62,741 bases of DNA from Muribaculaceae bacterium Zag1 (lineage in GTDB: Bacteria > Bacteroidota > Bacteroidia > Bacteroidales > Muribaculaceae), in the NCBI GenBank assembly GCA_002633115.1, contig NWBJ01000094.1:1-62741 (forward strand), in the 5' to 3' direction. Position numbers and translations under genes: made by a program. Below are positions 1 to 62,741 of the stretch, one piece after another. Position 1 is the stretch's first letter. Every line of letters starts with the position of its first letter. Below the pieces are notes generated by a model, which was given only the letters and a program-made list of their open reading frames with translations, made no database searches and was not told the DNA's origin.

Positions 1-19
1 TCACAAAATTTTGGACACC

Positions 20-730
20 CTACTTTTTAAACCACATTTCACAGAAATCTATATATACCTCTTTGGGGATTACGGGGAGGCCGAACATTGACGAAGATTG
101 GAAGAAGGGTCTGGCAGGAGAAGCGAACATCTCTGCCATCACATGGCGTTGCGATCCTGAGAAGATGAATCGCGAATAGGGGGTGCGCTGGATGTAGCTG
201 CGCAGCAATGCTTCTATCTGTGTTCCGTTGGGATATTTGGAGACCTGTTGGAATTCATCAATAGCAATAATGCAAGGGGTCTTGGATTTATTGATATATT
301 CAAATATTTCTTCCAATGTAGCTTCAGGTCGCACTTGTGGACCAAATCCTATGCCCCAGGTAGGAAAACCGTTAATGTCAAAAGATATCTCGCTGCGTAA
401 TGAAGCGAGTGCATTGATGAATTTGTCAATCGCATCCTTGCCTCGAGGCTTAAGAGCCTCAGTGACCGCTTTGCTTAGGGCGCTTATAAACTCCATCAAA
501 TTGTTGGTCGGGTAAATGTCTACATATACAGTGACAAATTCCTCCTTTATTTCTTTTTGGGAAAATAGATGGCGTATCAAATCCGTCTTGCCTACACGTC
601 TTTGGCTCATAAGCACTACGTTGTTGCCGTTGATCAGCAACCGCACCAGTCGCTCGGTTTCCTGTTCCCGGTCGCAGAAATACTCAGCTCCAGCGTACCC
701 ATTCAACACAAAAGGATTCTTCAGTTTCAT
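20..730 (-). CDS. AAA ATPase of the archaeal-ATPase type, probably C-terminally truncated
   Basis: P-loop ATPase of unknown cellular role. The 236-residue product has a Walker A-like motif QRRVGKT (residues 43-49) and a Walker B stretch IIAIDEF near residue 155, followed by FSGSQRH, a sensor-like segment typical of this family. Full relatives run to roughly 350-380 residues with a C-terminal winged-helix or nuclease-like part; here a TAG stops the frame right after FCEMWFKK, where the family normally continues. The window edge lies 19 bases further on, so I cannot tell a real truncation from a point stop or a frameshift. The start MKLKNPFVLNGYAGAEYF aligns with the N-terminus of the ATPase fragment at 15887-16099. 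The gene is preceded by a palindromic operator-like site (789-827). Its substrate is not known. Confidence 0.7.
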   Translation of the reverse strand: MKLKNPFVLNGYAGAEYFCDREQETERLVRLLINGNNVVLMSQRRVGKTDLIRHLFSQKEIKEEFVTVYVDIYPTNNLMEFISALSKAVTEALKPRGKDAIDKFINALASLRSEISFDINGFPTWGIGFGPQVRPEATLEEIFEYINKSKTPCIIAIDEFQQVSKYPNGTQIEALLRSYIQRTPYSRFIFSGSQRHVMAEMFASPARPFFQSSSMFGLPVIPKEVYIDFCEMWFKK

Positions 731-788
731 ACTTCAACCATTTATTGCCAATATCACAACATTTCTTGCAAATTTAGCAACTTTCTAA

Positions 789-827
789 CGAATAACGAAA
801 TTTTCGTTACGAAAATTTCGTTATTCG
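789..827. promoter_or_regulatory. 39-bp perfect palindrome, candidate operator of the 20-730 ATPase gene
   Basis: Two 19-bp arms flank a single central base (808). The site contains CGAAATTTTCG at 796-806 and its complement form CGAAAATTTCG at 810-820. On the minus strand a -7 element TAAATTTG lies at 769-776. Counting 19 bases upstream puts the -33 position at 796-799 (TTCG), inside the nearer palindrome half, so a bound protein would sit on the promoter. The same 11-mer occurs twice upstream of the paralogous fragment at 15887-16099. Confidence 0.6.
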
Positions 828-847
828 TTATCTTTGTTCGCAAGGAC

Positions 848-1756
848 CTAATCGGACTGGGAGGCGAGTGGTTCGGAGAGGCGCTGGACGAGGGTGGTGC
901 CGGGAGGGACGGAGTGGGTGACCCAGAGGTTGCCGCCGATTGTGGAGCCTCGGCCGATGGTGATGCGGCCAAGGATGGTCGAATTGCTATAGACAATCAC
1001 ATCGTCTTCGATGATGGGATGGCGGGGGATACCCTTGATGGGGTTGCCATCTGCATCGAGCGGAAAACTCTTGGCTCCGAGCGTCACGCCCTGATATAGC
1101 TTTACATTATTGCCAATGATGCAAGTTTCGCCAATCACCACGCCGGTGCCATGGTCGATTGAAAAATGATGGCCAATCTGGGCTCCGGGATGGATGTCGA
1201 TGCCCGTCTCACTATGGGCCAATTCGGTGATGATGCGAGGTATCAATGGCACTCCCAGGTTGAGCAGCACGTGGGCTATGCGCTGGTTGAAGACAGCGCG
1301 AATCGTGGGGTAGCAGCTGATGATTTCACCGACATGCTTAGCCGCAGGGTCGCCATTGTAGGTAGCCTCGACATCGGTGGCAAGGATTTCTCGCAGACGG
1401 GGCAAAGACTGCACAAATTGCTCAGCCTTCTCTACAGCCGTCTTCTCGCGCTCTTCGGCTGAGAGATTGTCACACTCGTGGGTTTCGTCCTCGAGAAAGC
1501 ACAGGCCCGCTTGAATTTGGTCAGTGGCAATGCGGCACACTTGCTCTACACTCACCCCTATGTGATAGCGCAGAAAGGAAGAATGAGTCGCCACCTCGCC
1601 ATAGTAGCCGGGGAAGATGATTGAGCGGCATAGCTCAATCATCTCCCTCAGCTTGGGGGCCGAGGGCATCGGCTCGCCATCGCTGTGGCAGTGGAATAGA
1701 TGGCGATAGGGGGCTATCGCCGATAGTTGGTCGATAGTTGAGGTCAGGCGGTCCAT
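848..1756 (-). CDS. cysE: Serine O-acetyltransferase (CysE/EpsC type)
   Basis: Acetylates L-serine with acetyl-CoA to O-acetylserine, the first committed step of cysteine synthesis, in the cytoplasm. The 302-residue protein has a long helical N-terminal region and then the left-handed beta-helix signature with hexapeptide repeats: GIDIHPGAQIGHHFSIDHG, GVVIGE, IIGNNVKLYQGVTLGAKSFP, followed by HPIIEDDVIVYSNSTILG. The catalytic His lies in SIDHGTGVVIGE. The length fits the longer EpsC-like form common in Bacteroidetes. It starts 3 bases after the tyrA stop and is the last gene of the aromatic operon, so it is probably cotranscribed. That is notable because the leader peptide upstream of pheA contains a Cys-Cys pair. 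Confidence 0.93.
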   Translation of the reverse strand: MDRLTSTIDQLSAIAPYRHLFHCHSDGEPMPSAPKLREMIELCRSIIFPGYYGEVATHSSFLRYHIGVSVEQVCRIATDQIQAGLCFLEDETHECDNLSAEEREKTAVEKAEQFVQSLPRLREILATDVEATYNGDPAAKHVGEIISCYPTIRAVFNQRIAHVLLNLGVPLIPRIITELAHSETGIDIHPGAQIGHHFSIDHGTGVVIGETCIIGNNVKLYQGVTLGAKSFPLDADGNPIKGIPRHPIIEDDVIVYSNSTILGRITIGRGSTIGGNLWVTHSVPPGTTLVQRLSEPLASQSD

Positions 1757-1759
1757 CTT

Positions 1760-2533
1760 TTATTTTAGATTGGCGCGCACCTCGCTCAGGTAGGCTTTCA
1801 TGGCCTTGCAGTCGCGAGCCTCGACAATCTCTTTCAGTCGCTGCATCTGCTCGATAATGCGGGATAGCTGCTTGGGAGAATTGGGGTTGAAGAGAATCTC
1901 GCTCACCAGATAGTCATCCTCGCCCATCAGGCCTTGGGCGATGGCCATGTGGCGCTTGAAGGTGGTGCCGGGAGCGTCTTGGTGCTTCATCACTGAGGCG
2001 AAAGCGAGAGTCGAGGCAAAGGGGATTGAGAGCGAGTAGGCGATGGTCTCGTCATGTTTCTCAAAGCTGTATTCCTCGATGTGGAGGCCGAGGCGATTGT
2101 ATAGGTCGCGGAAGAATATGCGGCCTAGGTGGTCGCCCTCGGTGATGATGACAGCATTCTCGTTGGCCAAGTTGCTGAGTGAGGCGAATGTGGGACCAAA
2201 CATCGGGTGGGACGATGCGAAGGGATGGCCGCACTGGGCGTAGAATTCCGGCAGTCCGGTCTTGACCGATGCTATATCGCTGATGATGCAGGTCTTGGGC
2301 AGGTAGGGGAGTACCGACTCAAAGGCCTGGAGGGTGTATTTTACTGTAGCGGCATTGATGAGCAGCTGAGGCTCAAAAGCCTTGATTTCGTCGAGCGAAG
2401 TGAATCGCTGGCAGTTGAATGTGAATTTGAGGCGTTCGGGCTTGACATCGTAGACTGCGACCTCATGCTCAGATGAGAGCACATCGCAGAAAAACGATCC
2501 CATTTTCCCCGCCCCGAGTATCAATATCTTCAT
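1760..2533 (-). CDS. tyrA: Prephenate dehydrogenase
   Basis: Oxidative decarboxylation of prephenate to 4-hydroxyphenylpyruvate with NAD(P)+, the tyrosine branch. The N-terminus MKILILGAGKMGSFFCDVL carries the Rossmann GxGxxG. HPMFGPTFASL (residues near 95) is the conserved substrate-binding His-Pro-Met-Phe-Gly segment. The C-terminal half is helical, as in the dimerisation domain. At 257 residues it is a short monofunctional form without ACT or chorismate mutase domain; the mutase is fused to DAHP synthase at 3009-4088. It lies between the four-helix-bundle gene and cysE. Confidence 0.92.
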   Translation of the reverse strand: MKILILGAGKMGSFFCDVLSSEHEVAVYDVKPERLKFTFNCQRFTSLDEIKAFEPQLLINAATVKYTLQAFESVLPYLPKTCIISDIASVKTGLPEFYAQCGHPFASSHPMFGPTFASLSNLANENAVIITEGDHLGRIFFRDLYNRLGLHIEEYSFEKHDETIAYSLSIPFASTLAFASVMKHQDAPGTTFKRHMAIAQGLMGEDDYLVSEILFNPNSPKQLSRIIEQMQRLKEIVEARDCKAMKAYLSEVRANLK

Positions 2534-2541
2534 GTCGTAAA

Positions 2542-3008
2542 GGATAAACTATAAGTGATAAGTGATAAGGTAGGCTAACGCAACGTAACTTATCAGGTAC
2601 ACATTATTTTTTATCAGAATTTATTTTTCTTTTCACTGTTTTTATAGAAGCGGTAAGGAGTTTTTGTATCTCTACGGCATCTCCATATATGCTTTCAAAA
2701 GCTTTTTCATCAGTTATGAATTCACCTTCATATAATAGTTCTAACCAATATATGGTTTCGTTAGACTCTTTTTGTGAGATAGCTAATTTATGGATGAAAT
2801 CACCATCTGATTCTGCGAAATAAGCTTCTGCAATACAAGCTCCTATGCTAGTGCCGCTTCTTAGTATTTGTTTAGAAATTACGGTTTCATGTAACTCGTT
2901 TTTGAGATATTTATAGAGTTTTATGATTCTTAATGCAAATGCTTTACTTTTAGTTCTTAGTATACTTTGTCTCATCACACGTTATCACTTATCCTTTATA
3001 GTTTATCC
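2542..3008. mobile_element. Inverted-repeat-bounded cassette carrying a four-helix-bundle gene
   Basis: The stretch between aroG/CM and tyrA is bounded by two 27-bp arms, 2542-2568 and the reverse complement of 2982-3008, which agree at 25 of 27 positions (GGATAAACTATAA... and GATAAGTGATAA). The right arm touches the aroG/CM stop codon and the left arm lies 8 bases upstream of tyrA. The content is clearly more AT-rich than the flanking operon genes. No transposase is encoded. Similar words occur at 30381-30413, so the arms may also belong to the iterated-word class of intergenic repeats in this genome. Calling it mobile is inference. Confidence 0.45.
2604..2978 (-). CDS. Four-helix-bundle protein (IVP/23S rRNA-associated family)
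   Basis: A 124-residue, almost wholly helical protein of the family first met as ORFs in intervening sequences of bacterial 23S rRNA genes (S23/IVP) and common in Bacteroidetes. Family features seen are ALRIIKLYKYL, SKQILRSGTSIGACIAEA (the conserved R-S-x-x-S-I-x-x-x-I-x-E helix) and KLAISQKESNETIYWLELL. The biochemical role is not known. It sits inside the aromatic operon in the same direction and is flanked by inverted repeats, which suggests a cassette that arrived later than the operon. An alternative start at the second Met (2975) is equally possible. Confidence 0.85.
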   Translation of the reverse strand: MMRQSILRTKSKAFALRIIKLYKYLKNELHETVISKQILRSGTSIGACIAEAYFAESDGDFIHKLAISQKESNETIYWLELLYEGEFITDEKAFESIYGDAVEIQKLLTASIKTVKRKINSDKK

Positions 3009-4088
3009 CTATCGGAGGCGGTCATTGAAGACCTCGATTTGCTGACGGACAGACTCTTCGTGGATGGCTGAGAAGACAGAGCGCATGAATTCGCCACTCA
3101 TCTCCATCTCTTGCGCTTGCTTTACGCGCGAATTGATGATATCATCATAGCGCTGAGCCTGGAGGATGGGCATGCGATGCTCCTTTTTGTATTGGCCGAT
3201 GTCGCGCGACACTTGCATACGCTTGGCCAGAATCTCTACGAGATCATTATCGAGGCGGTCGATTTCCTGGCGCAAGAGGGTCAGATTCTCAGTGGTGGTA
3301 TTCTCTTGGCGCAACACCAGAGTATTGAGGATGAAGTTGAGAATCTCGGGCGTAACCTGTTGGCTCTTGTCACTCCATGCGCAGTCGGGATCGCAGTGGC
3401 TCTCGATAATCAGGCCGTCAAAACCCATGTCGAGTGCTTGCTGAGACAGGGGTGCAACCAGTTCGCGCTTTCCCCCGATATGGCTGGGGTCACAGATGAT
3501 GGGCAGGTTGGGGAGGCGACGGCGCAGCTCGATAGGTATGCGCCATTCGGGCATATTGCGGTACATGTGTTTGCCATAGGCGCTGAATCCTCGGTGTATG
3601 GCTCCGAGCTTGCGGACACCGGCATTGTAGATGCGCTGCAGGGCGCCAATCCACAGCTCCAGGTCGGGGTTGACAGGATTTTTCACGAGCACGGGCACAT
3701 CCTTGCCTGATTCCTTGATGGCGTCGGCAACCTCTTGCATGGCAAATGGGTTGGCCGAGGTGCGCGCGCCAATCCAGAGCAGGTCGACATCGGCATCGAG
3801 AGCCGCCTCGACGTGGGCGCGATTTGCCACCTCCGTGGCTGTGCGCATGCCAGTCTCCTCCTTCACGCGCTTGAGCCAGGGGAGGCCCTCTACGCCAATG
3901 CCCTCAAATCCACCGGGCTTGGTGCGCGGTTTCCAGATGCCGGCGCGGAATATCTTGATTCCGTTGTTGGCGAGTTCGCGTGCTGTGCCCAGCACTTGTT
4001 CTTCGGTCTCAGCGCTGCAAGGGCCAGCGATGATAATGGGCTTGTCGATAGCAATGCCCTCAAATGAGATGGGTTGGAGATCTTCCAT
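3009..4088 (-). CDS. aroG: Bifunctional DAHP synthase / chorismate mutase
   Basis: Condenses phosphoenolpyruvate with erythrose 4-phosphate to DAHP (first shikimate step) and converts chorismate to prephenate. From MEDLQPISFEG the protein is 359 residues. The N-terminal class I-beta (KDO8P synthase-like) barrel carries IIAGPCSAET, IWKPRTKPGGFEG, LLWIGARTSANPF, PVLVKNP, IHRGFSAYG and CDPSHIGGKR. The C-terminal AroQ-type mutase reads RQEIDRLDNDLVEILAKRM and GQYKKEHRMPIL. The frame is open up to 4184, but those 32 residues (MKNRAVGALPPG...) are not family-like and cover a hairpin, so I chose 4088. The fusion allows feedback control of the synthase through the mutase domain. Confidence 0.93.
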   Translation of the reverse strand: MEDLQPISFEGIAIDKPIIIAGPCSAETEEQVLGTARELANNGIKIFRAGIWKPRTKPGGFEGIGVEGLPWLKRVKEETGMRTATEVANRAHVEAALDADVDLLWIGARTSANPFAMQEVADAIKESGKDVPVLVKNPVNPDLELWIGALQRIYNAGVRKLGAIHRGFSAYGKHMYRNMPEWRIPIELRRRLPNLPIICDPSHIGGKRELVAPLSQQALDMGFDGLIIESHCDPDCAWSDKSQQVTPEILNFILNTLVLRQENTTTENLTLLRQEIDRLDNDLVEILAKRMQVSRDIGQYKKEHRMPILQAQRYDDIINSRVKQAQEMEMSGEFMRSVFSAIHEESVRQQIEVFNDRLR

Positions 4089-4194
4089 ATTATATCGGTA
4101 TTTTTGATTTATTAGATAGGAGCACACCGCGAAGCGGTGCGCCACAGAACCGGGAGGGAGAGCGCCCACGGCCCTATTTTTCATTCTTCATTTT
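4089..4194. repeat. Intergenic hairpin and CATTTTT word repeats
   Basis: Between the aminotransferase and aroG/CM genes lies a GC hairpin (CACCGC gaa GCGGTG, 4125-4139) and, at 4177-4208, tandem copies of TTCATTTTT that run into the 3' end of the aminotransferase gene. The same word fills 5446-5483. Confidence 0.5.
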
Positions 4195-5352
4195 TCATTT
4201 TTCATTTTTGATGCGGCGTAGGGCCTCGCGCAGCTTGTCGGGGGTGGCGCAGAGCGAGATGCGGATGTAGCGGTTGCCATTAGAGCCGAATATGAAGCCC
4301 GGGGTGATGAACACGCGCTTGTCATAGAGTACCTCATCGCACAGCTTCTCAGGACTCTCGGCCGATTCGGGTATGCGGCCCCATAGGAACATGCCCCGTT
4401 GCTTGGGGTCGAAGGTGCAGCCCAGAGCCTCCATTATCTGCTCGGCAATCACTCGGCGCTCGGCGTATGTGTCGTTGATTTGCTTGTACCAAGCATCATC
4501 AGCGCTGAGAGCCTTGACGGCTGCCTTCATCATGGGCTTGAACTGGCCAGAATCGACATTGCTCTTGACCTTGATAAACCATGACAAGAACTCAGGATTG
4601 GTAGCGATCATACCAATGCGCCAACCGGCCATGTTGTGGCTCTTGCTGAGCGAGTTGAGTTCGATTGCCACATCCTTTGCTCCAGGCACTTGCAACAGCG
4701 ACATTGGCTGCTCGTTGAGGATGAAACTATAAGGATTGTCATGCACAAGCACAATCTGATGACGTTTAGCAAACTCTACGGCGCGACGGAATGTCTCCAT
4801 CTGAGCCGGAGCCCCAGTAGGCATGTGGGGGTAGTTGAGCCACATCAGCTTGATGCGGTCGAGCGGCAAGCGCTCTAAAGCCTCGAAGTCGGGTTGCCAA
4901 TCATTCTCTGGCAACAGGTCATAAGGAAATATTTCAGCCTCGGCGAGTTTGGAAGCCGATGTGTAGGTCGGATATCCGGGATTTGGCACCAGCACTCCAT
5001 CGCCTGGGTTGAGGAAGGTAAGCGACACGTGCAGCACAGCCTCCTTTGAACCTATCAAGGGCTGGATTTCGGTGTCGGGATTCAGCTCTACGCCATAGCG
5101 CTCGCCATACCAGCGGGCAAAGGCTCGCCTGAGTTCGGGGAGTCCGGTGAAGGGCTGATAGGAATGGGCATCGGGCTGATGAGCCACCTCGCAGAGGGTC
5201 TCGATAACCTCATCGGCGGGCATGCGGTCAGGGCCACCAATGCCGAGCGACACGATGTCGCGTCCTTGGGCATTGAGAGCGGCTACTTCTTTGAGTTTCT
5301 TTGAGAAATAATATTCTTGTATCTGAGATACGCGATTAGCAGGAACTATCAT
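4195..5352 (-). CDS. PLP-dependent class I/II aminotransferase (aromatic operon)
   Basis: Fold-type I aminotransferase of 385 residues, most likely transaminating phenylpyruvate and 4-hydroxyphenylpyruvate, judged by its place between pheA and aroG/CM. Visible features are SLGIGGPDRMPADEV, YQPFTGLPELRRAFARWY, the cofactor-binding GSKEAVLHVSLTFL and PNPGYPTYTSAS, VLVHDNPYSF (Asp to the pyridine nitrogen) and the Schiff-base Lys in ELNSLSKSHNMAGWRIGM. The C-terminus has NGNRYIRISLC with the carboxylate-binding Arg. It resembles LL-diaminopimelate/aspartate-type enzymes in sequence style, so the exact substrate is inferred from the operon. Confidence 0.88.
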   Translation of the reverse strand: MIVPANRVSQIQEYYFSKKLKEVAALNAQGRDIVSLGIGGPDRMPADEVIETLCEVAHQPDAHSYQPFTGLPELRRAFARWYGERYGVELNPDTEIQPLIGSKEAVLHVSLTFLNPGDGVLVPNPGYPTYTSASKLAEAEIFPYDLLPENDWQPDFEALERLPLDRIKLMWLNYPHMPTGAPAQMETFRRAVEFAKRHQIVLVHDNPYSFILNEQPMSLLQVPGAKDVAIELNSLSKSHNMAGWRIGMIATNPEFLSWFIKVKSNVDSGQFKPMMKAAVKALSADDAWYKQINDTYAERRVIAEQIMEALGCTFDPKQRGMFLWGRIPESAESPEKLCDEVLYDKRVFITPGFIFGSNGNRYIRISLCATPDKLREALRRIKNEK

Positions 5353-5445
5353 GGCAATTAAAAGTTAAAAATGAAAAATTAAAAATGGCAATTTGGGTTT
5401 AAACAATAGGGATGTTAGCAATGTGCTGACCGTTATTCCTATTTT

Positions 5446-5483
5446 TCATTATTCATTTTTCATTTTTCATTATTCATTTTTCA
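5446..5483. repeat. Short tandem word repeat TTTTTCATTATTCA
   Basis: Iterated TTCATTTTTCAT and TTCATTATTCAT words fill the gap between pheA and the aminotransferase gene, with a partly complementary block (AAAATGAAAAATTAAAAATG) at 5366-5387. The two blocks could pair in the transcript. Confidence 0.5.
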
Positions 5484-6332
5484 TTATCCCCGGGGGGTTG
5501 GGCACTCGACATATTGGCCCAGGTCTTTGAAATCGTTAATTAGGGGGCGGATGGCATCGATGGCTTGGTGATAACGCACTATCGAATCAAAGGTGATGTC
5601 GACGTAGAAGCGGTATTCCCACTCGCGCCCGATGATTGGTATAGATTGGATCTTGGATAGATTCAAGTCGTAGAATGACAGGATTGACAGCACCTTGGAG
5701 AGCGCGCCCTTGGTGTGAGGCAGAGTGAAGGCTATTGAGGCTTTGTTGATTTGTCCCTCCTTGGGCCCTATCTCTGTGGCAAGCAGCGGGTCGGCGAGGA
5801 TTAGGAAGCGGGTGAAGTTGCGCTTGTTGGTCTCAATGCCTTTCTCCAAGATATTCAGTCCGTAGAGATTGGCTGCAAATTCTCCGCACACTGCCGCATG
5901 GCCCATCATGTTTTTCTCGGCTATCTCTGCCGCAGCCCCGGCGGTGTCAAATTTCTCAATCATCTTGAGATTGGGATGGCGGCGCAGGTATTGCTCGCAT
6001 TGCATCAGGGCGATGGGGTGGGAGTTGGCCTCGGTGAGTTCGTCGATGGTCTGGCCGCGCAGAGCGCACAGCACGTGCGAGATGCGCATCTTGTGTTCGC
6101 CGATAATGCGGAGGCTGCTTTGGCGCAGCAGTTCATGGTTCTGGAGGATGCTGCCGGCGATGGTATTCTCGATGGCAACGATGCCAAGCAGCGAAGCGTC
6201 GGTGCTGAGCGTGTCGAACATGTCGTTGAAAGTCTCGCACGGAATCGTCTCGATTTCCTCGCCGGGGAAGAACTGCTGAGCAGCAGCATCGTGGAAGCAT
6301 CCCTTTATGCCTTGGATAGTAATGCGGAGCAT
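5484..6332 (-). CDS. pheA: Prephenate dehydratase
   Basis: Converts prephenate to phenylpyruvate, the committed step to phenylalanine. The 282-residue monofunctional enzyme has a catalytic PDT domain (residues about 3-180, with GIVAIENTIAGSI, SHVLCALRGQ, SHPIALMQCEQYL, FDTAGAAAEIAEKN, NFTRFLIL) followed by an ACT regulatory domain (HTKGALSKVLSILSFYDLNLSKIQSIPI...YRFYVDI). The ACT ESRP-like motif is replaced by KIQSIPI. It is the first gene of the operon. Its 5' leader of about 310 bases contains the attenuator at 6501-6632 and a long GTCAAAA repeat, so expression is probably set both by attenuation and by ACT-mediated phenylalanine feedback. Confidence 0.94.
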   Translation of the reverse strand: MLRITIQGIKGCFHDAAAQQFFPGEEIETIPCETFNDMFDTLSTDASLLGIVAIENTIAGSILQNHELLRQSSLRIIGEHKMRISHVLCALRGQTIDELTEANSHPIALMQCEQYLRRHPNLKMIEKFDTAGAAAEIAEKNMMGHAAVCGEFAANLYGLNILEKGIETNKRNFTRFLILADPLLATEIGPKEGQINKASIAFTLPHTKGALSKVLSILSFYDLNLSKIQSIPIIGREWEYRFYVDITFDSIVRYHQAIDAIRPLINDFKDLGQYVECPTPRG

Positions 6333-6337
6333 ATTAA

Positions 6338-6488
6338 GTCAAAAGTTATAAGTCAAAAGTCAAAAGTACTTTATAAGTCAAAAGCCAAAAGTACTTTATA
6401 AGTCAAAAGTCAAAAGTCAAAAGTCAAAAGTCAAAAGTCAAAAGTCAAAAGTTATAAGTCAAAAGTACTTTATAAGTCAAAAGTCTTT
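6338..6488. repeat. Tandem AGTCAAAA repeat between attenuator and pheA
   Basis: About 150 bases are almost entirely iterated AGTCAAAA units, including an uninterrupted run of 7-8 units around 6399-6450, interspersed with copies of AAAAGTACTTTATAAGTC (the 10-mer AAAGTACTTT is self-complementary). It lies in the transcribed leader downstream of the terminator and upstream of the pheA start. Confidence 0.75.
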
Positions 6489-6504
6489 GAGTGGGCCAAT
6501 AAAA

Positions 6505-6534
6505 AATCCCGCTCTTGGGTACAGGAGCGGGATT
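6505..6534 (-). terminator. Attenuator terminator hairpin of the aromatic operon
   Basis: On the minus strand AATCCCGCTC (6534-6525) pairs perfectly with GAGCGGGATT (6514-6505) across a 10-base loop and is followed by a run of six T (6501-6506 region). This is a strong intrinsic terminator placed about 75 bases after the leader peptide start and well before pheA. Its 5' arm can instead pair with 6573-6584. Confidence 0.85.
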
Positions 6535-6584
6535 ATATGGATATGGGCAAATCATAATCATAAGGCACACACAATCTCGCTCCT
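6523..6584 (-). promoter_or_regulatory. Candidate antiterminator of the aromatic operon leader
   Basis: The minus-strand segment AGGAGCGAGATT (6584-6573), inside the leader-peptide codons, is complementary to AATCCCGCTCCT (6534-6523) at 11 of 12 positions (one A-C mismatch). This pairing uses the 5' arm of the terminator and would prevent its formation. The two structures are therefore mutually exclusive, as in classical amino acid attenuators. The leader stop codon (6558-6560) lies in the loop between the two arms. Confidence 0.75.
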
Positions 6585-6632
6585 ATCGCAGCAATAGAAG
6601 TAATAGAACGAGTATGAGTAAAATCGTGTCAT
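6558..6632 (-). CDS. Leader peptide rich in Phe, Tyr and Cys (attenuator)
   Basis: A 24-codon frame starts at ATG 6632 and ends with TGA at 6558. Residues 4-13 read FYSYSFYYFY, giving 3 Phe and 5 Tyr in ten residues, followed at once by Cys-Cys; a third Cys stands near the end. The start lies about 14 bases from the predicted transcription start, and no other purpose for such a composition is evident. The downstream operon makes Phe and Tyr and ends with cysE. A ribosome stalled on the aromatic or Cys codons would leave 6573-6584 free to form the antiterminator. A ribosome reaching the stop would cover that arm and allow termination. The peptide is assigned from composition and position only. 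Confidence 0.85.
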   Translation of the reverse strand: MTRFYSYSFYYFYCCDRSEIVCAL

Positions 6633-6652
6633 ATTGTCATTGATTTTGGTCG

Positions 6653-6683
6653 CAAAATTACAAATTATTTTTCAACTACCAAA
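6653..6683 (-). promoter_or_regulatory. Promoter of the aromatic operon
   Basis: TTTG (6683-6680) and TAATTTTG (6660-6653) on the minus strand are separated by 19 bases, matching the Bacteroidetes primary sigma consensus. Transcription would start near 6646. Confidence 0.75.
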
Positions 6684-6713
6684 AATAATTACGATTTTTT
6701 TGTCAGAAATTTA

Positions 6714-8089
6714 TCAGAACAGGAAATTTATGCCGAAATTGACGTTGGCACGGCTTGTCAGAGGCACATACTGCTTAGAAAATTTGGTAGGCACGTCATC
6801 AGCTGCCACAAACAGGTTGAAGCCTGGGCAGTGGAGATTGAGTATGCCGCCAAAGCCAGTGCCATAAGTGCCGGTGTGCACATTGACTGCCAGGTCCACT
6901 ACCTTGCAAGGAATCAGATTGGCCGACAGACGGAAGTCAGTCCAAGTAAATTCGCCAGCGATGTAGGTGGTATTGAGCAGACCAAACTTCAGTCCCTTGT
7001 AGTAGGGGAAGTTATAGAGGGCGCCGATGTTGAGGGTAGCGCCAAGCATTGAGGTCTGGCTGCCTTGGTCGCCCAGGTCGTCGAGCTCGTAGAGAGCTGA
7101 GATGTCGTCCTTGATGCGGTCCCACTCGTTGTCGAAGCTGTTGCTGGCGTTGTCGTCAACGTTGAACACATACTGGTTGACATTGAAAGTCTTGGTGCCT
7201 TGAGTCGAGGCCAACATCTGGTTTTTCCAGTTGATGAAACCGAAGTCGAGGAGAGCTACTGAGAATTCAAAGTCCTTCAGCACGGGGATATCCATCTGAG
7301 GCTTCCAAGTAGCGCCGAGGTCGATAGCAGCGCCGATGCCGCTGATGCCGTCCCAGTCATAGTCGGCACCATTGACGTATTGGTGGCCAGTGTTGTCATT
7401 GACATCGAGGTCGTAGGTGAAACCTTTCATGTTGACATACATCTCGCCGCGCGAACGGATAGCCCAGTCGTCGGTGCCGAGAGCCAGGTCAGCCTCCTCG
7501 AGGTTGAGGCGAGCATTGCCAGCGCCGACCAGTCCCTTGAGGGTAGCGCCCACGCGCAAGCCCGGCATGATTTCGCGCGAGTGGTTGAGGGCAACCTCAG
7601 CAAATGCGGTAGCGCGAGCCTTGAAGTTGGCGATATGATAGGCACGCCCTCTTTGAGGAACGAGAAAATTGAGCTGGGGAGTTTCACGCCCACATCGGTG
7701 CGAGCGCTGATCGAGATGGTGTTGTATCCGCCAATGCCCTTGAAGCCCACGGCGAGGATAGTCTCGCGCAGATTCACGGCAAAGCGCTTGTCATTGCCAA
7801 GATTTTTCATGGCCTCGGCAGTGCTGACGTCGGGGTGCATAAATGTCACGGTCTTGCCATTGACATTGTACAGTACGTCCTGCACGCCCAGGTTGCCCGA
7901 GATGCCTACGTTGAGGTTGCCCAGAGCCGGCATAGACACGAATCCACGGCTATTGCCAAAGGCGGGGTTCATCTGGAAGCGGTAGGTGTAATCATCGAGG
8001 AAGTAACCCGCTTCGGTATTTTGCGCTGTCGCACTCAGAGCAGTTGCAATAGCTCCAGCCGCCAGCATTGATTTTATATTGAGTTTCAT
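6714..8089 (-). pseudogene. DUF5723-like outer-membrane protein, broken by one frameshift
   Basis: Reads as one protein of 458 residues if a single missing base is restored near 7643-7652, and as two frames otherwise (7427-8089 and 6714-7568). The N-terminal part has a signal peptide (MKLNIKSMLAAGAIATALSA) and ends in sense at IFSFLKEG. The second frame resumes with YHIANFKARATAFAEVALNHS, the usual continuation in Bacteroidales DUF5723 proteins. The last residues NFGINFLF end in Phe, as expected of an outer-membrane beta-barrel. The change is a -1 shift next to GGGCG on the coding strand. Everything else looks intact, so this may be an assembly indel or a very recent mutation. The gene follows the lipoprotein gene at 8143-9891 by 53 bases and is probably cotranscribed with it. 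Confidence 0.75.
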
Positions 8090-8142
8090 TTGTAGATTAA
8101 ATTTTTAGCGAAATGAATCAAATCTGTTACTTGGCTGTTGGC

Positions 8143-9891
8143 TTAGAGTTCGGTGATGTAATAGCCGGTAGCTTTGGGGCGAATGTTGCTAAGCTCGATA
8201 GTCATGTCGGGACTCAGAGCGCCTGAACTGTCTACGGCAGTGGCTACGGCCTCAAATTCGATGCCGTCAACTCCGGTCACTTCGCCCGAAATCTTGATAG
8301 TCACAGCTTCGTTTGAAGCATTTGCGCTAATCTTAGCACCCTGAATCTCGACATCGCCGATGCGTTTGCCATTGCAATCGATGGGATAGCCCGTGAAATC
8401 AACAGCTACAGGCACATTGGTCGAGATGGTGAGGCTTACCTCGAGAGCGGTGATGGTCATCTTTTGCACATCCTCGCCGAAATCATCAACCACATCGGAG
8501 TAAACGATGGTAGAACCGGCAGCCAGTTGGAATGGAGCCACGAGTTTGTACTTGCCGTTTACACCCTCATAATTGGTGCCGAGAGCAAAGTCAGATACGG
8601 CTTGCACAGGCACTTGCGGGTCGGTGAGATTGATTTTTAGGGTCTGGGGCAGCCCGTCGCCAGCCAGCACATTGCTGAGCGATGAGAATGTCACATGCTC
8701 GATGGCACCTTGGGTATAATATTCAGAATCGAAAGATGCTGGCATCGAGGGTGAGAGGCAAATGTCGTAAAGGCCAGTGGCATTGTAGGGAGTGCCGATG
8801 GTGATAAGCTCATCGGGGGTAAATGATACTGCTGCAGAGTTGTCACGCAGAGCGGTGATCTCCATGCTCGATGTGGCAGTGAGACCGTACTGGTTGAGGG
8901 GATTGTTGACTTGCACATAGATGCAAGGATTATTGATCACCAGGTTGGTGCCGGGTTGAGCCAGCACGTCGGGCAGGTCGTCGAGCGATACATCGGGCAC
9001 GCTGACATCATCGAGCGAATATTTGACATTGCCAGAGAATGTATTGGCTGTGAAGTTGCTCGATGCGAAGCTGAGGGTCATCTTAATGTATGACGGCATT
9101 ACAGCGCCTGAGTTGAGGTCTGAAGCTTTAAACTCGAAAGTGCCAGCCGGCATGATGCCCACCTCGGTCGTGCAGTCAAAGCTGTGCGAGGCTGAATCAA
9201 AGCGGTCGCCAATCTCAACGCCCTTAATATACATAGGTATAGTGAGGCCATAAGCAGTTGTGCACTCTACGTCATCGACTGTAAATACGCCAGTGGCTTT
9301 ATTATATGTGCCCATGCCGGTGGCCAGCATATTCAGGCCTGAGGGGAGCTGAATGTTCACGCCCTTGAGGGTGACACCCTTTGCAGCGGTTTGTGTCTCA
9401 GAGTTGAAGGTGAATTTAACGGTGAGCTCCATGTCGCCACCGATTTCGTCGATGGTCACGATGTCCTGGCTGATGCCCGAGGCTTTGAGCGAGAGTGTCG
9501 ACTCAGAACTGATATTGATAGGCAGGGAGAGGTCAACAGGGATGGATGGGATGGTCACGCCAGCCATGTCGCCAGTGCCGATAGCGAGTTCGGCCGGATT
9601 GATGGCGGGCACATTCACCGAAATAGCGGGGATCTTGACGGGATTTGAATTAAAGGTGCCCTCAGAGAAATAGCAATATTCGCCATCGATGATCTTGATG
9701 TGCTCATCATCGTCATCGATGTCGATCACTGATTCCAGCTGGATGTTGTCGATAGTGATAGGCACTACCAAATCCTTCACATCAATGCGGATAGTCGAAT
9801 CGATGTCAGAAAGATCATAGTCATTGTCTACGCATCCGGTCACGGCAATAGCCAAAGCGCCCAGAATGCAAGGCATAGAGTAATGTTTCAT
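8143..9891 (-). CDS. Secreted lipoprotein of unknown function, beta-rich
   Basis: 582 residues from MKHYSMPCILGALAIAVTG, with the lipobox AVTGC giving a lipidated Cys at about residue 20. The remainder is Asp-, Ser- and Thr-rich with alternating hydrophobic strands and no catalytic motif I recognise. Repeating segments such as VPITIDNIQLE, IPVDLSLPINI and TIKISGEVTGV suggest stacked beta domains. The frame is open to 9915, but the lipoprotein signal starts at the Met at 9891. A -7 element TAACTTTG (9962-9955) with TTTC 20 bases upstream lies before it. Its partner downstream is the outer-membrane DUF5723 protein, and the two probably act at the cell envelope. Confidence 0.7.
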   Translation of the reverse strand: MKHYSMPCILGALAIAVTGCVDNDYDLSDIDSTIRIDVKDLVVPITIDNIQLESVIDIDDDDEHIKIIDGEYCYFSEGTFNSNPVKIPAISVNVPAINPAELAIGTGDMAGVTIPSIPVDLSLPINISSESTLSLKASGISQDIVTIDEIGGDMELTVKFTFNSETQTAAKGVTLKGVNIQLPSGLNMLATGMGTYNKATGVFTVDDVECTTAYGLTIPMYIKGVEIGDRFDSASHSFDCTTEVGIMPAGTFEFKASDLNSGAVMPSYIKMTLSFASSNFTANTFSGNVKYSLDDVSVPDVSLDDLPDVLAQPGTNLVINNPCIYVQVNNPLNQYGLTATSSMEITALRDNSAAVSFTPDELITIGTPYNATGLYDICLSPSMPASFDSEYYTQGAIEHVTFSSLSNVLAGDGLPQTLKINLTDPQVPVQAVSDFALGTNYEGVNGKYKLVAPFQLAAGSTIVYSDVVDDFGEDVQKMTITALEVSLTISTNVPVAVDFTGYPIDCNGKRIGDVEIQGAKISANASNEAVTIKISGEVTGVDGIEFEAVATAVDSSGALSPDMTIELSNIRPKATGYYITEL

Positions 9892-10050
9892 TGTGGATTG
9901 ATAAGTTGGTTGCAAAAACAGAGTCTTTTTCAGAGATAATTGGTTTTAAAGGTGCAAAGTTAATCATATTTAACGTGATAATGAAACTTTTTGAGCTAAA
10001 ATTGCTCCATTTAATACGTTAAAATGGCAAATAAGACCAAAAGACCGTAA

Positions 10051-10149
10051 AAGACCGTAAGGACATAAGAAGCATAAGGACATAAGCTAAGGGTGAGCTT
10101 ATGTCCTTATGGTCTTATGTGCTTACGCTTCTTATGTCCTTACGGTCTT
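10051..10149. repeat. Nested inverted repeat of GTAAGGACATAAG words
   Basis: Outer arms of 22 bases (10051-10072 and 10128-10149) and inner arms of 15 bases (10074-10088 and 10096-10110) are both perfect. All are built from the words ACCGTAAGGACATAAG and CTTATGTCCTTA. Further copies continue to 10178. The element sits just downstream of the permease gene and upstream of the lipoprotein promoter, where it may terminate transcription. Confidence 0.8.
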
Positions 10150-10173
10150 TATGTCCTTATGCTGCTTATGTCC

Positions 10174-11370
10174 TTACGGTACCCGTTTCTGGACGGTGAG
10201 AGAGTAGAGGAGGACGATGATATAGCCGGCGCATGGCACGGTGAAGGCCCAAGCCATAGTGGAGATGTCCGCCACGTAGCCCATTACATAGGTACCGATA
10301 GCGCCGCCGATGGGTGTCATCATCAGATATGACGAGGCGCGCTTGGTGTAAGCGCCTAGCCCCTTGAGCGAAATGGCAAAGATGGTGGGGAACATAATGG
10401 CCTCGAAGGCATAGCATGCAAACAAGCCAATCTTTGACGCCAAACCTATGTTGGCAATCACCAGGATAGTCCCAATGACAGTCATCACTGCGCAGAAACA
10501 CAGCACCCGCTCAGCGGCTATGCGGCTCATGACGAGCGAACCAATCACGCGAGCCACCATAAACAGAGCCAACGCTCCGAATGATAGCAAGGCTGAGGCT
10601 TGGAGTGGCTCCATCCAGCCATCTTCACATACATAATTTACAAAAAAGCTATTTATTGCAATCTCGGCTATTTCATAGCTGAGCAGGGCTATGATGCCAA
10701 GGGTAAAACCTTTGTGCTTCCACAGGCCCGAAATTGGAGCCTTCTCTTCGGCTTTGGTCTCTTGCTGTATCTCGGGCAGCTTGACGCGAGTAAACACTAG
10801 GGCTACCAGCAAGATGAATATGCCAAGCACAGTGTACGGCACGGCTATCGAGGGCGCTGAATCGCTGCTGCTCTCGGCAAACAGGATTGAGCCCATGATG
10901 AAGGGGCCGAAGATGCAACCCAGACCGTTGAACGACTGCGCCAGATTCAGTCGGCTTGCCGCTGTGCGCGGGTCGCCCAGTGTAGCAGCATAGGGATTGG
11001 CGGCAGTCTCGAGGAAAACGAGGCCGCAGCCAAGCACGAACAGAGATATCAGGAAACAGGCGAACGACATGGCAAAGTCGCTCGGGATGAAAAGGAAGGC
11101 GCCGACGGCGAAGAGCAGGAGCCCGAACACTACGCCACGGCGGTAGCCATAGCGGTTGATGTACAGACCAGCGGGGATGGCCATCAAGAAATAGGCCAGA
11201 TAGACCGATACTTGCACCAGGGCCGATGAGGCCTTGGTCATCTCAAAGGCATCCTGGAAATGCTTGTTGAGCACGTCCAATATCGACCTGGCAAATCCCC
11301 ACAGGAAGAATAGCGAGGTGATAAGCACAAACGGAGTCAGATACTCCTTCTTGACTAATGCGGCTTTCAT
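10174..11370 (-). CDS. MFS sugar permease of the FucP family
   Basis: Inner-membrane major facilitator of 398 residues with about 12 hydrophobic segments, probably a sugar:proton symporter. FucP-family features are TPFVLITSLFFLWGFARSILDVLNKHFQ, YFLMAIPAGLYINRYGYRRG, FLETAANPYAATLGDP and RLNLAQSFNGLGCIFGP. The FLETAANPY motif is characteristic of fucose/glucose/galactose permeases. It starts 1 base after the stop of the PfkB kinase gene, so the two are translationally linked and probably import and phosphorylate the same sugar. The substrate cannot be read from the sequence. Confidence 0.88.
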   Translation of the reverse strand: MKAALVKKEYLTPFVLITSLFFLWGFARSILDVLNKHFQDAFEMTKASSALVQVSVYLAYFLMAIPAGLYINRYGYRRGVVFGLLLFAVGAFLFIPSDFAMSFACFLISLFVLGCGLVFLETAANPYAATLGDPRTAASRLNLAQSFNGLGCIFGPFIMGSILFAESSSDSAPSIAVPYTVLGIFILLVALVFTRVKLPEIQQETKAEEKAPISGLWKHKGFTLGIIALLSYEIAEIAINSFFVNYVCEDGWMEPLQASALLSFGALALFMVARVIGSLVMSRIAAERVLCFCAVMTVIGTILVIANIGLASKIGLFACYAFEAIMFPTIFAISLKGLGAYTKRASSYLMMTPIGGAIGTYVMGYVADISTMAWAFTVPCAGYIIVLLYSLTVQKRVP

Positions 11371-11371
11371 C

Positions 11372-12256
11372 TCAGTTACTGTTTATGATTTCGATTACTT
11401 CCTCTTCGGTGCCTTGGAATGGTCCGGATGCTTGCAGCTTGAGTGTGCACATTGCGGCGGCAAAGCGTCCGGCCTCGGGGATAGATGCGCCTTTGTTGCG
11501 CTGGTACAGGTACCCGGCCATATAGGTGTCGCCGCAACCGGTGGCATCGACCACCTCGGTGGGCACGTAAGCGGGGATTTCGTAGAATTGGCCATCAGCG
11601 TAGATGAGCGAACCCTCGCTACCAAGGGTGAGGATCACCTCTTTTACTCCCCAGTCGGCCAGTTGGATGGCTGCTTGGCGCATGTCTGACAGGCCGGTGA
11701 GCACTTCGGCTTCGTGCTCGTTGGCTTTGAGGATATCTACAAAGCCCAATGCCTCTTTCTTCTTGGGCCAGTCTACGGCGAAAACTTGTTCACCTCTCAC
11801 CTCGCGCAGGTATCCTTGAGCGTCAACCGATACTTGGCCTTTCTGAGCCAGATGCTTGATTACATCGACCGAGAAATCGTCAGCCAAGAGGCTGCCCAGG
11901 TGGTAGACCTTGGCCTCGACATCGGCCAGGCCCTCGGGAGTGAAGGGGTCGGCCTTGGCCAATACGCGCTGGGTGCGGTTGTTCTGGTTCTGGCCGTAGG
12001 TGTTTTCAAAATACACCGAGTGGCGACTCGGGAGTGTCTTTACTTCGATTCCCTCGGCGCGGATGTCCTCAACGGCCTTCATCTCGCTCTCAGCCAGAGC
12101 AGTTACCAACAGGAAGCTCGGGTGGGGGAGATGGCCGTAGGCGTGGGCGAAGTAAAAAGCCGTGCCTCCGGGCATGTGGATAGTCTTTTTCGGGGTCACA
12201 ATCTTGTCAAGGGTGATGTGCCCGATGCAACATATATCATACATAAGTTCAGTCAA
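11372..12256 (-). CDS. PfkB-family carbohydrate kinase
   Basis: Ribokinase-fold sugar kinase, about 294 residues. It has the N-terminal GHITLDKIV and PGGTAFYFAHAYGHLP (PfkB signature-1 region) and the C-terminal VVDATGCGDTYMAGYLYQ with the catalytic Asp and anion-hole glycines. VILTLGSEGSLIY precedes it as in the family. The second Met (12244, MYDICCIGH) gives a more usual start. A -7 element TACCTTTG lies at 12303-12296. It is paired with a FucP-type permease. It is not the fructokinase of the levan locus, which lies at 31932-32801. Confidence 0.87.
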   Translation of the reverse strand: MTELMYDICCIGHITLDKIVTPKKTIHMPGGTAFYFAHAYGHLPHPSFLLVTALAESEMKAVEDIRAEGIEVKTLPSRHSVYFENTYGQNQNNRTQRVLAKADPFTPEGLADVEAKVYHLGSLLADDFSVDVIKHLAQKGQVSVDAQGYLREVRGEQVFAVDWPKKKEALGFVDILKANEHEAEVLTGLSDMRQAAIQLADWGVKEVILTLGSEGSLIYADGQFYEIPAYVPTEVVDATGCGDTYMAGYLYQRNKGASIPEAGRFAAAMCTLKLQASGPFQGTEEEVIEIINSN

Positions 12257-12504
12257 TTGTTATGAGGTTAATGCTCCAAAATTGTTATCAAATGCAAAGG
12301 TAGCAATAAATCGCCACATAACACATAATTGCTAAAATTATTTAACGAAGTATATACCCTATTTAACCACAATTAATACAGTGATTCGAAAATGAAGTCA
12401 AGAAAGTGACTGAACGAAAAAAGAGACAGTGCGTTTTTAATATAAAAGGCTTTTATCTTAAGCAACTGAAACATACAAAGTCAACCATAAAATTAGAGAA
12501 TACT

Positions 12505-13773
12505 ATGGAGACTAATACAACCCCAAGCATCAGGACCCCGAGATACGCGCTCAACAACAGGTCCATGATCGCCATCCTCATCATCGTGGGGGTGGCCGCA
12601 ATAGTCTGCGTCTTGACTCTGGTGAGCAGCCAGTCGCGACGCGGACACAACAACTTCCCCCTCACCGAATATCAGCTCAAGGCTCTGCTCGGCGATGGCA
12701 TCGAGGTGCACAATTTTGAGTTTGAAAACGGCTGGAAGTACACTGGCGAGCTCGACAACGGTGTGCCCAATGGCGAGGGCATTGCTGTCACCGACACTGG
12801 CGACCGATTTATCGGCACATGGGTTGACGGCCAGCTGCCCGAGGGCAAGCTCTACGCCATAAGCGATGGCAATGAGTTGCTCTACGAGGGGTCGTTCAAC
12901 GAATATCTGCAGCCCGAGGGATTCGGCCGCTTGACCTATGAGCGAGGCAAGAATGCGGGCGACGTATATATAGGCAATTTCTCGGCTGGTAAGCGCAACG
13001 GCATCGGCAAACTGACTCATGCCAACGGAGCCATATCGTTCGGCATTTGGGTCGATGGCGTGCTCAACCAGCCCGACAATCATAATTTCGCCGTCGAGGA
13101 CAAGACTTATGGCATAGATGTGTCAAAATTTAACGACGGCATCGATTGGGACAATCTGGCTCTGTATGCCGACCCTGAGGGCGATGTGTATCACCGCAAG
13201 CCTAAGACCACCGACTATCTGCAGCCGGTATCGTTCGTCTATGCCAAGGCATCTGAGGGCGCTACGATGCAAGACCCTCTATACGCCGAGCATATAGCCG
13301 AGGCTACGGCCCACTATCTGCCTCATGGCAGTTACCACTTTATGTGCTTCTCGACCAGCACCGCCAAGGAGCAGGCTGAGAATTTCTTGCAGTCATCGTT
13401 CTATTGCAAGGACGACGAGCTGCCACCAATGATCGACCTTGAGTCAGACCAAGCCAAAATTGTAGGGAAAGCCAAAGTGCAAGAGATGGTCAAGGAGTGG
13501 ATTGCAATCGTGCAGAAGGCTACTGGCAAGAAGCCGATCATCTACACCAACGATTCGTTTGTGCGCAAATACCTCGACATGGACCAATTCTCTGACTACA
13601 TCATCTGGCTGGCCAGCTATGGCGACGCCCAGATCAAGAAGGAGCCGAAGTCGCACCCATGGGACATCTGGCAATTCACCCACAAGGGTGTTTCGCCCGG
13701 CATCGATGAAATCGACATCAACGTCTTCAACGGCTCTATCGCCGACTTCTACGACCGCTTCGGCATCGCGTAA
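12505..13773 (+). CDS. Membrane-anchored MORN-repeat protein with GH25 muramidase-like domain
   Basis: 422 residues. A short cytoplasmic N-terminus precedes one transmembrane segment (SMIAILIIVGVAAIVCVLTLV, about residues 20-40), giving a type II topology. A region of MORN-type repeats follows (WKYTGELDNGVPNGEGIA, RFIGTWVDGQLPEGKLY, LYEGSFNEYLQPEGFGRL, YIGNFSAGKRNGIGKL; about residues 75-195). The C-terminal GH25 lysozyme fold has YGIDVSKFNDGIDW, FVYAKASEGATMQDP, GSYHFMCF, PPMIDLESD and WDIWQFTH. The DxE pair expected for cleavage of the MurNAc-GlcNAc bond is represented by IDLES. The frame is open to 12406, but the Met at 12505 gives the natural anchor. It probably acts on peptidoglycan in the periplasm. 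Confidence 0.87.
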   Translation: METNTTPSIRTPRYALNNRSMIAILIIVGVAAIVCVLTLVSSQSRRGHNNFPLTEYQLKALLGDGIEVHNFEFENGWKYTGELDNGVPNGEGIAVTDTGDRFIGTWVDGQLPEGKLYAISDGNELLYEGSFNEYLQPEGFGRLTYERGKNAGDVYIGNFSAGKRNGIGKLTHANGAISFGIWVDGVLNQPDNHNFAVEDKTYGIDVSKFNDGIDWDNLALYADPEGDVYHRKPKTTDYLQPVSFVYAKASEGATMQDPLYAEHIAEATAHYLPHGSYHFMCFSTSTAKEQAENFLQSSFYCKDDELPPMIDLESDQAKIVGKAKVQEMVKEWIAIVQKATGKKPIIYTNDSFVRKYLDMDQFSDYIIWLASYGDAQIKKEPKSHPWDIWQFTHKGVSPGIDEIDINVFNGSIADFYDRFGIA

Positions 13774-13846
13774 ACGCCGATGCACGGCTTAAGGGAAGCT
13801 AAAATTACGAATAGCAATTAAATATAAGGTTAACCTTAAGGTTTAC

Positions 13847-13883
13847 ACAGAGAAAGGCGGCACCTCGTGCCTCCTTTCTCTGT
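13847..13883 (+). terminator. Hairpin terminator after the GH25 gene
   Basis: ACAGAGAAAGG and GGCAC pair with GTGCC and CCTTTCTCTGT across a CTC loop, with one mismatch in the stem. A short T-rich tail follows. It lies 73 bases past the stop. Confidence 0.75.
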
Positions 13884-13992
13884 TGTATTCTCCACGCCTA
13901 TCCCTTAGGAATTGGTGGATGAAGACCATGACTACTGAACGTCTACTCCTCTGATTTTGTCGTAACTTTGTCGAGGTCTAAAAGTAAGATTA

Positions 13993-14165
13993 TGGAGCAA
14001 GAGATAAAATACCCGGTAGGCGTGCAAACATTCTCGCAATTGCGTCAGAATGGTTAGTATGTGCTCCGCGCAGCGTACCAACAGACCGGTATCGGGCAGT
14101 GCTGTTGGTCGATGAATATGATAAGCCTCTGCTTGAGGCTATTGGCAACGAGGCGTTGCAAGATC
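13993..14165 (+). pseudogene. Remnant of an AAA-ATPase-like/DUF1703 gene
   Basis: Begins with ATG and the family N-terminus EIKYPVGVQTFS, compare RYPIGEQSFRKL in the intact minus-strand gene at 14167-15765. It breaks after about 20 codons and resumes in another frame with VLLVDEYDKPLLEA followed by HYTTFHEEM, which is the Walker B region of the same family. The P-loop segment between them is gone. The remnant ends against the 3' end of the convergent intact paralogue. A -7-like TAACTTTG lies just upstream (13963-13970 region). Confidence 0.6.
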
Positions 14166-14166
14166 A

Positions 14167-15765
14167 TTATACCACTTTCCATGAGGAGATGGTATGGTTT
14201 TTGGAGGAGAAGACAATGCCGATTTTGAAGACTTGACGACCATCGGCTGACCAAGAGAGCAGATAACCTTTCTCATCAATTTGCTTCAGGGCCTCCTCAG
14301 GTGTGCCATCAAGTTTGTACTCTATCACATAGACATAGCGTTTGTTCTCAATGACCATATCGATGCGTCCTCCGCTTACGGCAATCTCGCTGCGAGCCTC
14401 AATACTTACCATTTGGAAGATGATATTGACAATGATATGGTATGTGGCTTCAAGATGGGTGATGCGAAAGTCTTCTTCCGCCTCTTCCTCGCTCTTCTTG
14501 GGCTTTACAAAAAGATGATGGGGGATTTTCCCTATGATTGATTGTAATTCCACAATCCAATCCTCCACATCGCCACTCCAAAGTTTCTCTCTGAGATTTT
14601 GGAGCTTTACGGGCAATTGATCCTCGCTGATGCCTGTGTATCGAGGAATCAATTCCTCAACCAGAGCGCTGCGCACCTCGCCATTGGGGATGGCAAGACG
14701 GAAGAGGTCGCCGCGCGTGTCAACGATAGTGAGGTAGCCAGTTTGGAAAAGCAATGGAATAGAGTCATTCTTCTTGAAGATATCCTCCATGCGTTTCTTG
14801 TTGACCCACAGGTCTTGAAGCTCAAGCAAGTCAAAATTGGCATTTGACAAATACTTTACAAATACCTTAGATGTGCCTGATTTTACCCAAAAGTCATCGA
14901 GTTCGGTGGTCGTAAAGGCATTCAATAGGCTGAAGGGATTATAAACTTTCTCTTTTGAGCGAGTGAAGCGATAACTATCATATTTTAAGCGCAAAGCTTC
15001 AACCGTGTCGTCAAAAGACCAGTCATGGTCATCGGCAATGTCTTCGATTCCTGATTCAAAGTTAGCCAACATTTCTTCTTGGGTAATGCCACATAATGTG
15101 GCAAACTTTTTGTTCATCGAAATGTCGGTCAAGTTGTTAGGTCCTGAAAATAGCGTATAATTTGGGAATCGAGCCACTCCGGTCACCATGCAGAACCTGA
15201 CACACTCGCTCATAGCCTTGGGTTGAGAGTAGAATCCACGTAATATCACGCTCATCTCTTCCAACCGCTTTGGATCATCCATGGTTTCGAGGATCCCTTT
15301 GTCGTATTCGTCGATGAGGATAACAACGCGCGTGCCAGTCTTTTCTTTTACCCCCTTGATAAGATTGCTAAAACGCACTCCCAAGTCGGTAGTGGGTTTG
15401 AGGTTTAAATCATATTCCACTTCATAGGCCTCACACCGAGAGAGCAGATACTCATTCATCTGCTCAGCATCCTTACAAATGGTATTGGTCATATCGAAAT
15501 GGAGTACAGGATACTGAGTCCACTCTGTTTCGTGCTCCCCAAGCCAGAGACCATCGAAAAGCTCTTTCTCTCCTCGGAAATAAGCCTCTATTGTGGATAA
15601 GAGAAGGCTTTTGCCGAATCGCCGCGGGCGAGATAAGAATATGAAATTGCTAGTCCATAAAAGCTCGGGTATGAAATGGGTCTTATCAACATACACACAT
15701 CCATCCTCACGGAGTTTTCTGAAACTCTGTTCACCAATTGGGTATCTTACTCGGTCTAATTTCAT
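14167..15765 (-). CDS. AAA-ATPase-like protein with PD-(D/E)XK nuclease-like C-terminus (DUF1703)
   Basis: 532 residues, full length for the family. N-terminal ATPase domain: Walker A-like RPRRFGKS (residues 46-53) and Walker B RVVILIDEYDK. C-terminal PD-(D/E)XK-type core: GGRIDMVIENKRYVYVIEYKLDGTPEEAL, then KIGIVFSSKNHTISSW. The family is abundant in Bacteroidetes and its cellular function is not established; the nuclease-like core may be catalytic because Asp, Glu and Lys are all kept. A TTTG-N20-TAATTTTG promoter lies upstream (15787-15818). Neighbours are broken relatives on both sides. Confidence 0.87.
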   Translation of the reverse strand: MKLDRVRYPIGEQSFRKLREDGCVYVDKTHFIPELLWTSNFIFLSRPRRFGKSLLLSTIEAYFRGEKELFDGLWLGEHETEWTQYPVLHFDMTNTICKDAEQMNEYLLSRCEAYEVEYDLNLKPTTDLGVRFSNLIKGVKEKTGTRVVILIDEYDKGILETMDDPKRLEEMSVILRGFYSQPKAMSECVRFCMVTGVARFPNYTLFSGPNNLTDISMNKKFATLCGITQEEMLANFESGIEDIADDHDWSFDDTVEALRLKYDSYRFTRSKEKVYNPFSLLNAFTTTELDDFWVKSGTSKVFVKYLSNANFDLLELQDLWVNKKRMEDIFKKNDSIPLLFQTGYLTIVDTRGDLFRLAIPNGEVRSALVEELIPRYTGISEDQLPVKLQNLREKLWSGDVEDWIVELQSIIGKIPHHLFVKPKKSEEEAEEDFRITHLEATYHIIVNIIFQMVSIEARSEIAVSGGRIDMVIENKRYVYVIEYKLDGTPEEALKQIDEKGYLLSWSADGRQVFKIGIVFSSKNHTISSWKVV

Positions 15766-15786
15766 AACAGTCTACCAACTTTCCAG

Positions 15787-15818
15787 CAAAATTAATATTT
15801 TCTCCTCATTTATCCAAA
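15787..15818 (-). promoter_or_regulatory. Promoter of the 14167-15765 ATPase gene
   Basis: Minus-strand TTTG (15818-15815) and TAATTTTG (15794-15787) with a 20-base spacer match the Bacteroidetes consensus; the start codon is at 15765. Confidence 0.6.
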
Positions 15819-15886
15819 GATTTACGATAAGATTTCCCCACCTCTTGTCATGTTAAACCTTTGCTGTAAATTAAGGAAATTTTTTC

Positions 15887-16099
15887 TTATCTCTTCTTAA
15901 GAGTAGGATCCGCGAAGCCAGTGGGTTCAAAAGCATGATGTATGAGCCCAGACTTGCCCATACGCCTGGGGATAATGAGAGAAACATTTCTGCCACTCCT
16001 GAGGGCTTGGAGCAAATCCTCAGTTTCTTCCACCCTATCGCAGAAATATTCTCCACCATAATATCTTTCTACAACGAATGGATTATCCCACTTGGCCAT
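15887..16099 (-). pseudogene. N-terminal fragment of an archaeal-type AAA ATPase
   Basis: 70 residues from MAKWDNPFVVERYYGGEYF, aligned with the start of the 20-730 ATPase. It includes the P-loop IPRRMGKSGLIHHAF (residues about 43-57) but stops after FADPTLKKR, long before Walker B. It is too short to be a working ATPase. It keeps its own promoter (-7 TAACTTTG, 16128-16121) and a duplicated CGAAAATTTCG operator. Confidence 0.7.
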
Positions 16100-16149
16100 A
16101 ACTAAAAATTTTTGACCCTACAAAGTTACAAAATCCTTTCGATATCCCA

Positions 16150-16173
16150 CGAAAATTTCGCGCGAAAATTTCG
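16150..16173. promoter_or_regulatory. Duplicated CGAAAATTTCG site upstream of the ATPase fragment
   Basis: Two exact copies of the palindromic 11-mer stand at 16150-16160 and 16163-16173, 13 bases apart. The nearer copy supplies TTCG at the -33 position, 21 bases from the -7 TAACTTTG. The same arrangement is found before the paralogue at 20-730. Confidence 0.65.
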
Positions 16174-16272
16174 CGCGACCCTTTTTTGGAATAAATAGGT
16201 TTTTTTACTTGGTAATTTGACGGAATAAATGTAATTTTGCGAGGTCAAATTTTAGGAATAAATGCGAAATTA

Positions 16273-16995
16273 ATGACTGAAAAGAAGATATTGCTGGATG
16301 TGCATACCCATACGATTGTGTCGGGGCATGCGTATAGCTCGATGCAAGAGATGGTGAAGGCTGCGGCCGAGAGAGGATTGGAGATGCTCGGCATCACCGA
16401 GCATGGGCCATCGATACCCGGAGCCTGCGACCCATTCTACTTTCGCAACCTGCATGTGGTGCCAAGAGTGATGTACGGCGTGAAGCTGTTGCTCGGGGCC
16501 GAACTTAACATACTCGACACCCGAGGCACCCTTGATATGGAGGAATTCTTTTGGCGCAAGATGGACTTGCGCATCGCCGGTATCCACTCTGCTTGTTACA
16601 CCCCTGGCACAGCCGAGGAGAACACCTCTGGAATGATTGCCGCAATACGCAGCCCTTGGACCCACATCATCAGCCATCCCGGCGATGGCACGGCCAAGCT
16701 CATCTTTGAGCCAATAGTCCTCGCAGCCAAAGAGACCCATACCCTGCTCGAAATCAACAATTCATCGCTCAACCCGGTGCGCCACAAAACCGAGGCTCGC
16801 GCCAACAACCTCGAAATCCTCCGCCTCTGCAAGCAATATGATGTGCCAGTTATCCTCGGCAGCGATGCCCACATCTCCTTTGATGTGGCGCGCACCGACC
16901 ACATCCTCCCCCTACTGGCCGAGGCGGATTTCCCCGACTCCCTCATCATCAACTATTCCCCTTCCGCTTTCCTCTCTTACCTCGGATTAGAATAG
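16273..16995 (+). CDS. PHP-domain phosphoesterase (YcdX-like)
   Basis: 240 residues of the polymerase-and-histidinol-phosphatase (PHP) superfamily, a metal-dependent phosphoesterase in the cytoplasm. Metal-site motifs seen in order are DVHTHTIVSGHAYS, GITEHGPSIPG, GAELNIL, AGIHSACY, ISHPGDG, LEINNSS and VILGSDAHISFD. Length and motif order match the YcdX subfamily rather than histidinol phosphatase or DNA polymerase PHP domains. An upstream TTG could add 12 residues, but a -7 element TAATTTTG (16232-16239) overlaps it, so the ATG at 16273 is preferred. The physiological substrate is unknown. Confidence 0.88.
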   Translation: MTEKKILLDVHTHTIVSGHAYSSMQEMVKAAAERGLEMLGITEHGPSIPGACDPFYFRNLHVVPRVMYGVKLLLGAELNILDTRGTLDMEEFFWRKMDLRIAGIHSACYTPGTAEENTSGMIAAIRSPWTHIISHPGDGTAKLIFEPIVLAAKETHTLLEINNSSLNPVRHKTEARANNLEILRLCKQYDVPVILGSDAHISFDVARTDHILPLLAEADFPDSLIINYSPSAFLSYLGLE

Positions 16996-17061
16996 ATTTC
17001 CCCATTTATCTAATCCATTATGGCATAGGGACAGCTTTCCAGGCGATGAGGTTGCTAATTA

Positions 17062-17098
17062 AGCCGCCCATCGCTGGGGGGGGGAGCGATGGGCGGCT
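17062..17098. terminator. 14-bp perfect hairpin with a G9 loop between convergent genes
   Basis: AGCCGCCCATCGCT (17062-17075) and its exact complement (17085-17098) flank nine consecutive G. It lies between the 3' ends of the PHP gene and the GH32 gene. There is no T-run, so termination would have to be non-canonical. Confidence 0.6.
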
Positions 17099-17141
17099 GG
17101 GGGTATTTACCTAATCTTTCCTATTGGAGACGGGGTAGGAG

Positions 17142-18674
17142 TTAATTCCAGATTGAGGAGAGGGAGCGATGACGGAGGGTTGAGGATGAGGCTGAAGAGG
17201 TTGCGCGATGATAGGTCTTGGATGGGTAGACGGTGAGAGTGCTAACAGTTAGGCCAGTGGAGGAGAGAATCTCAACCGAAGATTGGTCAATGTAAATGTT
17301 GAGTTCAATCTCATCCCCATTGCAATTGAGCAAGGATTTTACCGATGGCAGGGAGAATGAGGATGAGAATGATGTCTCACCCGTGGTGGAATTTCGCTTG
17401 GCCAAAAGCAAACCTGCGGTCGGGTTGATTTCCAATTCCAATTGCTCACCTTTGTCATTGCTCAGAATGAGGGTACTACTTTCTGCGACTGGAATAGTGG
17501 CTTGCATTTGGCATGGCCCAACGGAGGGGAAGTCCGCACCATTCTCCACGGTATCCCATTCGCCAGCTATGTTGTCAATCTCGCTAACTACTTTTGAGGA
17601 TAGGCATAATTCACCGTCAAATTCAACAAGGCTCAATTCTCTTGGCAAGGTCATGGCCGAGCGCCATGGACTGACAGGCGATACGCCGGCATAGTTCCAA
17701 TTGTTCATCCACCCGATCAGTACTTTACGATCATTGGGCAAATTGCTCCAAGTGACGCCAGCATAATTGTCAGGACCATAGTCAATCCATTTTGGATATG
17801 AGCCAGAATCAGCTGTAAATGTGGTGCCATCAAAGTCGCCAACGAAATACATTGTGCCGCTGCCACCGTTGGGGCCACCAGGATTTACGCTTACGATAAG
17901 CACCCAGACAGTAGAACCATTATAATCCAGGCTAATCAGATCGGGACATTCCCATTGGCCGAGATTGCAAGCTGCAATCGGAGAGGAGAAGTCGCTAAGC
18001 TTTTGCCAACTTTTGAGATTGGTCGATGACCAGAATTCGATTTTGTATTCATATCCGCAAGCGAGAGCCATAATCCAGCGCTGAGTGGCCTCATGCCAAA
18101 ACACCTTAGGGTCGCGGAAATCCGAGCGGTCGGTGTTGGGGATGATGGGATTGTTGGCGTAGCGCTCAAATGTATTGCCGCCGTCGGTGCTGTATGCCAA
18201 AGCTTGCTGCTGGTGGTCGCCATTGGCAGTATAGATGGCTATCATTGCATTGGCTCCGAATCCGGCAGTGTTGTTCTTGTCTATTACGCAGCAGCCTGAG
18301 AATACATCGCCAAGGGCATCGGGAGTGAGAGCAACGGCTTTCTCCTCCCAATGGATAAGGTCGGTGCTTGTGGCATGGCCCCACGACATATTGCCCCAGT
18401 CGGCGCTATAGGGATTGTATTGATAGAACATGTGGTATGTGCCATCAAGATATACCAATCCGTTGGGGTCGTTGATCCAGTTTTGGACTGGCGAGTAGTG
18501 GAATTGCGGGCGGTATGCCTCATCATATCCAGAGGCGGTCACTACGGTCCCTGAATCGTTGTCAGAGTCGCTCTCTGTGCTTATGGCCGGGAGGAAAACT
18601 TCCTCGACATCGTTGTCAGAGCAAGCTGCCAGAGCGAGCAATGAGGAAAGACATAATATATGGAAAGGTTTCAT
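17142..18674 (-). CDS. GH32 fructanase, surface lipoprotein (endo-levanase-like)
   Basis: 510 residues. Signal peptide with lipobox LALAAC (lipid Cys about residue 18) followed by an acidic Asp/Ser stretch, which favours surface export. GH32 five-bladed propeller: nucleophile Asp69 in WINDPNG, transition-state RDP at 187-189 (RDPKVF) and acid/base Glu242 in WECPDL. A C-terminal beta-sandwich follows (VEILSSTGLTVSTLTVYPS). It is the last gene of the susC-susD-binding protein-GH32 operon, 2 bases after the preceding stop. The same position and lipoprotein signal are found in BT1760, the surface endo-levanase of B. thetaiotaomicron, so levan is the likely substrate. Confidence 0.9.
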   Translation of the reverse strand: MKPFHILCLSSLLALAACSDNDVEEVFLPAISTESDSDNDSGTVVTASGYDEAYRPQFHYSPVQNWINDPNGLVYLDGTYHMFYQYNPYSADWGNMSWGHATSTDLIHWEEKAVALTPDALGDVFSGCCVIDKNNTAGFGANAMIAIYTANGDHQQQALAYSTDGGNTFERYANNPIIPNTDRSDFRDPKVFWHEATQRWIMALACGYEYKIEFWSSTNLKSWQKLSDFSSPIAACNLGQWECPDLISLDYNGSTVWVLIVSVNPGGPNGGSGTMYFVGDFDGTTFTADSGSYPKWIDYGPDNYAGVTWSNLPNDRKVLIGWMNNWNYAGVSPVSPWRSAMTLPRELSLVEFDGELCLSSKVVSEIDNIAGEWDTVENGADFPSVGPCQMQATIPVAESSTLILSNDKGEQLELEINPTAGLLLAKRNSTTGETSFSSSFSLPSVKSLLNCNGDEIELNIYIDQSSVEILSSTGLTVSTLTVYPSKTYHRATSSASSSTLRHRSLSSIWN

Positions 18675-18676
18675 GG

Positions 18677-20170
18677 TCAGCGAGTTTTGAGATATTCAAG
18701 TGAATTAGATGCCAGAGTGAGCACATTGGTTTGATAGATATTGTTTTTTGGATAGGCTGAAATGTCGGCAGAGCCATCGGGATTGCGCATTGAGAATTCG
18801 CATCCGCCATTGCCTTTGCAGAACACAGTGCCCTGGTATTCGGTCTGGCCTTGGCGAGCCTCCCAAACATTGAGCTGAGAAATCCAATCGATTTGGCTAT
18901 CCCAGATGCCGAGGGGATAGATGCCGAGTGTTTCGGTGCACATTGTATAGCAAGCCATATCTTGATTGCCAAGTCCAGTCCAAACTGATGGCAAGTTGAA
19001 CGACAGGCAATTGTGATCCTCGCTCCAGCCCGGACCCTTGAATGAGATCAGTTTGGTGCGGTCAGTCTCTGTAACCTCCAAGCCTTTATAGATTGAGTGG
19101 CTCGAAAAGTCAAGCTTGAAATTGCTGCCGGGATGCAATTGCACAGCCATGCTCCAAGTATCGGCATTATATCCGCCGTAGCCGCAACCGATTGAGCGGT
19201 CATTATTGCGGAAATCATCCATGGATACGCGGCCAAGGGTGGCGATGTATGGCACTGCATGGCTCCAAAGGAGCAGATTGCCTCCAGCTTTGTACCACTC
19301 CGAAACATAAGGAGCGGTTTCTGTCACAATGTCAGACATGGTGAATACTGCGTTTTCGTCCACACCCTCAAGGTCACGGAGCCAGAACAGCACACGATAA
19401 GGCTCAAGATCGTCGGCCGATGCGATATCGCCAAAGTAGACATATTCCGAGCTGGGGTATTCGCTTTGCAGCCATAGCCAAGCGCATGCCTCGTCGTCAT
19501 CTCCCTGCTCGATGAGTTCTTCAGCGGTAGGATAGACGCTGAGGAATCCAATGGCAGTCTTGCCAATCTTCAGAGAAGTGGTGGATGCGAGAGATGATCC
19601 TTGCGAATTGGCAGCCCTGAGCGTTACGCTCCAGTTGTCGCCAACCACTACATTTGAGATCACATATTCTGTCTCTGAGGCTGAGAGCGTCTCAGATATT
19701 GTTCGCGAACCATTGGTAGCGGTCAGTTGAATCTCTGTGGCATCTGCAGGTGAAGTCCATTCTACCAGAGCGTTGTATCCACCAGCCACATCCACTTGCT
19801 TCATAGATACTGAGGATACTGCTGATGCGCCAAGACGAGTGTAAGCCATAACCACGCCGGTGGAATAGTTGGTACCATCGGTTGACTTGAACACGTAGGT
19901 GTATTCAACATTAGTGTCAACATTTTTGTGGGTGTAGGTATTTCCGTCAACTACTTCTGTACCTGCTTTTGTGCCATCAGCATAGAGGGTGATTTGGGTT
20001 GATAAGGTGCCAGGCTGAGTCCAGCTCCACTGCAAATCATCATCGATGAGTTGGCATGAGAGCGAGGCGCTCAGTTGTTCTGAGAGAATTGGAACTGAGG
20101 TATCGATATCGCGATCCTGGCAGCTGGTAAGGGCTATTGCGCAGCCTATGATAAGATATATTGGTTTCAT
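18677..20170 (-). CDS. DUF4960-type surface glycan-binding lipoprotein
   Basis: 497 residues with lipobox ALTSC (lipid Cys about residue 17). The N-terminal half has two fibronectin-like beta domains (SCQLIDDDLQWSWTQPG; YNALVEWTSPADATEIQL). The C-terminal half (YPTAEELIEQGDDDEACAWLW ... FKGPGWSEDHNCLSFNLPSVWTGLG) matches the style of DUF4960 proteins encoded next to susD in fructan loci, such as BT1761, a levan-binding protein. It has no catalytic motif. It follows susD by about 20 bases. Confidence 0.82.
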   Translation of the reverse strand: MKPIYLIIGCAIALTSCQDRDIDTSVPILSEQLSASLSCQLIDDDLQWSWTQPGTLSTQITLYADGTKAGTEVVDGNTYTHKNVDTNVEYTYVFKSTDGTNYSTGVVMAYTRLGASAVSSVSMKQVDVAGGYNALVEWTSPADATEIQLTATNGSRTISETLSASETEYVISNVVVGDNWSVTLRAANSQGSSLASTTSLKIGKTAIGFLSVYPTAEELIEQGDDDEACAWLWLQSEYPSSEYVYFGDIASADDLEPYRVLFWLRDLEGVDENAVFTMSDIVTETAPYVSEWYKAGGNLLLWSHAVPYIATLGRVSMDDFRNNDRSIGCGYGGYNADTWSMAVQLHPGSNFKLDFSSHSIYKGLEVTETDRTKLISFKGPGWSEDHNCLSFNLPSVWTGLGNQDMACYTMCTETLGIYPLGIWDSQIDWISQLNVWEARQGQTEYQGTVFCKGNGGCEFSMRNPDGSADISAYPKNNIYQTNVLTLASNSLEYLKTR

Positions 20171-20190
20171 TTTGATAAGTCGTTAAGTCA

Positions 20191-21933
20191 TTAATAACCT
20201 TGATTTTGCACATACAGCCCCGGCACATAGTAGAGCTGGTTGTAGGGCACGGGATAGAACTCATTCTTGTTGGGCGTAAAGTAAGCATCGCCGTAGTATT
20301 GAGCGTAGCTCTGGCCATCGTAAGTAGAATTCTTTTCGCTTTGGAAATAAGCGTTGAGAGTCTCGGATGCGATGCCCCAGCGGCGCAGGTCAAAGAATCG
20401 GCTGCTCTCCATGCTTAGTTCGATGCGGCGCTCCCAGCGCAGGCATTGGCGAGCCTTGGCCTTGTCGGCAAAGTATGATTCTGGATAGAGCGAGATTGAG
20501 CACTGGTCAGCAGCATAAGAGATGTGCTTTGAGATAGAGTTGGCAGCGCGTTGGCGTATCTCGTTGATGATGGTGCGAGCTTCTGCCAGTTCGTTTAGTT
20601 CGATAAGGGCCTCGGCGCGCATGAGCATCACATCGGTATAGCGCAGCACATAATCATTCATAGCGAAAGCTTGCCAAGAGCCATTGTAAGTTTCGCCCTG
20701 AGAACGCTGAGGCACATCCTTCATCGAGGTGTAGTAGCCGTAAGTGTTGGGAGTGCGGGAATTATCTTTGGTCAAGGTATATTCTTCCTCGTATTTGTAG
20801 GGGAAGGTAGGCATACCTACGGTGTGGAATAGACGCGGATCCCATTTCTGCGAGGTGGGCGAGCCATTGATAGGATAGGCAATCTCATCATTGTAGGTAT
20901 CCATCATAGGCAGACCATCCGAGGTTTTGAAAGCGTTGACCAGATTCTGCGAGGGCTTGTGAAAATCCCAACCGCACGACCAAATGCCCCAAACTCCATT
21001 GAGCATATTGCTCCAATTGGCGCGGCCATAAGTGGTGTTGTCTTCGGTGTACTGGCTTGTCTGTACGGCAAAGATCGACTCTTGGCTGTTTTTGTAGTCG
21101 GGGAGGAAGATGTCGCCAAAATCCTCAAGGTATCCATAGCTTGAGTTGCGCACCACTGCGGTATAGGTGTCAACCTTGCGCATATAATCCGAGTTGATGT
21201 AAGCCTCGCCGGTGTTGGCCTCGTATCCGTCGCCCCAAGCGATGTAGAGATAACACTTTGCGAGATATCCGGCTGCTGCGATTTTGTTGGTGCGTCCTCC
21301 GTCGCTCTGGGTCTCAGGCAGGCCATTGTAGGCATCAGTGAAGTCATCGATGACTTTCTGCCAAAGTTCGTCGTAGCTGAATTCATCGTTACGAGTCGAT
21401 TCATGGGTGCCATTTTCAAGCACATTCTCATCAATCCAAGGAATCTGACGGAACATAGTGAGGAGCTTGAAATAGAAGTGGCCACGCAGGAATTTCACCT
21501 CGGCAGTGCGCTGGGCAGCCACGTCGGCGCCTAATTTCTCTGTGCCATAGTCGCGCAATGAGAGCAGAGCGCGGTTGCAGCGCGAGATTGCGCAATATAG
21601 GCGATACCACAGTTCATCGAGTTCGCCGGGGGTTGAGGTCAGCGTCGACCAAATTTCCATGGGATGATAGCCGGTGTCGGTAGTGCCTGATCCACCCTTA
21701 AGGCAGTCGTCAGAACCGAGGTCGGCATAGGGCCAGAGATTGAATGGGTAGGTGTACCAGCAGTCGCCGAGCATTGCGTAGGCAGCGGTCACCATTTCTT
21801 CGGGGCTCTCCATAGCCACCGATTCGTCGATTACGCCAGTAGGTTGGATTTCGATGAAATCATCAAAGGCGTTGCATCCGGCCAGCATTGCGGCAGAGAT
21901 GCCAAATATGATTGATTTTAAAGAGGTTTTCAT
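20191..21933 (-). CDS. SusD/RagB-type outer-membrane lipoprotein (fructan locus)
   Basis: Glycan-binding lid of the SusC/D importer, 580 residues. From MKTSLKSIIFG the lipobox is AAMLAGC (about residue 20). SusD features are the TPR-like helical core (AEVKFLRGHFYFKLLTMFRQIPW), the PQTQSDGG-type hinge seen as LPETQSDGGRTNKIAAAGYLAK, YVLRYTDVMLMRAEALIEL and LRWERRIELSMESSRFFDLRRWG. The frame extends upstream to 21960, but the lipoprotein signal begins at 21933. It is 33 bases downstream of susC. Confidence 0.93.
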   Translation of the reverse strand: MKTSLKSIIFGISAAMLAGCNAFDDFIEIQPTGVIDESVAMESPEEMVTAAYAMLGDCWYTYPFNLWPYADLGSDDCLKGGSGTTDTGYHPMEIWSTLTSTPGELDELWYRLYCAISRCNRALLSLRDYGTEKLGADVAAQRTAEVKFLRGHFYFKLLTMFRQIPWIDENVLENGTHESTRNDEFSYDELWQKVIDDFTDAYNGLPETQSDGGRTNKIAAAGYLAKCYLYIAWGDGYEANTGEAYINSDYMRKVDTYTAVVRNSSYGYLEDFGDIFLPDYKNSQESIFAVQTSQYTEDNTTYGRANWSNMLNGVWGIWSCGWDFHKPSQNLVNAFKTSDGLPMMDTYNDEIAYPINGSPTSQKWDPRLFHTVGMPTFPYKYEEEYTLTKDNSRTPNTYGYYTSMKDVPQRSQGETYNGSWQAFAMNDYVLRYTDVMLMRAEALIELNELAEARTIINEIRQRAANSISKHISYAADQCSISLYPESYFADKAKARQCLRWERRIELSMESSRFFDLRRWGIASETLNAYFQSEKNSTYDGQSYAQYYGDAYFTPNKNEFYPVPYNQLYYVPGLYVQNQGY

Positions 21934-21966
21934 AAGGGTTGTGTCAATTTGGTACTTCAAATCAGA

Positions 21967-24900
21967 TTAAAATCCTAATTGTATGCCTACTGATATCGAG
22001 GCGGCATGAGGATAATTCCAATCGCCGTTTTCGGGGTCAGAGCAAGTGAAGGCATCACTCTTGATGGTCAGCAGGTTTTGGCCCGAGACATATATGCGAG
22101 CATTGTCAAGACGTAGGCGGCTCTTAATCGATGTTGGCAGCGAGTATCCTATTTGCAGAGTGCGCAGCTTTAGCCATGAGCCATGCTCTACGAAGTAGGT
22201 TGAAGCGCGGCCTTCGTCGCCAGTATTGTTTGTTGTCAGGGCTGGAATGGTCGAGGAGGTATTGTCGGCTGTCCATGCACCGAGCAAGCGATTGCCCTTG
22301 TTGCTGCCAGCATCGGTGATGCTCCAGAAATCGGTCTGGAATTTCTGATTGTTGTACACATCCACTCCCTTTACGCCTTGCCAGAATGTCGATAGGTCAA
22401 AGCCTTTGTATGTGAGAGCGATGTTGAAACCAAAACTGAAATCAGGCACAGGATTGTAAATCCAGGTGCAGTCGTCGGCATTGATTACGCCGTTGCCATC
22501 AAGGTCGGCATATTTAAGTCCACCTACGCGAGCATTCTCCTGGCCAGAAGCGAGTACTTCTTCTTGCGATTGATACAGACCCTCGACCACATAGCCGACT
22601 ATTGATCCATAAGGCACGCCAGCCTCAACGAGATTTTGTGTGGTGGTATGAGCGTAAGAACCAGTAGCGGTAGAAGGGAGGTAAGTCACTTTGTTACGGA
22701 AAAAGTCGAGATTGGCATTGATGTCATAACCGAGGCCGCTGACTGAACCGCGCCATCCGAGTTGGAATTCCATACCCTTGTTGCGCAGGCTGGGTCCGTT
22801 GCTCCAAGATGCTCCGCCTTCGCCCATCGAGCCGAGGTAGGCCGGAGAGATCAGCATATCGTCAACATCCTTGATAAAGGCATCCGCCGAACCATAGAGA
22901 GAATTGTTGAAGAAGGCGAAGTCGATACCGACGTTCCACTGTGTAGCAGTCTCCCATTTCAGGTTGTTGTTGGCTGCTTGATATGTGCGATAGCCTGAGG
23001 GGAAGATGCCCGAGCCTTGGAGGTAGAGGTCGTAGGCAGTCGAGGTTACGCGATCATCGCCGTAGTCGGCTACGAAGAGGGAATAGCGAGCGTTGTTGTC
23101 GATGGCCTGGTTGCCAGTCTTGCCCCATGAGGCGCGTAGCTTGAGTTCGTTGATCCAGCTTGCCTTCAGATGACGGCTGATGCGGTAGCCCAGGGTTGCA
23201 GCCGGGAATGTGCCATAGCGATTGTTCTTGCCAAATCGGCTGGAGCCGTCGCGGCGAATAGTAAATGAGGCGAGAAGCAGGTCATCGTAATTGTAATCGA
23301 CTTTGCCAAAGAATGACACCAGACGGTATCCGGTCTGGGCACCAGAAACGCTCTGGGTGCCAGTGGCGGCGTTGGGCCACATATAATCGTTAGTCTCGAC
23401 ATCATACCCCTCGGCGTAAGCACCAAATTCTTTGCGTGATTGGCTGTTGAGTTCCAAGCCAGCCAAAAGGGAGATGCGATTCTTCTCAGCAAGGGTAAAT
23501 TCATATTGGGCCGTGTTGCTCCAAGTCCACTTTGAATCATTGGCTTGGGCAGTCGAGGTCTTAGCGATGTCGTTGTTGACGATGTCGCTATGGTAGGTGA
23601 ATGTGCGGTAGTGGCTGAAAGCAGCGTCATAGTCGATGCCAAAGTTGGAGCGTAGGAGTAGACCAGTGAAGGGACGGATGTCAATATAGGCATTGCCGAA
23701 TACGCGCCATACTTCGAGTTCGTTGTCACGATTCTGATAGAGTTCGCGCAGCGGGTTTTGGCGATCGCTCATGCCGCCTACGGGACCGGAGAATGTTTCG
23801 CCATCTTCTTCGTAGACTGGCACGGTCGGAGCCATCTTCAGAGCATTCTCCATTGGGGATGAGGCTACTTGGCGAGTGTGGGTGAGGGTGAAATTCTCAC
23901 CTATGGTCAGGGCTTTGCCCAGGATGTAGCTGGTGTTGACGCGAGCAGCGATATTTTCAAAGTCGGTGTATTTGAGGATGCCTTCAGCCTTTTTGTAACC
24001 GAGCGAGAACATTGAGGTAGAGCGCTCCGTGGCATTCGACATTGAGATATTGTATTGTTGTGTAAAGCCAGTGCGAGAGATTGCATCGAGCCAGTCAGTG
24101 TCGGCGCAGCGCATTGTGCGCGAACTGTTGATGTACCCGTCGTAGAGGCCATTGACAGTGTAATTCTCATAGTTGCCAGTGGCGGGATTGTAGGCAGAGA
24201 TAGGAATGCCAGCCGATGCATTGAGATTGAGACCGTAATTGCTTGCATAGGCCACTGGGTCGAGGCCGTCGTTGAGAGCAGCTTGAGCCATAGCGGTTGC
24301 ATACTCTGAGGTATTGCACAGGCTCATGGTGCTTTGGTTGGTGTAGAATTGGGCGGTGAGGCTTGCCGAGAAATCAATCTTTATGCCCTCGCCCTTCTTG
24401 CCTTTCTTGGTGGTGATGATGATCACGCCATTGGCGGCGCGGCTGCCGTAGATTGAGGCCGAAGCTGCATCTTTCAGCACTTGGATGCTCTCGATATCGT
24501 TTGCGTTGAGCGAATTGAGAGTGTTGGTAGTGGGTACGCCGTCGATGACGAATAGAGGATCCTGCGATGAGTTGAATGATCCGATACCGCGGATGCGGAT
24601 TGTGCCAGTGCCTGAGGGCGAACCGTCAGAAGTGATTGTCATGCCAGGGACCTTGCCTTGGAGGGCGCGCATAGGGTCGGTGTCGCTGTTGGTCTTGAGT
24701 TCGTCAACCTTTACAACTGACACTGCGCCGGTGAGGTCGGCTTTGCGTTGGGTCTGGTAGCCCACTACCACTACATCATCGAGCAGGTTGGCATTTTCTT
24801 CAAGCTTGATTGTCATGCTTGGTGTGGCAGGGCTTTCTTGGGTCTTATATCCAATATAGGAGAATCTAAGCAGAGAACCTTCTTCGACTTTTATTGAGAA

Positions 24901-25080
24901 TAGTCCGTCTATGTCGGTGGTGACGCCCAAGCTGGGATTGTCCACTGATTGCACTGAAGCGGCAATTATGGGTTCGCCGTCCGAAGCAGACACCACCGAA
25001 CCGTTGACGGTGATGACATCGGCTCGGAGTGCCAGAGCAGAACTTATGGCGAGCGCGACTGAAAGAATTGTCTTAGTCAT
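21967..25080 (-). CDS. SusC/RagA TonB-linked outer-membrane transporter (fructan locus)
   Basis: 1037 residues. Signal peptide (MTKTILSVALAISSALALRA), a carboxypeptidase-D-regulatory-like domain (VNGSVVSASDGEPIIAASV...FSIKVEEGSLLRFSYIGYK, about residues 25-95), the SusC-specific DDVVVVGYQTQRKADLTGAV TonB-box/plug entry, a plug with IRIRGIGSFNSSQDPLFVIDG and IEVLKDAASASIYGSRAANGVI, and a beta-barrel ending in Phe (SVGIQLGF). It imports oligosaccharides together with SusD. A -7 element TAATTTTG stands at 25146-25139, with no clear -33, as expected for a gene activated by the adjacent hybrid sensor. Confidence 0.94.
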   Translation of the reverse strand: MTKTILSVALAISSALALRADVITVNGSVVSASDGEPIIAASVQSVDNPSLGVTTDIDGLFSIKVEEGSLLRFSYIGYKTQESPATPSMTIKLEENANLLDDVVVVGYQTQRKADLTGAVSVVKVDELKTNSDTDPMRALQGKVPGMTITSDGSPSGTGTIRIRGIGSFNSSQDPLFVIDGVPTTNTLNSLNANDIESIQVLKDAASASIYGSRAANGVIIITTKKGKKGEGIKIDFSASLTAQFYTNQSTMSLCNTSEYATAMAQAALNDGLDPVAYASNYGLNLNASAGIPISAYNPATGNYENYTVNGLYDGYINSSRTMRCADTDWLDAISRTGFTQQYNISMSNATERSTSMFSLGYKKAEGILKYTDFENIAARVNTSYILGKALTIGENFTLTHTRQVASSPMENALKMAPTVPVYEEDGETFSGPVGGMSDRQNPLRELYQNRDNELEVWRVFGNAYIDIRPFTGLLLRSNFGIDYDAAFSHYRTFTYHSDIVNNDIAKTSTAQANDSKWTWSNTAQYEFTLAEKNRISLLAGLELNSQSRKEFGAYAEGYDVETNDYMWPNAATGTQSVSGAQTGYRLVSFFGKVDYNYDDLLLASFTIRRDGSSRFGKNNRYGTFPAATLGYRISRHLKASWINELKLRASWGKTGNQAIDNNARYSLFVADYGDDRVTSTAYDLYLQGSGIFPSGYRTYQAANNNLKWETATQWNVGIDFAFFNNSLYGSADAFIKDVDDMLISPAYLGSMGEGGASWSNGPSLRNKGMEFQLGWRGSVSGLGYDINANLDFFRNKVTYLPSTATGSYAHTTTQNLVEAGVPYGSIVGYVVEGLYQSQEEVLASGQENARVGGLKYADLDGNGVINADDCTWIYNPVPDFSFGFNIALTYKGFDLSTFWQGVKGVDVYNNQKFQTDFWSITDAGSNKGNRLLGAWTADNTSSTIPALTTNNTGDEGRASTYFVEHGSWLKLRTLQIGYSLPTSIKSRLRLDNARIYVSGQNLLTIKSDAFTCSDPENGDWNYPHAASISVGIQLGF

Positions 25081-25236
25081 GGTGTAAATCTGTAGGGGAT
25101 TTAGTAAAGTTGATGGTAATTTGGGTAAGAATCTGTTGCAAAATTACTATCAAAAAGGGGCGGAAATATGTAACGAATGTTGCAATGGATGAAAATCCGG
25201 TTTCATGGTAACGTGAATTTTATGTTTTGGAACTGA

Positions 25237-25351
25237 AACCGCAGATTGACACAGATTTTCACTGATTTCCCTATATGACTACTAATTGAGACTTGCTATC
25301 AATAAAAGACTTGTATCAATAATCTGTGTAAATCTGTGTGAATCTGCGGTT
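25237..25351. repeat. Inverted repeat of GCAGATT/CACAGATT words
   Basis: Arms 25237-25257 and 25331-25351 agree at 20 of 21 positions, with an additional TCTGTGTAAATC unit at 25323-25334. The repeat lies between susC and the hybrid sensor gene and could form a long hairpin in the sensor transcript. Confidence 0.7.
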
Positions 25352-25358
25352 GCTGAGC

Positions 25359-28102
25359 CTATTCCATCTTGGAGGTGCGGGCTTGGACCTCTGAGGGAGT
25401 TTCGTTGAAATATTCGCGGTAGCATTTGGCGAAATAGCTGGGCGAGGTGAATCCTACTGAATAGGAAATCTCGGATACAGTCATCTCTGAGTTTTTGAGC
25501 ATCTGAGCGGCGCGGCGCAGACGCAGGTTGCGTATCAGTTCGGCTGGCGAGTAGTTGGTGAGGGCCTTGAGCTTGCGGTACATTTGCACACGGCTCAGCC
25601 CCAGGCGTTGGGCCAGTTCCTCGACCGACAGGTCGGCGTTGCCAATCTCATCGTTGACGATGGCCACAAATCGCTGATAAAATTCATTGTCGATGTCGTG
25701 GACTGGCACTGATTTCTGCGATGCAGCCTCGGCAACGGGCTCGGCAGCAGTGTTGCCCATAGACGAATATATACGCTTGCGATTCTCGATGAGCGAGTCG
25801 CAGCGGGCCGATAACATCTCAGAATCAAAAGGCTTTGACATATAGGCATCCACACCGCATTGGTATCCGAGGGTTCGCTGCTCATCGAGCGAACAGGCAG
25901 TGAGCAACAATACCGGTGTAGCCTCCTCGGCTTTTAGACGTCGGCAGGTCTCGTATCCATCAATTCCTGGCATCATCACATCGCAGATAATCAGGTCGGG
26001 GATATATTTGGTAGCGAGTCTTATGCCCTGAGCACCCGATGAGGCTTGAAGCACAGTGAATTTTGGACTGAGTATGCTCTTGATCAGCACTCTGATATCA
26101 GGGTTGTCATCAATAATAAGTATTGTGGGGGCATTCTCGTGTGGCTCGGTCTCGAGGGCTTCGACCTCTTTGAGTTCGTCAACATCGGCCTCGGCCACCG
26201 ACACGGATGCTTGGATATCAGCCGCGGTGTCCGCTTGTGTCTGCTTGACGGGGAGTGTCACGGTGAAAGTGCTGCCTTTGCCCGGTTGGCTCTCGACCGC
26301 TATGGTGCCTTGGTGCATCTCAACGAATACCTTTGACAGGGCCAAGCCTATGCCAGAGCCAGTAGGATTGATATGGTCGGTCTTGAAGAATCGGTCAAAA
26401 ATCTGTGAGATTTCCTCTTGAGGTATTCCTACGCCAGTGTCCTTGACTGCCAAGCATATAGAATCGCCTTTGCGTGATAGATTGACATCAATCGAGCCAT
26501 TGGCTGGGGTAAATTTGAAGGCGTTGGAGAGAATGTTGAAATATACGCGCTCAATCTTGTCGAGGTCAAGGGCGGTATGATAATCCTGGCCAGTCTCGAT
26601 AGTCAAAGAGAAATGCAGGTGGCGCTTGCGCGGGCTGCAGCCTCAAAGGCTGCGCTCCACTCGCGCAGAGCCTCGCTGAGGTCAACATTTTTTAGGGATA
26701 AGCCGAGTTTTGAATCCTCATATTTGCGTAGATCCAGTATCTGATTGATTAGGCGTTGCAATCGCTTTACATTCTTGTCGGCGAGTTGCATCAGGGTTGA
26801 CTGTTGCTCGGTGAGGTTGGTGGCAGTGGCCAGTTGGTGCACTGGTTCGGCCACGAGGGTGAGTGGTGTGCGCAGGTCATGGCTTACATTAGTAAAGAAT
26901 GTCAGCTTTGAGCGCGTGGCATCTTGCAGTTGCTTGTACAGTGTGTCGAGTTGGTCGCGCTGCTTTGCCAGCTCGATATTCTGGGCCTCAACCTCTTGGT
27001 GATGGCGCTTGCGTGCCCAGTAGGCGCGTAGCACCACGAATAACAACCCGGCGCATAGCACAATGATAATCAAGGCGCTATACAGAAAGGCGGTCTGCAG
27101 CGAGTGTTTCTCACAATATGAATCGAGGCTTTGCTTTAGGCCGCTGATTTTGCTTGTCTCTTCGCGCAGGGCTTGGTCCTGCAACAATAGCATTTCAGCA
27201 TTTGTTGCATCGACAGTCGCCGGGGTGGGGAGGATTGAGACCTTTTTATAGGGCTTGCCCTCGAGGATGGCAATGGCCGTGCGCACCAGTTCGTGTCCCC
27301 CCGTTGGGTACAAGAATGTGGCATCGATAATAGAATCGGCCACTGCCTGAATGCCAATGGTGGGCGCGGCATCGATGCCGATCGTCTTGACTTGTCGGTG
27401 TGCGGCACGGGCTCTCATAGCTCCGGCTATGGCCATGCGGTCGTTGTGGGCGTATATCAGGTTGGCCTCGGGATAGAGGGAAAGCAATGAGTCGGACACT
27501 CGGCTACCCTCTTCATAATTCCAATAGCCATTGCCACGGCCCAGCACCTTGATGCCGAGCTCCTCGGCGGCGGAATCGAAACCGCGCTGGCGGTCGGTGG
27601 CGGGCGACGATCCCTCCAGGCCGCAGATTTCTATCACTCGGCACTCATCGCCCAGCATAGCCCGAGCCAGCAGGGCAGCTTGGTGCCCGATCTCAACATT
27701 GTCGGCTCCCTGGTAGGCCGTATAATACTCGCCATTGACATTGCGGTCGAAAACGATAATGGGCAATCCGCTCTCGTAGATGCGTTTGATTGTGGGAGTG
27801 AGGGCATCGGCCTCGTTGGGCGCGGCGATGATTAGGTCAAATCCCTCATTGACGAAATATTCCAGGTCGGCGATTTGCTTGGCATTGTCGTCATCGCCCG
27901 ACCGGATTTCGATTTCAATATTGTCATGAAACATGGCCTCGCGCCTGATTTCTTCGTTCATCTTATCGCGCCAGTCATCGGCCGAACATTGCGATACCCC
28001 GATTCGGTAGTGAGGCTCGTGGGTGCACGAGCCCGTCAGTGCGGCTATGGCAATACTGAGGGTAAATAAGAGGAGCGAGCGCAAAGGATAGACGTTTATC
28101 AT
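25359..28102 (-). pseudogene. Hybrid two-component sensor-regulator of the fructan locus, broken by one frameshift
   Basis: Reads as a 914-residue hybrid sensor if one base is restored near 26627-26634; otherwise it is split into 26603-28102 and 25359-26606. Domains in order: signal/TM (MINVYPLRSLLLFTLSIAIA), a periplasmic type I sugar-binding domain (YRIGVSQCSADDWRDKMNEE...FDLIIAAPNEADALTP, about residues 30-300), TM (about 345-365), HisKA with FTNVSHDLRTPL, HATPase with NILSNAFKFTP and DTGVGIPQEE, a receiver (TILIIDDNPDIR, ICDVMMPG) and an AraC-type HTH (VGFTSPSYFAKCYREYFNETP). The build is that of BT1754, whose periplasmic domain binds fructose and which activates the fructan locus. The breakpoint is a -1 shift in a GCGCG run inside the kinase, with clean homology on both sides (ARKRHLHFSL). 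The frame runs upstream to 28255, but the signal sequence starts at 28102. Confidence 0.85.
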
Positions 28103-28435
28103 ATCGTGGGTTTGGATTGGGATGAAAAAGGGTTGGTTTTTAGATACGGCAAAGTTAGTGATTTCGCCCGACAAAATCCCAATTTGGGGATTGTAGAATC
28201 GATAATTGAGGTTACATAAGGTACAAATTTCGCTACATTGAATCAATTTTTTCATAAAATGTGACCTGTGTATTACCTAACTGATGTAATTCCGTATTAA
28301 TTTTGCAATGGATTTAGGCCACGAAGCCAATTGCCCGCCTGGCGGCAATAATAATGGTAAGAATCTCGCTGCCCTCTCGGCCAGTTGGCGCTCTGCAACC
28401 CGAATCCGCCTCTAATCTCAAACAACATCGAAATC
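28103..28435. promoter_or_regulatory. Divergent control region between hybrid sensor and GH32 gene
   Basis: 333 bases without a gene. It holds a minus-strand -7 TAACTTTG (28157-28150) for the sensor and a plus-strand -7 TAATTTTG (28298-28305) for the GH32-permease-kinase side. A small dyad ATCCC-n6-GGGAT lies at 28176-28191. The plus promoter lacks a good -33, consistent with activator dependence. Confidence 0.5.
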
Positions 28436-30247
28436 ATGAAAATCTTCAACCCGGCTTTACTTGTAGCTGCTGCGCTATGCGCCCCGGCCCTCGCTTGGGC
28501 TGGCATATCAGCCTCGCACCTTGGCAGCACCAATACTATGGTGCGCCTCACCGAGCCGCAGCGCTATCTGTTGCTGCCTGTCCAGGAGGCTATGCCTGAT
28601 GCCAAGGTCGAGGTGCTGGTCAATGGCAAGCCCGAACGCACCCTGTATGTGCGTCTCGCCGATACCGCTGTCGACTATGTGGTGCCTCTCGACCTCGAGC
28701 CTTATCGCGGCCAAGGCGAGGTGCTGCTCAACATCATCACCGAGGCCTACCGCAGCCGCAGCCGCGAAGCAGCCGACTATGTGTGCTGGAGCGCGATGCA
28801 GATGTCCGATACGTTCGACACCCAGAATACCGAGAAATACCGTCCGCTCTACCACCACACCCCGCTATATGGGTGGATGAATGACCCCAATGGCATGTTC
28901 TACCGTGATGGCGAATGGCATCTCTATTACCAGCACAATCCATACGGCTCGAAATGGCAAAATATGACCTGGGGCCACTCGTCCTCGCGTGATCTTGTCA
29001 ATTGGATCCACCATCCCGAGGCTATCGAGCCTGACGGACTTGGCACAATCTTCAGCGGCAGTTCGGTTGTCGACCATCAAGGTACAGCCGGATTTGGCGA
29101 GGGCTCTGTCATCTCGATCTACACCTCTTGCGCCCATAGCCAGGTGCAGAGCTTGGCCTACAGCCACGATGGCGGACTGACATTCACCAAATATCCTGGC
29201 AATCCTATTATCCCCAATCCAAGAGAGGCGAGAGACCCCAATATGTTCTGGCACGAGCCAAGCGGCCAATGGGTGATGGTGCTCGCTGATGCCCTTGAGC
29301 ATCAAATGCAGATCTACACCTCAGCCAACCTTAAGGATTGGACCCTCCAGAGCAGCTTCGGCAAGGGATATGGCGCTCAAGAGGGCGTGTGGGAATGTCC
29401 CGACCTATTTGAGCTGCCGGTCGAGGGCACCAACGAGCGCAAATGGGTGCTGGTGTGCAACCTCAATCCCGGCGGACCCTTTGGCGGCAGCGCCACGCAA
29501 TATTTCGTGGGCGACTTTGATGGTAAGACCTTCCGCTGCGACACCGACCCATCGGTGACAAAATGGATGGACTACGGCAAGGATCACTATGCCACTGTGA
29601 GCTGGAGCAATGCGCCGGCCGACCGGCGCGTGGTGCTGGGGTGGATGAGCAATTGGCAGTATGCCAATGATGTGCCCACCATGCAATATCGCAGCGCCAA
29701 CACTCTGCCTCGCGACTTGGGCCTGTTCCGCGCTGATGATGGCCAACTCTATCTGAGCGTTAAGCCGTCGGCCGAGGTCGATGTGCTCAGAGGCAAGGCT
29801 GTAGCCAAGGGCAGTTTCAACGTGGGCAATGGCAAGGAGAAATCTTTTGCTCTGCCCGAGGCAAATGATGGAGTATGCGAGATTGAGATTGACTATGCCG
29901 CAGCCCGTGGCAAACAGCTCACCTTGACCCTCAGCAATGCCCAGGGCGAAGAATTGGCAATGCTCTATGATGCCGACAAGCATGAGTTCTCGATGGATCG
30001 CACTCGCGCTGGGTTGTCAGATTTCTCTCATAGTTTCCCGGCGGTGACTGTGGCCCCGACTTATGATGCTCAGGGCAAGCTGCGCCTGTTTATCGACCGC
30101 TGTTCGGTCGAGGCATTTGATGGCGACGGGCGCTTTGCGATGACCAATCTAGTATTTCCCACCTCTCCCTACACTCAATTGCGCGTCGGCGCCAATGGCG
30201 CCTCAGCCAAAATCAATTCCCTCAAAATCTATCCTCTGGTTAATTGA
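28436..30247 (+). CDS. GH32 exo-fructanase with N-terminal DUF4980 domain, periplasmic
   Basis: 603 residues. It has a cleavable signal peptide (MKIFNPALLVAAALCAPALAWA) without lipobox, so it is periplasmic. A DUF4980-like beta domain (LTEPQRYLLLPVQEAMPDAKVEVLVNG, about residues 25-130) precedes the GH32 propeller: nucleophile Asp150 in WMNDPNG, RDP in EARDPNMFWHE and acid/base Glu in VWECPDLFEL. The C-terminal sandwich has LFIDRCSVEAFDGDG. This architecture is that of the periplasmic exo-acting fructanases of Bacteroides fructan loci, which release fructose from imported oligosaccharides. The frame is open to 28385, but the signal peptide sets the start at 28436. Confidence 0.92.
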   Translation: MKIFNPALLVAAALCAPALAWAGISASHLGSTNTMVRLTEPQRYLLLPVQEAMPDAKVEVLVNGKPERTLYVRLADTAVDYVVPLDLEPYRGQGEVLLNIITEAYRSRSREAADYVCWSAMQMSDTFDTQNTEKYRPLYHHTPLYGWMNDPNGMFYRDGEWHLYYQHNPYGSKWQNMTWGHSSSRDLVNWIHHPEAIEPDGLGTIFSGSSVVDHQGTAGFGEGSVISIYTSCAHSQVQSLAYSHDGGLTFTKYPGNPIIPNPREARDPNMFWHEPSGQWVMVLADALEHQMQIYTSANLKDWTLQSSFGKGYGAQEGVWECPDLFELPVEGTNERKWVLVCNLNPGGPFGGSATQYFVGDFDGKTFRCDTDPSVTKWMDYGKDHYATVSWSNAPADRRVVLGWMSNWQYANDVPTMQYRSANTLPRDLGLFRADDGQLYLSVKPSAEVDVLRGKAVAKGSFNVGNGKEKSFALPEANDGVCEIEIDYAAARGKQLTLTLSNAQGEELAMLYDADKHEFSMDRTRAGLSDFSHSFPAVTVAPTYDAQGKLRLFIDRCSVEAFDGDGRFAMTNLVFPTSPYTQLRVGANGASAKINSLKIYPLVN

Positions 30248-30248
30248 A

Positions 30249-30374
30249 ACGTAAGTACGTAAGCTTTACGTAAGCACCCTGATTATGGATCTAAATTTTT
30301 ATTGTTTAGGACCCTCCCAAATAAAATAGAAAGTACCTGGTTTGTGCTTACGTCAGTCTTACGTGCTTACGTTC
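30249..30374. repeat. Inverted repeat of ACGTAAG words
   Basis: ACGTAAGTACGTAAG and TTTACGTAAGCA (30249-30276) face TGCTTACGTCAG and TTACGTGCTTACG (30345-30372) on the other side of about 70 bases. It lies between GH32 and the permease gene, and is followed at 30381-30413 by TATCACTTATCCCTTATAC words that resemble the arms around the four-helix-bundle cassette. Confidence 0.65.
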
Positions 30375-30417
30375 TCCAGATACTTTATCACTTATCCCTT
30401 ATACTTTATCCTTAAAT

Positions 30418-31626
30418 ATGGCTTCTCAAGATACTGCAACTACGGTTGCGCGCCCGCAGGTGGCCGTAAGGCCCCGCACTACGATGGCGCAGATACTGCC
30501 CATAATGCTGTGTTTCTTCGCCATGGGTTTTGCCGACCTGGTGGGCACTGCCTCAAATTATGTGCAGAAAGACCTTGGCCTCACCGATTCGCAGGCCAAC
30601 CTCTTCCCCTCGCTTGTGTTTTTCTGGTTCCTAATCTTCTCGGTGCCGACTGGGCTGCTGATGAATCGCATAGGCCGCAAGCGTACGGTTATGCTCAGCC
30701 TCGGCGTAACTCTGCTATCGCTGCTTATTCCGATGGCTGGAGAGGGATTCACAGTGATGCTGATTGCCTTCTCGCTGCTCGGCATCGGCAATGCTCTGAT
30801 GCAGACCTCGCTCAATCCCTTGGTGAGCAATCTGATTACATCCGACAAATTGGCTTCGACCCTTACCTTTGGCCAATTTGTCAAGGCTATAGCCTCGTTC
30901 CTCGCTCCTATCATCTGCGCTTGGGGCGCCACTACGCTGATGCCCACTCTGGGCCTCGGATGGAGGGTATTGTTTCCCATCTATGCGGCAGTTTGTTTGC
31001 TGCCAGTAGCCTTTCTTGGGGCTACGCCTATCCATGAGGAGCGTCCTGACAAGGCATCAAGCATCGGTAGTTGTTTCCGGCTGCTCGGCAAACCTTTCAT
31101 TCTGCTTTGCTTCCTCGGCATCATGTGCCATGTTGGCATCGATGTTGGTACCAATACAACGGCTCCAAAGCTGCTCATCGAGCGCGTAGGCCTCACCCTC
31201 GAGGAGGCCGGCTTTGCCACCAGCGTGTATTTCATATTCCGCACAATAGGTTGCTTCACTGGGTCGTTTATTCTTAGGACAGTGCCTACTCGCGCTTTCT
31301 TTATCCTCAGCGTGGCTATGATGGCAGCTGGCATGGCGCTGCTCTTCGTGGGCGATACCGTGGCTCTCCTCTACACTGGGATCGGACTGATTGGCTATGG
31401 CAATAGCAATGTGTTCTCGATGGTGTTTGCACAGGCACTCAATAGCACGTCGACCGAAAAAAATGAGGTGTCTGGCCTGATGATCATGGGTCTCTTTGGT
31501 GGCACAGTGTTCCCCCTCGCCATGGGTTATGCCAGCGATGCCGTAGGCGCCCAATACGGTGCGGTAGCCGTGATGACCCTCGGCGTCATCTACCTCGCCG
31601 CCTACATCTTCAAAATTAAACATTAA
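30418..31626 (+). CDS. MFS permease of the fructan locus (fructose importer candidate)
   Basis: 402 residues with about 12 hydrophobic segments. MFS features: MLCFFAMGFADLVGTASNYVQKDLGLTDSQANLFPSL, VPTGLLMNRIGRKRTVMLSLG (the loop 2-3 motif) and MGLFGGTVFPLAMGYASD. It is located between the periplasmic exo-fructanase and the fructokinase, the same place as the inner-membrane monosaccharide importer of the B. thetaiotaomicron locus, so fructose is the expected substrate. It belongs to a different branch from the FucP-like permease at 10174-11370. Confidence 0.86.
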   Translation: MASQDTATTVARPQVAVRPRTTMAQILPIMLCFFAMGFADLVGTASNYVQKDLGLTDSQANLFPSLVFFWFLIFSVPTGLLMNRIGRKRTVMLSLGVTLLSLLIPMAGEGFTVMLIAFSLLGIGNALMQTSLNPLVSNLITSDKLASTLTFGQFVKAIASFLAPIICAWGATTLMPTLGLGWRVLFPIYAAVCLLPVAFLGATPIHEERPDKASSIGSCFRLLGKPFILLCFLGIMCHVGIDVGTNTTAPKLLIERVGLTLEEAGFATSVYFIFRTIGCFTGSFILRTVPTRAFFILSVAMMAAGMALLFVGDTVALLYTGIGLIGYGNSNVFSMVFAQALNSTSTEKNEVSGLMIMGLFGGTVFPLAMGYASDAVGAQYGAVAVMTLGVIYLAAYIFKIKH

Positions 31627-31648
31627 ATTTTAATATAAAAAAATATAT

Positions 31649-31913
31649 CTAACCACGAAGTTCACGAAGGATTCACGAAGTTCACGAAGCGATTCTTTAC
31701 CTTTGAAAAAGGGCCGCAAGGCCACGAAGGCGCAAGGCTTTTTAAAGGTCACGAAGACTTGCTGGAAACATTTGGAACGACGTATCTGTATAGCCTTCGT
31801 GACCTTCTCAAAGCTCTGCGCCTTCGTGGCCTTGCGGCCTTGTCATAGGCGAACTATGGGAAGATAGAAATCTTTGTGAACTTCGTGTGGTCTTCGTGAA
31901 CTTCGTGGTTAGA
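31649..31913. repeat. 265-bp iterated-word inverted repeat (CACGAAG family)
   Basis: Three nested pairs of perfect arms: 31649-31669/31893-31913 (21 bp, CTAACCACGAAGTTCACGAA...), 31713-31734/31817-31838 (22 bp, GCCGCAAGGCCACGAAGGCG...) and 31745-31756/31795-31806 (12 bp). The words GTTCACGAAG and GGCCACGAAGG recur in direct orientation within each arm. The element occupies nearly the whole gap between permease and fructokinase and would lie in their transcript. Confidence 0.85.
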
Positions 31914-31931
31914 ATAATAATTTCAACTATT

Positions 31932-32801
31932 ATGACTATTGTTGGATTAGGAGAGGCCCTGTGGGATATGCTGCCCGAGGGCAAAAAGATAGGCGGTGCG
32001 CCTGCCAATTTTGCATTTCACGCGTCGCAATTCGGTCTCGACGGCTATGCCGCCAGTGCGGTGGGCAATGATGCCCTGGGCGATGAAATTTTGGAGACAT
32101 TTGACCAGAAGGGCCTGCGCTATGTGATTGAGCGTGTGGATTATCCCACTGGTACTGTGCAAGTAGCCCTCGATGCCAAGGGTGTGCCTCAATACGATAT
32201 CCGCGAGGGCGCAGCCTGGGACAATATCCCCTGGACTCCAGCCATGGCCGCTCTGGCGGCTGATACCCAGGCGGTTTGCTTTGGGTCGTTGGCTCAGCGC
32301 TCCGAGGGATCGAGGCAGACGATTCGCCGCTTCCTCGAGGCCATGCCCGAGGGGAGCCTTAAGGTGTTTGACATCAATCTGCGTCAGCATTTCTATACCC
32401 CCGAGGTGCTCGAAGAGTCGATGCGCCTGTGTGATATCCTTAAGATAAATGATGAGGAGCTGGTGATTGTGAGCCGTATGCTCGACTATCCCGCCACAGA
32501 TGTGCAGGACCGTTGCCGTCGGCTCATCAACGACTATGGGCTGCGGATGCTGATTCTCACTTGCGGCACCTGTGGCAGCTATGTCTTCGGTGCCGATGGC
32601 TCGGTATCGTTCCTGCCCACGCCCAAGGTCGATGTTGCCGACACTGTCGGCGCCGGCGATTCATTCACTGGCTCGTTTGTAGCCTCCCTACTCAAAGGCG
32701 CTTCCATTCCCGACGCCCATCGCCGCGCCGTCGATGTCTCAGCCTACGTCTGCACCCAGCCCGGCGCCATGCCCCAGCTCCCCTCCCACCTCCTCGCATA
32801 A
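31932..32801 (+). CDS. Fructokinase (PfkB family)
   Basis: Phosphorylates fructose in the cytoplasm, completing the fructan pathway. 289 residues from MTIVGLGEALWDMLPEGKKI. PfkB motifs: GGAPANFAFHASQFG near the N-terminus, ILTCGTCGSYVFG, and VADTVGAGDSFTGSFVASLL with the catalytic Asp (GAGD). FDINLRQHFYTPEVLEES is typical of bacterial fructokinases. The frame is open to 31887 through the repeat, but family similarity starts at 31932. Confidence 0.92.
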   Translation: MTIVGLGEALWDMLPEGKKIGGAPANFAFHASQFGLDGYAASAVGNDALGDEILETFDQKGLRYVIERVDYPTGTVQVALDAKGVPQYDIREGAAWDNIPWTPAMAALAADTQAVCFGSLAQRSEGSRQTIRRFLEAMPEGSLKVFDINLRQHFYTPEVLEESMRLCDILKINDEELVIVSRMLDYPATDVQDRCRRLINDYGLRMLILTCGTCGSYVFGADGSVSFLPTPKVDVADTVGAGDSFTGSFVASLLKGASIPDAHRRAVDVSAYVCTQPGAMPQLPSHLLA

Positions 32802-32817
32802 TCTCTCAGAGTCTTAT

Positions 32818-32864
32818 GTTTACATGGTAAAGGTTGGCCCAGGGCCAACCTTTACCATGTAAAC
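32818..32864. terminator. 47-bp perfect palindrome between convergent genes
   Basis: Two 23-base arms (32818-32840 and 32842-32864) are exact reverse complements around a single A. The core reads GGTTGGCCC a GGGCCAACC. It lies 17 bases after the fructokinase stop and 3 bases before the end of the convergent gene, so it may act as a bidirectional terminator. Confidence 0.85.
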
Positions 32865-32866
32865 GC

Positions 32867-33571
32867 TTATCGGAGGAATTTCTTGGTGACGGATTGGGAG
32901 GAGGATTGGGCGAGGGCTATGTAGAGGCCATTGGGCAGGGAAGATATATCCACTGTATTTGAGCCATCGGCCTTCATCACCAATGCGCCATTGGCATTGT
33001 AGATTTCCAGCCGATTGGATGAGCCAGTGGCTCCTTCCACACAGATTTGTCCCTCATGCACAATTATGTCTAAAGTCTCACTATCAATTGCCTCTATGCC
33101 ATTGATATCGTCAGGGAAAACCAGCTTGTAGTCCTCCTCAGAGAGATAGTCAGAGGAATTGATGAAAAAGACCTCTATACGCTCGTAACTATCCGTTGCA
33201 TTATCATATTCTTGATAGGTTAATCTGAAGAAAGTGTCAGGGCGAATATTCTGGAAGGTTCGTGTGAAATATCCTTCTTCATTGAACTCCTCGATAGGAA
33301 TACGTAACTGCCAAAATATCTGACCGTATTTTTGGTATCTTTCCCAGCTCGATTTCTCTAAGCGCATGGGAATAAAGTCAGAAGCTATTATCTTTATGGT
33401 CATTTGACCAATAGCGTAATAAGATAAATCTTCTTGTTGATATGTTTCATAATCATAGATTATTTCCTCTTCAATTCCATAGGGATTCTCATCATAAGAA
33501 ACACTAAAAGTATTAAAGGGGAATAGAACCATAGAAATAAAAAACAGAAGGACGGGATTTATATTGTTCAT
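32867..33571 (-). CDS. Secreted protein with type IX-like C-terminal tail, unknown function
   Basis: 234 residues with an N-terminal signal (MNNINPVLLFFISMVLFPFNTFS). The middle part (Tyr/Glu-rich, residues 25-170) is not recognised. The last about 70 residues (LEIYNANGALVMKADGSN...DISSLPNGLYIALAQSSS...TKKFLR) follow the pattern of Por-secretion (type IX, type A) sorting domains. The start overlaps the stop of the preceding gene by the 4-base ATGA, indicating translational coupling. It is the last gene of the five-gene minus-strand group. Confidence 0.7.
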   Translation of the reverse strand: MNNINPVLLFFISMVLFPFNTFSVSYDENPYGIEEEIIYDYETYQQEDLSYYAIGQMTIKIIASDFIPMRLEKSSWERYQKYGQIFWQLRIPIEEFNEEGYFTRTFQNIRPDTFFRLTYQEYDNATDSYERIEVFFINSSDYLSEEDYKLVFPDDINGIEAIDSETLDIIVHEGQICVEGATGSSNRLEIYNANGALVMKADGSNTVDISSLPNGLYIALAQSSSQSVTKKFLR

Positions 33572-35331
33572 CTTTTTATATATTTTTCTATTCTTGTGTC
33601 TCCATTTTCATAATAACGTTTGATAAGGAAAAGACCAGATTTTAGAGATTGTTTTAATTCTTCCTCCTCTTCTCCCCATGTAATGAGTTGACCGGAAATA
33701 GTATAAATTTCAGTTTTATATAATGAGGTATCAAAAATCACGATTCCGGAATCCTCAATACCAGCTGTGGTATAGGCCCTATTTTGAGAGGATGGAATAT
33801 TGGCTAAGCGCTCAATCTGCTTGGTAGTGGTACCATAAGTGTTAGTAGCTTGGATTTCGACCCAGGTATTGTACAAGGAACTTATTTCGCCAGATATGAC
33901 ATGTGCGAACACTGGCTCGTTCACTCGTTGAGACCTCATGATACTACAATCCTCCTCAATAACAAACACAGTTAGGTATTCTGCTCCTGAGTAATTTACA
34001 TTAAATCCTAATTTATAGTTATACTCAGAAGTGGGATACACTACAAAATCACTGATAGACTTTATTGTAGGCTTCAACTCCAAAGATATTTTGAGAGGAC
34101 GTGCCGTATATCGTTGTCCATTTGTGGTAGTGCATCCATATTCAATGAGACCTTCCAAATCTCCATTCATATTTACATAAAGCCCATCAAACGAACTGAG
34201 AGGTTGGATAGCGAAGGCGATTGGACTAACACCTTGGCTTATTGTTCTGTAGACTCCATTTATATTCTTTAGCTTGAATCTCCAATAGGCGGTACTAATG
34301 TTTAGGCCTGGTGCAACGGCCACAAAGCTTTTGTACGTATAAGCTGAACCTACACCATTAGCATCTAATCCATCCCACCTTATCGTTATTGGCGAGTAAG
34401 AGGTTGAGGAAGTTGATGAGGATGAGGTTTCCCAGCCAATAGCATTCAATATTTCTTCAGTAGTATCATCGATTTCTAACCATTTGGTATTATCATTCCA
34501 ACCATAATGCATTAACGATGCATTATTGTCTAAGAATACCAAAGAACGGTGAGGTTGGTAAGAAGATGGAGAATACATTTTATAGTTATTGTTATCATCA
34601 AAAAATACGGAACCACTCTCTACAAAATTTTTGAAAGCAGTTGATCCAGGAATTAGAGATGTGAAATTTATTCCATTTGATATTAGGTGAGTATCGAAAA
34701 TTGTCGGAAGGCCATTTTGAAATTCAAAGTTGTCTGTAGAAAGTCCATATTGACCAACTGAGCTTCCGAATCCGAGACTAAGAGCAAAGGCCCGAAGAGC
34801 TTGGGTTAGCATATTGTATCCTTCAGTTTGAGCATCAGAATTAAAACTGCAATTCCATTCAATCTGGGAATTAAAAGTAATATAAACATCAGAGTACAAT
34901 AAATCACTCTCCCTAGCATTAGATATCTCATGCCAAAGGATTGCAGGATATAGAATAGAATTGCTTTCTTGGCACCAAGTGTCCACAATGAATACCTCAT
35001 TGTTGTCAGTTTCACCAAATTCTATATCTATATAGATATCCTGTTGATTCTCAATCTTGGTTGCCCATAGTTTTGCAGCAGCTTCTATGCAGATTTTGAT
35101 AGAATCTGGAACCTCTGATCCATAATTGATATTCCAATTGCCTTCGTAAGCCGAAGTGCGCTGGGATTTTTCAGGGAGGCCTACATTAGATAGCGAGCTA
35201 GTAGAGGCGTTGCCTGCATATTCTCTATAGGTAACGTAAATGCGGTCAGTTGTTGTAGCCTCGGCAAGTTGGGCGGAGAGGATCATCACCAAACCGATGA
35301 TGACCACTCCTAAGAAATAAGGAAATTTCAT
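33568..35331 (-). CDS. Secreted metalloprotease-like protein with lost zinc site
   Basis: 587 residues from MKFPYFLGVVIIGLVMILSA, a signal peptide. The region DVYITFNSQIEWN...GYNMLTQALRAFALSLGF (residues 148-188) and the later NASLMHYGWNDNTKWLEIDDTTEEILNAIGW have the layout of metzincin-like secreted proteases of Bacteroidetes. There, a V/T-L-H-E-I-G-H-A-L-G-F helix precedes SLM...AI/LGW. Here the HExxH is replaced by R-A-F-A-L, so zinc catalysis is not expected. The C-terminus (IYTISGQLITW...LKSGLFLIKRYYENG) is a type IX-like tail. An upstream Met at 35367 overlaps the previous gene, but the signal peptide supports 35331. Confidence 0.65.
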   Translation of the reverse strand: MKFPYFLGVVIIGLVMILSAQLAEATTTDRIYVTYREYAGNASTSSLSNVGLPEKSQRTSAYEGNWNINYGSEVPDSIKICIEAAAKLWATKIENQQDIYIDIEFGETDNNEVFIVDTWCQESNSILYPAILWHEISNARESDLLYSDVYITFNSQIEWNCSFNSDAQTEGYNMLTQALRAFALSLGFGSSVGQYGLSTDNFEFQNGLPTIFDTHLISNGINFTSLIPGSTAFKNFVESGSVFFDDNNNYKMYSPSSYQPHRSLVFLDNNASLMHYGWNDNTKWLEIDDTTEEILNAIGWETSSSSTSSTSYSPITIRWDGLDANGVGSAYTYKSFVAVAPGLNISTAYWRFKLKNINGVYRTISQGVSPIAFAIQPLSSFDGLYVNMNGDLEGLIEYGCTTTNGQRYTARPLKISLELKPTIKSISDFVVYPTSEYNYKLGFNVNYSGAEYLTVFVIEEDCSIMRSQRVNEPVFAHVISGEISSLYNTWVEIQATNTYGTTTKQIERLANIPSSQNRAYTTAGIEDSGIVIFDTSLYKTEIYTISGQLITWGEEEEELKQSLKSGLFLIKRYYENGDTRIEKYIKR

Positions 35332-35341
35332 AAGTGTTGAA

Positions 35342-37336
35342 TTAGATATGGAATTTTTCTGACACAACTATTTCTCCATCGTATATGACTTGGAAAGTAT
35401 ATATCCCTGTCGAGAGATTGCTGAGATCAATGCCCTCTTTGCCAACCACACCACTCTTAGCCACTTTAGAGGTATAGGTCTGAATTGGAACTATTCGATA
35501 CAGACATCCCTCCAGTGTCTCTAAATCTTCAGATGAAATGATGAGCTGCCCATTGGATATGGAGATGGGTGAGGAAGAAGAGGAAAGGCTATTAGCTCGT
35601 ATGGTTATCGATTCACTTGTGGTGCTCCCATTGTCATTGTAGGCTATTGCGGTAAATGTGGCGTCTCTTGATGATGACAACGTCGCATCGAAATATCCCT
35701 TCTTAAAGTCGGTAAGAGTAGTCCTTACAGGGAGCCTATTGCCGCTCAAGAGTTTTTCTATCACAATACGAGTGCAACCTTCCACATTCTTCATGCCTAT
35801 TCTAACCGCAGGCGTGGTTGCGTCAGCCACGGATGAGATTGTTTGGCTGGAGGAGCTTTCAACATGCGCCAATCCTAATTCAACCTTTTGTGGCGTATAG
35901 CTTGCTACATAATAATAAGAGGTATAGGTATTTCTCCTGCCAACTTGTATAGCCTTTGTGAATCGTACTCTTAAATGGCCATCACATGTGCGAGCATATT
36001 CTTCTTGATCGTAGTGAAGTGTTAAATCACTCATTTGACCCTCTATGTCGTCTGAAGTGGTGTAAATATACAGGGCTACATCCCAAGTGCCATCTTTCTT
36101 TAAGATTGACACTGTCCATCCCTCGTTGACAATGCTTCCAGATAGGTTAATTGATGGATGGAACTGTCTTACGTAGTCGGTCAATTGTTCCTGAATTGCA
36201 TCAGACGTGCTCAGACTCATAATTCCGACATCAGCGTTTTCAGTGGTATAGGTTAGCCCTGAAGCCGAATTGGAGCCAACAGAGAAACTGCCATTGTAGG
36301 GTAAGATATTGGCGGTAGATCCTCCAGAGGTATTTGAAGGAGTAGAGGTGGAGATGAGGAAGTCTTCCTGCCATCCTAAGAAACTACGGAATAAAGACAA
36401 GCCGTAAGTATCGTTTATGTTGCGCAAAACAGTTCCCCTACCAAACTCGTGAGAAAGCACTTGAGTGACGGCATAGGTGGTGTCTGGCACAAAATAGTTG
36501 AGTGATACATTGTTCTGCCATGTAGTAGGCGCATACAATTTTAATGGGGTATAGTTCCAATAAGTGGCTGTTAATGATACCTCCCCTTGGGTAGCAGCAC
36601 TGTAGAGAGATGCTGGGGTACCATTGCCAAGAGCGACTTTCGTCACTACCTCAAAATCAGTCAAGAGTCCTCTTGGAACAGAGATTTGATTATTAGTGAG
36701 AGGATTGACTTTAAACTCTGTACTGAATCCCAACGCTTTAAGAAGATCTCGCAGTACTACGGATACAAAATCATATTTGTCATACTGAGTTTCCTCTAAA
36801 GAAAAAGAAAAATCGTCAATTAGGTTAGAATTATAAACAATACGAATGTCTGGGAGTGAGGGGTCATCAAGGAATGTGACATCTGGAATCGAATCAAAAT
36901 ATGAAATTGTACTTTCTTTAATGAACTCACCCAGTGTTATATATTTAATTTTAGCCATAGGGCTGGTGCGGTTATCTTGGCTTTCGCCTCCAAAACCTTC
37001 TGGAGCGTTAAGAAGTACTTTCGAGATGTTTGTTTGTGTACTTGAAGTAGATGAGAGATTGCCCCATTCTGCATACACAGTTATGGGAAGGCAAGTCGGA
37101 ATGTATTCTTCAAGGAGCTTGCAAGCATACTCGAAGGCTCCTTTCATTTCCACGGTGAATCCATCACCGTATTCGATTTTGAATACGGTTCCGCCATTGA
37201 TTTGGCGAATGGTCTTGAGAGGATTTGTCACATCTATATACGAGTCTGTGGCAAAGTTTTCACTCTCCACATAATCCTGAGCCCAGCTGGCGCATAGAGC
37301 CCCAAGAAAGAGAGTTAGAAAGATAAGTTTCTTCAT
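35342..37336 (-). CDS. Secreted metalloprotease-like protein with lost zinc site (paralogue)
   Basis: 664 residues with signal peptide (MKKLIFLTLFLGALCASWAQ). KYDFVSVVLRDLLKALGF (residues 187-204) matches the family segment YDFVTVVLHEIGHGLGF except that H-E-x-x-H is R-D-L-L-K. A second conserved part, NDTYGLSLFRSFLGW, follows after residue 300. Both paralogues in this operon carry Arg at the first zinc-ligand position. The C-terminal half holds immunoglobulin-like beta segments and a type IX-like tail (GIDLSNLSTGIYTFQVIYDGEIVVSEKFHI). Possible roles are glycan or protein binding at the surface, or an inhibitor/decoy; none can be read from sequence. Confidence 0.65.
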   Translation of the reverse strand: MKKLIFLTLFLGALCASWAQDYVESENFATDSYIDVTNPLKTIRQINGGTVFKIEYGDGFTVEMKGAFEYACKLLEEYIPTCLPITVYAEWGNLSSTSSTQTNISKVLLNAPEGFGGESQDNRTSPMAKIKYITLGEFIKESTISYFDSIPDVTFLDDPSLPDIRIVYNSNLIDDFSFSLEETQYDKYDFVSVVLRDLLKALGFSTEFKVNPLTNNQISVPRGLLTDFEVVTKVALGNGTPASLYSAATQGEVSLTATYWNYTPLKLYAPTTWQNNVSLNYFVPDTTYAVTQVLSHEFGRGTVLRNINDTYGLSLFRSFLGWQEDFLISTSTPSNTSGGSTANILPYNGSFSVGSNSASGLTYTTENADVGIMSLSTSDAIQEQLTDYVRQFHPSINLSGSIVNEGWTVSILKKDGTWDVALYIYTTSDDIEGQMSDLTLHYDQEEYARTCDGHLRVRFTKAIQVGRRNTYTSYYYVASYTPQKVELGLAHVESSSSQTISSVADATTPAVRIGMKNVEGCTRIVIEKLLSGNRLPVRTTLTDFKKGYFDATLSSSRDATFTAIAYNDNGSTTSESITIRANSLSSSSSPISISNGQLIISSEDLETLEGCLYRIVPIQTYTSKVAKSGVVGKEGIDLSNLSTGIYTFQVIYDGEIVVSEKFHI

Positions 37337-37408
37337 GATGGTAGTGATTTGTTGAGTTTGTATGAAAAGTTCTATGGCTTTAGCACCTAAGAGATAACCA
37401 TTCAGATG

Positions 37409-37792
37409 CTACTGTACCGTTATCCAGCCTTCGTATTCATTTCCATGAGAGGTAGTGATGGCAATTAGAATAGGTCGATCTGTGAAGTTGAAAGGAATGG
37501 TGATGGTAGAAGCTGTAGAATACACCCCTTGATACAGAGGAGTCCCTGCATAGGAGTAGAAGGCAACAGTGGCGAATCCTTCAAATTCTTGGAAGGAGAG
37601 CGTTACGTACTGCTCGTACACATAACAGATAACCTCAGGATTAGATGAGGTGTCATGAGGACGTAGATTTTTGACTTGGATAGCAACTTCCTCCTTGGGT
37701 CCTGTAGGAGGCGTAGTACCTCCAACATCTCCTAGTGCTACATTGGCACTGTAAGCGATGGCGATTAGTAAAAAGATTAACGATCTTAACAT
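37409..37792 (-). CDS. Small secreted DUF3244-like protein
   Basis: 127 residues from MLRSLIFLLIAIAYSANVALG, a signal peptide. The remaining 100 residues form a compact beta domain (VICYVYEQYVTLSFQEFEGFATVAFYSYAGTPLYQGVYSTASTITIPFNFTDRPILIAITT) of the style of DUF3244, small exported proteins often encoded beside secreted proteases in Bacteroides. The frame is open to 37843. It stands 72 bases upstream of the first pseudoprotease gene. Confidence 0.6.
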   Translation of the reverse strand: MLRSLIFLLIAIAYSANVALGDVGGTTPPTGPKEEVAIQVKNLRPHDTSSNPEVICYVYEQYVTLSFQEFEGFATVAFYSYAGTPLYQGVYSTASTITIPFNFTDRPILIAITTSHGNEYEGWITVQ

Positions 37793-37861
37793 AGGATAAT
37801 TCTTTTGTTGGTGATGTACAAAGTTACGAATAAAAGCTGTCATCTTCCAAGGGTTTTACAC

Positions 37862-37958
37862 CTATCTTTTAGCCTCCTAACCCATTGATAATCAAGATTG
37901 ATAGATGTAAGAAATCTATCATTCCCTATTATCAAGGGGATAGGAGGCTAAAAGATAG
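37862..37958. terminator. Long hairpin between TPR regulator and DUF3244-like gene
   Basis: CTATCTTTTAGCCTCCTA (37862-37879) is the exact complement of 37941-37958. Inner arms TTGATAAT/ATTATCAA and GATAGAT/ATCTATC extend the fold. On the minus strand it lies just after the regulator stop (37983), so it may end or attenuate that transcript before the secreted-protein genes. Confidence 0.65.
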
Positions 37959-37982
37959 AAATTTTTTAAGCAAGATAAGGGA

Positions 37983-39938
37983 TTAACTGATTAGGAGGAT
38001 AAATTCATCTTTATGGGGACTATCAAGGGCTGCTAATTTTTCTTTCCATCTCTTCTTTTTGTTGTAGAAATTCCCTATGGTGATATCACAGATTAGACAT
38101 ATTGACTTGGGGGCGAACCCAGCAAAGAGGTGAAGTAGGAAGATATAGTCAGCTTTTTTAATGTCAGGAATGGCCTCTTTAAGCTTTGTGACTATATGTC
38201 CATGGTAAGTTTCCAGTAACTTTTCTAAATCTGCGATATGAATTGGACTTTGGAGTTTTTGAAATTCCTTTTCCATATCAGCAAAGAAAGCAAGCTTAAC
38301 TTTTTCTGGCCTATTCTTTTTGTTACGATATTCCGCAACTAATCTGTTGAGAATTTCAAAATGCTCGGCATAGATATCTTGGAATTTTCTACCCAGGGAT
38401 GAAATTTCCTCATCTTTACTTGAAATCTCCAAATCTTTATTTGAAAGTTCCCTGTCTTTATTTGAAAGCTCCCTATCTTTATTCGAAAGCTCCCTATCTT
38501 TATTTGAAATCTCTTGAACCTTAGTTGAGATTTCTATTTCTTTTGAGGTAATCTCGATGTCTCTATTAGAAATCTCCAGTTCCTTAGATAGGATTTCATT
38601 CTTTTTAAGAGTAATTTCTTTTTTGAGATTATCTATTATTATGTCTTTGCTATCAAGTATTGATTGCATCTGAGCTAGAGAATCCTCCTTTGATTGTAGT
38701 GTATTGTCTAACTCTTCGATTATGGAAATTTTTTCTTGAAGTTCAAGTAGCCTTTCTCGCCTTTGAGCCTTGAAATAATAGTAACATAGCACGCCAAAGA
38801 CCGTTAAGAAAAGGATTAAGAGGATCAATATAATATCCACTAACACGCTTTTTTGATGAGCGTGAAGAGCTGCTTCTGATTTTTTCTCGACTATAGTTTC
38901 ATAATAATCGGTCTGTGCTTTTAGAAGGCCTTTCTTTAGAGTGTCAAAATAACGGGAGTTTTGACACTCCACGGCTTTATCATAGTAGGCCAGAGCCTTT
39001 TGATAATCTCCTTTTTGTTTATTGTAATCGCATAGCGCCATTAGCCCAGAAAAATCCTCTATAGTGTCAAGTGAATCTCCATATACTGATTGTATGACGG
39101 AGATGGCTTTATCGCCTTGATGATTGGCCAATAGGGCTCTGTACTCCAAGGTGGTATTTATTGGATATATTTGAATTGGCTGGTTAAGAACTTTTACTCT
39201 TTCAATATCCTCGAGAGCCAATTGATTGTTGCCAGATTGGAGGGCTGAATTGGCTCTTGTTTCTAAGGCATAACAAAGAAGGATGGTGTCAGAGGAGGAA
39301 ATTAATGGCATTAAACTGTCTATTAGTATTATGCTTTCGTTTGCTCTATTGCAATTGAACAATGCCTTAGCCTTATCCACTAAAGAGAAGAGATGATTCT
39401 CTGTTTTCCCTATCTTAGCATAGAGATTAGCAGCTTTATCAACATAATATAATTGTTCAATTGGATTGAACGACACGTTAAATACGTCGGATAGATGTTC
39501 GCAAGAGCGGGCCATATACAGTGTGTCGCCAATATCCTCTGCCATGGCTTCTGCCTCTAAACCTGAAACTAAGCTATGGTTATAATCTCCCTTAAAATAT
39601 TCGATTACTCCTTTTATGAATTTTCCCCGCATCAAACGTTCCTTATTTCCCATCTTTTCAAGGTGTACACACATCTCATCCAAATCATAAATGGGATTAA
39701 GAGCGAGATTGTTCTTAAATGCCAATTGATAGTAAAGAAGAGAATATAAGACTACCTCATTTGTATCTTTCAATTGCGTTGTATCTATAGTGAGAAGCTC
39801 ATTGAAAGCTGTTTTAGGGTCCTCTTCCATCAAAGCTTCAGCATGGTTTAAAGTCGACCATACATTAGAGCGGTCTGAGCATCCCAGAAAAGAAAGTATC
39901 AGCCCTACCATGAGTATAAACCAGAAAGGTGATTTCAT
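37983..39938 (-). CDS. Membrane TPR protein with heptad-repeat coiled coil and C-terminal HTH-like region
   Basis: 651 residues. Lipoprotein-type signal (LILSFLGC, Cys20), a periplasmic TPR region (residues about 25-340, for example KGDYQKALAYYDKAVECQNS), one TM (365-387), then a cytoplasmic coiled coil. Residues 449-518 are ten consecutive heptads of the form [IL]-S-[NST]-K-x-x-E, three of them identical (LSNKDRE). The end (ADYIFLLHLFAGFAPKSICLICDITIGNFYNKKKRWKEKL) has the spacing of a helix-turn-helix seen in Bacteroidetes TPR regulators. It probably senses an envelope signal and controls the genes downstream. Regulation of DNA by this protein is inferred. Confidence 0.75.
   Translation of the reverse strand: MKSPFWFILMVGLILSFLGCSDRSNVWSTLNHAEALMEEDPKTAFNELLTIDTTQLKDTNEVVLYSLLYYQLAFKNNLALNPIYDLDEMCVHLEKMGNKERLMRGKFIKGVIEYFKGDYNHSLVSGLEAEAMAEDIGDTLYMARSCEHLSDVFNVSFNPIEQLYYVDKAANLYAKIGKTENHLFSLVDKAKALFNCNRANESIILIDSLMPLISSSDTILLCYALETRANSALQSGNNQLALEDIERVKVLNQPIQIYPINTTLEYRALLANHQGDKAISVIQSVYGDSLDTIEDFSGLMALCDYNKQKGDYQKALAYYDKAVECQNSRYFDTLKKGLLKAQTDYYETIVEKKSEAALHAHQKSVLVDIILILLILFLTVFGVLCYYYFKAQRRERLLELQEKISIIEELDNTLQSKEDSLAQMQSILDSKDIIIDNLKKEITLKKNEILSKELEISNRDIEITSKEIEISTKVQEISNKDRELSNKDRELSNKDRELSNKDLEISSKDEEISSLGRKFQDIYAEHFEILNRLVAEYRNKKNRPEKVKLAFFADMEKEFQKLQSPIHIADLEKLLETYHGHIVTKLKEAIPDIKKADYIFLLHLFAGFAPKSICLICDITIGNFYNKKKRWKEKLAALDSPHKDEFILLIS
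38385..38594 (-). repeat. 21-bp tandem repeats encoding the coiled-coil heptads
   Basis: Successive 21-base units encode one heptad each. The central ones (about 38447-38510) are nearly identical on the minus strand, while outer units have diverged. Unit gain or loss would keep the frame and change coiled-coil length by exactly one heptad. Confidence 0.8.
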
Positions 39939-40375
39939 GCGGTTTTTATGGGTTTTAGAATTAGTAAGTGTGGGTTACATTATTTAAACCCCCAAACCTT
40001 AATGTTTATTGTGTGCAATGTACCCAATTTTTAAGACCAATCACTTTCCTCTAAAAATTATTTCACGAAACCTTGCAAAAACATAGCTCTGCCATCTATA
40101 AGGCATGGCACAATAGATCTACTGAAATTTTTGCCTTCCCAGTTCTTCTTCTAAGTAGCTGTAAATGTATCTTGGGCTCTGATAGTACAATCCAGTGGAG
40201 AGGTTGGTGAGATGTTGATATGTTTCTTGCTATGATATAATTTAATCATAGGGTGCCTCCGTTTTTGCGACAGTTTAGTATTAGGTCGTTTACAGCATCT
40301 TTGTCTGAAAGGAGATGCTCGGCCGCCTAGCACTTATAAATTTTCTTTACACATCGCCCATATTTATAAAAATAA
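39939..40375. other. Intergenic region without recognised gene
   Basis: Between the TPR regulator and the DUF4143 ATPase promoter. A 60-codon frame on the minus strand (40151-40333) has no recognisable similarity and lacks a convincing start context. I see no RNA gene or insertion sequence here. Confidence 0.4.
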
Positions 40376-40407
40376 TTTGGAGGGAATTTTGAAAACGTGT
40401 AAATTTG
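40376..40407 (+). promoter_or_regulatory. Promoter of the DUF4143 ATPase gene
   Basis: TTTG (40376-40379) and TAAATTTG (40400-40407) are separated by 20 bases. The first iteron lies in the spacer and overlaps the -7 element. Transcription would start near 40414. Confidence 0.7.
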
Positions 40408-40502
40408 CAGTCGAGAAAAGCTTGAAAACGTGTAAAATCGGGATGCAACAGCCCTTGAAAATGTGTAAGAAGAGGCGTTTGCTAAACCTTGAAAACGTGA
40501 TT
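40389..40502 (+). repeat. Four TTGAAAACGTGTAA iterons, 33-34 bp apart
   Basis: Copies begin at 40389, 40422, 40455 and 40489. The core TTGAAAAyGTG is kept in all four; the third has one change (AATGTG) and the last ends GTGATT. The first covers the core promoter; the other three lie in the 5' UTR, the last ending 6 bases before the ATG at 40508. The spacing of about three helical turns puts all copies on one face of the DNA. Confidence 0.85.
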
Positions 40503-40507
40503 TGGAT

Positions 40508-41854
40508 ATGAGACGAAGGATTTACGACCGGTTAGTTGAATGGAAAAAACGCAATGGCGAGTCGGCGTTGCTATTACAGGGCGCGAGGCGAGTTGGCAAA
40601 AGCTACATAGTCGAGCAATTTGCCAAGGATAACTATCGCTCATACATAAAGGTGGATTTCAATGATATCAGCGTTGAGAACCTCAATCTGATATTGGATA
40701 ATCTCCACGACCGCGATCGATTGTTTTCCTACCTACAGTTGATTTACAATACCACCCTATATCCTCGCGAATCATTGATTATCCTGGATGAGGTGCAAGA
40801 ATGTCCCAAGGCAAGAGCTGCCATCAAATATCTGGTAGCCGACCATCGCTATGATTATGTTGAAACGGGCTCACTGATGTCAATCCGTAAAAACACTAAG
40901 GATATAGTTATCCCCTCAGAAGAGGAGCCCATCGACATGTACCCCATGGATTTTGAGGAATTTCTGTGGGCAAATGGTGAGGAGATGCTTGCCAATTTTC
41001 TGCGCGAATGTTTTGAGCGATTAGAACCACTGCCACAGGCGATGCATCGCAAAGCTATGCAACTCTTTAAGGAATATATGGTGCTTGGAGGCATGCCCCA
41101 GGTGTTGAATGCCTATATGGTCAATAGAGATTTCAATGCTGCCGACCGGGAAAAGAATACAATCATCGCTCTATACAGAGCCGACATAGCCAAGCATGCT
41201 GGCGCAGATACGCTAAGAATAGAGAGTATCTTCGATTCGATTCCCTCGCAATTGTCAAAGCCCGAAAAGAAATTCACTCTTGCGGCCCTCAATGAGAACG
41301 CTCGTATGCGTGAATACATCGAGCCATTCACATGGCTTATGGATGCGCGCATGGTAAATCTGTGCTTCAACAGCACCGAGCCCAGCCTCGGTCTTGCAAT
41401 CAATGAGGACCGTACGACCCTGAAATGCTATATGGGTGACACGGGATTGCTTTATGCTTTGGCCTTTGACACACTCGAGGAGAAAAACGATGTGTACCGT
41501 AAGATTATTCTTGGCAAGCTCACTCTGAATCAAGGGATGTTTATGGAGAATATTGTGGCGCAGATGTTGGCTGTGAATCATCGACGTTTGTTTTTCTTCT
41601 CCAATCCGTCGCGAGAAGACAAGGATAGCCGCATGGAGCTTGATTTTCTGCTCCCCAAGAGTCGGGTTACCAATCAGCACAATATAAATTTCATTGAGGT
41701 CAAATCAGGCGACCGCTATGAGCTTGTCTCTCTCAATAAGGCCATGAAGAAATATGCCCTCAATCTCAACCGAGCCATCGTCCTCCACCCCGACAACGTC
41801 CGCACCGAGGAAGGCATTCTCTATCTGCCCCTCTACATGACCCATTTGCTGTGA
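40508..41854 (+). CDS. AAA_14/DUF4143 ATPase
   Basis: 448 residues from MRRRIYDRLVEWKKR. Walker A QGARRVGKS (residues 25-33), Walker B LIILDEVQECPKA, the sensor segment YVETGSLMSIRKN and the family PMDFEEFLWANGEE. The C-terminal DUF4143 domain has EYMVLGGMPQVLNAY, YMGDTGLLYALAF, GMFMENIVAQML and the PD-(D/E)XK-like ELDFLL...NFIEVKSG. Common in Bacteroidetes genomes; the biological role is not established. A TTG at 40502 is a possible start but overlaps the fourth iteron. The iterons covering the promoter suggest autoregulation. Confidence 0.88.
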   Translation: MRRRIYDRLVEWKKRNGESALLLQGARRVGKSYIVEQFAKDNYRSYIKVDFNDISVENLNLILDNLHDRDRLFSYLQLIYNTTLYPRESLIILDEVQECPKARAAIKYLVADHRYDYVETGSLMSIRKNTKDIVIPSEEEPIDMYPMDFEEFLWANGEEMLANFLRECFERLEPLPQAMHRKAMQLFKEYMVLGGMPQVLNAYMVNRDFNAADREKNTIIALYRADIAKHAGADTLRIESIFDSIPSQLSKPEKKFTLAALNENARMREYIEPFTWLMDARMVNLCFNSTEPSLGLAINEDRTTLKCYMGDTGLLYALAFDTLEEKNDVYRKIILGKLTLNQGMFMENIVAQMLAVNHRRLFFFSNPSREDKDSRMELDFLLPKSRVTNQHNINFIEVKSGDRYELVSLNKAMKKYALNLNRAIVLHPDNVRTEEGILYLPLYMTHLL

Positions 41855-41965
41855 AAAATAGCTGATCAGAGACTTTTCTCCTGTAGCTGAAGGGCTCGGT
41901 TTTGGGACAGAATTTTGAGGAAATGGAACAAAAGGGGAGAGGATGGTTGTTATAATTATAATTGA

Positions 41966-43099
41966 ATGATTATGACGACTGACAATACTAACATAGCAGC
42001 AAATGGGGGCAAATCCTGCCCTGCAGGGGGCGCCCACGAGATAGAGCACCGCGTATGGGCCGATATGAAGCGTTGGCTATCGCCGGCGTTGAGGTTTGTG
42101 GTGCCAATAGGGTGCAGCGTGGCACTGGTGTGGTGGCTGTTCTCAAAGGTGAATTTCCACGACATGGTACAGGTGCTCCACCACAATGTGCAATACGGCT
42201 ACTTGCTCTTGCTGATGTTTTTCAACGGCATGAGCTATGTGTTCCGCGCACGGCGCTGGGGGCTCCAGCTCGACGGCGTGGGTGTGCATGTGCCATTTAC
42301 TACCCTGTGCGTATCGATATTCGGGGCCTATGCCCTGAATCTGCTGATGAGCGGCGTGGGCGAGGCCTGGCGTTGCATATTCATATCGCGGCGCAGCGGC
42401 GTGTCGCTGAGCAAGGTGGTCGGAACCGATGTGGGTGACCGCTCGAGCGACGGTGTCTGCGTGATTTTCCTATTGCTGCTGACCCTGCTGGTAGCACACC
42501 GAGATATTGACCTATTTATACAGCACTATGCCATAGGACGCGATGTGGTGAAATTTGCCGACAACCCCTGGATGTGGGCGTGCGTGGCACTGGGTGTGAG
42601 CCTGCTGTTCTGGCTGGTGCATATATTTCGCAACTATAAATTCATGAAAAAGGTGGATGGTTGCGCCCACGATATCTGGGTGGGATTCAAGGTGATATTC
42701 ACTATGCCCCACAAATGGCTATATTTCTGGCTCACCATAGGCATCTGGGGATGCTACTATCTGCAGAATTGGGTATGCTTCCCCGGCTTCCCATTCACTA
42801 AATTCCTGATGGGTGCAGACTATTGCTACGGCTTGCTGCCGGGATTGGTGGCATGCTTATTCGTGTCGATGTCGATGGCCATCCCGAGCAGCGGCGGCCT
42901 GGGCCCGTGGAACCTGGCCATGATGTTCGCCCTCTCGCTATATGGCATCGGCCAGACCGAGGCTGCGGCTTTTGCCATGCTGCTATGGGCAGCGCAAGCC
43001 CTCATACAAGTGCTACTGGGCATCTTCAGCCTAATCTACATCATGATCACCGACAAAAAGCGCAAATGCGCAGCAGCGACAGGGACAAAAGCGGGATAA
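41966..43099 (+). CDS. Flippase-like integral membrane protein (LPG synthase TM/UPF0104 family)
   Basis: 377 residues with about 8 hydrophobic segments. Family motifs: NGMSYVFRARRWGLQL, LNLLMSGVGEAWRCIFISRRSGVSLSKVVGTDVGDRSSDGV, and AIPSSGGLGPWNLAM near the C-terminus. The family includes the membrane half of lysylphosphatidylglycerol synthase and putative lipid flippases; no aminoacyltransferase domain is attached. The first residues are unusual (asparagine- and glycine-rich, residues 1-30). A start at 41972 is also possible. The lipid substrate is unknown. Confidence 0.8.
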   Translation: MIMTTDNTNIAANGGKSCPAGGAHEIEHRVWADMKRWLSPALRFVVPIGCSVALVWWLFSKVNFHDMVQVLHHNVQYGYLLLLMFFNGMSYVFRARRWGLQLDGVGVHVPFTTLCVSIFGAYALNLLMSGVGEAWRCIFISRRSGVSLSKVVGTDVGDRSSDGVCVIFLLLLTLLVAHRDIDLFIQHYAIGRDVVKFADNPWMWACVALGVSLLFWLVHIFRNYKFMKKVDGCAHDIWVGFKVIFTMPHKWLYFWLTIGIWGCYYLQNWVCFPGFPFTKFLMGADYCYGLLPGLVACLFVSMSMAIPSSGGLGPWNLAMMFALSLYGIGQTEAAAFAMLLWAAQALIQVLLGIFSLIYIMITDKKRKCAAATGTKAG

Positions 43100-43112
43100 C
43101 AAAGGCGTAAAC

Positions 43113-43177
43113 GAGCAAAGGAGCAAAGAGGGGAGCAACCCAGCCCCCTTTGCTCCTTTGCTCCTTTGCTCCTTTGT
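43113..43177. terminator. Iterated-word inverted repeat AAAGGAGC between convergent genes
   Basis: GAGCAAAGGAGCAAAGAGGGG (about 43113-43133) faces CCCCTTTGCTCCTTTGCTCC with an extra TTTGCTCC unit. It lies between the 3' ends of the flippase-like gene and hutH and may terminate both. Confidence 0.6.
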
Positions 43178-43190
43178 TGGAGCCTCCTGA

Positions 43191-44690
43191 TCAGAAGTCA
43201 ATCGGCATGTGGCGGAAGAAATCGATTGATTTGTTGATCTCGAGATACATCGTCACATCGTGGGTGAGGAATGGCACCGATTTGCGGTATTCGGTCATGA
43301 TGCCCTCGATAAATGGCGACGACTTCAGCGGGCGGCGGAAATCGATGCCCTGAGCCGCATTCATCAGCTCGATCGAGAGTATGCGCTCGAGATTATCGAT
43401 AATCTTATGCAGCTTGGTGGCGGCATTGGCACCCATGCTCACATGGTCCTCCTGGTCGTTGCTCGACACGATCGAGTCGCACGATGCCGGGAAGCAGTAC
43501 ATCTTATTCTGGCTCACCATCGATGCTGCAGCATACTGCGGAATCATGAAGCCCGAGTTGAGGCCTGGTTCGGCCACCAAGAACTCTGGCAGTCCTCGCT
43601 TGCCCAGGATCAACTGCACCACTCGGCGCTCTGAGATATTGCCCAGTTCGGCCAGAGCCACGCCCAGATAGTCAAACGGTATGGCTATCGGCTGCCCGTG
43701 GAAATTGCCGCCCGAGATGATGAGATCCTCGTCGGGGAAGACCGTGGGATTGTCGGTGACAGAGTTGATCTCAATCAGTATCACACGCGACACATAGTCG
43801 ATGGCATCCTTCGTGGCGCCATGCACCTGCGGGATGCAACGGAACGAGTAGGGATCCTGCGTAGCCTTGCCGGGTTGTTTGATAATCTCGCTGCCCTCGA
43901 GGATGCGGCGCACATTGGCGGCAGTATCAATCTGGCCCTGATGGGGACGCATCTGCTGGATGCAATCCATAAACGGGTCGATGCGCCCATTGTAGGCCTC
44001 AAGCGACATAGCGCCGATGATGTCGGCCTTTTTCTGCAGCTTGAAAGCGCGCAGCAAGGCCCACACGCCGTTGGCGCTCATGAATTGGGTGCCGTTGAGC
44101 AGAGCCAGGCCCTCCTTGCTCTTGAGCTTGATGGGCTCCCAGCCCAGCTCCTTGAGCACATCGCAGGCATGGCGAATCTTGCCCTTGTAGCGCACATCGC
44201 CATCGCCGATGAGCGGGATGAAGAGATTGGCGAGAGGAGCCAAGTCGCCCGAGGCGCCGAGCGAACCGCGATCATAGACGATAGGCAGCACCTCGTGGTT
44301 GTAGAGGTCGAGGATGCGCTGCACAGTCTCGACTTGCACGCCGCTATAGCCGAGCGACAAGGCATGAGCCTTGAGCATAAGCATCAGCTTTACTATTACC
44401 GGCTCAACCTCGGTGCCAGTGCTGCAAGCATGGCTCTTGACCAGATTCTCTTGCAGGGTGCACAGGTCCTCGGGCGAAATATTGCGGTTGCAGAGCGAAC
44501 CGAATCCGGTGGTGATGCCGTAGAGGGGTTCCTCTGATTCGACCACCTTGTTGTCGAGATATTCGCGGCATTTCTGTATGCGCTCGATGGCTGCCTCAGA
44601 GAGGCGCAGTTCCATATTCTCCTCAAGTATCTTCTCGATGTCTTCGTAGGTGAGGGGATGGAGCCCTATTTCATACACTTTCCTTTCCAT
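43191..44690 (-). CDS. hutH: Histidine ammonia-lyase
   Basis: Deaminates L-histidine to trans-urocanate. 499 residues; the Ala-Ser-Gly that cyclises to the MIO cofactor is residues 146-148 in GSLGASGDLAPL. Other family segments: YGITTGFGSL (catalytic Tyr), NGTQFMSA, QDPYSFRCIPQVHG, SGGNFHGQPIAIPFDYL and SSNDQEDHVSMG. The start overlaps the stop of the cyclodeaminase gene by one base (TGATG). Last gene of the hut operon. Confidence 0.96.
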   Translation of the reverse strand: MERKVYEIGLHPLTYEDIEKILEENMELRLSEAAIERIQKCREYLDNKVVESEEPLYGITTGFGSLCNRNISPEDLCTLQENLVKSHACSTGTEVEPVIVKLMLMLKAHALSLGYSGVQVETVQRILDLYNHEVLPIVYDRGSLGASGDLAPLANLFIPLIGDGDVRYKGKIRHACDVLKELGWEPIKLKSKEGLALLNGTQFMSANGVWALLRAFKLQKKADIIGAMSLEAYNGRIDPFMDCIQQMRPHQGQIDTAANVRRILEGSEIIKQPGKATQDPYSFRCIPQVHGATKDAIDYVSRVILIEINSVTDNPTVFPDEDLIISGGNFHGQPIAIPFDYLGVALAELGNISERRVVQLILGKRGLPEFLVAEPGLNSGFMIPQYAAASMVSQNKMYCFPASCDSIVSSNDQEDHVSMGANAATKLHKIIDNLERILSIELMNAAQGIDFRRPLKSSPFIEGIMTEYRKSVPFLTHDVTMYLEINKSIDFFRHMPIDF

Positions 44691-45319
44691 CAGGCCAGGG
44701 CTTTATCCAGCAATTTGCGTACTTTGCCCTCCATCTCTTGGGCATCGTGCTCAATCACAGTCAAGTCTTTGATCATTTCGTTGACAAACTCGGCATCAGT
44801 GATCGATGTCAAGTTGATGCGTACGTTGGCTCCGGCGCCAAGCACGGCAGTGCGAGCGCACAGACTGGCCACATAAGCATCGGTGATGGCATTCTGGTTG
44901 CCTTTCTCAGCTACTTGCTCGATGTCGGGCAGGAAGGTATGCACCAGTTTGCATACGCTGAAAGGCACGGTAGCGGCATTCTTCAGAGCATGCTGGATTG
45001 CAGCGGTGCGCATATCTTTTTGCTCATCGGTGTCCTTGGGCAGCTTGTAGGCTTGGAATACTTGGTCGTAAGCGTCGCTGTCGAGGTCGACCGAGCGAGC
45101 CAGCAGGTTGGTGGCCATGCCGAGCTTTTCGGCTATCGCCTCCATTTGGGGTTGGGCATCGGCATATTTCTTTTTGCCAATAGTCAGGCCGGCGACCATC
45201 TTGGTGAGGGCTGCAGCCATGGCGCCGCAGAGAGCGGATACGCTGCCTCCGCCGGGCACGGGTTCGCTCGAGGCAGTTGCCTCGACGAACTTATTGAGAG
45301 TCAATTCTATAAGATTCAT
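44690..45319 (-). CDS. fchA: Formimidoyltetrahydrofolate cyclodeaminase
   Basis: Converts 5-formimino-THF to 5,10-methenyl-THF and ammonia. 209 residues, a separate protein corresponding to the C-terminal half of mammalian FTCD. Helical family with the N-terminal motif VPGGGSVSALCGAMAAALTKMVAGLTIGKKKY, which binds the folate, and NAITDAYVASLCARTAVLGAGANVRINL. It works with the formimidoyltransferase at 46678-47576 so that the formimino carbon of histidine enters the folate pool. Confidence 0.9.
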   Translation of the reverse strand: MNLIELTLNKFVEATASSEPVPGGGSVSALCGAMAAALTKMVAGLTIGKKKYADAQPQMEAIAEKLGMATNLLARSVDLDSDAYDQVFQAYKLPKDTDEQKDMRTAAIQHALKNAATVPFSVCKLVHTFLPDIEQVAEKGNQNAITDAYVASLCARTAVLGAGANVRINLTSITDAEFVNEMIKDLTVIEHDAQEMEGKVRKLLDKALA

Positions 45320-45330
45320 AGGGTAGGGTT

Positions 45331-45401
45331 TTTAATTCACAATTCACAATTCACAATTCCTAATTCACAATTCATTGTGCATTGTCAATTGTGAATTATG
45401 A
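45331..45401. repeat. Short word repeat TTCACAATTC
   Basis: TTCACAATTCACAATTCACAATTC on one side and CAATTGTGAATTATGAATT on the other form an imperfect iterated-word inverted repeat filling the only sizeable gap between hutI and the cyclodeaminase gene. Confidence 0.6.
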
Positions 45402-45403
45402 AT

Positions 45404-46681
45404 TTAAATTTGTGTAAGTCTTGGGATATAAGGTGATTTTGGTGAGGTGGGATCGTTGTTGGCCACGGGGATGCCTCCCTTGATGGTGGTGCGCACGCTG
45501 TTCATGGCAGTGTAATAGGGCAGCATATTGATGTTGCCGCTGTCGAGGATTACCATGTCGCCTTGCTTGCCCACCTCGAGGCTGCCAATGCGCTCGGCGA
45601 GGCCGAGGGCAGCAGCGCCGTTGAGGGTGAGGGCAGTGATGGCCTCCTCGGTGGTCATATCCATGTAGATGCAAGCGAGGGCGAACATCAACGGGATGCT
45701 CCCGCTCAGACAGCTGCCCGGGTTGAGGTCAGTGGCAAGAGCCACGGCGCAACCGGCATCAATCATCTTGCGAGCCGGGGCGTATTCCTCACGCAGCGTG
45801 AAGGCTGTGAGAGGCAGCAGCGTGGCAATCGTCTGGCTCTTGGCCAGGGCGCGGATGCCCTCGTCAGACACATGCAGCAGATGGTCGGCCGACACGGCTC
45901 CGAGCTCGGCAGCCAGTTCAGCTCCGCCAGTGGTGACAATCTCATCGGCATGCAGTTTGATGCCCATGCCCAAGTCCTTGGCGGCTTGCAGCAAGCGGCG
46001 CGACTGTTCGGGCGTGAATACGCCCTTCTCGCAGAATACGTCGCAGAACCTTGCCTTGTCCTTTACGATGGGCAGGATGTCGTTGATGATGAGGTTGATG
46101 TAGCCATCAGGGCAGTCGGCCCACTCGGGGGGCACGGCGTGGGCGCCGAGATAAGTGGCCACGATGTCGATGCGGTCGTTGCTGGCATTGAGCAGATTGA
46201 TGGTATCGAGCATCTTCAGTTCGGCATCCTTGTCTAATCCGTAACCGCTCTTGGCCTCGACTGTGGTGACGCCCATCTGCAGCATGCGCTGCAGGTAGGG
46301 TTTGGCTTTCTCGTACAGGTCGTGGGGCGTGGCCTCGCGCGTAGCTTTCATTGTGCTGACTATGCCGCCGCCGCGCTCCATAATCTCCATGTACGTGTCG
46401 CCGGCGATGCGCCACATAAATTCATCGGGACGATACCCACCAAACACCAGATGGGTGTGGCTATCGACAAAACCAGGAAGCACCGCACGCCGTTCGGCAT
46501 CGATGGTGAAGTTGGCTTTTGGCGCATCGGTGCGCTCAGCCCCGATGTAGGTTATCACCTTGTCGGTGACTTCGATTTCGGCATCAGGCAGATGCCAAAG
46601 CGATGCCATATTTTCTCCTCTCACGGCAGTCGAGCCGAGCGGAGTGTAAATATCGGCGTGTAGAATGCGGGTGGTTATCAT
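45404..46681 (-). CDS. hutI: Imidazolonepropionase
   Basis: Hydrolyses 4-imidazolone-5-propionate to N-formimino-L-glutamate. 425 residues of the amidohydrolase superfamily. Metal ligands: VDSHTHLVFGG (HxH), the His in GIKLHADEI, and Asp in VALATDLNPGSC; EAKSGYGLD and YLGAHAVPPEW are family-specific. The start shares the ATGA overlap with the preceding ftcD stop, so the two are translationally coupled. Confidence 0.95.
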   Translation of the reverse strand: MITTRILHADIYTPLGSTAVRGENMASLWHLPDAEIEVTDKVITYIGAERTDAPKANFTIDAERRAVLPGFVDSHTHLVFGGYRPDEFMWRIAGDTYMEIMERGGGIVSTMKATREATPHDLYEKAKPYLQRMLQMGVTTVEAKSGYGLDKDAELKMLDTINLLNASNDRIDIVATYLGAHAVPPEWADCPDGYINLIINDILPIVKDKARFCDVFCEKGVFTPEQSRRLLQAAKDLGMGIKLHADEIVTTGGAELAAELGAVSADHLLHVSDEGIRALAKSQTIATLLPLTAFTLREEYAPARKMIDAGCAVALATDLNPGSCLSGSIPLMFALACIYMDMTTEEAITALTLNGAAALGLAERIGSLEVGKQGDMVILDSGNINMLPYYTAMNSVRTTIKGGIPVANNDPTSPKSPYIPRLTQI

Positions 46682-47576
46682 GAGCCGTAAATTTGGTTTT
46701 CGAGTACTTGGTTGGGTGAGAATCCCTCAAGACCGAGGTAATAACTGGCTGTGTCGACCAGGGCTGCCATTGGCACCAGGCCGATGATCTCGCTGCCTAC
46801 GATGTTTACACCATAGCGGCGAGCCTCGTAGCGCACCATCTCCATGGCTTGGTACAGGTGGGTGCGGGTATAGTCGGTCATATTGATCGACACCTGGGTG
46901 ATGCCGCGCTCCTTGAGCTCGACGCCCATGGCCTTGCAGAATCTCAGACCGCCGCCGATAAAGCGAATCTTCTTGGCGATGGCGGTAGCAATCTCCAAGT
47001 CGGGAGTATTGAGATTGATATTGTAAGCCACCAGGGGCATGCGAGCGCCGATGGCCACGGTGCCAGCGGTGGGGTGCTGCACGGCGGGACCAAAATCGGG
47101 TTGCCACTCGGGCAGCTTGATTTTTCGGCAAAGCCTTCAAATTCGCCCTTGCGCACAGCGGCGAGATTCTCGCGATAGGGGGCTGAGGCTGATTTCTCGT
47201 ATAGATACACGGGGATATCATAAAGCTCGGCAACCTTTTGGCCAACCTCTTTTGAGAGGGCGATGGCATCCTCCATCGTGCAATTTTTGATGGGGATAAA
47301 TGGCACTACGTCGACGGCTCCCATGCGCGGGTGCTGCCCGTGGTGGGTGCGCAGGTCGATTAGCTTGACGGCTACGCCGATTGCCTCGATTACAGCCTCT
47401 TTGAGAGGCTCGGGCTCGCCAACGACAGTGACAACCATGCGGTTGTGGTCCTCATCGTTGCTGTAGTCGAGGAGTTTCACTCCGGGCTTGGCGCGGAATG
47501 GCTCTACGATTTGGTCAATTTTTTTGTGGTCGCGGCCCTCGCTGAAGTTGGGCACGCATTCCATGATTGTGTTCAT
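46678..47576 (-). pseudogene. ftcD: Glutamate formimidoyltransferase, broken by one frameshift
   Basis: Transfers the formimino group of N-formimino-glutamate to tetrahydrofolate. Reads as a normal 299-residue enzyme if one base is restored. The first frame runs MNTIMECVPNFSEGRDHKKID...GEFEGFAEK and the second resumes as KLPEWQPDFGPAVQHPTAGTVAIGAR. The break lies in a five-base T run on the plus strand (47121-47125, A on the coding strand), where six would restore IKLPEW. A homopolymer indel is the commonest long-read error, and all other hut genes are intact, so the gene may well be functional in the organism. HHGQHPRMGAVDVVPF is the family signature. Confidence 0.88.
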
Positions 47577-47658
47577 TACTGGTATGATATTTAGGGTTGT
47601 TATTGGCGATAGTATCGATAATTTCGATAATTTCGATAGTTTCGAGAATTCTCGAGAA
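47577..47658. repeat. TTTCGATAA word repeat between hutU and ftcD
   Basis: Tandem ATAATTTCGATAATTTCGAT words (about 47614-47645) run into the self-complementary GAGAATTCTCGAGAATT. Another case of an intergenic gap filled by iterations of one short word. Confidence 0.5.
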
Positions 47659-49641
47659 TTATTTGAGGGCCTGGACGATGATTTCGTCGTCGACGAGTTC
47701 AGGGATGGTGATATGATAGTAATCGCTGTGCGATTCGTTAAATTCCTCGGCGGTATCCATAGCGTTGGGGTTGCGGGCCCAAGAGCGGCGAGCCACTCCT
47801 CCCATCACATCCCAGAGCATGGCCGAGCGCAAGATGCGGTCTACGCGCTCGCTCCCGTCGCAAACCATGCCGAATCCGCCATTGATGGCCTTGCCGATGC
47901 CCACGCCGCCGCCATTGTGGAGAGCCACCAGGCTCATGCCTCGGGCGCAGTTGCCGGCAAAGCACTGCACAGCCATGTCGGCCATCACATTGCTGCCGTC
48001 TTTGATATTGGCGGTCTCGCGGAATGGCGAATCCGTGCCGCTCACATCGTGATGGTCGCGGCCCAGCATAATCGGACCAACCTCGCCTCGGCGCACCATC
48101 TCATTGAATTTGAGAGCGATATTCATGCGACCCAGAGCGTCCTGATACAGGATGCGAGCCTGGGTGCCGACCACGAGCTTATTCTTCTCGGCATCGCGAA
48201 TCCATACCCAGTTGTCGAGGTCTTGGCTTCGGCGAGTGGGGTCTATGCAGTCCATAGCGGCCTTGTCGGTCTTGATCAGGTCTTCGTGCTTGCCGCTGAG
48301 GCATACCCAGCGGAATGGGCCGTAACCGAAGTCGAACAACTGCGGGCCCATGATATCCTCGACATACGATGGCCAAATAAATCCGTCCTTCTCGTCTACG
48401 CCATTGCGTGAGATTTCCTTCACGCCGGCATCGTAGATGGCTTTCATAAATGAGTTGCCGTAGTCAAAGAAATATGTGCCGCGCTCAACGAGCTGCTTGA
48501 CTGCTTGATAGTGGCGGCGCAGGGTCTCATCGACGCGCTTCTCAAATTCTTCGCGATCCTCTTTGAGCAGGCGAGTGCGCTCCTCAAATGTGATTCCGGC
48601 TGGGCAGTAACCGCCCTCGTAGACAGCGTGGCATGAGGTCTGGTCTGAGAGGAGGTCGATATGTATATTGTTGGCGATGGCGTATTCGAGCAGATCAACG
48701 ATATTGCCGTGATAGGCGATAGAGCGGGGCTCTTTGGCATCGATGGCCTCTTGGGCGAGGCGGAAAGCCTCGGCCAGGTCGTCAGTGACATGGCCAACCC
48801 AGCCTTGGTCATGGCGCGTCTTGATGCGCGAGGCATCGACCTCGGCGATGATGGCCACGGCGCGGGCAATCTCGGCTGCCTTGGGTTGAGCGCCGCTCAT
48901 GCCTCCAAGGCCGGAAGATACGAATAGGTGCCCGGCCAGGTCTTTGTCTTGGGGTATGCCAAGCTTTAGGCGCCCGGCATTGAGCAGGGTGTTGAATGTG
49001 CCGTGCACGATGCCCTGCGGGCCGATATACATCCAGCCGCCGGCTGTCATCTGGCCATAGTTGGCCACACCCATCTGGGCGGCTATCTCCCAATCTTTGA
49101 TGTTGTCAAAGAGCCCCACCATCATCGAATTGGTGATGATTACGCGCGGCGCGTCGGGATGGGATTTGAACAGGCCGAGCGGGTGGCCCGATTCTACCAC
49201 GAGGGTTTGGTCTTGGGTCAGATTTTCAAGATATTGCTTGATCAGGCGATACTGCATCCAGTTTTGGCATACTTGGCCAGTCTCGCCGTAGGTTACCAGT
49301 TCGTAGGGGTAGAGGGCAATGTCAAAACTCAGGTTGTTGTCGATCATCACCTGGAATGCTTTGCCCTCGATGCATTTGCCCTTGTACTGGTCGATGGGCT
49401 TGGCCTTGAGGTCGCCCTCGGGTCGGAAGCGGTAGCCGTAGATTTTGCCGCGAGTGCGCAGCTCCTCCATAAACTCGGGAGCAATCTCGGCGTGGAGATG
49501 CTTGGGGATATAGCGCAAGGCGTTGCGCAAGGCAGTTGCGGTTTGTGCTGGGGTCAGTGAGTAGCCTCGGTCGGGTGCGCGCCGGATGCCCTCCTGGAAT
49601 TTGGGGTATTCGGGCAGTGTGTCTGGTAGTGAGTATTTCAT
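47659..49641 (-). CDS. hutU: Urocanate hydratase
   Basis: Hydrates urocanate to imidazolonepropionate using tightly bound NAD+. 660 residues, the long form found in Bacteroidetes and animals. Motifs: GQMTAGGWMYIGPQGIVHGT, SSGLGGMSGAQPKAAEIA, DLLSDQTSCHAVYEGGYCPAG (NAD-adduct region), FIWPSYVEDIMGPQLFDFGYGPFRWVCLSG and HNGGGVGIGKAINGGFGMVCDGSE. First gene of the hut operon, with a consensus promoter at 49671-49701. Confidence 0.95.
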   Translation of the reverse strand: MKYSLPDTLPEYPKFQEGIRRAPDRGYSLTPAQTATALRNALRYIPKHLHAEIAPEFMEELRTRGKIYGYRFRPEGDLKAKPIDQYKGKCIEGKAFQVMIDNNLSFDIALYPYELVTYGETGQVCQNWMQYRLIKQYLENLTQDQTLVVESGHPLGLFKSHPDAPRVIITNSMMVGLFDNIKDWEIAAQMGVANYGQMTAGGWMYIGPQGIVHGTFNTLLNAGRLKLGIPQDKDLAGHLFVSSGLGGMSGAQPKAAEIARAVAIIAEVDASRIKTRHDQGWVGHVTDDLAEAFRLAQEAIDAKEPRSIAYHGNIVDLLEYAIANNIHIDLLSDQTSCHAVYEGGYCPAGITFEERTRLLKEDREEFEKRVDETLRRHYQAVKQLVERGTYFFDYGNSFMKAIYDAGVKEISRNGVDEKDGFIWPSYVEDIMGPQLFDFGYGPFRWVCLSGKHEDLIKTDKAAMDCIDPTRRSQDLDNWVWIRDAEKNKLVVGTQARILYQDALGRMNIALKFNEMVRRGEVGPIMLGRDHHDVSGTDSPFRETANIKDGSNVMADMAVQCFAGNCARGMSLVALHNGGGVGIGKAINGGFGMVCDGSERVDRILRSAMLWDVMGGVARRSWARNPNAMDTAEEFNESHSDYYHITIPELVDDEIIVQALK

Positions 49642-49670
49642 GTTTTGTGTCTGATGGCATTAAATTTCCA

Positions 49671-49701
49671 CAAAATTACAAAAAATCCCAATATCCACAA
49701 A
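49671..49701 (-). promoter_or_regulatory. Promoter of the hut operon
   Basis: Minus-strand TTTG (49701-49698) and TAATTTTG (49678-49671), spacer 19 bases, 30 bases upstream of the hutU start at 49641. No operator was recognised and no hut regulator gene is present in the window. Confidence 0.7.
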
Positions 49702-49777
49702 AAGAAATTGGGAAAATCGTCGATTTCAACAAAAGATGCCCCTATTGAGTTGTTAGTATTACAAAGAAGTATAATTT

Positions 49778-49859
49778 TAAAACCACGGATTACACGGATT
49801 AGGCTGACGCAGCCAATCGTGAATGTAGCCGGATGGTATCCGTGTAATCCGTGGTTTTA
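49778..49859. repeat. Inverted repeat of CACGGATTACACGGATT words
   Basis: Arms of 22 bases (49778-49799 and 49838-49859) are exact complements with a 38-base loop. It lies between divergent hutU and the 49885 gene, upstream of the hut promoter. Confidence 0.85.
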
Positions 49860-49884
49860 GACAATATCTAAGTAATCGTAAGTT

Positions 49885-50406
49885 ATGAAGCGTGTATTTC
49901 TATCTCTGTTGCTCGGGCTTATGGCAGTGGCTATGAGCTGGGCCCTCACTTATCCCGGTCTCTATCAGGATTTCCGCACCAATACCTCGACTGATGGCAC
50001 TATCACCTTTGATTTCTCGTGGATCGAGGTTGTCGAGGTGGCCCAGCCCTGGAGCTACAATGTCTATGTGGTTGTCGATGGCAAGAATGTGCAAGACCTA
50101 TGGTTCAATTCCGGTTCGCACTATCAATATCAGGCCGGCAAGGGCGCTGACAGCCGCAATATCTATATGATGGTGCCGTCTGGCCCCGACCCCAAGGAGT
50201 ACATGATGGTGAGCACCACCATCGAGCCGATGAATGCCGAGGGCACTGAGGAGGCAGCCATCCTCGAGGTGCACTTCATCGATGCCCAGGGCCAAGAGAT
50301 AGCTCGCTTCTCTCGCGCCTGGACCCACGACCTGGCCATGCAGCTCTACCAATCCCTCAACAACGCCATCGGCATGGTCGACATGCAACCCTACCAAGAC
50401 AAATAA
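49885..50406 (+). CDS. Small secreted protein of unknown function
   Basis: 173 residues with a signal peptide (MKRVFLSLLLGLMAVAMSWA). The mature part has a beta-rich core (WSYNVYVVVDGKNVQDLWFN; YMMVSTTIEPMNAEGTEEAAILEVHFID) and a helical end (DLAMQLYQSLNNAIGM). No family recognised. The start follows a 25-base gap after the inverted repeat; the gene converges with the AraC-type regulator, whose end lies 3 bases away. Confidence 0.65.
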   Translation: MKRVFLSLLLGLMAVAMSWALTYPGLYQDFRTNTSTDGTITFDFSWIEVVEVAQPWSYNVYVVVDGKNVQDLWFNSGSHYQYQAGKGADSRNIYMMVPSGPDPKEYMMVSTTIEPMNAEGTEEAAILEVHFIDAQGQEIARFSRAWTHDLAMQLYQSLNNAIGMVDMQPYQDK

Positions 50407-50409
50407 TCC

Positions 50410-53256
50410 CTATTCAACTGGAACTGACGTTGTGGCATGCTCCTCACGATACTGTTGGGGAGATATGCCATAGACCTTTTTGAAAGCGTTTCTGAAATAG
50501 CGAATATCATTGAATCCAACCTCCATGCACACTTCTTTCACGCTCTCGCCACTCTCAAGCAGCAAACGAGCAGCGTGGCGTATGCGTATTGAGTTGACAA
50601 AATCAGTAGGAGTCTGGCCCGATATCTGCTGCACTCGCCTGTAGAGGGTAGAACGACTCATACCCATCTCTGAGCTCAGCTCCTCAACTCTAAAGTCAGG
50701 TTCGGATAAATGCTTATTGATTAGAGCCACGGCTCGGGCAAGGAATTCCTTGTCCTTGCTTTTTATTTCGACAGGTTCTGGCTTTATTTCCGTAGCTTGA
50801 ATGATAAATTTATTACGCTTTTCCCGCAATTGGGCCAACAGTCTTGCCCTACCTTTGTAAATATAGGCGCATAGCCATATCAGCCCAATGGCCCCGATGG
50901 CATATAACAGATAAGCCCACCAAGTGAGATAAAAGGGAGGCTTGATTGTTATCGCCCATTGGCTTGGCTGGCTCCAATCCCCATCAGATTTCTTTACCCT
51001 TACCTTAAGGGTATAGCGACCTGGAGGCACATTGGTATAGGATAGGTCAAAACCACCCCGATCAGAAATGATTTCTTTCCACCCTCGGTCGATGCCTTCT
51101 AACTGATAACTAAATAGAGGCATACTCATGCTCATATAATTGAAGTCAGAGATATGCAGAGTGAAGAAATTATGCTGATAGTCGAGCGTTAGATGAGTCT
51201 CGTCACGGCTAATTATTCTGGTGGCTGAGGCCAGTTCGCCATCTTGATTGATGGTGATGGCAATGAGGCGTGGAGACAAGTCAATGGCATCTGCTTTAGA
51301 TGTCAGAGTGCTTAAATTCTCAATTAGGATAAGGCCGTTGCTGGTACCGCACCACAGATTATCGCCTATGGTCAGCAAGCAGCCGTCGATAGGTTCGCCT
51401 CCGCCCAATGCCTCGCCAAGAGAGTAATTTGAGATACTGAAATCCTTGGGGTCGCTTGTGGGTTGTATAGATGCTATCCCACGCGAGGTAGAAATCCATA
51501 CGCCTCTCTCTGGGCCTTCGCATACCGAATGCACATAAGGAGAATATATGCCATTGGATTCATTCAGGAGAGTTAATTCCTCATTGGGGTTCTCCAATAT
51601 TATGCCACGTGCTGTGGCAGCCAAGAAGTGGCCCTGCCGAGTAGAAAGAAAATCGTGCGCATTATCGTTGATGCAAGTCGACACTAACTCGGATGGGAAT
51701 AACTGCCGCATCTGTTTGCTTTCAAAGTCATAACAGATGACCTCTTGAGCCGAGGACATGACCACTCTACCTCTCTTCTTATCATAGTACGCTTTAAAAA
51801 AATCATGATACAAACCATTCAATTCTTCCGGAAATGCTACACTGTCAAACTGTCGGTTTTCGGTATCCAAGAATCCTATGCCTTTGGCTCCGAAACAACA
51901 GAATATTTGGGATGTGCCCTCGATAGGAAAAGCCCACAGACATCGACTGGTGTCTATGCCTTTGACAGTTTCTTTGCTGAAATGTTCCTTGACCTGTCCC
52001 CGAGTTCCTTGGGGCTCTAATCCATACAGGCCATCTCGGGTACTTATCCAAATGCGATTGCGTGACTCATCATAGAATATTGAGAAAAATTCGGGCGATT
52101 GTATCTCGCTGCATACCACAGATTGACCCGATTGAATGTCGAAACAGTATAGGCCAATGCTTTTTATGTACCAAATTTGGCGATCGCCGATAGCCAGCAT
52201 GGCTCGCATATTATAGGTTTCGTTTTCATCGAGGGTAAATCTATGTATGCGGTTATTATCGGGACTGAAATAAAAGAGTCCGTTGCGATAGTTTGCCAAC
52301 CACATTCCTCCCTGCCAATCCAGGGTGGCATCAAAAATAAATTGGATGTTGAAATCCTTACTTAGGGTGGGGAGCTGTTCAATATTGTCAGTCAGTTGCA
52401 GATTGCTGTCTAAATGCCAGACATGCATCCAGCAGACCACATATATCCCTCCATAGCCATCGGGAAACATTTTCAGAAAGGCATGGTCAGGAAATGGGAT
52501 GTCAATCAACTTTCCATTTCTGAGCAAACCAAATTCACCTTCTCCTCCGCGATTGACAGCTACGACCTTGCCACCCCCAGAATAGGAGCATGACACCACA
52601 TTCATCCAGATAAGATTCCTGTCGTCTCCTTGGCTCAAAGGCTCAATTAACTGATTGGACGTCTTATCATAGACCTGGATTCGGCCTCGTGAATCGTAGA
52701 GATACACTTTGCTCTGTTCTTGGACTGCTCCGCACAAGCGTTCATCAGACCCAAGCTGGCCTATCTTTTTAGCCTCTTGCTCTTGGGCGCATAGCATGAG
52801 CGCGCCATTGCGCATTAGCAACCAGATGTCATCTTCATCGTCAAGAAACAGATTGGAAATTTCTTTGGGGTCCAGCTCCCAGAGGCTAAGCAGACTGTCG
52901 ACTGATTCAAATTTGGCTTTATCCTGAGCGTAGACAAAAAGTTTTTTGCTATTCTTTATCCATAGCCTGGCTTTGAGGTCAGTCTTCACCTCCATGGGCA
53001 CGCAGTTATCGACATCTATTGCCGAGTTCGCCGGGTATCCTAAATCATAAAAGCGTACACCGTCGTAGATGCTGAAATTGCCATCTGTCCCAACGAGCAG
53101 CGAATGGTCAGAGAGCGACTCGACCAGCCAAGCCGTATTGTTGTACATGCCTTGAATGACGCAGATGTTGGAGGCGATGCGCGGTGCAGAGATGCTCTTG
53201 CTTATGGCAAAGATTGCCATAGCCGATATGAGGATGAGAAGTCGGATTATTTTCAT
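50410..53256 (-). CDS. One-component transmembrane regulator: propeller sensor fused to AraC-type HTH
   Basis: 948 residues from MKIIRLLILISAMAIFAIS. The periplasmic part resembles the two-component-regulator propeller (repeats with D-x-x-G-x-x-W-x-x-T/S, e.g. EDDIWLLMRNGAL, NRIWISTRDGLYGL, RGVWISTSRGIASI, DNLWCGTSNGLILI) and ends in a Y_Y_Y domain (LFSYQLEGIDRGWKEI...SYTNVPPGRYTLKVRVKKSDG). One TM (WWAYLLYAIGAIGLIWLCAYIY) follows, and about 60 residues later an AraC HTH (EPDFRVEELSSEMGMSRSTLYRRVQ; VCMEVGFNDIRYFRNAFKKVYG). No histidine kinase, ATPase or receiver domain lies between them, unlike a classical hybrid sensor. It is divergent from the susC at 53545 and probably controls that locus. 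Confidence 0.85.
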   Translation of the reverse strand: MKIIRLLILISAMAIFAISKSISAPRIASNICVIQGMYNNTAWLVESLSDHSLLVGTDGNFSIYDGVRFYDLGYPANSAIDVDNCVPMEVKTDLKARLWIKNSKKLFVYAQDKAKFESVDSLLSLWELDPKEISNLFLDDEDDIWLLMRNGALMLCAQEQEAKKIGQLGSDERLCGAVQEQSKVYLYDSRGRIQVYDKTSNQLIEPLSQGDDRNLIWMNVVSCSYSGGGKVVAVNRGGEGEFGLLRNGKLIDIPFPDHAFLKMFPDGYGGIYVVCWMHVWHLDSNLQLTDNIEQLPTLSKDFNIQFIFDATLDWQGGMWLANYRNGLFYFSPDNNRIHRFTLDENETYNMRAMLAIGDRQIWYIKSIGLYCFDIQSGQSVVCSEIQSPEFFSIFYDESRNRIWISTRDGLYGLEPQGTRGQVKEHFSKETVKGIDTSRCLWAFPIEGTSQIFCCFGAKGIGFLDTENRQFDSVAFPEELNGLYHDFFKAYYDKKRGRVVMSSAQEVICYDFESKQMRQLFPSELVSTCINDNAHDFLSTRQGHFLAATARGIILENPNEELTLLNESNGIYSPYVHSVCEGPERGVWISTSRGIASIQPTSDPKDFSISNYSLGEALGGGEPIDGCLLTIGDNLWCGTSNGLILIENLSTLTSKADAIDLSPRLIAITINQDGELASATRIISRDETHLTLDYQHNFFTLHISDFNYMSMSMPLFSYQLEGIDRGWKEIISDRGGFDLSYTNVPPGRYTLKVRVKKSDGDWSQPSQWAITIKPPFYLTWWAYLLYAIGAIGLIWLCAYIYKGRARLLAQLREKRNKFIIQATEIKPEPVEIKSKDKEFLARAVALINKHLSEPDFRVEELSSEMGMSRSTLYRRVQQISGQTPTDFVNSIRIRHAARLLLESGESVKEVCMEVGFNDIRYFRNAFKKVYGISPQQYREEHATTSVPVE

Positions 53257-53447
53257 GGCCAAGATGCTTTTATCGATAGAATATGCAAAGGTAAGAATAA
53301 TTGTCAAACATTGTCCCATCTGGTGCTTTTTTGTTTCAAAATTTTGAAAATAGGTTGAATTTAGGGCTCTTTGGTGTCAAATTCGGTGCTTAAATGATTC
53401 AAAACGTGTGTTTTCAACAAAAAGGCTTCCGCTTCAAAATCGAGAGG

Positions 53448-53480
53448 TTTGGGGATCGGGGTCATTTCTTCATAATTTTG
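53448..53480 (+). promoter_or_regulatory. Promoter of the second PUL
   Basis: TTTG (53448-53451), 21-base spacer, TAATTTTG (53473-53480), ahead of the susC start at 53545. The divergent regulator has a -7-like TACCTTTG at 53293-53286. Confidence 0.6.
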
Positions 53481-53544
53481 CAATGCCTATCCGAGACAAG
53501 GATTAGGCGGCTCACAGACAACACAACAACTAACATTCATACCC

Positions 53545-56500
53545 ATGAAGAAAACTTTTATTATCGCATTTGGCCTAATGGCTCTGACCATCGGAGCCCC
53601 GCAGGGCGTAATGGCCAACCCGACAGGCCAGTCAGTCGCATCGGCTGAACAAATAATCCAAGGCACAGTGACCGACACAAATGGCGAGCCATTGATAGGC
53701 GCTACCATTATCCTGAAAGGCACCAATCAAGGCATCACCACCGACATTGATGGCCATTTCTCTATGAAAGCGGCCTTTGGGCAGGAATTGGTAATCTCAT
53801 ACGTTGGTTATGAAGAGACCACTGTCAGAATCGACAGCTCCAATCTCGACATCACGCTCAAAGACAATGCTCAGGCGCTTGACGAAGTAGTTGTGGTCGG
53901 CTACGGCACTTCAAAGAAGAAAGATCTCACCGGCTCAGTATCCTCTGTGCGCGCCAAAGACCTGAACACAGTCAGTTCGTCATCAGTAAGCCAAATGCTC
54001 CAAGGCAAAGTGGCTGGCATGAGCGCAATCCAGAGCTCTGCTCAGCCAGGCGCTGGCATCAGCGTTACCATCCGAGGGGCTGCCTCTCCCAGCGGTTCTA
54101 ACTCTCCTCTCTATGTGATTGATGGAGTGCCATTGCAAAGCAACTCAACTGCCGATCCGGGCATCCAAGGCATCGATTACAAAACCGGCGTGGATCGCGA
54201 CCCTCTCAATACGATCAATCCTAACGACATCGAGAGCATCGAGGTGCTGAAAGATGCCTCAGCCGCAGCCATCTATGGCGCATCTGCCGCTAATGGTGTG
54301 ATTCTTATCACCACCAAGAGCGGTAATAGCGGTAAGCCAAAAGTGGATTTCCGCAGCGTGGTGACCACTCAAATAAAGAAAGATTATCCTGAAGTGCTCA
54401 ATGCTCATGATTTCCGCGAACAGGCCAATCTGTGGAGCCGCGAATACTATCTCTACAACAACAAAATGGGAGTCTATGGTCCAAATGCCATTGATTACTC
54501 AAATTATTCACCAATATTCTCGGATGTCAACGGTTATACCGCCGATACCAATTGGCTCGATGAGGTGACCCGTACAGGCTATATCGTGGATGAGAACCTG
54601 TCAATCAACGGTGGCACAGACCATACCAAGTATTTCTTTAGCTATAATTACTACTACAACCAGGGCATGCTGATGCAGAGCGATATGCAGCGTCACAGCA
54701 TTCGCTTGAATCTTGACCAGGATTTCAGCAATAAGCTTACTGGCGGCATACGCATGAACTATTCTAATCTGGGAGTCCATAGCACATCGGTCGGCGCAGC
54801 TGGCAATGGCGACAATATGTTGCTCAACGCTTTCAGATTCGCTCCCGACATGCCAATCAAGGACGAGAACGGCCAGTACACACATTCGTATAATCAGTTG
54901 ATTAATAATCCGATGGGATTTAGCGAAATAGAAGATTATACCAAGACTGAGCGCGTATTTGTGGCTCCGACCCTTGAATTCAAGATTCTCAGCGGACTTT
55001 CTGTAAAAGCCGTAGGTGGCTACGATAGCCAACAAAGCACTCGCAAATTCTACATTCCAGCCTCAGCCAATCAGACTGGCGCAGCTGTCAACGATGGCTT
55101 TGGAAATCTTGGATATTCAAAGGTGGAGAATCTGAGCGCAGAGGCTTTCTTCAACTTCAACAAAGAATTTGGCAACCATCGCATCAGTGCTGTGCTCGGT
55201 GCCGGTTGGTACAAGATGAATAGCAACGGCTTTGGTCTCTATGCGTCAAATTTCTTTACCGATGCATTCGGAGTTGACAATATCGGCATTGCTTCTGACA
55301 AAGATCGCGAGGGCATACGCTCGTGGCGCAGTGAGCGTACAAAACTTTCGCAATTCGCACGTCTCAACTATGCTCTGATGGATCGCTATCTTTTCACTAT
55401 CACCGCTCGCCGCGACGGTTCAAGCTATTTCGCTGAAAACAACAAGTGGGGCTTCTTCCCCAGCGCTTCGATAGGTTGGCGCATCAGCGAGGAGCCGTTT
55501 ATGAAGGACCGTACCGCCTTTTCTAACCTTAAGCTCAGAGTGGGCTATGGAGCAACCGGTAATGAGAATGTGCTTGGCACCAACTCCCTCTCACTTTACA
55601 CCAGCGGATACGGCACTCTGATTGGCAATTCTGTCAATACCGGCTTTATGCTAACCCAAGCGGCCAACCCTGACCTGAAATGGGAGACAGACTATACTCT
55701 TAATCTTGGCATTGATTTCGGTCTATTCCATGAGCGCCTGCGTGGCACAGTCGAGGTGTATCATCGAGGCGTCAAGGACTTGCTTGACTATCAACAGCTC
55801 CCAGCCAACAATGCAGTGGGGCGCGTGGCAGCCAATATTGGTGAGACGAAAAGCGAGGGCTTTGAAGTCACTATCAACTCCAACAACATAGTTACCCCCA
55901 AATTCAACTGGGAGACCTCGCTCAACATTTCCTATTCAAAGGCCAGCTGGGTAAAACGCAATCCAGAGGTAGAATTGGCTGAGTACATTGGCGACACCGA
56001 TGAGATAGATGCCATCTATGGTTGGGAAACCGCTGGAATAATCACTTGCGAGGCTGATATACCATCGTATATGCCCGATGCCAACATTGGCAATATCAAA
56101 TATGTTGACCAGAATGGTGACGGAGTGCTCGACTCTAAGGACGTAGTGAAACTTGGCAACTCCACCCCGAGATGGGTTGTAGGATTAGGCAACACCTTGA
56201 GCATTGGCAATTTTGATTTGAATTTCTATTGGTATGGGAGTTTTGGCAACAAGAAATGGCGCGGCCAAGTGCCCGATGCGGCTATTCTTGGCAACAATGG
56301 AGCCGCTCCAGGCAATACCTACGTGAGCGTGATGACTGATGTGTGGAACTCTCAGACCGGGACTGGCTGGATGCCTGGCATTGCTTCTAACCCTTACTCT
56401 GGCAATAATCCAAGCGGATGTGAAGACTTTTATTTGATGGATGGCAGCTACATAAAGCTCAAAAACGTAACTCTGGGTTACAACCTCCCATCTTCTGTCT

Positions 56501-56658
56501 TTCTCAACAGCAACTTCATCAAGAGCGTAAGGCTCTTTGTGGATGCACAGAATATTTGTACTATCACCCCATACAAAGGCTTTGACCCTGAACTCGGCAC
56601 TGACAATCCCTATCCTCAAGCCCTCTCACTGTCGTTTGGAGTAAACATTGGATTCTAA
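53545..56658 (+). CDS. SusC/RagA TonB-linked outer-membrane transporter (second PUL)
   Basis: 1037 residues. Signal peptide ending near VMANP, a regulatory-like domain (IQGTVTDTNGEPLIGATIILKG, DIDGHFSMKAAFGQELVISYVGY), LDEVVVVGYGTSKKKDLTGSVSS, a plug with VTIRGAASPSGSNSPLYVIDG and IEVLKDASAAAIYGASAANGVI, and a barrel ending in SFGVNIGF. Same length as the fructan-locus SusC but only distantly similar outside the family motifs, so a different glycan is expected. Confidence 0.94.
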   Translation: MKKTFIIAFGLMALTIGAPQGVMANPTGQSVASAEQIIQGTVTDTNGEPLIGATIILKGTNQGITTDIDGHFSMKAAFGQELVISYVGYEETTVRIDSSNLDITLKDNAQALDEVVVVGYGTSKKKDLTGSVSSVRAKDLNTVSSSSVSQMLQGKVAGMSAIQSSAQPGAGISVTIRGAASPSGSNSPLYVIDGVPLQSNSTADPGIQGIDYKTGVDRDPLNTINPNDIESIEVLKDASAAAIYGASAANGVILITTKSGNSGKPKVDFRSVVTTQIKKDYPEVLNAHDFREQANLWSREYYLYNNKMGVYGPNAIDYSNYSPIFSDVNGYTADTNWLDEVTRTGYIVDENLSINGGTDHTKYFFSYNYYYNQGMLMQSDMQRHSIRLNLDQDFSNKLTGGIRMNYSNLGVHSTSVGAAGNGDNMLLNAFRFAPDMPIKDENGQYTHSYNQLINNPMGFSEIEDYTKTERVFVAPTLEFKILSGLSVKAVGGYDSQQSTRKFYIPASANQTGAAVNDGFGNLGYSKVENLSAEAFFNFNKEFGNHRISAVLGAGWYKMNSNGFGLYASNFFTDAFGVDNIGIASDKDREGIRSWRSERTKLSQFARLNYALMDRYLFTITARRDGSSYFAENNKWGFFPSASIGWRISEEPFMKDRTAFSNLKLRVGYGATGNENVLGTNSLSLYTSGYGTLIGNSVNTGFMLTQAANPDLKWETDYTLNLGIDFGLFHERLRGTVEVYHRGVKDLLDYQQLPANNAVGRVAANIGETKSEGFEVTINSNNIVTPKFNWETSLNISYSKASWVKRNPEVELAEYIGDTDEIDAIYGWETAGIITCEADIPSYMPDANIGNIKYVDQNGDGVLDSKDVVKLGNSTPRWVVGLGNTLSIGNFDLNFYWYGSFGNKKWRGQVPDAAILGNNGAAPGNTYVSVMTDVWNSQTGTGWMPGIASNPYSGNNPSGCEDFYLMDGSYIKLKNVTLGYNLPSSVFLNSNFIKSVRLFVDAQNICTITPYKGFDPELGTDNPYPQALSLSFGVNIGF

Positions 56659-56678
56659 TCTCATAAATATCAACGATC

Positions 56679-58205
56679 ATGAAATACTGTATATCATTTT
56701 TAGCTTCCTTGGCCGTCACCGCTGCCTTCTGCTCATGCGATGACATGCTCGAGACCAAGAACTATACCGACATGGTAGCCGAAAACTTCTTCCAAAGCGA
56801 AGGTGACTTTGATGCAGCCGTTACGGCCCTATACCTCCCATTGACAGTGAATTGGGGCTATGGCGACGGTGGCACTGGCAACTGGCTAAATGCCCTCTTC
56901 AACGCCGACCAGAATGCTATGCTTCCGGGCAACGAGTACACCACTGATGAGATGCGCACCTACTCAGACGGTCATGATTACATGGAATTTCTTGTGGGGC
57001 CATCGACCAGTTGGGGCCCAATCATCTCTACATTCAATATGATGCGCTTCATAGCTCGCGCTACTGACGTAATCGACAACATAGAACGCAGCACAGCCTC
57101 CACTCAGGCAATACGCGACCGATATGTGGCTGAGGCCAAGACTTTGAGAGCTTACTATATGTTTGTCATTCTTGACTACTTTGGCCCCATGAATGTCAAG
57201 CTTGACCCAGCTCGCTTGTCTGATAATACGATAGATCCGCGTCCTGATACTGAGACCTATGTTGGGTACATACATCAAGACCTGGCTGATGCCATCAGTT
57301 GCGATGCTCTCCCCGATAAATACAATGGCGATGCCGAAAACTGGGGCCGAATGTCAAAGGCGATTGCCTACGCCATTAGAATGAAGGTCAACATGCACCA
57401 AAAATCTTGGAGCGCTGCCCTTGCCGACTGCAACCAATTGATGCAGATGGGATATTCCCTCAATAGCGATTACTACGATTGCTTCAACCAGGACCAGACC
57501 TCAGAAGCCATCTGGAGCGTACCCTCCAATTCAGCTTATGATAATTTCTATGTGATAGAGCTGCTCCCAAGCGACTTCAAAATGGGGTACAATCATCTGG
57601 GTGATTCCTATATCAAAGGTACCGATTCATACTGGTATTCGGGATGGCAAGCCTATTGCATGAGGTGGGATTTCTATGATACGTTTGCTGACAATGACGT
57701 GCGCAAGCAAGGCATATTGTGTGAGTACCTCTCAAACGACGGCACTGTCAAGAGTCGCGAAGGCACCAACAAGATGGTTGGGCCAATCCCACTGAAGTTT
57801 ACAGATTCGCAAGTGGCAGAATATGGAGTACAAAGCGCATGGCCGGTGATAAGATACGCTGATGTGCTGCTCTCTTACGCTGAATGTGAGAATGAGCTCA
57901 ATGGACCCTCTGCCTCAGCTCAAGCCGCAGTAAAGCAGGTCACTGACCGAGCAAACGCTGAGATTCCGACCTTGGCAGTAGCCTCAAAGGATTCGTTTCG
58001 TGATTTCTTGCTCGCCGAGCGTGGCCGCGAACTATACGCTGAGGGCCACCGGCGCCAAGACCTGATACGCCATGGCACATACATATCTTCGGCTATTGAG
58101 CGCGGATATAATGCAAAGGATTATCAGGTGCTTTTTCCGATACCTCAATTTGCCATCACCGAGGCTGGAGGCATCTTGAAGCAAAATGATGGATATACTG
58201 AATAA
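56679..58205 (+). CDS. SusD/RagB-type outer-membrane lipoprotein (second PUL)
   Basis: 508 residues. Lipoprotein-like signal (MKYCISFLASLAVTAAFCSC), then NYTDMVAENFFQSEGDFDAAVTALY, the typical SusD N-terminus. VAEAKTLRAYYMFVILDYFGPMNV, VIRYADVLLSYAECENELN, and FRDFLLAERGRELYAEGHRRQDLIRHG are the core family segments. It lies 20 bases after susC and overlaps no other gene; the GH43-like gene starts 34 bases after its stop. Confidence 0.93.
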   Translation: MKYCISFLASLAVTAAFCSCDDMLETKNYTDMVAENFFQSEGDFDAAVTALYLPLTVNWGYGDGGTGNWLNALFNADQNAMLPGNEYTTDEMRTYSDGHDYMEFLVGPSTSWGPIISTFNMMRFIARATDVIDNIERSTASTQAIRDRYVAEAKTLRAYYMFVILDYFGPMNVKLDPARLSDNTIDPRPDTETYVGYIHQDLADAISCDALPDKYNGDAENWGRMSKAIAYAIRMKVNMHQKSWSAALADCNQLMQMGYSLNSDYYDCFNQDQTSEAIWSVPSNSAYDNFYVIELLPSDFKMGYNHLGDSYIKGTDSYWYSGWQAYCMRWDFYDTFADNDVRKQGILCEYLSNDGTVKSREGTNKMVGPIPLKFTDSQVAEYGVQSAWPVIRYADVLLSYAECENELNGPSASAQAAVKQVTDRANAEIPTLAVASKDSFRDFLLAERGRELYAEGHRRQDLIRHGTYISSAIERGYNAKDYQVLFPIPQFAITEAGGILKQNDGYTE

Positions 58206-58239
58206 CTCTCCCCATACAGTACTTTTCTACAGGAAGATA

Positions 58240-59193
58240 ATGAAAAAGGTTTGGAAAATCTCTCTTCTGGCCTCTCTTTGGCTGGCTATGAGCCAGCCAA
58301 AGGTTGGGGCTCAACCATCTGAAAACAAAGTAACGTCGGCCGACACTTATGTGGCCTATCTGGCCGCTTATATGAAAGGGTCAGACGAGCATAGCCTGTA
58401 CTACGCCATTTCTGACGATGGTTTCAAATTTAAGGAATTGAATCACGGCGTGCCTATTCTTTCAGCCTCCTATGACGATCAATTGATTCGCGACCCTCAT
58501 CTGCTTCGCACCCCTAACAATGGCTTTCTGCTCGTTGCCACTGTATCATGGAGCCATCGACCCTTCACTCTTTGGGAAAGCGCAGATTTGGTGACCTGGG
58601 TAGGGGAGCGATTGGTAGACATTGCTCCAGAGGGAGCAACTAAGACCTGGGCCCCCGAACTCATCTACGATGATCAGCGCCAAGAGTATATGGCTTATTG
58701 GACAGCAGAGATAGGGGATGACTGGAATACTGCCAGCATCTATTGCTCTACTACTCCCGACCTAATCAATTGGAGCCCATCACGCATCTTATTCCAAATG
58801 CCCAATAGCGGCATTCTGGATGCCAATATCACTAAAATGGATGACCGATATGTGATGCTGTTCCGTCACCAAAGCCAAATACATCTTGCTACCGCCAATC
58901 AGGCTGTTGGGCCATACTCTTATCAAGGCATGGTCAATGATGAAAATGTTGAGGGACCCTTTGTCTTTCCTCTCATCGACGGCTCTGGGTGGGGATATGT
59001 GTTTGATTATTTTGGCGAAAGCGCAGGATTCGGTTTTCTTACCACCAAAGACCTGAAGTCATGGACGCGCCTGACCAATCCAGCCTATCCCTACTACAAT
59101 TCTTTAGTGGAATTCCCCCCTGGTATCCGCCATGGCAGCATTATCGGTATCACCCAATCAGAGCTTGACCGCCTCCATAATGCTTTCCCATAG
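58240..59193 (+). CDS. GH43-like glycoside hydrolase, periplasmic
   Basis: 317 residues with a signal peptide (MKKVWKISLLASLWLAMSQPKVGA) and no lipobox. Five-bladed propeller with the three acids of GH43-type enzymes in expected places: Asp85 in LIRDPHLLR (base), Asp194 in GILDANI (pKa modulator) and Glu238 in VEGPFVFP (acid). WAPELIYDD (137-145) and RHGSIIGI are family-like. GH43 members act mostly on arabinose-, xylose- or galactose-containing glycans; the exact subfamily cannot be set by eye. It is the only enzyme in this small PUL. The start at 58240 is chosen for its signal peptide over the earlier in-frame Met within susD. Confidence 0.8.
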   Translation: MKKVWKISLLASLWLAMSQPKVGAQPSENKVTSADTYVAYLAAYMKGSDEHSLYYAISDDGFKFKELNHGVPILSASYDDQLIRDPHLLRTPNNGFLLVATVSWSHRPFTLWESADLVTWVGERLVDIAPEGATKTWAPELIYDDQRQEYMAYWTAEIGDDWNTASIYCSTTPDLINWSPSRILFQMPNSGILDANITKMDDRYVMLFRHQSQIHLATANQAVGPYSYQGMVNDENVEGPFVFPLIDGSGWGYVFDYFGESAGFGFLTTKDLKSWTRLTNPAYPYYNSLVEFPPGIRHGSIIGITQSELDRLHNAFP

Positions 59194-59245
59194 TGTAGTA
59201 GACGGTCTCAAGCCGTAAATCTACAAAATATGGAATCTAAACGTG

Positions 59246-59300
59246 ATTAATCTTTTTCCAAAGAAATGTTTGGGCATTTTATGGAAAAAGATTAATTTTG
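59246..59300 (+). promoter_or_regulatory. Promoter with 15-bp inverted repeat before the DUF234 ATPase
   Basis: ATTAATCTTTTTCCA (59246-59260) and its exact complement (59282-59296) bracket TTTG at 59269-59272; the right arm overlaps the -7 element TAATTTTG (59293-59300). The TTTG-TAATTTTG spacer is 20 bases. The arrangement looks like an operator around a core promoter, with a transcription start near 59307. Confidence 0.7.
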
Positions 59301-59314
59301 CAGTGCCAGCGTAT

Positions 59315-59345
59315 CGTCACGGCGGTGACGGTCACGGCGGTGACG
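59315..59345 (+). repeat. Tandem GTCACGGCGGTGACG dyads in the 5' UTR
   Basis: Two adjacent 15-base units (59316-59330 and 59331-59345), each with GTCAC/GTGAC arms around GGCG. They lie between the predicted transcription start and the ATG at 59361 and could act as DNA operators or as two small RNA hairpins. Confidence 0.7.
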
Positions 59346-59360
59346 ATAATTTAAGTGATT

Positions 59361-60689
59361 ATGGAATTTGTAGGAAGAGAAAGAGAAATAGAAAAACTAA
59401 GGCTCATCGAGGAGCGTTCACACTCGGTGGCACAATTCACTGTGATTTCTGGGCGTAGGCGCATTGGCAAGACGGAATTAGTAAAGAAAGCTTATGAGGG
59501 TAATCCGCAGATGCTCTATTTCTTTGTGGCACGTAAGTCTGAGGTAGAGTTATGTAGGATATTCATAGAAGAGATGCGACGCAAACTGGATGTGGCCGTA
59601 CCCAATGCCACATTTGAATCTTTTGCTGATGTGTTCCGATTCGTAATGGATATAGCTCAGCGGCAACACATCACTCTTTTCATTGACGAATTTCAAGATT
59701 TCTTTAAGATTAATCCCTCAATATATTCTGATATGCAGAATATCTGGGATAGCGGCAAGCGTGGAGCTTCGATTAATCTTGTGGTAGGGGGTTCGGTCAA
59801 CACCTTGCTCAATCGAATCTTCAGAGATGAAAAAGAACCTCTTTTTGGACGTCAAACAGATTCTCTCAAGTTGCAGCCCTTTACTCCCTCTTTAATGAAG
59901 TATATCGCATCGAAATATTTCCCTGGCCAATCGCCCGCAGATTTCTTGGCCCTCTATGCCATCACTGGTGGCGTAGCGAAATATGTTGAACTTTTTGTCG
60001 ATAGGCAAGATTCCACTCTTGATAAGATGCTTTCCACTATATTTGAAGCTGATTCTTATTTCTTGACTGAAGGCAAGGTGCTGCTCATCGAGGAGTTTGG
60101 GAAGGACTATGGAGTGTATTTTTCTATACTGACCGCGATTGCTGAAGGAAAGAATACCCGCTCTGAAATCGAAGACCAATTAGGGACGGATGCCATCTCG
60201 GGCCATCTGAGCCGCCTTATGGATGATTATGAGTTGATAAGCAAGCTCCAACCCATACATGAGGCATCGGCCAACAAAAATGTGCATTATGCCATTCGCG
60301 ACCCCTTCCTTAGATTTTGGTTTAGATTTGTCTACAAATATTGGCATGTGATTGAGGCCAATGGCCATCGCAGTCTTAAGCTGAAAGTTGCGGAGTCGTT
60401 TCCTACATTCTCTGGCCTCGCTCTCGAGCATTATTTCCGTGAAGTATTGAAAGAGACAGGTCAGTACACTCGTCTCGGATATTGGCACGACCGCAAAGGC
60501 AACAATGAAATCGACATCGTGGCCGAAGATGAATTCGGGGAGCGCCTTGAGCTCATCGAGGTCAAGCGCAGCGAGCGCAACATCGACCTCTCAATCCTCC
60601 GTTCCAAAGGCGATGCCTATCTCAAGGCAGTAAACCGCTACAAAGGCTACCGCATCTCCTACCGCGGCCTCTCATTAGAGAATATGTAG
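59361..60689 (+). CDS. Archaeal-type AAA ATPase with DUF234 nuclease-like C-terminus
   Basis: 442 residues from MEFVGREREIEKLRLIEE. Walker A SGRRRIGKT (30-38), Walker B ITLFIDEFQDF, a sensor segment VVGGSVNTLLNRIF. Then a winged-helix region (FSILTAIAEGKNTRSEIEDQLG) and DUF234 with YAIRDPFLRFWFRFVYKY and the PD-(D/E)XK-like NEIDIVAEDE...LIEVKRS. The function is not established. The preceding GTG at 59355 is possible, but the ATG gives the family start. It is convergent with the ATPase gene at 60759. Confidence 0.87.
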   Translation: MEFVGREREIEKLRLIEERSHSVAQFTVISGRRRIGKTELVKKAYEGNPQMLYFFVARKSEVELCRIFIEEMRRKLDVAVPNATFESFADVFRFVMDIAQRQHITLFIDEFQDFFKINPSIYSDMQNIWDSGKRGASINLVVGGSVNTLLNRIFRDEKEPLFGRQTDSLKLQPFTPSLMKYIASKYFPGQSPADFLALYAITGGVAKYVELFVDRQDSTLDKMLSTIFEADSYFLTEGKVLLIEEFGKDYGVYFSILTAIAEGKNTRSEIEDQLGTDAISGHLSRLMDDYELISKLQPIHEASANKNVHYAIRDPFLRFWFRFVYKYWHVIEANGHRSLKLKVAESFPTFSGLALEHYFREVLKETGQYTRLGYWHDRKGNNEIDIVAEDEFGERLELIEVKRSERNIDLSILRSKGDAYLKAVNRYKGYRISYRGLSLENM

Positions 60690-60718
60690 AAATACATCGC
60701 CTAGAATAAAACCAAATA

Positions 60719-60751
60719 TGGCACCATTGCGAGATGGCGCCATTTTTTTTA
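60719..60751 (+). terminator. Intrinsic terminator after the DUF234 ATPase gene
   Basis: ATGGCaCCAT (60719-60728) pairs with ATGGCGCCAT (60735-60744), one mismatch, and is followed by eight T. Confidence 0.8.
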
Positions 60752-60758
60752 ATTATCT

Positions 60759-62492
60759 TTATTGAGAGATCCCTTTGTCGATTAGTTTGTGGTTGCGGAA
60801 AATGAGGTAGAGAGGGGTGAGGGGAGTATTACGCAAGATGAAGCTATCACGCAGATGTATATCCTGGATGTATTGGGATAGTTGAGCGCAAGCATCGGAG
60901 ATGTATTTGTCTTTGTTCTTCTCTCGGCTCTTCATATATTTCAGTTCGATGATGTAACTATGGCGCGTAGGGCAATTCTCGGTCGTTTTAGGCACAAGCA
61001 ATATGTCGCTGTAACCCATATTGAGTTCTGCCTCAGGCCATACGTCAAAGAAGGGACTGGTGCATAGCAATCCACGGATGAATGCTTGGACACTCTCCTC
61101 GCCCTTGTTGGAATTGCGTAGGCTGGAATACTCAGATACCAATTTCCCTATATCCTCTGCCATAGGTCCCCACTGCCCATCCACCGCAGCGAGCTTGATA
61201 GCAGCATCCAGCTCTTTGCGGCGTCCATTCAGGTAGAAACCTTCTTGCTGAGCCACCTGTAACATATAGGTAAGATACAGGTCGCCCATGGTTTTGTTGG
61301 GGACAATCAATTTGGGGAATCCGAGTTCATCGCGTCCCCCAAAGGTGAGGGTTCCATAATAAAAGAGCATGCTTTTGAAATTCTTCTCATCTCCAGCATC
61401 GCAAGCAGGAAATTCCGGCTCTACTTCTCCGATGGTAAAGCCGTTAGCACATATTTCCTTTACAATCCCAATCCTTTCCTCTCGATTGCGTAAGTCCTCA
61501 GCCATTACCAAGTAATTGAGAGCCTTCGGCTCGGTGCGAGCAGAACGATCAACCATTACCTCGGGGGGATAGCCCGTTAAAATCAAGGAATTGATATACC
61601 TAAGTACCATAGAGGTATTATATATGGTATGCTCTTTGTCATAGCTGCGCAGCGAGAAGCAATAGTTGTCATACCAGGGCCTCATCTCCTCGATTATCTC
61701 TTGGGTTGACCTGTGGATCTTACCTTGCTCTCGATAATATTCTATCATTTGGCGAAGTTCGGCCTCGGTGATACCAATGGCTTGATTAAATCGGGGGTTA
61801 AGCGAAACCACATCGGCTATTGAGAAGCCTGACGTTAGGTCATCGTAGGTAGCCGGGGACACACCAGTCATCAGGATTCGGTCGAAAGTGCCTTTGCATC
61901 CCTTGAAGAAATCGCGATAGAATCCATTGCCATGAGTTATCTCTTCATGAGCCTTCACTCCGCGAGCCGTCAATACCATGTTGGCGAAATTGTCATATTC
62001 ATCAATAAATAGATATATCTTCTCTCCTTTGAGATGAATAAGATCTACCATATACACTATGGCCTCTTTTATGGAGGCAGCACTCAGTACATCGGCTATC
62101 TCTTTTTCAGAAAAGAGATCGGGATATCTACCAAAAAAGAGTTTGAGACAATTAAAACAATAGCGCGTGAACTTAGCCTCGAGATCGTCGAGGTCGCAAG
62201 TGACATGGGAGAAATCAAACTTAAGCACCAGAAAAGAATTGGCCTTATCCGTAGGATTCTTTCCTATCTCTAAGGAGCCAAAAAGCTCTTGAAACCGGCT
62301 CTTGCAGTTGACATCATAATAGGTCATCGCCATGCTCGAAAACAACGACTTGCCCATGCGCCGAGGCCTTACGAAAAAGATAAAGTTCCTTTGCGTCTCA
62401 AGAGTACGGATGTATTCGCTCTTATCAAAGAAATAATAATCTTCGGTGATAAGAGTTACGAAATTGTCAATGCCTAATGGTATTCCTTTCAT
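60759..62492 (-). CDS. AAA-ATPase-like protein with PD-(D/E)XK nuclease-like C-terminus (DUF1703)
   Basis: 577 residues. P-loop RPRRMGKS (42-49), Walker B KIYLFIDEYDNF, the family block RPWYDNYCFS and a C-terminal nuclease-like core (LNMGYSDILLVP...YIIELKYMKS) where the Asp, Glu and Lys of the motif are kept. Same family as 14167-15765 but a distant member. A -7 element TAAATTTG (62533-62526) lies upstream and a small dyad GTACTGAGTAC (62507-62517) sits over the expected transcription start. Function not established. Confidence 0.87.
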   Translation of the reverse strand: MKGIPLGIDNFVTLITEDYYFFDKSEYIRTLETQRNFIFFVRPRRMGKSLFSSMAMTYYDVNCKSRFQELFGSLEIGKNPTDKANSFLVLKFDFSHVTCDLDDLEAKFTRYCFNCLKLFFGRYPDLFSEKEIADVLSAASIKEAIVYMVDLIHLKGEKIYLFIDEYDNFANMVLTARGVKAHEEITHGNGFYRDFFKGCKGTFDRILMTGVSPATYDDLTSGFSIADVVSLNPRFNQAIGITEAELRQMIEYYREQGKIHRSTQEIIEEMRPWYDNYCFSLRSYDKEHTIYNTSMVLRYINSLILTGYPPEVMVDRSARTEPKALNYLVMAEDLRNREERIGIVKEICANGFTIGEVEPEFPACDAGDEKNFKSMLFYYGTLTFGGRDELGFPKLIVPNKTMGDLYLTYMLQVAQQEGFYLNGRRKELDAAIKLAAVDGQWGPMAEDIGKLVSEYSSLRNSNKGEESVQAFIRGLLCTSPFFDVWPEAELNMGYSDILLVPKTTENCPTRHSYIIELKYMKSREKNKDKYISDACAQLSQYIQDIHLRDSFILRNTPLTPLYLIFRNHKLIDKGISQ

Positions 62493-62634
62493 GCGGTAAT
62501 ATTATTGTACTGAGTACATACCTTGCAAATTTACTAAATTTTATTGATAGTTCATATTTTTACCCCATTATTTTTAAGAAAGCAGAATAAGTAAGGGCTC
62601 AATTAGAAGTTAAATATGGAGGTCGCCCGGATGG

Positions 62635-62741
62635 CTACCCCGTAGGGGTTGTTTCATCTAGCTATGGGCGCATACCCCTCCTACCCCGTAGGGGTTGTTT
62701 CACTAACCTTCTGAGCACTATAATGAAACAACCCCTACGGG
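62635..62741. repeat. CTACCCCGTAGGGGTTGTTTCA repeats at the window edge
   Basis: Two direct 22-base copies (62635-62656 and 62681-62702), each containing the small palindrome CCCCgtaGGGG, and a third inverted copy beginning at 62724 and cut by the window end. The second and third form a hairpin. Nothing else is visible in the last 150 bases. Confidence 0.75.

Follow-up and report, generated by a model that had tools for sequence, protein, structure and literature searches.

Introduction

In Escherichia coli, pheA is preceded by an aromatic leader peptide and by competing antiterminator and terminator helices, and this peptide, PheL, is rich in phenylalanine only. We take the Rfam family Phe_leader (RF01859) to represent this attenuator. 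Bacteroidetes rarely use Shine-Dalgarno (SD) sites, and translation in this group is thought to start mostly without SD pairing.

In Flavobacterium psychrophilum, the available portions of one report describe a structured 5' element upstream of pheA, which is also present in other Flavobacteriaceae and matches no Rfam family, as well as signs that operons for amino acids are preceded by leader peptide attenuators (PMC9723704). The Bacteroid-trp RNA (RF01692) is given as a Bacteroidetes candidate structured RNA in the accessible part of its source (PMC2864571). The accessible text on the Bacteroides thetaiotaomicron transcriptome mentions small ORFs in 5' UTRs that are reminiscent of attenuating leaders and does not name phenylalanine (PMC7366714). 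Tandem attenuators, with two short ORFs before one operon, are described for Salmonella mgtCBR in the available part of PMC3641672. The available text of PMC9723704, PMC7366714, PMC2864571 and PMC4833913 holds no description of this pheA element in Bacteroidales; our coverage leaves out most subscription literature, and an earlier description is possible.

Here, we analyzed a leader in a 62,741-nucleotide stretch of DNA from Muribaculaceae bacterium Zag1 (contig NWBJ01000094.1; hereafter the window, from genome G000). A preliminary description had proposed a ribosome-mediated Phe/Tyr attenuator ahead of pheA. Conservation, locus-specific complementarity, spacing and predicted folds support this proposal. 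With a probability of roughly 0.92, the element is a ribosome-mediated transcription attenuator for the operon pheA - aminotransferase - DAHP synthase/chorismate mutase - tyrA, with charged tRNA-Phe and tRNA-Tyr as the sensed molecules.

Results

The leader comprises the following parts:

6680..6683, minus strand: -33-like promoter element TTTG, read from the sequence
6653..6660, minus strand: -7-like promoter element TAATTTTG (TAnnTTTG type), 19 nt after TTTG
6558..6632, minus strand: leader ORF MTRFYSYSFYYFYCCDRSEIVCAL, 24 codons, ATG at 6632-6630 and TGA at 6560-6558, without an SD-like tetramer
6594..6623, minus strand: putative sensor codons 4-13, FYSYSFYYFY, 8 aromatic residues of 10
6588..6593, minus strand: Cys-Cys codons 14-15, for which a sensor role is not supported
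6616..6629, minus strand: region 1, with pairing partner 6582-6569 inside region 2
6568..6586, minus strand: region 2, the antiterminator 5' arm, with core 6573-6584
6521..6539, minus strand: region 3, partner of region 2 (antiterminator) or, as 6525-6534, of region 4
6505..6514, minus strand: region 4, the terminator 3' arm, 10 perfect pairs with 6534-6525
6501..6506, minus strand: terminator T-run, read from the sequence

The promoter-like boxes, the 24-codon leader, its run of eight aromatic residues in ten, the Cys-Cys pair and the stop are all present as first described. The same holds for the perfect 10-bp terminator with its U-run and for the 11-of-12 antiterminator that shares the terminator 5' arm, both of which go beyond shuffled sequence. 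Folded alone, the terminator reaches -17.6 kcal/mol (z -6.2) and the antiterminator -22.6 kcal/mol (z -5.0), and in neither case was any of 200 shuffles equally good. The antiterminator core pairs AGGAGCGAGATT at 6584-6573 with 6534-6523 (11/12 match); with G-U pairs counted, it grows into a 19-nt duplex of 6586-6568 and 6539-6521 that has a single mismatch. A weaker region 1:2 helix, absent from the preliminary description, can also form in this leader. The window's peptide alone is a moderate surprise only, because 8 of 5000 dinucleotide shuffles of its own upstream stretch contain a small ORF with at least 8 Phe/Tyr in ten residues; conservation decides. A DUF5723 gene lies upstream of the leader and ends at 6714.

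Downstream of the leader lie the following genes, identified by HMM search, and one further ORF:

5484..6332, minus strand: pheA, prephenate dehydratase (PDT match; ACT match below cut-off)
4195..5352, minus strand: class I/II aminotransferase (best NCBIfam match LL-DAP aminotransferase, below cut-off)
3009..4184, minus strand: DAHP synthase - chorismate mutase fusion
2604-2978, minus strand: four-helix-bundle/23S-IVP ORF inside the operon, between DAHP synthase/chorismate mutase and tyrA
1760..2533, minus strand: tyrA-like prephenate dehydrogenase
848..1756, minus strand: cysE-like serine O-acetyltransferase, adjoining the operon only here and in genome G006 among the loci read

The operon had been said to make Phe and Tyr and to end with cysE. 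Its HMM content fits Phe and Tyr synthesis with a cysE-like gene last; among the loci read, an adjoining cysE is confined to G000 and G006. The best NCBIfam matches of the five operon genes fall below curated cut-offs, save that of the cysE-like gene, which is narrowly above the cut-off for EpsC serine O-acetyltransferase. Of 17 other operon loci, 15 yielded an aminotransferase relative, 16 the DAHP synthase/chorismate mutase and 11 tyrA, and the genes follow the same order as in the window. The 23S-rRNA-intervening-sequence/four-helix-bundle ORF was not found in these 17 loci, G006 included.

Between the terminator and pheA, positions 6336-6485 of the minus strand carry a heptamer array, (TTTTGAC)n with inserts TTATAAAGTAC. 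A three-unit heptamer pattern has 128 exact, partly overlapping matches genome-wide (90 forward, 38 reverse; reversed control 0). The array is shorter in G006, where the leader lies 195 nt from pheA, compared with 300 nt in the window. Judging from their sequence, three TACTTTTG boxes in the array resemble -7 elements and might be promoters that bypass the attenuator.

Conservation of the leader and terminator was assessed in two samples. In the first, pheA was found in 47 of 99 relatives, and 46 loci were readable, the remaining one, L042, being truncated where its contig ends. A leader with at least five F/Y in ten residues precedes pheA in 43 of these 46 and was not seen in L016, L023 and L027. 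A pheA of this type was not found in the other 52 relatives, many of which are of the same genus and nearly complete; these may be Phe auxotrophs or use a different enzyme. The class-wide sample contained pheA in 65 of 247 genomes, including the window's, and provided 63 further loci, the fragment G121 being left out.

When a strict unit is defined as a leader plus a terminator score of at least 30, 80 of the 109 loci in the two samples together carry one, and 34 of the 44 families have at least one such locus. The 29 loci that miss this definition include all eight of family f54 and every locus of nine other families. Some misses reflect a weak terminator score only, for example f91, where serial units were overlooked by the score, and five of the eight misses in f1, the window's family, which we take as Muribaculaceae. 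Another 65 distinct upstream stretches came from named genomes; the strict definition is reached by 29 of these and a loose one by 44. Six of the failing stretches (L157, L164, L170, L171, L179, L185) contain the end of a conserved reading frame 20-77 nt upstream of pheA, and another, L158, is truncated at a contig end. One of the named genomes, Duncaniella muris DSM 103720 (L139), has the leader MKRFYAYSYFYYFYFDKK and a terminator.

At least six Phe/Tyr in ten residues occur in 127 of 172 distinct upstream stretches; among shuffled stretches the count is 79 of 3440, and among reverse complements 4 of 172. The exact leader pattern occurs once each in 14 of 99 genomes, always directly before pheA (reversed control, 0). 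Thirteen extra class loci from a phylum search, kept outside the counts, all have a leader with at least seven F/Y/W in ten. Among the strict units, 107 of 109 leaders contain both F and Y, and 22 of 109 contain Trp. Many Muribaculaceae leaders start MTRF[YS][AS]Y; outside the family the aromatic richness is kept and the sequence is not. The comparison of related pheA upstream regions proposed in the preliminary description reveals conserved aromatic-rich leaders and, as detailed below, competing helices that fit each other locus by locus. The element was placed in Bacteroidales; it is indeed present there, but its range was understated, since it extends across the class Bacteroidia.

For tests of the helices, 175 distinct upstream stretches were available; 131 have a leader and some terminator, and the 109 with a terminator score of at least 30 served as strict units. 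Setting a terminator cut-off and selecting the best duplex both favor an attenuator model, and we therefore used swap and position tests. In 98 distinct leaders, region 2:3 pairing scores 22.6 with the locus's own region 3 and 16.3 with region 3 of other loci (Wilcoxon P 7.9e-18, kinship ignored), and the own pairing is in the best quarter for 87 of 98. Region 1:2 pairing is weaker and still locus-specific (18.1 compared with 15.3, P 8.2e-11; best quarter, 55 of 98). Because both fits are locus-specific, the layout 1:2, 2:3, 3:4 is like that of the trp attenuator. At changed region-3 positions, 168 of 180 keep both pairings, a count of little weight because the duplex was selected for complementarity.

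To locate region 2, we looked for the best arm between the leader ATG and a point 12 nt short of the terminator. In every one of the 109 strict units, it begins 8-20 nt past the first nucleotide of the last aromatic codon, a position reached in 176 of 545 shuffles of the segment behind the aromatic run; relative to the first nucleotide of the stop codon, it lies at -31 to +8. An earlier scan with a slightly wider region 3 placed the best arm within the aromatic run in L036 and L094. We assumed that the ribosome's front footprint extends 12 nt from the A-site codon. With this footprint, a ribosome waiting at the last aromatic codon would leave most of region 2 free, and one waiting at the stop codon would cover its start. 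The modeled geometry is thus one in which the antiterminator is free at a sensor stall and covered at the stop.

Folding of the nascent RNA with a stalled ribosome predicts the antiterminator in 108 of 109 units. With the ribosome at the stop codon, the terminator is predicted in 109 of 109, a result that is partly built in, as the masked part is left out. At this stage, before region 4 is made, 90 of 109 units show no upstream pairing of region 3 of at least 5 bases. The predicted antiterminator fraction is 0.98-1.00 through the last aromatic codon (0.99 there), 0.70 two codons on and 0.40 three codons on. In the window at equilibrium, stalls on codons 4-13 favor the antiterminator, except at codon 5, and from codon 14 the terminator wins; the stalled unit prefers the antiterminator at a 12-nt footprint and not at 15 nt. 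For full-length RNA at equilibrium, the stalled state still favors the terminator in 84 of 109 units. Timing must therefore decide in most units, because these prefer the terminator once region 4 is complete. An untranslated leader gives the nascent antiterminator in 85 of 109 units and the final terminator in 103 of 109, which counts against a clear basal behavior.

Promoter-like boxes accompany the leaders. Of 108 units, 86 have an exact TAnnTTTG no more than 70 nt from the leader ATG, compared with 5 of 108 shuffled, and in 48 of 85 a TTTG precedes the -7 box by 15-27 nt, compared with 6 of 85 shuffled; the latter count supersedes a looser TTG count (80 of 86) made without a control. The median distance from the end of TAnnTTTG to the ATG is 21.5 nt. 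If transcription starts about 6 nt after the -7 box, the 5' leader would be roughly 15 nt long. The remark that SD sites are missing fits what we see, as none of 108 leaders has an SD-like tetramer at -20 to -4. This comparison has little contrast, because shuffles of the same A-rich stretch reach only 3 of 108.

Some loci carry two aromatic leaders and two terminators in series before pheA. Six were found, L040, L061 and L106 by automatic scan and L047, L088 and L103 by eye. The region-2 shuffle P is at most 0.02 in nine of the 12 units and 0.073 in one more, and both units of five of the six loci have a plausible region 2. Both units of L103 fail the region-2 test (P 0.71 and 0.35), partly because the terminator finder handles long loops badly.

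Candidate leaders also precede other amino-acid operons. In a survey of 41 relatives without a shuffle control, an ORF with at least four His in ten residues lies within about 500 nt upstream of hisG in 11 of 12 loci; a His-rich match far from hisG in L233 was not counted. The hisG leader of the window genome, MSNNSHLHHHHHYHPTT, is followed by a terminator (L226 1028-1082, G000:C70). The same heptamer array as before pheA lies between this His-leader terminator and hisG (G000:C70:50877-50962). For the trpE family, likewise without a shuffle control, 12 loci were found and nine scanned; in five (L237, L239, L240, L241, L242), a leader with WWW is found no more than about 400 nt away. By eye, L225 (His-rich, hisG) and L239 (Trp-rich, trpE) each show two leaders and two terminators. 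A simple region-2 test revealed no significant antiterminator in five His/Trp units (two of L225, two of L239, one of L226; shuffle P 0.21 to 0.80).

Bacteroid-trp RF01692 matched 3 of 61 relatives, two of them above the cut-off, and had no match in the window genome in covariance-model searches with strict filters. In genome G069, a WWW leader ORF (L236 68-116) lies inside an RF01692 match, which fits a leader-peptide nature of the Bacteroid-trp family.

Beyond the class, pheA was found in 172 of 198 genomes of a phylum sample, 127 of these outside Bacteroidia. We read 23 of the 127 loci: three came with the search, and for the other 20 we picked one or two from each family. Only four have the leader (L248, L252, L265, L286); a weaker aromatic ORF 400 nt off in L275 was not counted. 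These four have the highest pheA scores among genomes of other classes, that is, the most Bacteroidia-like ones. From these scores, it is possible that pheA and attenuator were transferred together to other classes, which would be the simplest reading.

Discussion

Upstream of pheA in the window lie a short leader ORF, in which codons for the products of the operon form a run, and an antiterminator that shares the terminator 5' arm and is mutually exclusive with the terminator. Sequence and folding predict an intrinsic terminator between the leader and the first gene. Support for a Phe/Tyr mechanism is about as strong as sequence can give.

We propose the following model. Transcription would begin some 15 nt upstream of the leader ATG, and ribosome loading on the leader would proceed without an SD site. 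When Phe or Tyr is short, the ribosome would stall on codons 4 to 13, with its front edge just before region 2; region 2 could then pair with region 3 once this is made, and RNA polymerase would read through. When Phe and Tyr are plentiful, the ribosome would reach the stop codon and cover region 2, and the 3:4 terminator would form and stop transcription before pheA. In an untranslated leader, region 1:2 and the terminator could form. The transcription start, ribosome stalling, the efficiency of termination and the amino acids that act in vivo are inferred in this model.

The preliminary description also suggested that the Cys-Cys pair adds a cysteine response that ties cysE to the Phe/Tyr switch. 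Cys-Cys and an adjoining cysE do co-occur in G000 and G006, but these loci (L001 and L002) are the only two of 109 units in which Cys-Cys follows the aromatic run, and with pheA 98% identical they represent one lineage; any Cys within four codons past the run occurs in 9 of 109. Among the 17 operon loci, cysE adjoins the operon only in G006 (L200 ends just after tyrA), and 19 other genomes that have pheA together with a strong cysE match carry the two genes on separate contigs (18) or at a distance of about 142 kb (G082). A ribosome whose A site holds Cys14 or Cys15 would mask part of the antiterminator, and folding prefers the terminator at the assumed 12-nt footprint, whereas at 9-11 nt a Cys14 stall would still favor the antiterminator. 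Conservation, linkage and stall folding therefore speak against a cysteine tie, and we consider it improbable; it is disfavored and not more than that, because a 9-11 nt footprint would let Cys14 work. Considered as a Cys-responsive attenuator in its own right, the element lacks conserved, suitably placed Cys codons, the placement of Cys14 serving only at the 9-11 nt footprint.

Alternatively, the leader might be a nascent-chain arrest peptide, sensed as a chain and not through its codons. The MTRF[YS][AS]Y start of many Muribaculaceae leaders, which includes non-aromatic residues, would suit such a peptide. This conserved start overlaps RNA region 1, however, and outside the family the aromatic richness persists while the peptide sequence does not, which leaves this explanation very unlikely. 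Least probable of all, in our view, is a plain terminator of the upstream gene, or one controlled by a protein or ligand, with an incidental small ORF. In its favor is the upstream DUF5723 gene, which ends at 6714. Against it, promoter-like boxes that recur in relatives separate this gene from the leader; moreover, leader, region 2 and terminator are conserved as a set whose members fit one another. Furthermore, no Rfam family, riboswitches and T-box included, matches the window or 20 chosen loci at the gathering cut-off; at E up to 10, the window has 12 Rfam matches, all far below cut-off and Phe_leader not among them.

Ribosome-mediated transcription attenuation of the pheA operon in response to Phe and Tyr may be one case of a wider system. 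We think it fairly likely that Bacteroidia have a general and largely uncatalogued set of SD-free ribosome-mediated attenuators, with Phe/Tyr leaders before pheA and His- and Trp-rich leaders before hisG and trpE, and that in some lineages two of these are stacked serially before one operon. Ribosomes would then bind a 5' leader only about 15 nt long, unaided by SD pairing, and yet keep pace with RNA polymerase, and the pheA element would travel with its gene to other classes.

For a group that is dominant in the gut and in the environment, the element would be a clear-cut and widespread Phe/Tyr switch, and it would form a new RNA family for annotation. Since attenuation needs a ribosome that loads fast and remains close to RNA polymerase, the element could naturally report on SD-free initiation and on how transcription and translation are coupled in Bacteroidota. 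The effect of stacking attenuators could be tested with the serial duplicates.

Compared with E. coli pheA, the element has the same layout of an aromatic leader and competing helices before pheA; it differs in its mixture of Phe and Tyr, in an operon for the synthesis of both, in the absence of SD-like tetramers and in having no Rfam match at the gathering score. Regions 1:2, 2:3 and 3:4 are common to the E. coli trp attenuator (Trp_leader, RF00513), whereas the sensed codons differ, and the window scores 17.8 against this family's cut-off of 41. Bacteroid-trp RF01692 is likewise from Bacteroidetes and stands before another operon. For the Flavobacterium psychrophilum pheA element, the available portions of the report give no leader sequence, helix or spread past Flavobacteriaceae (PMC9723704). 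The serial loci resemble Salmonella mgtCBR in having two short ORFs before one operon, as far as the accessible part of that source goes (PMC3641672); that part does not describe the two as similar amino-acid units in series. Taken together, the mechanism is classical, and its unusual sides are the serial duplicates and the absent SD sites.
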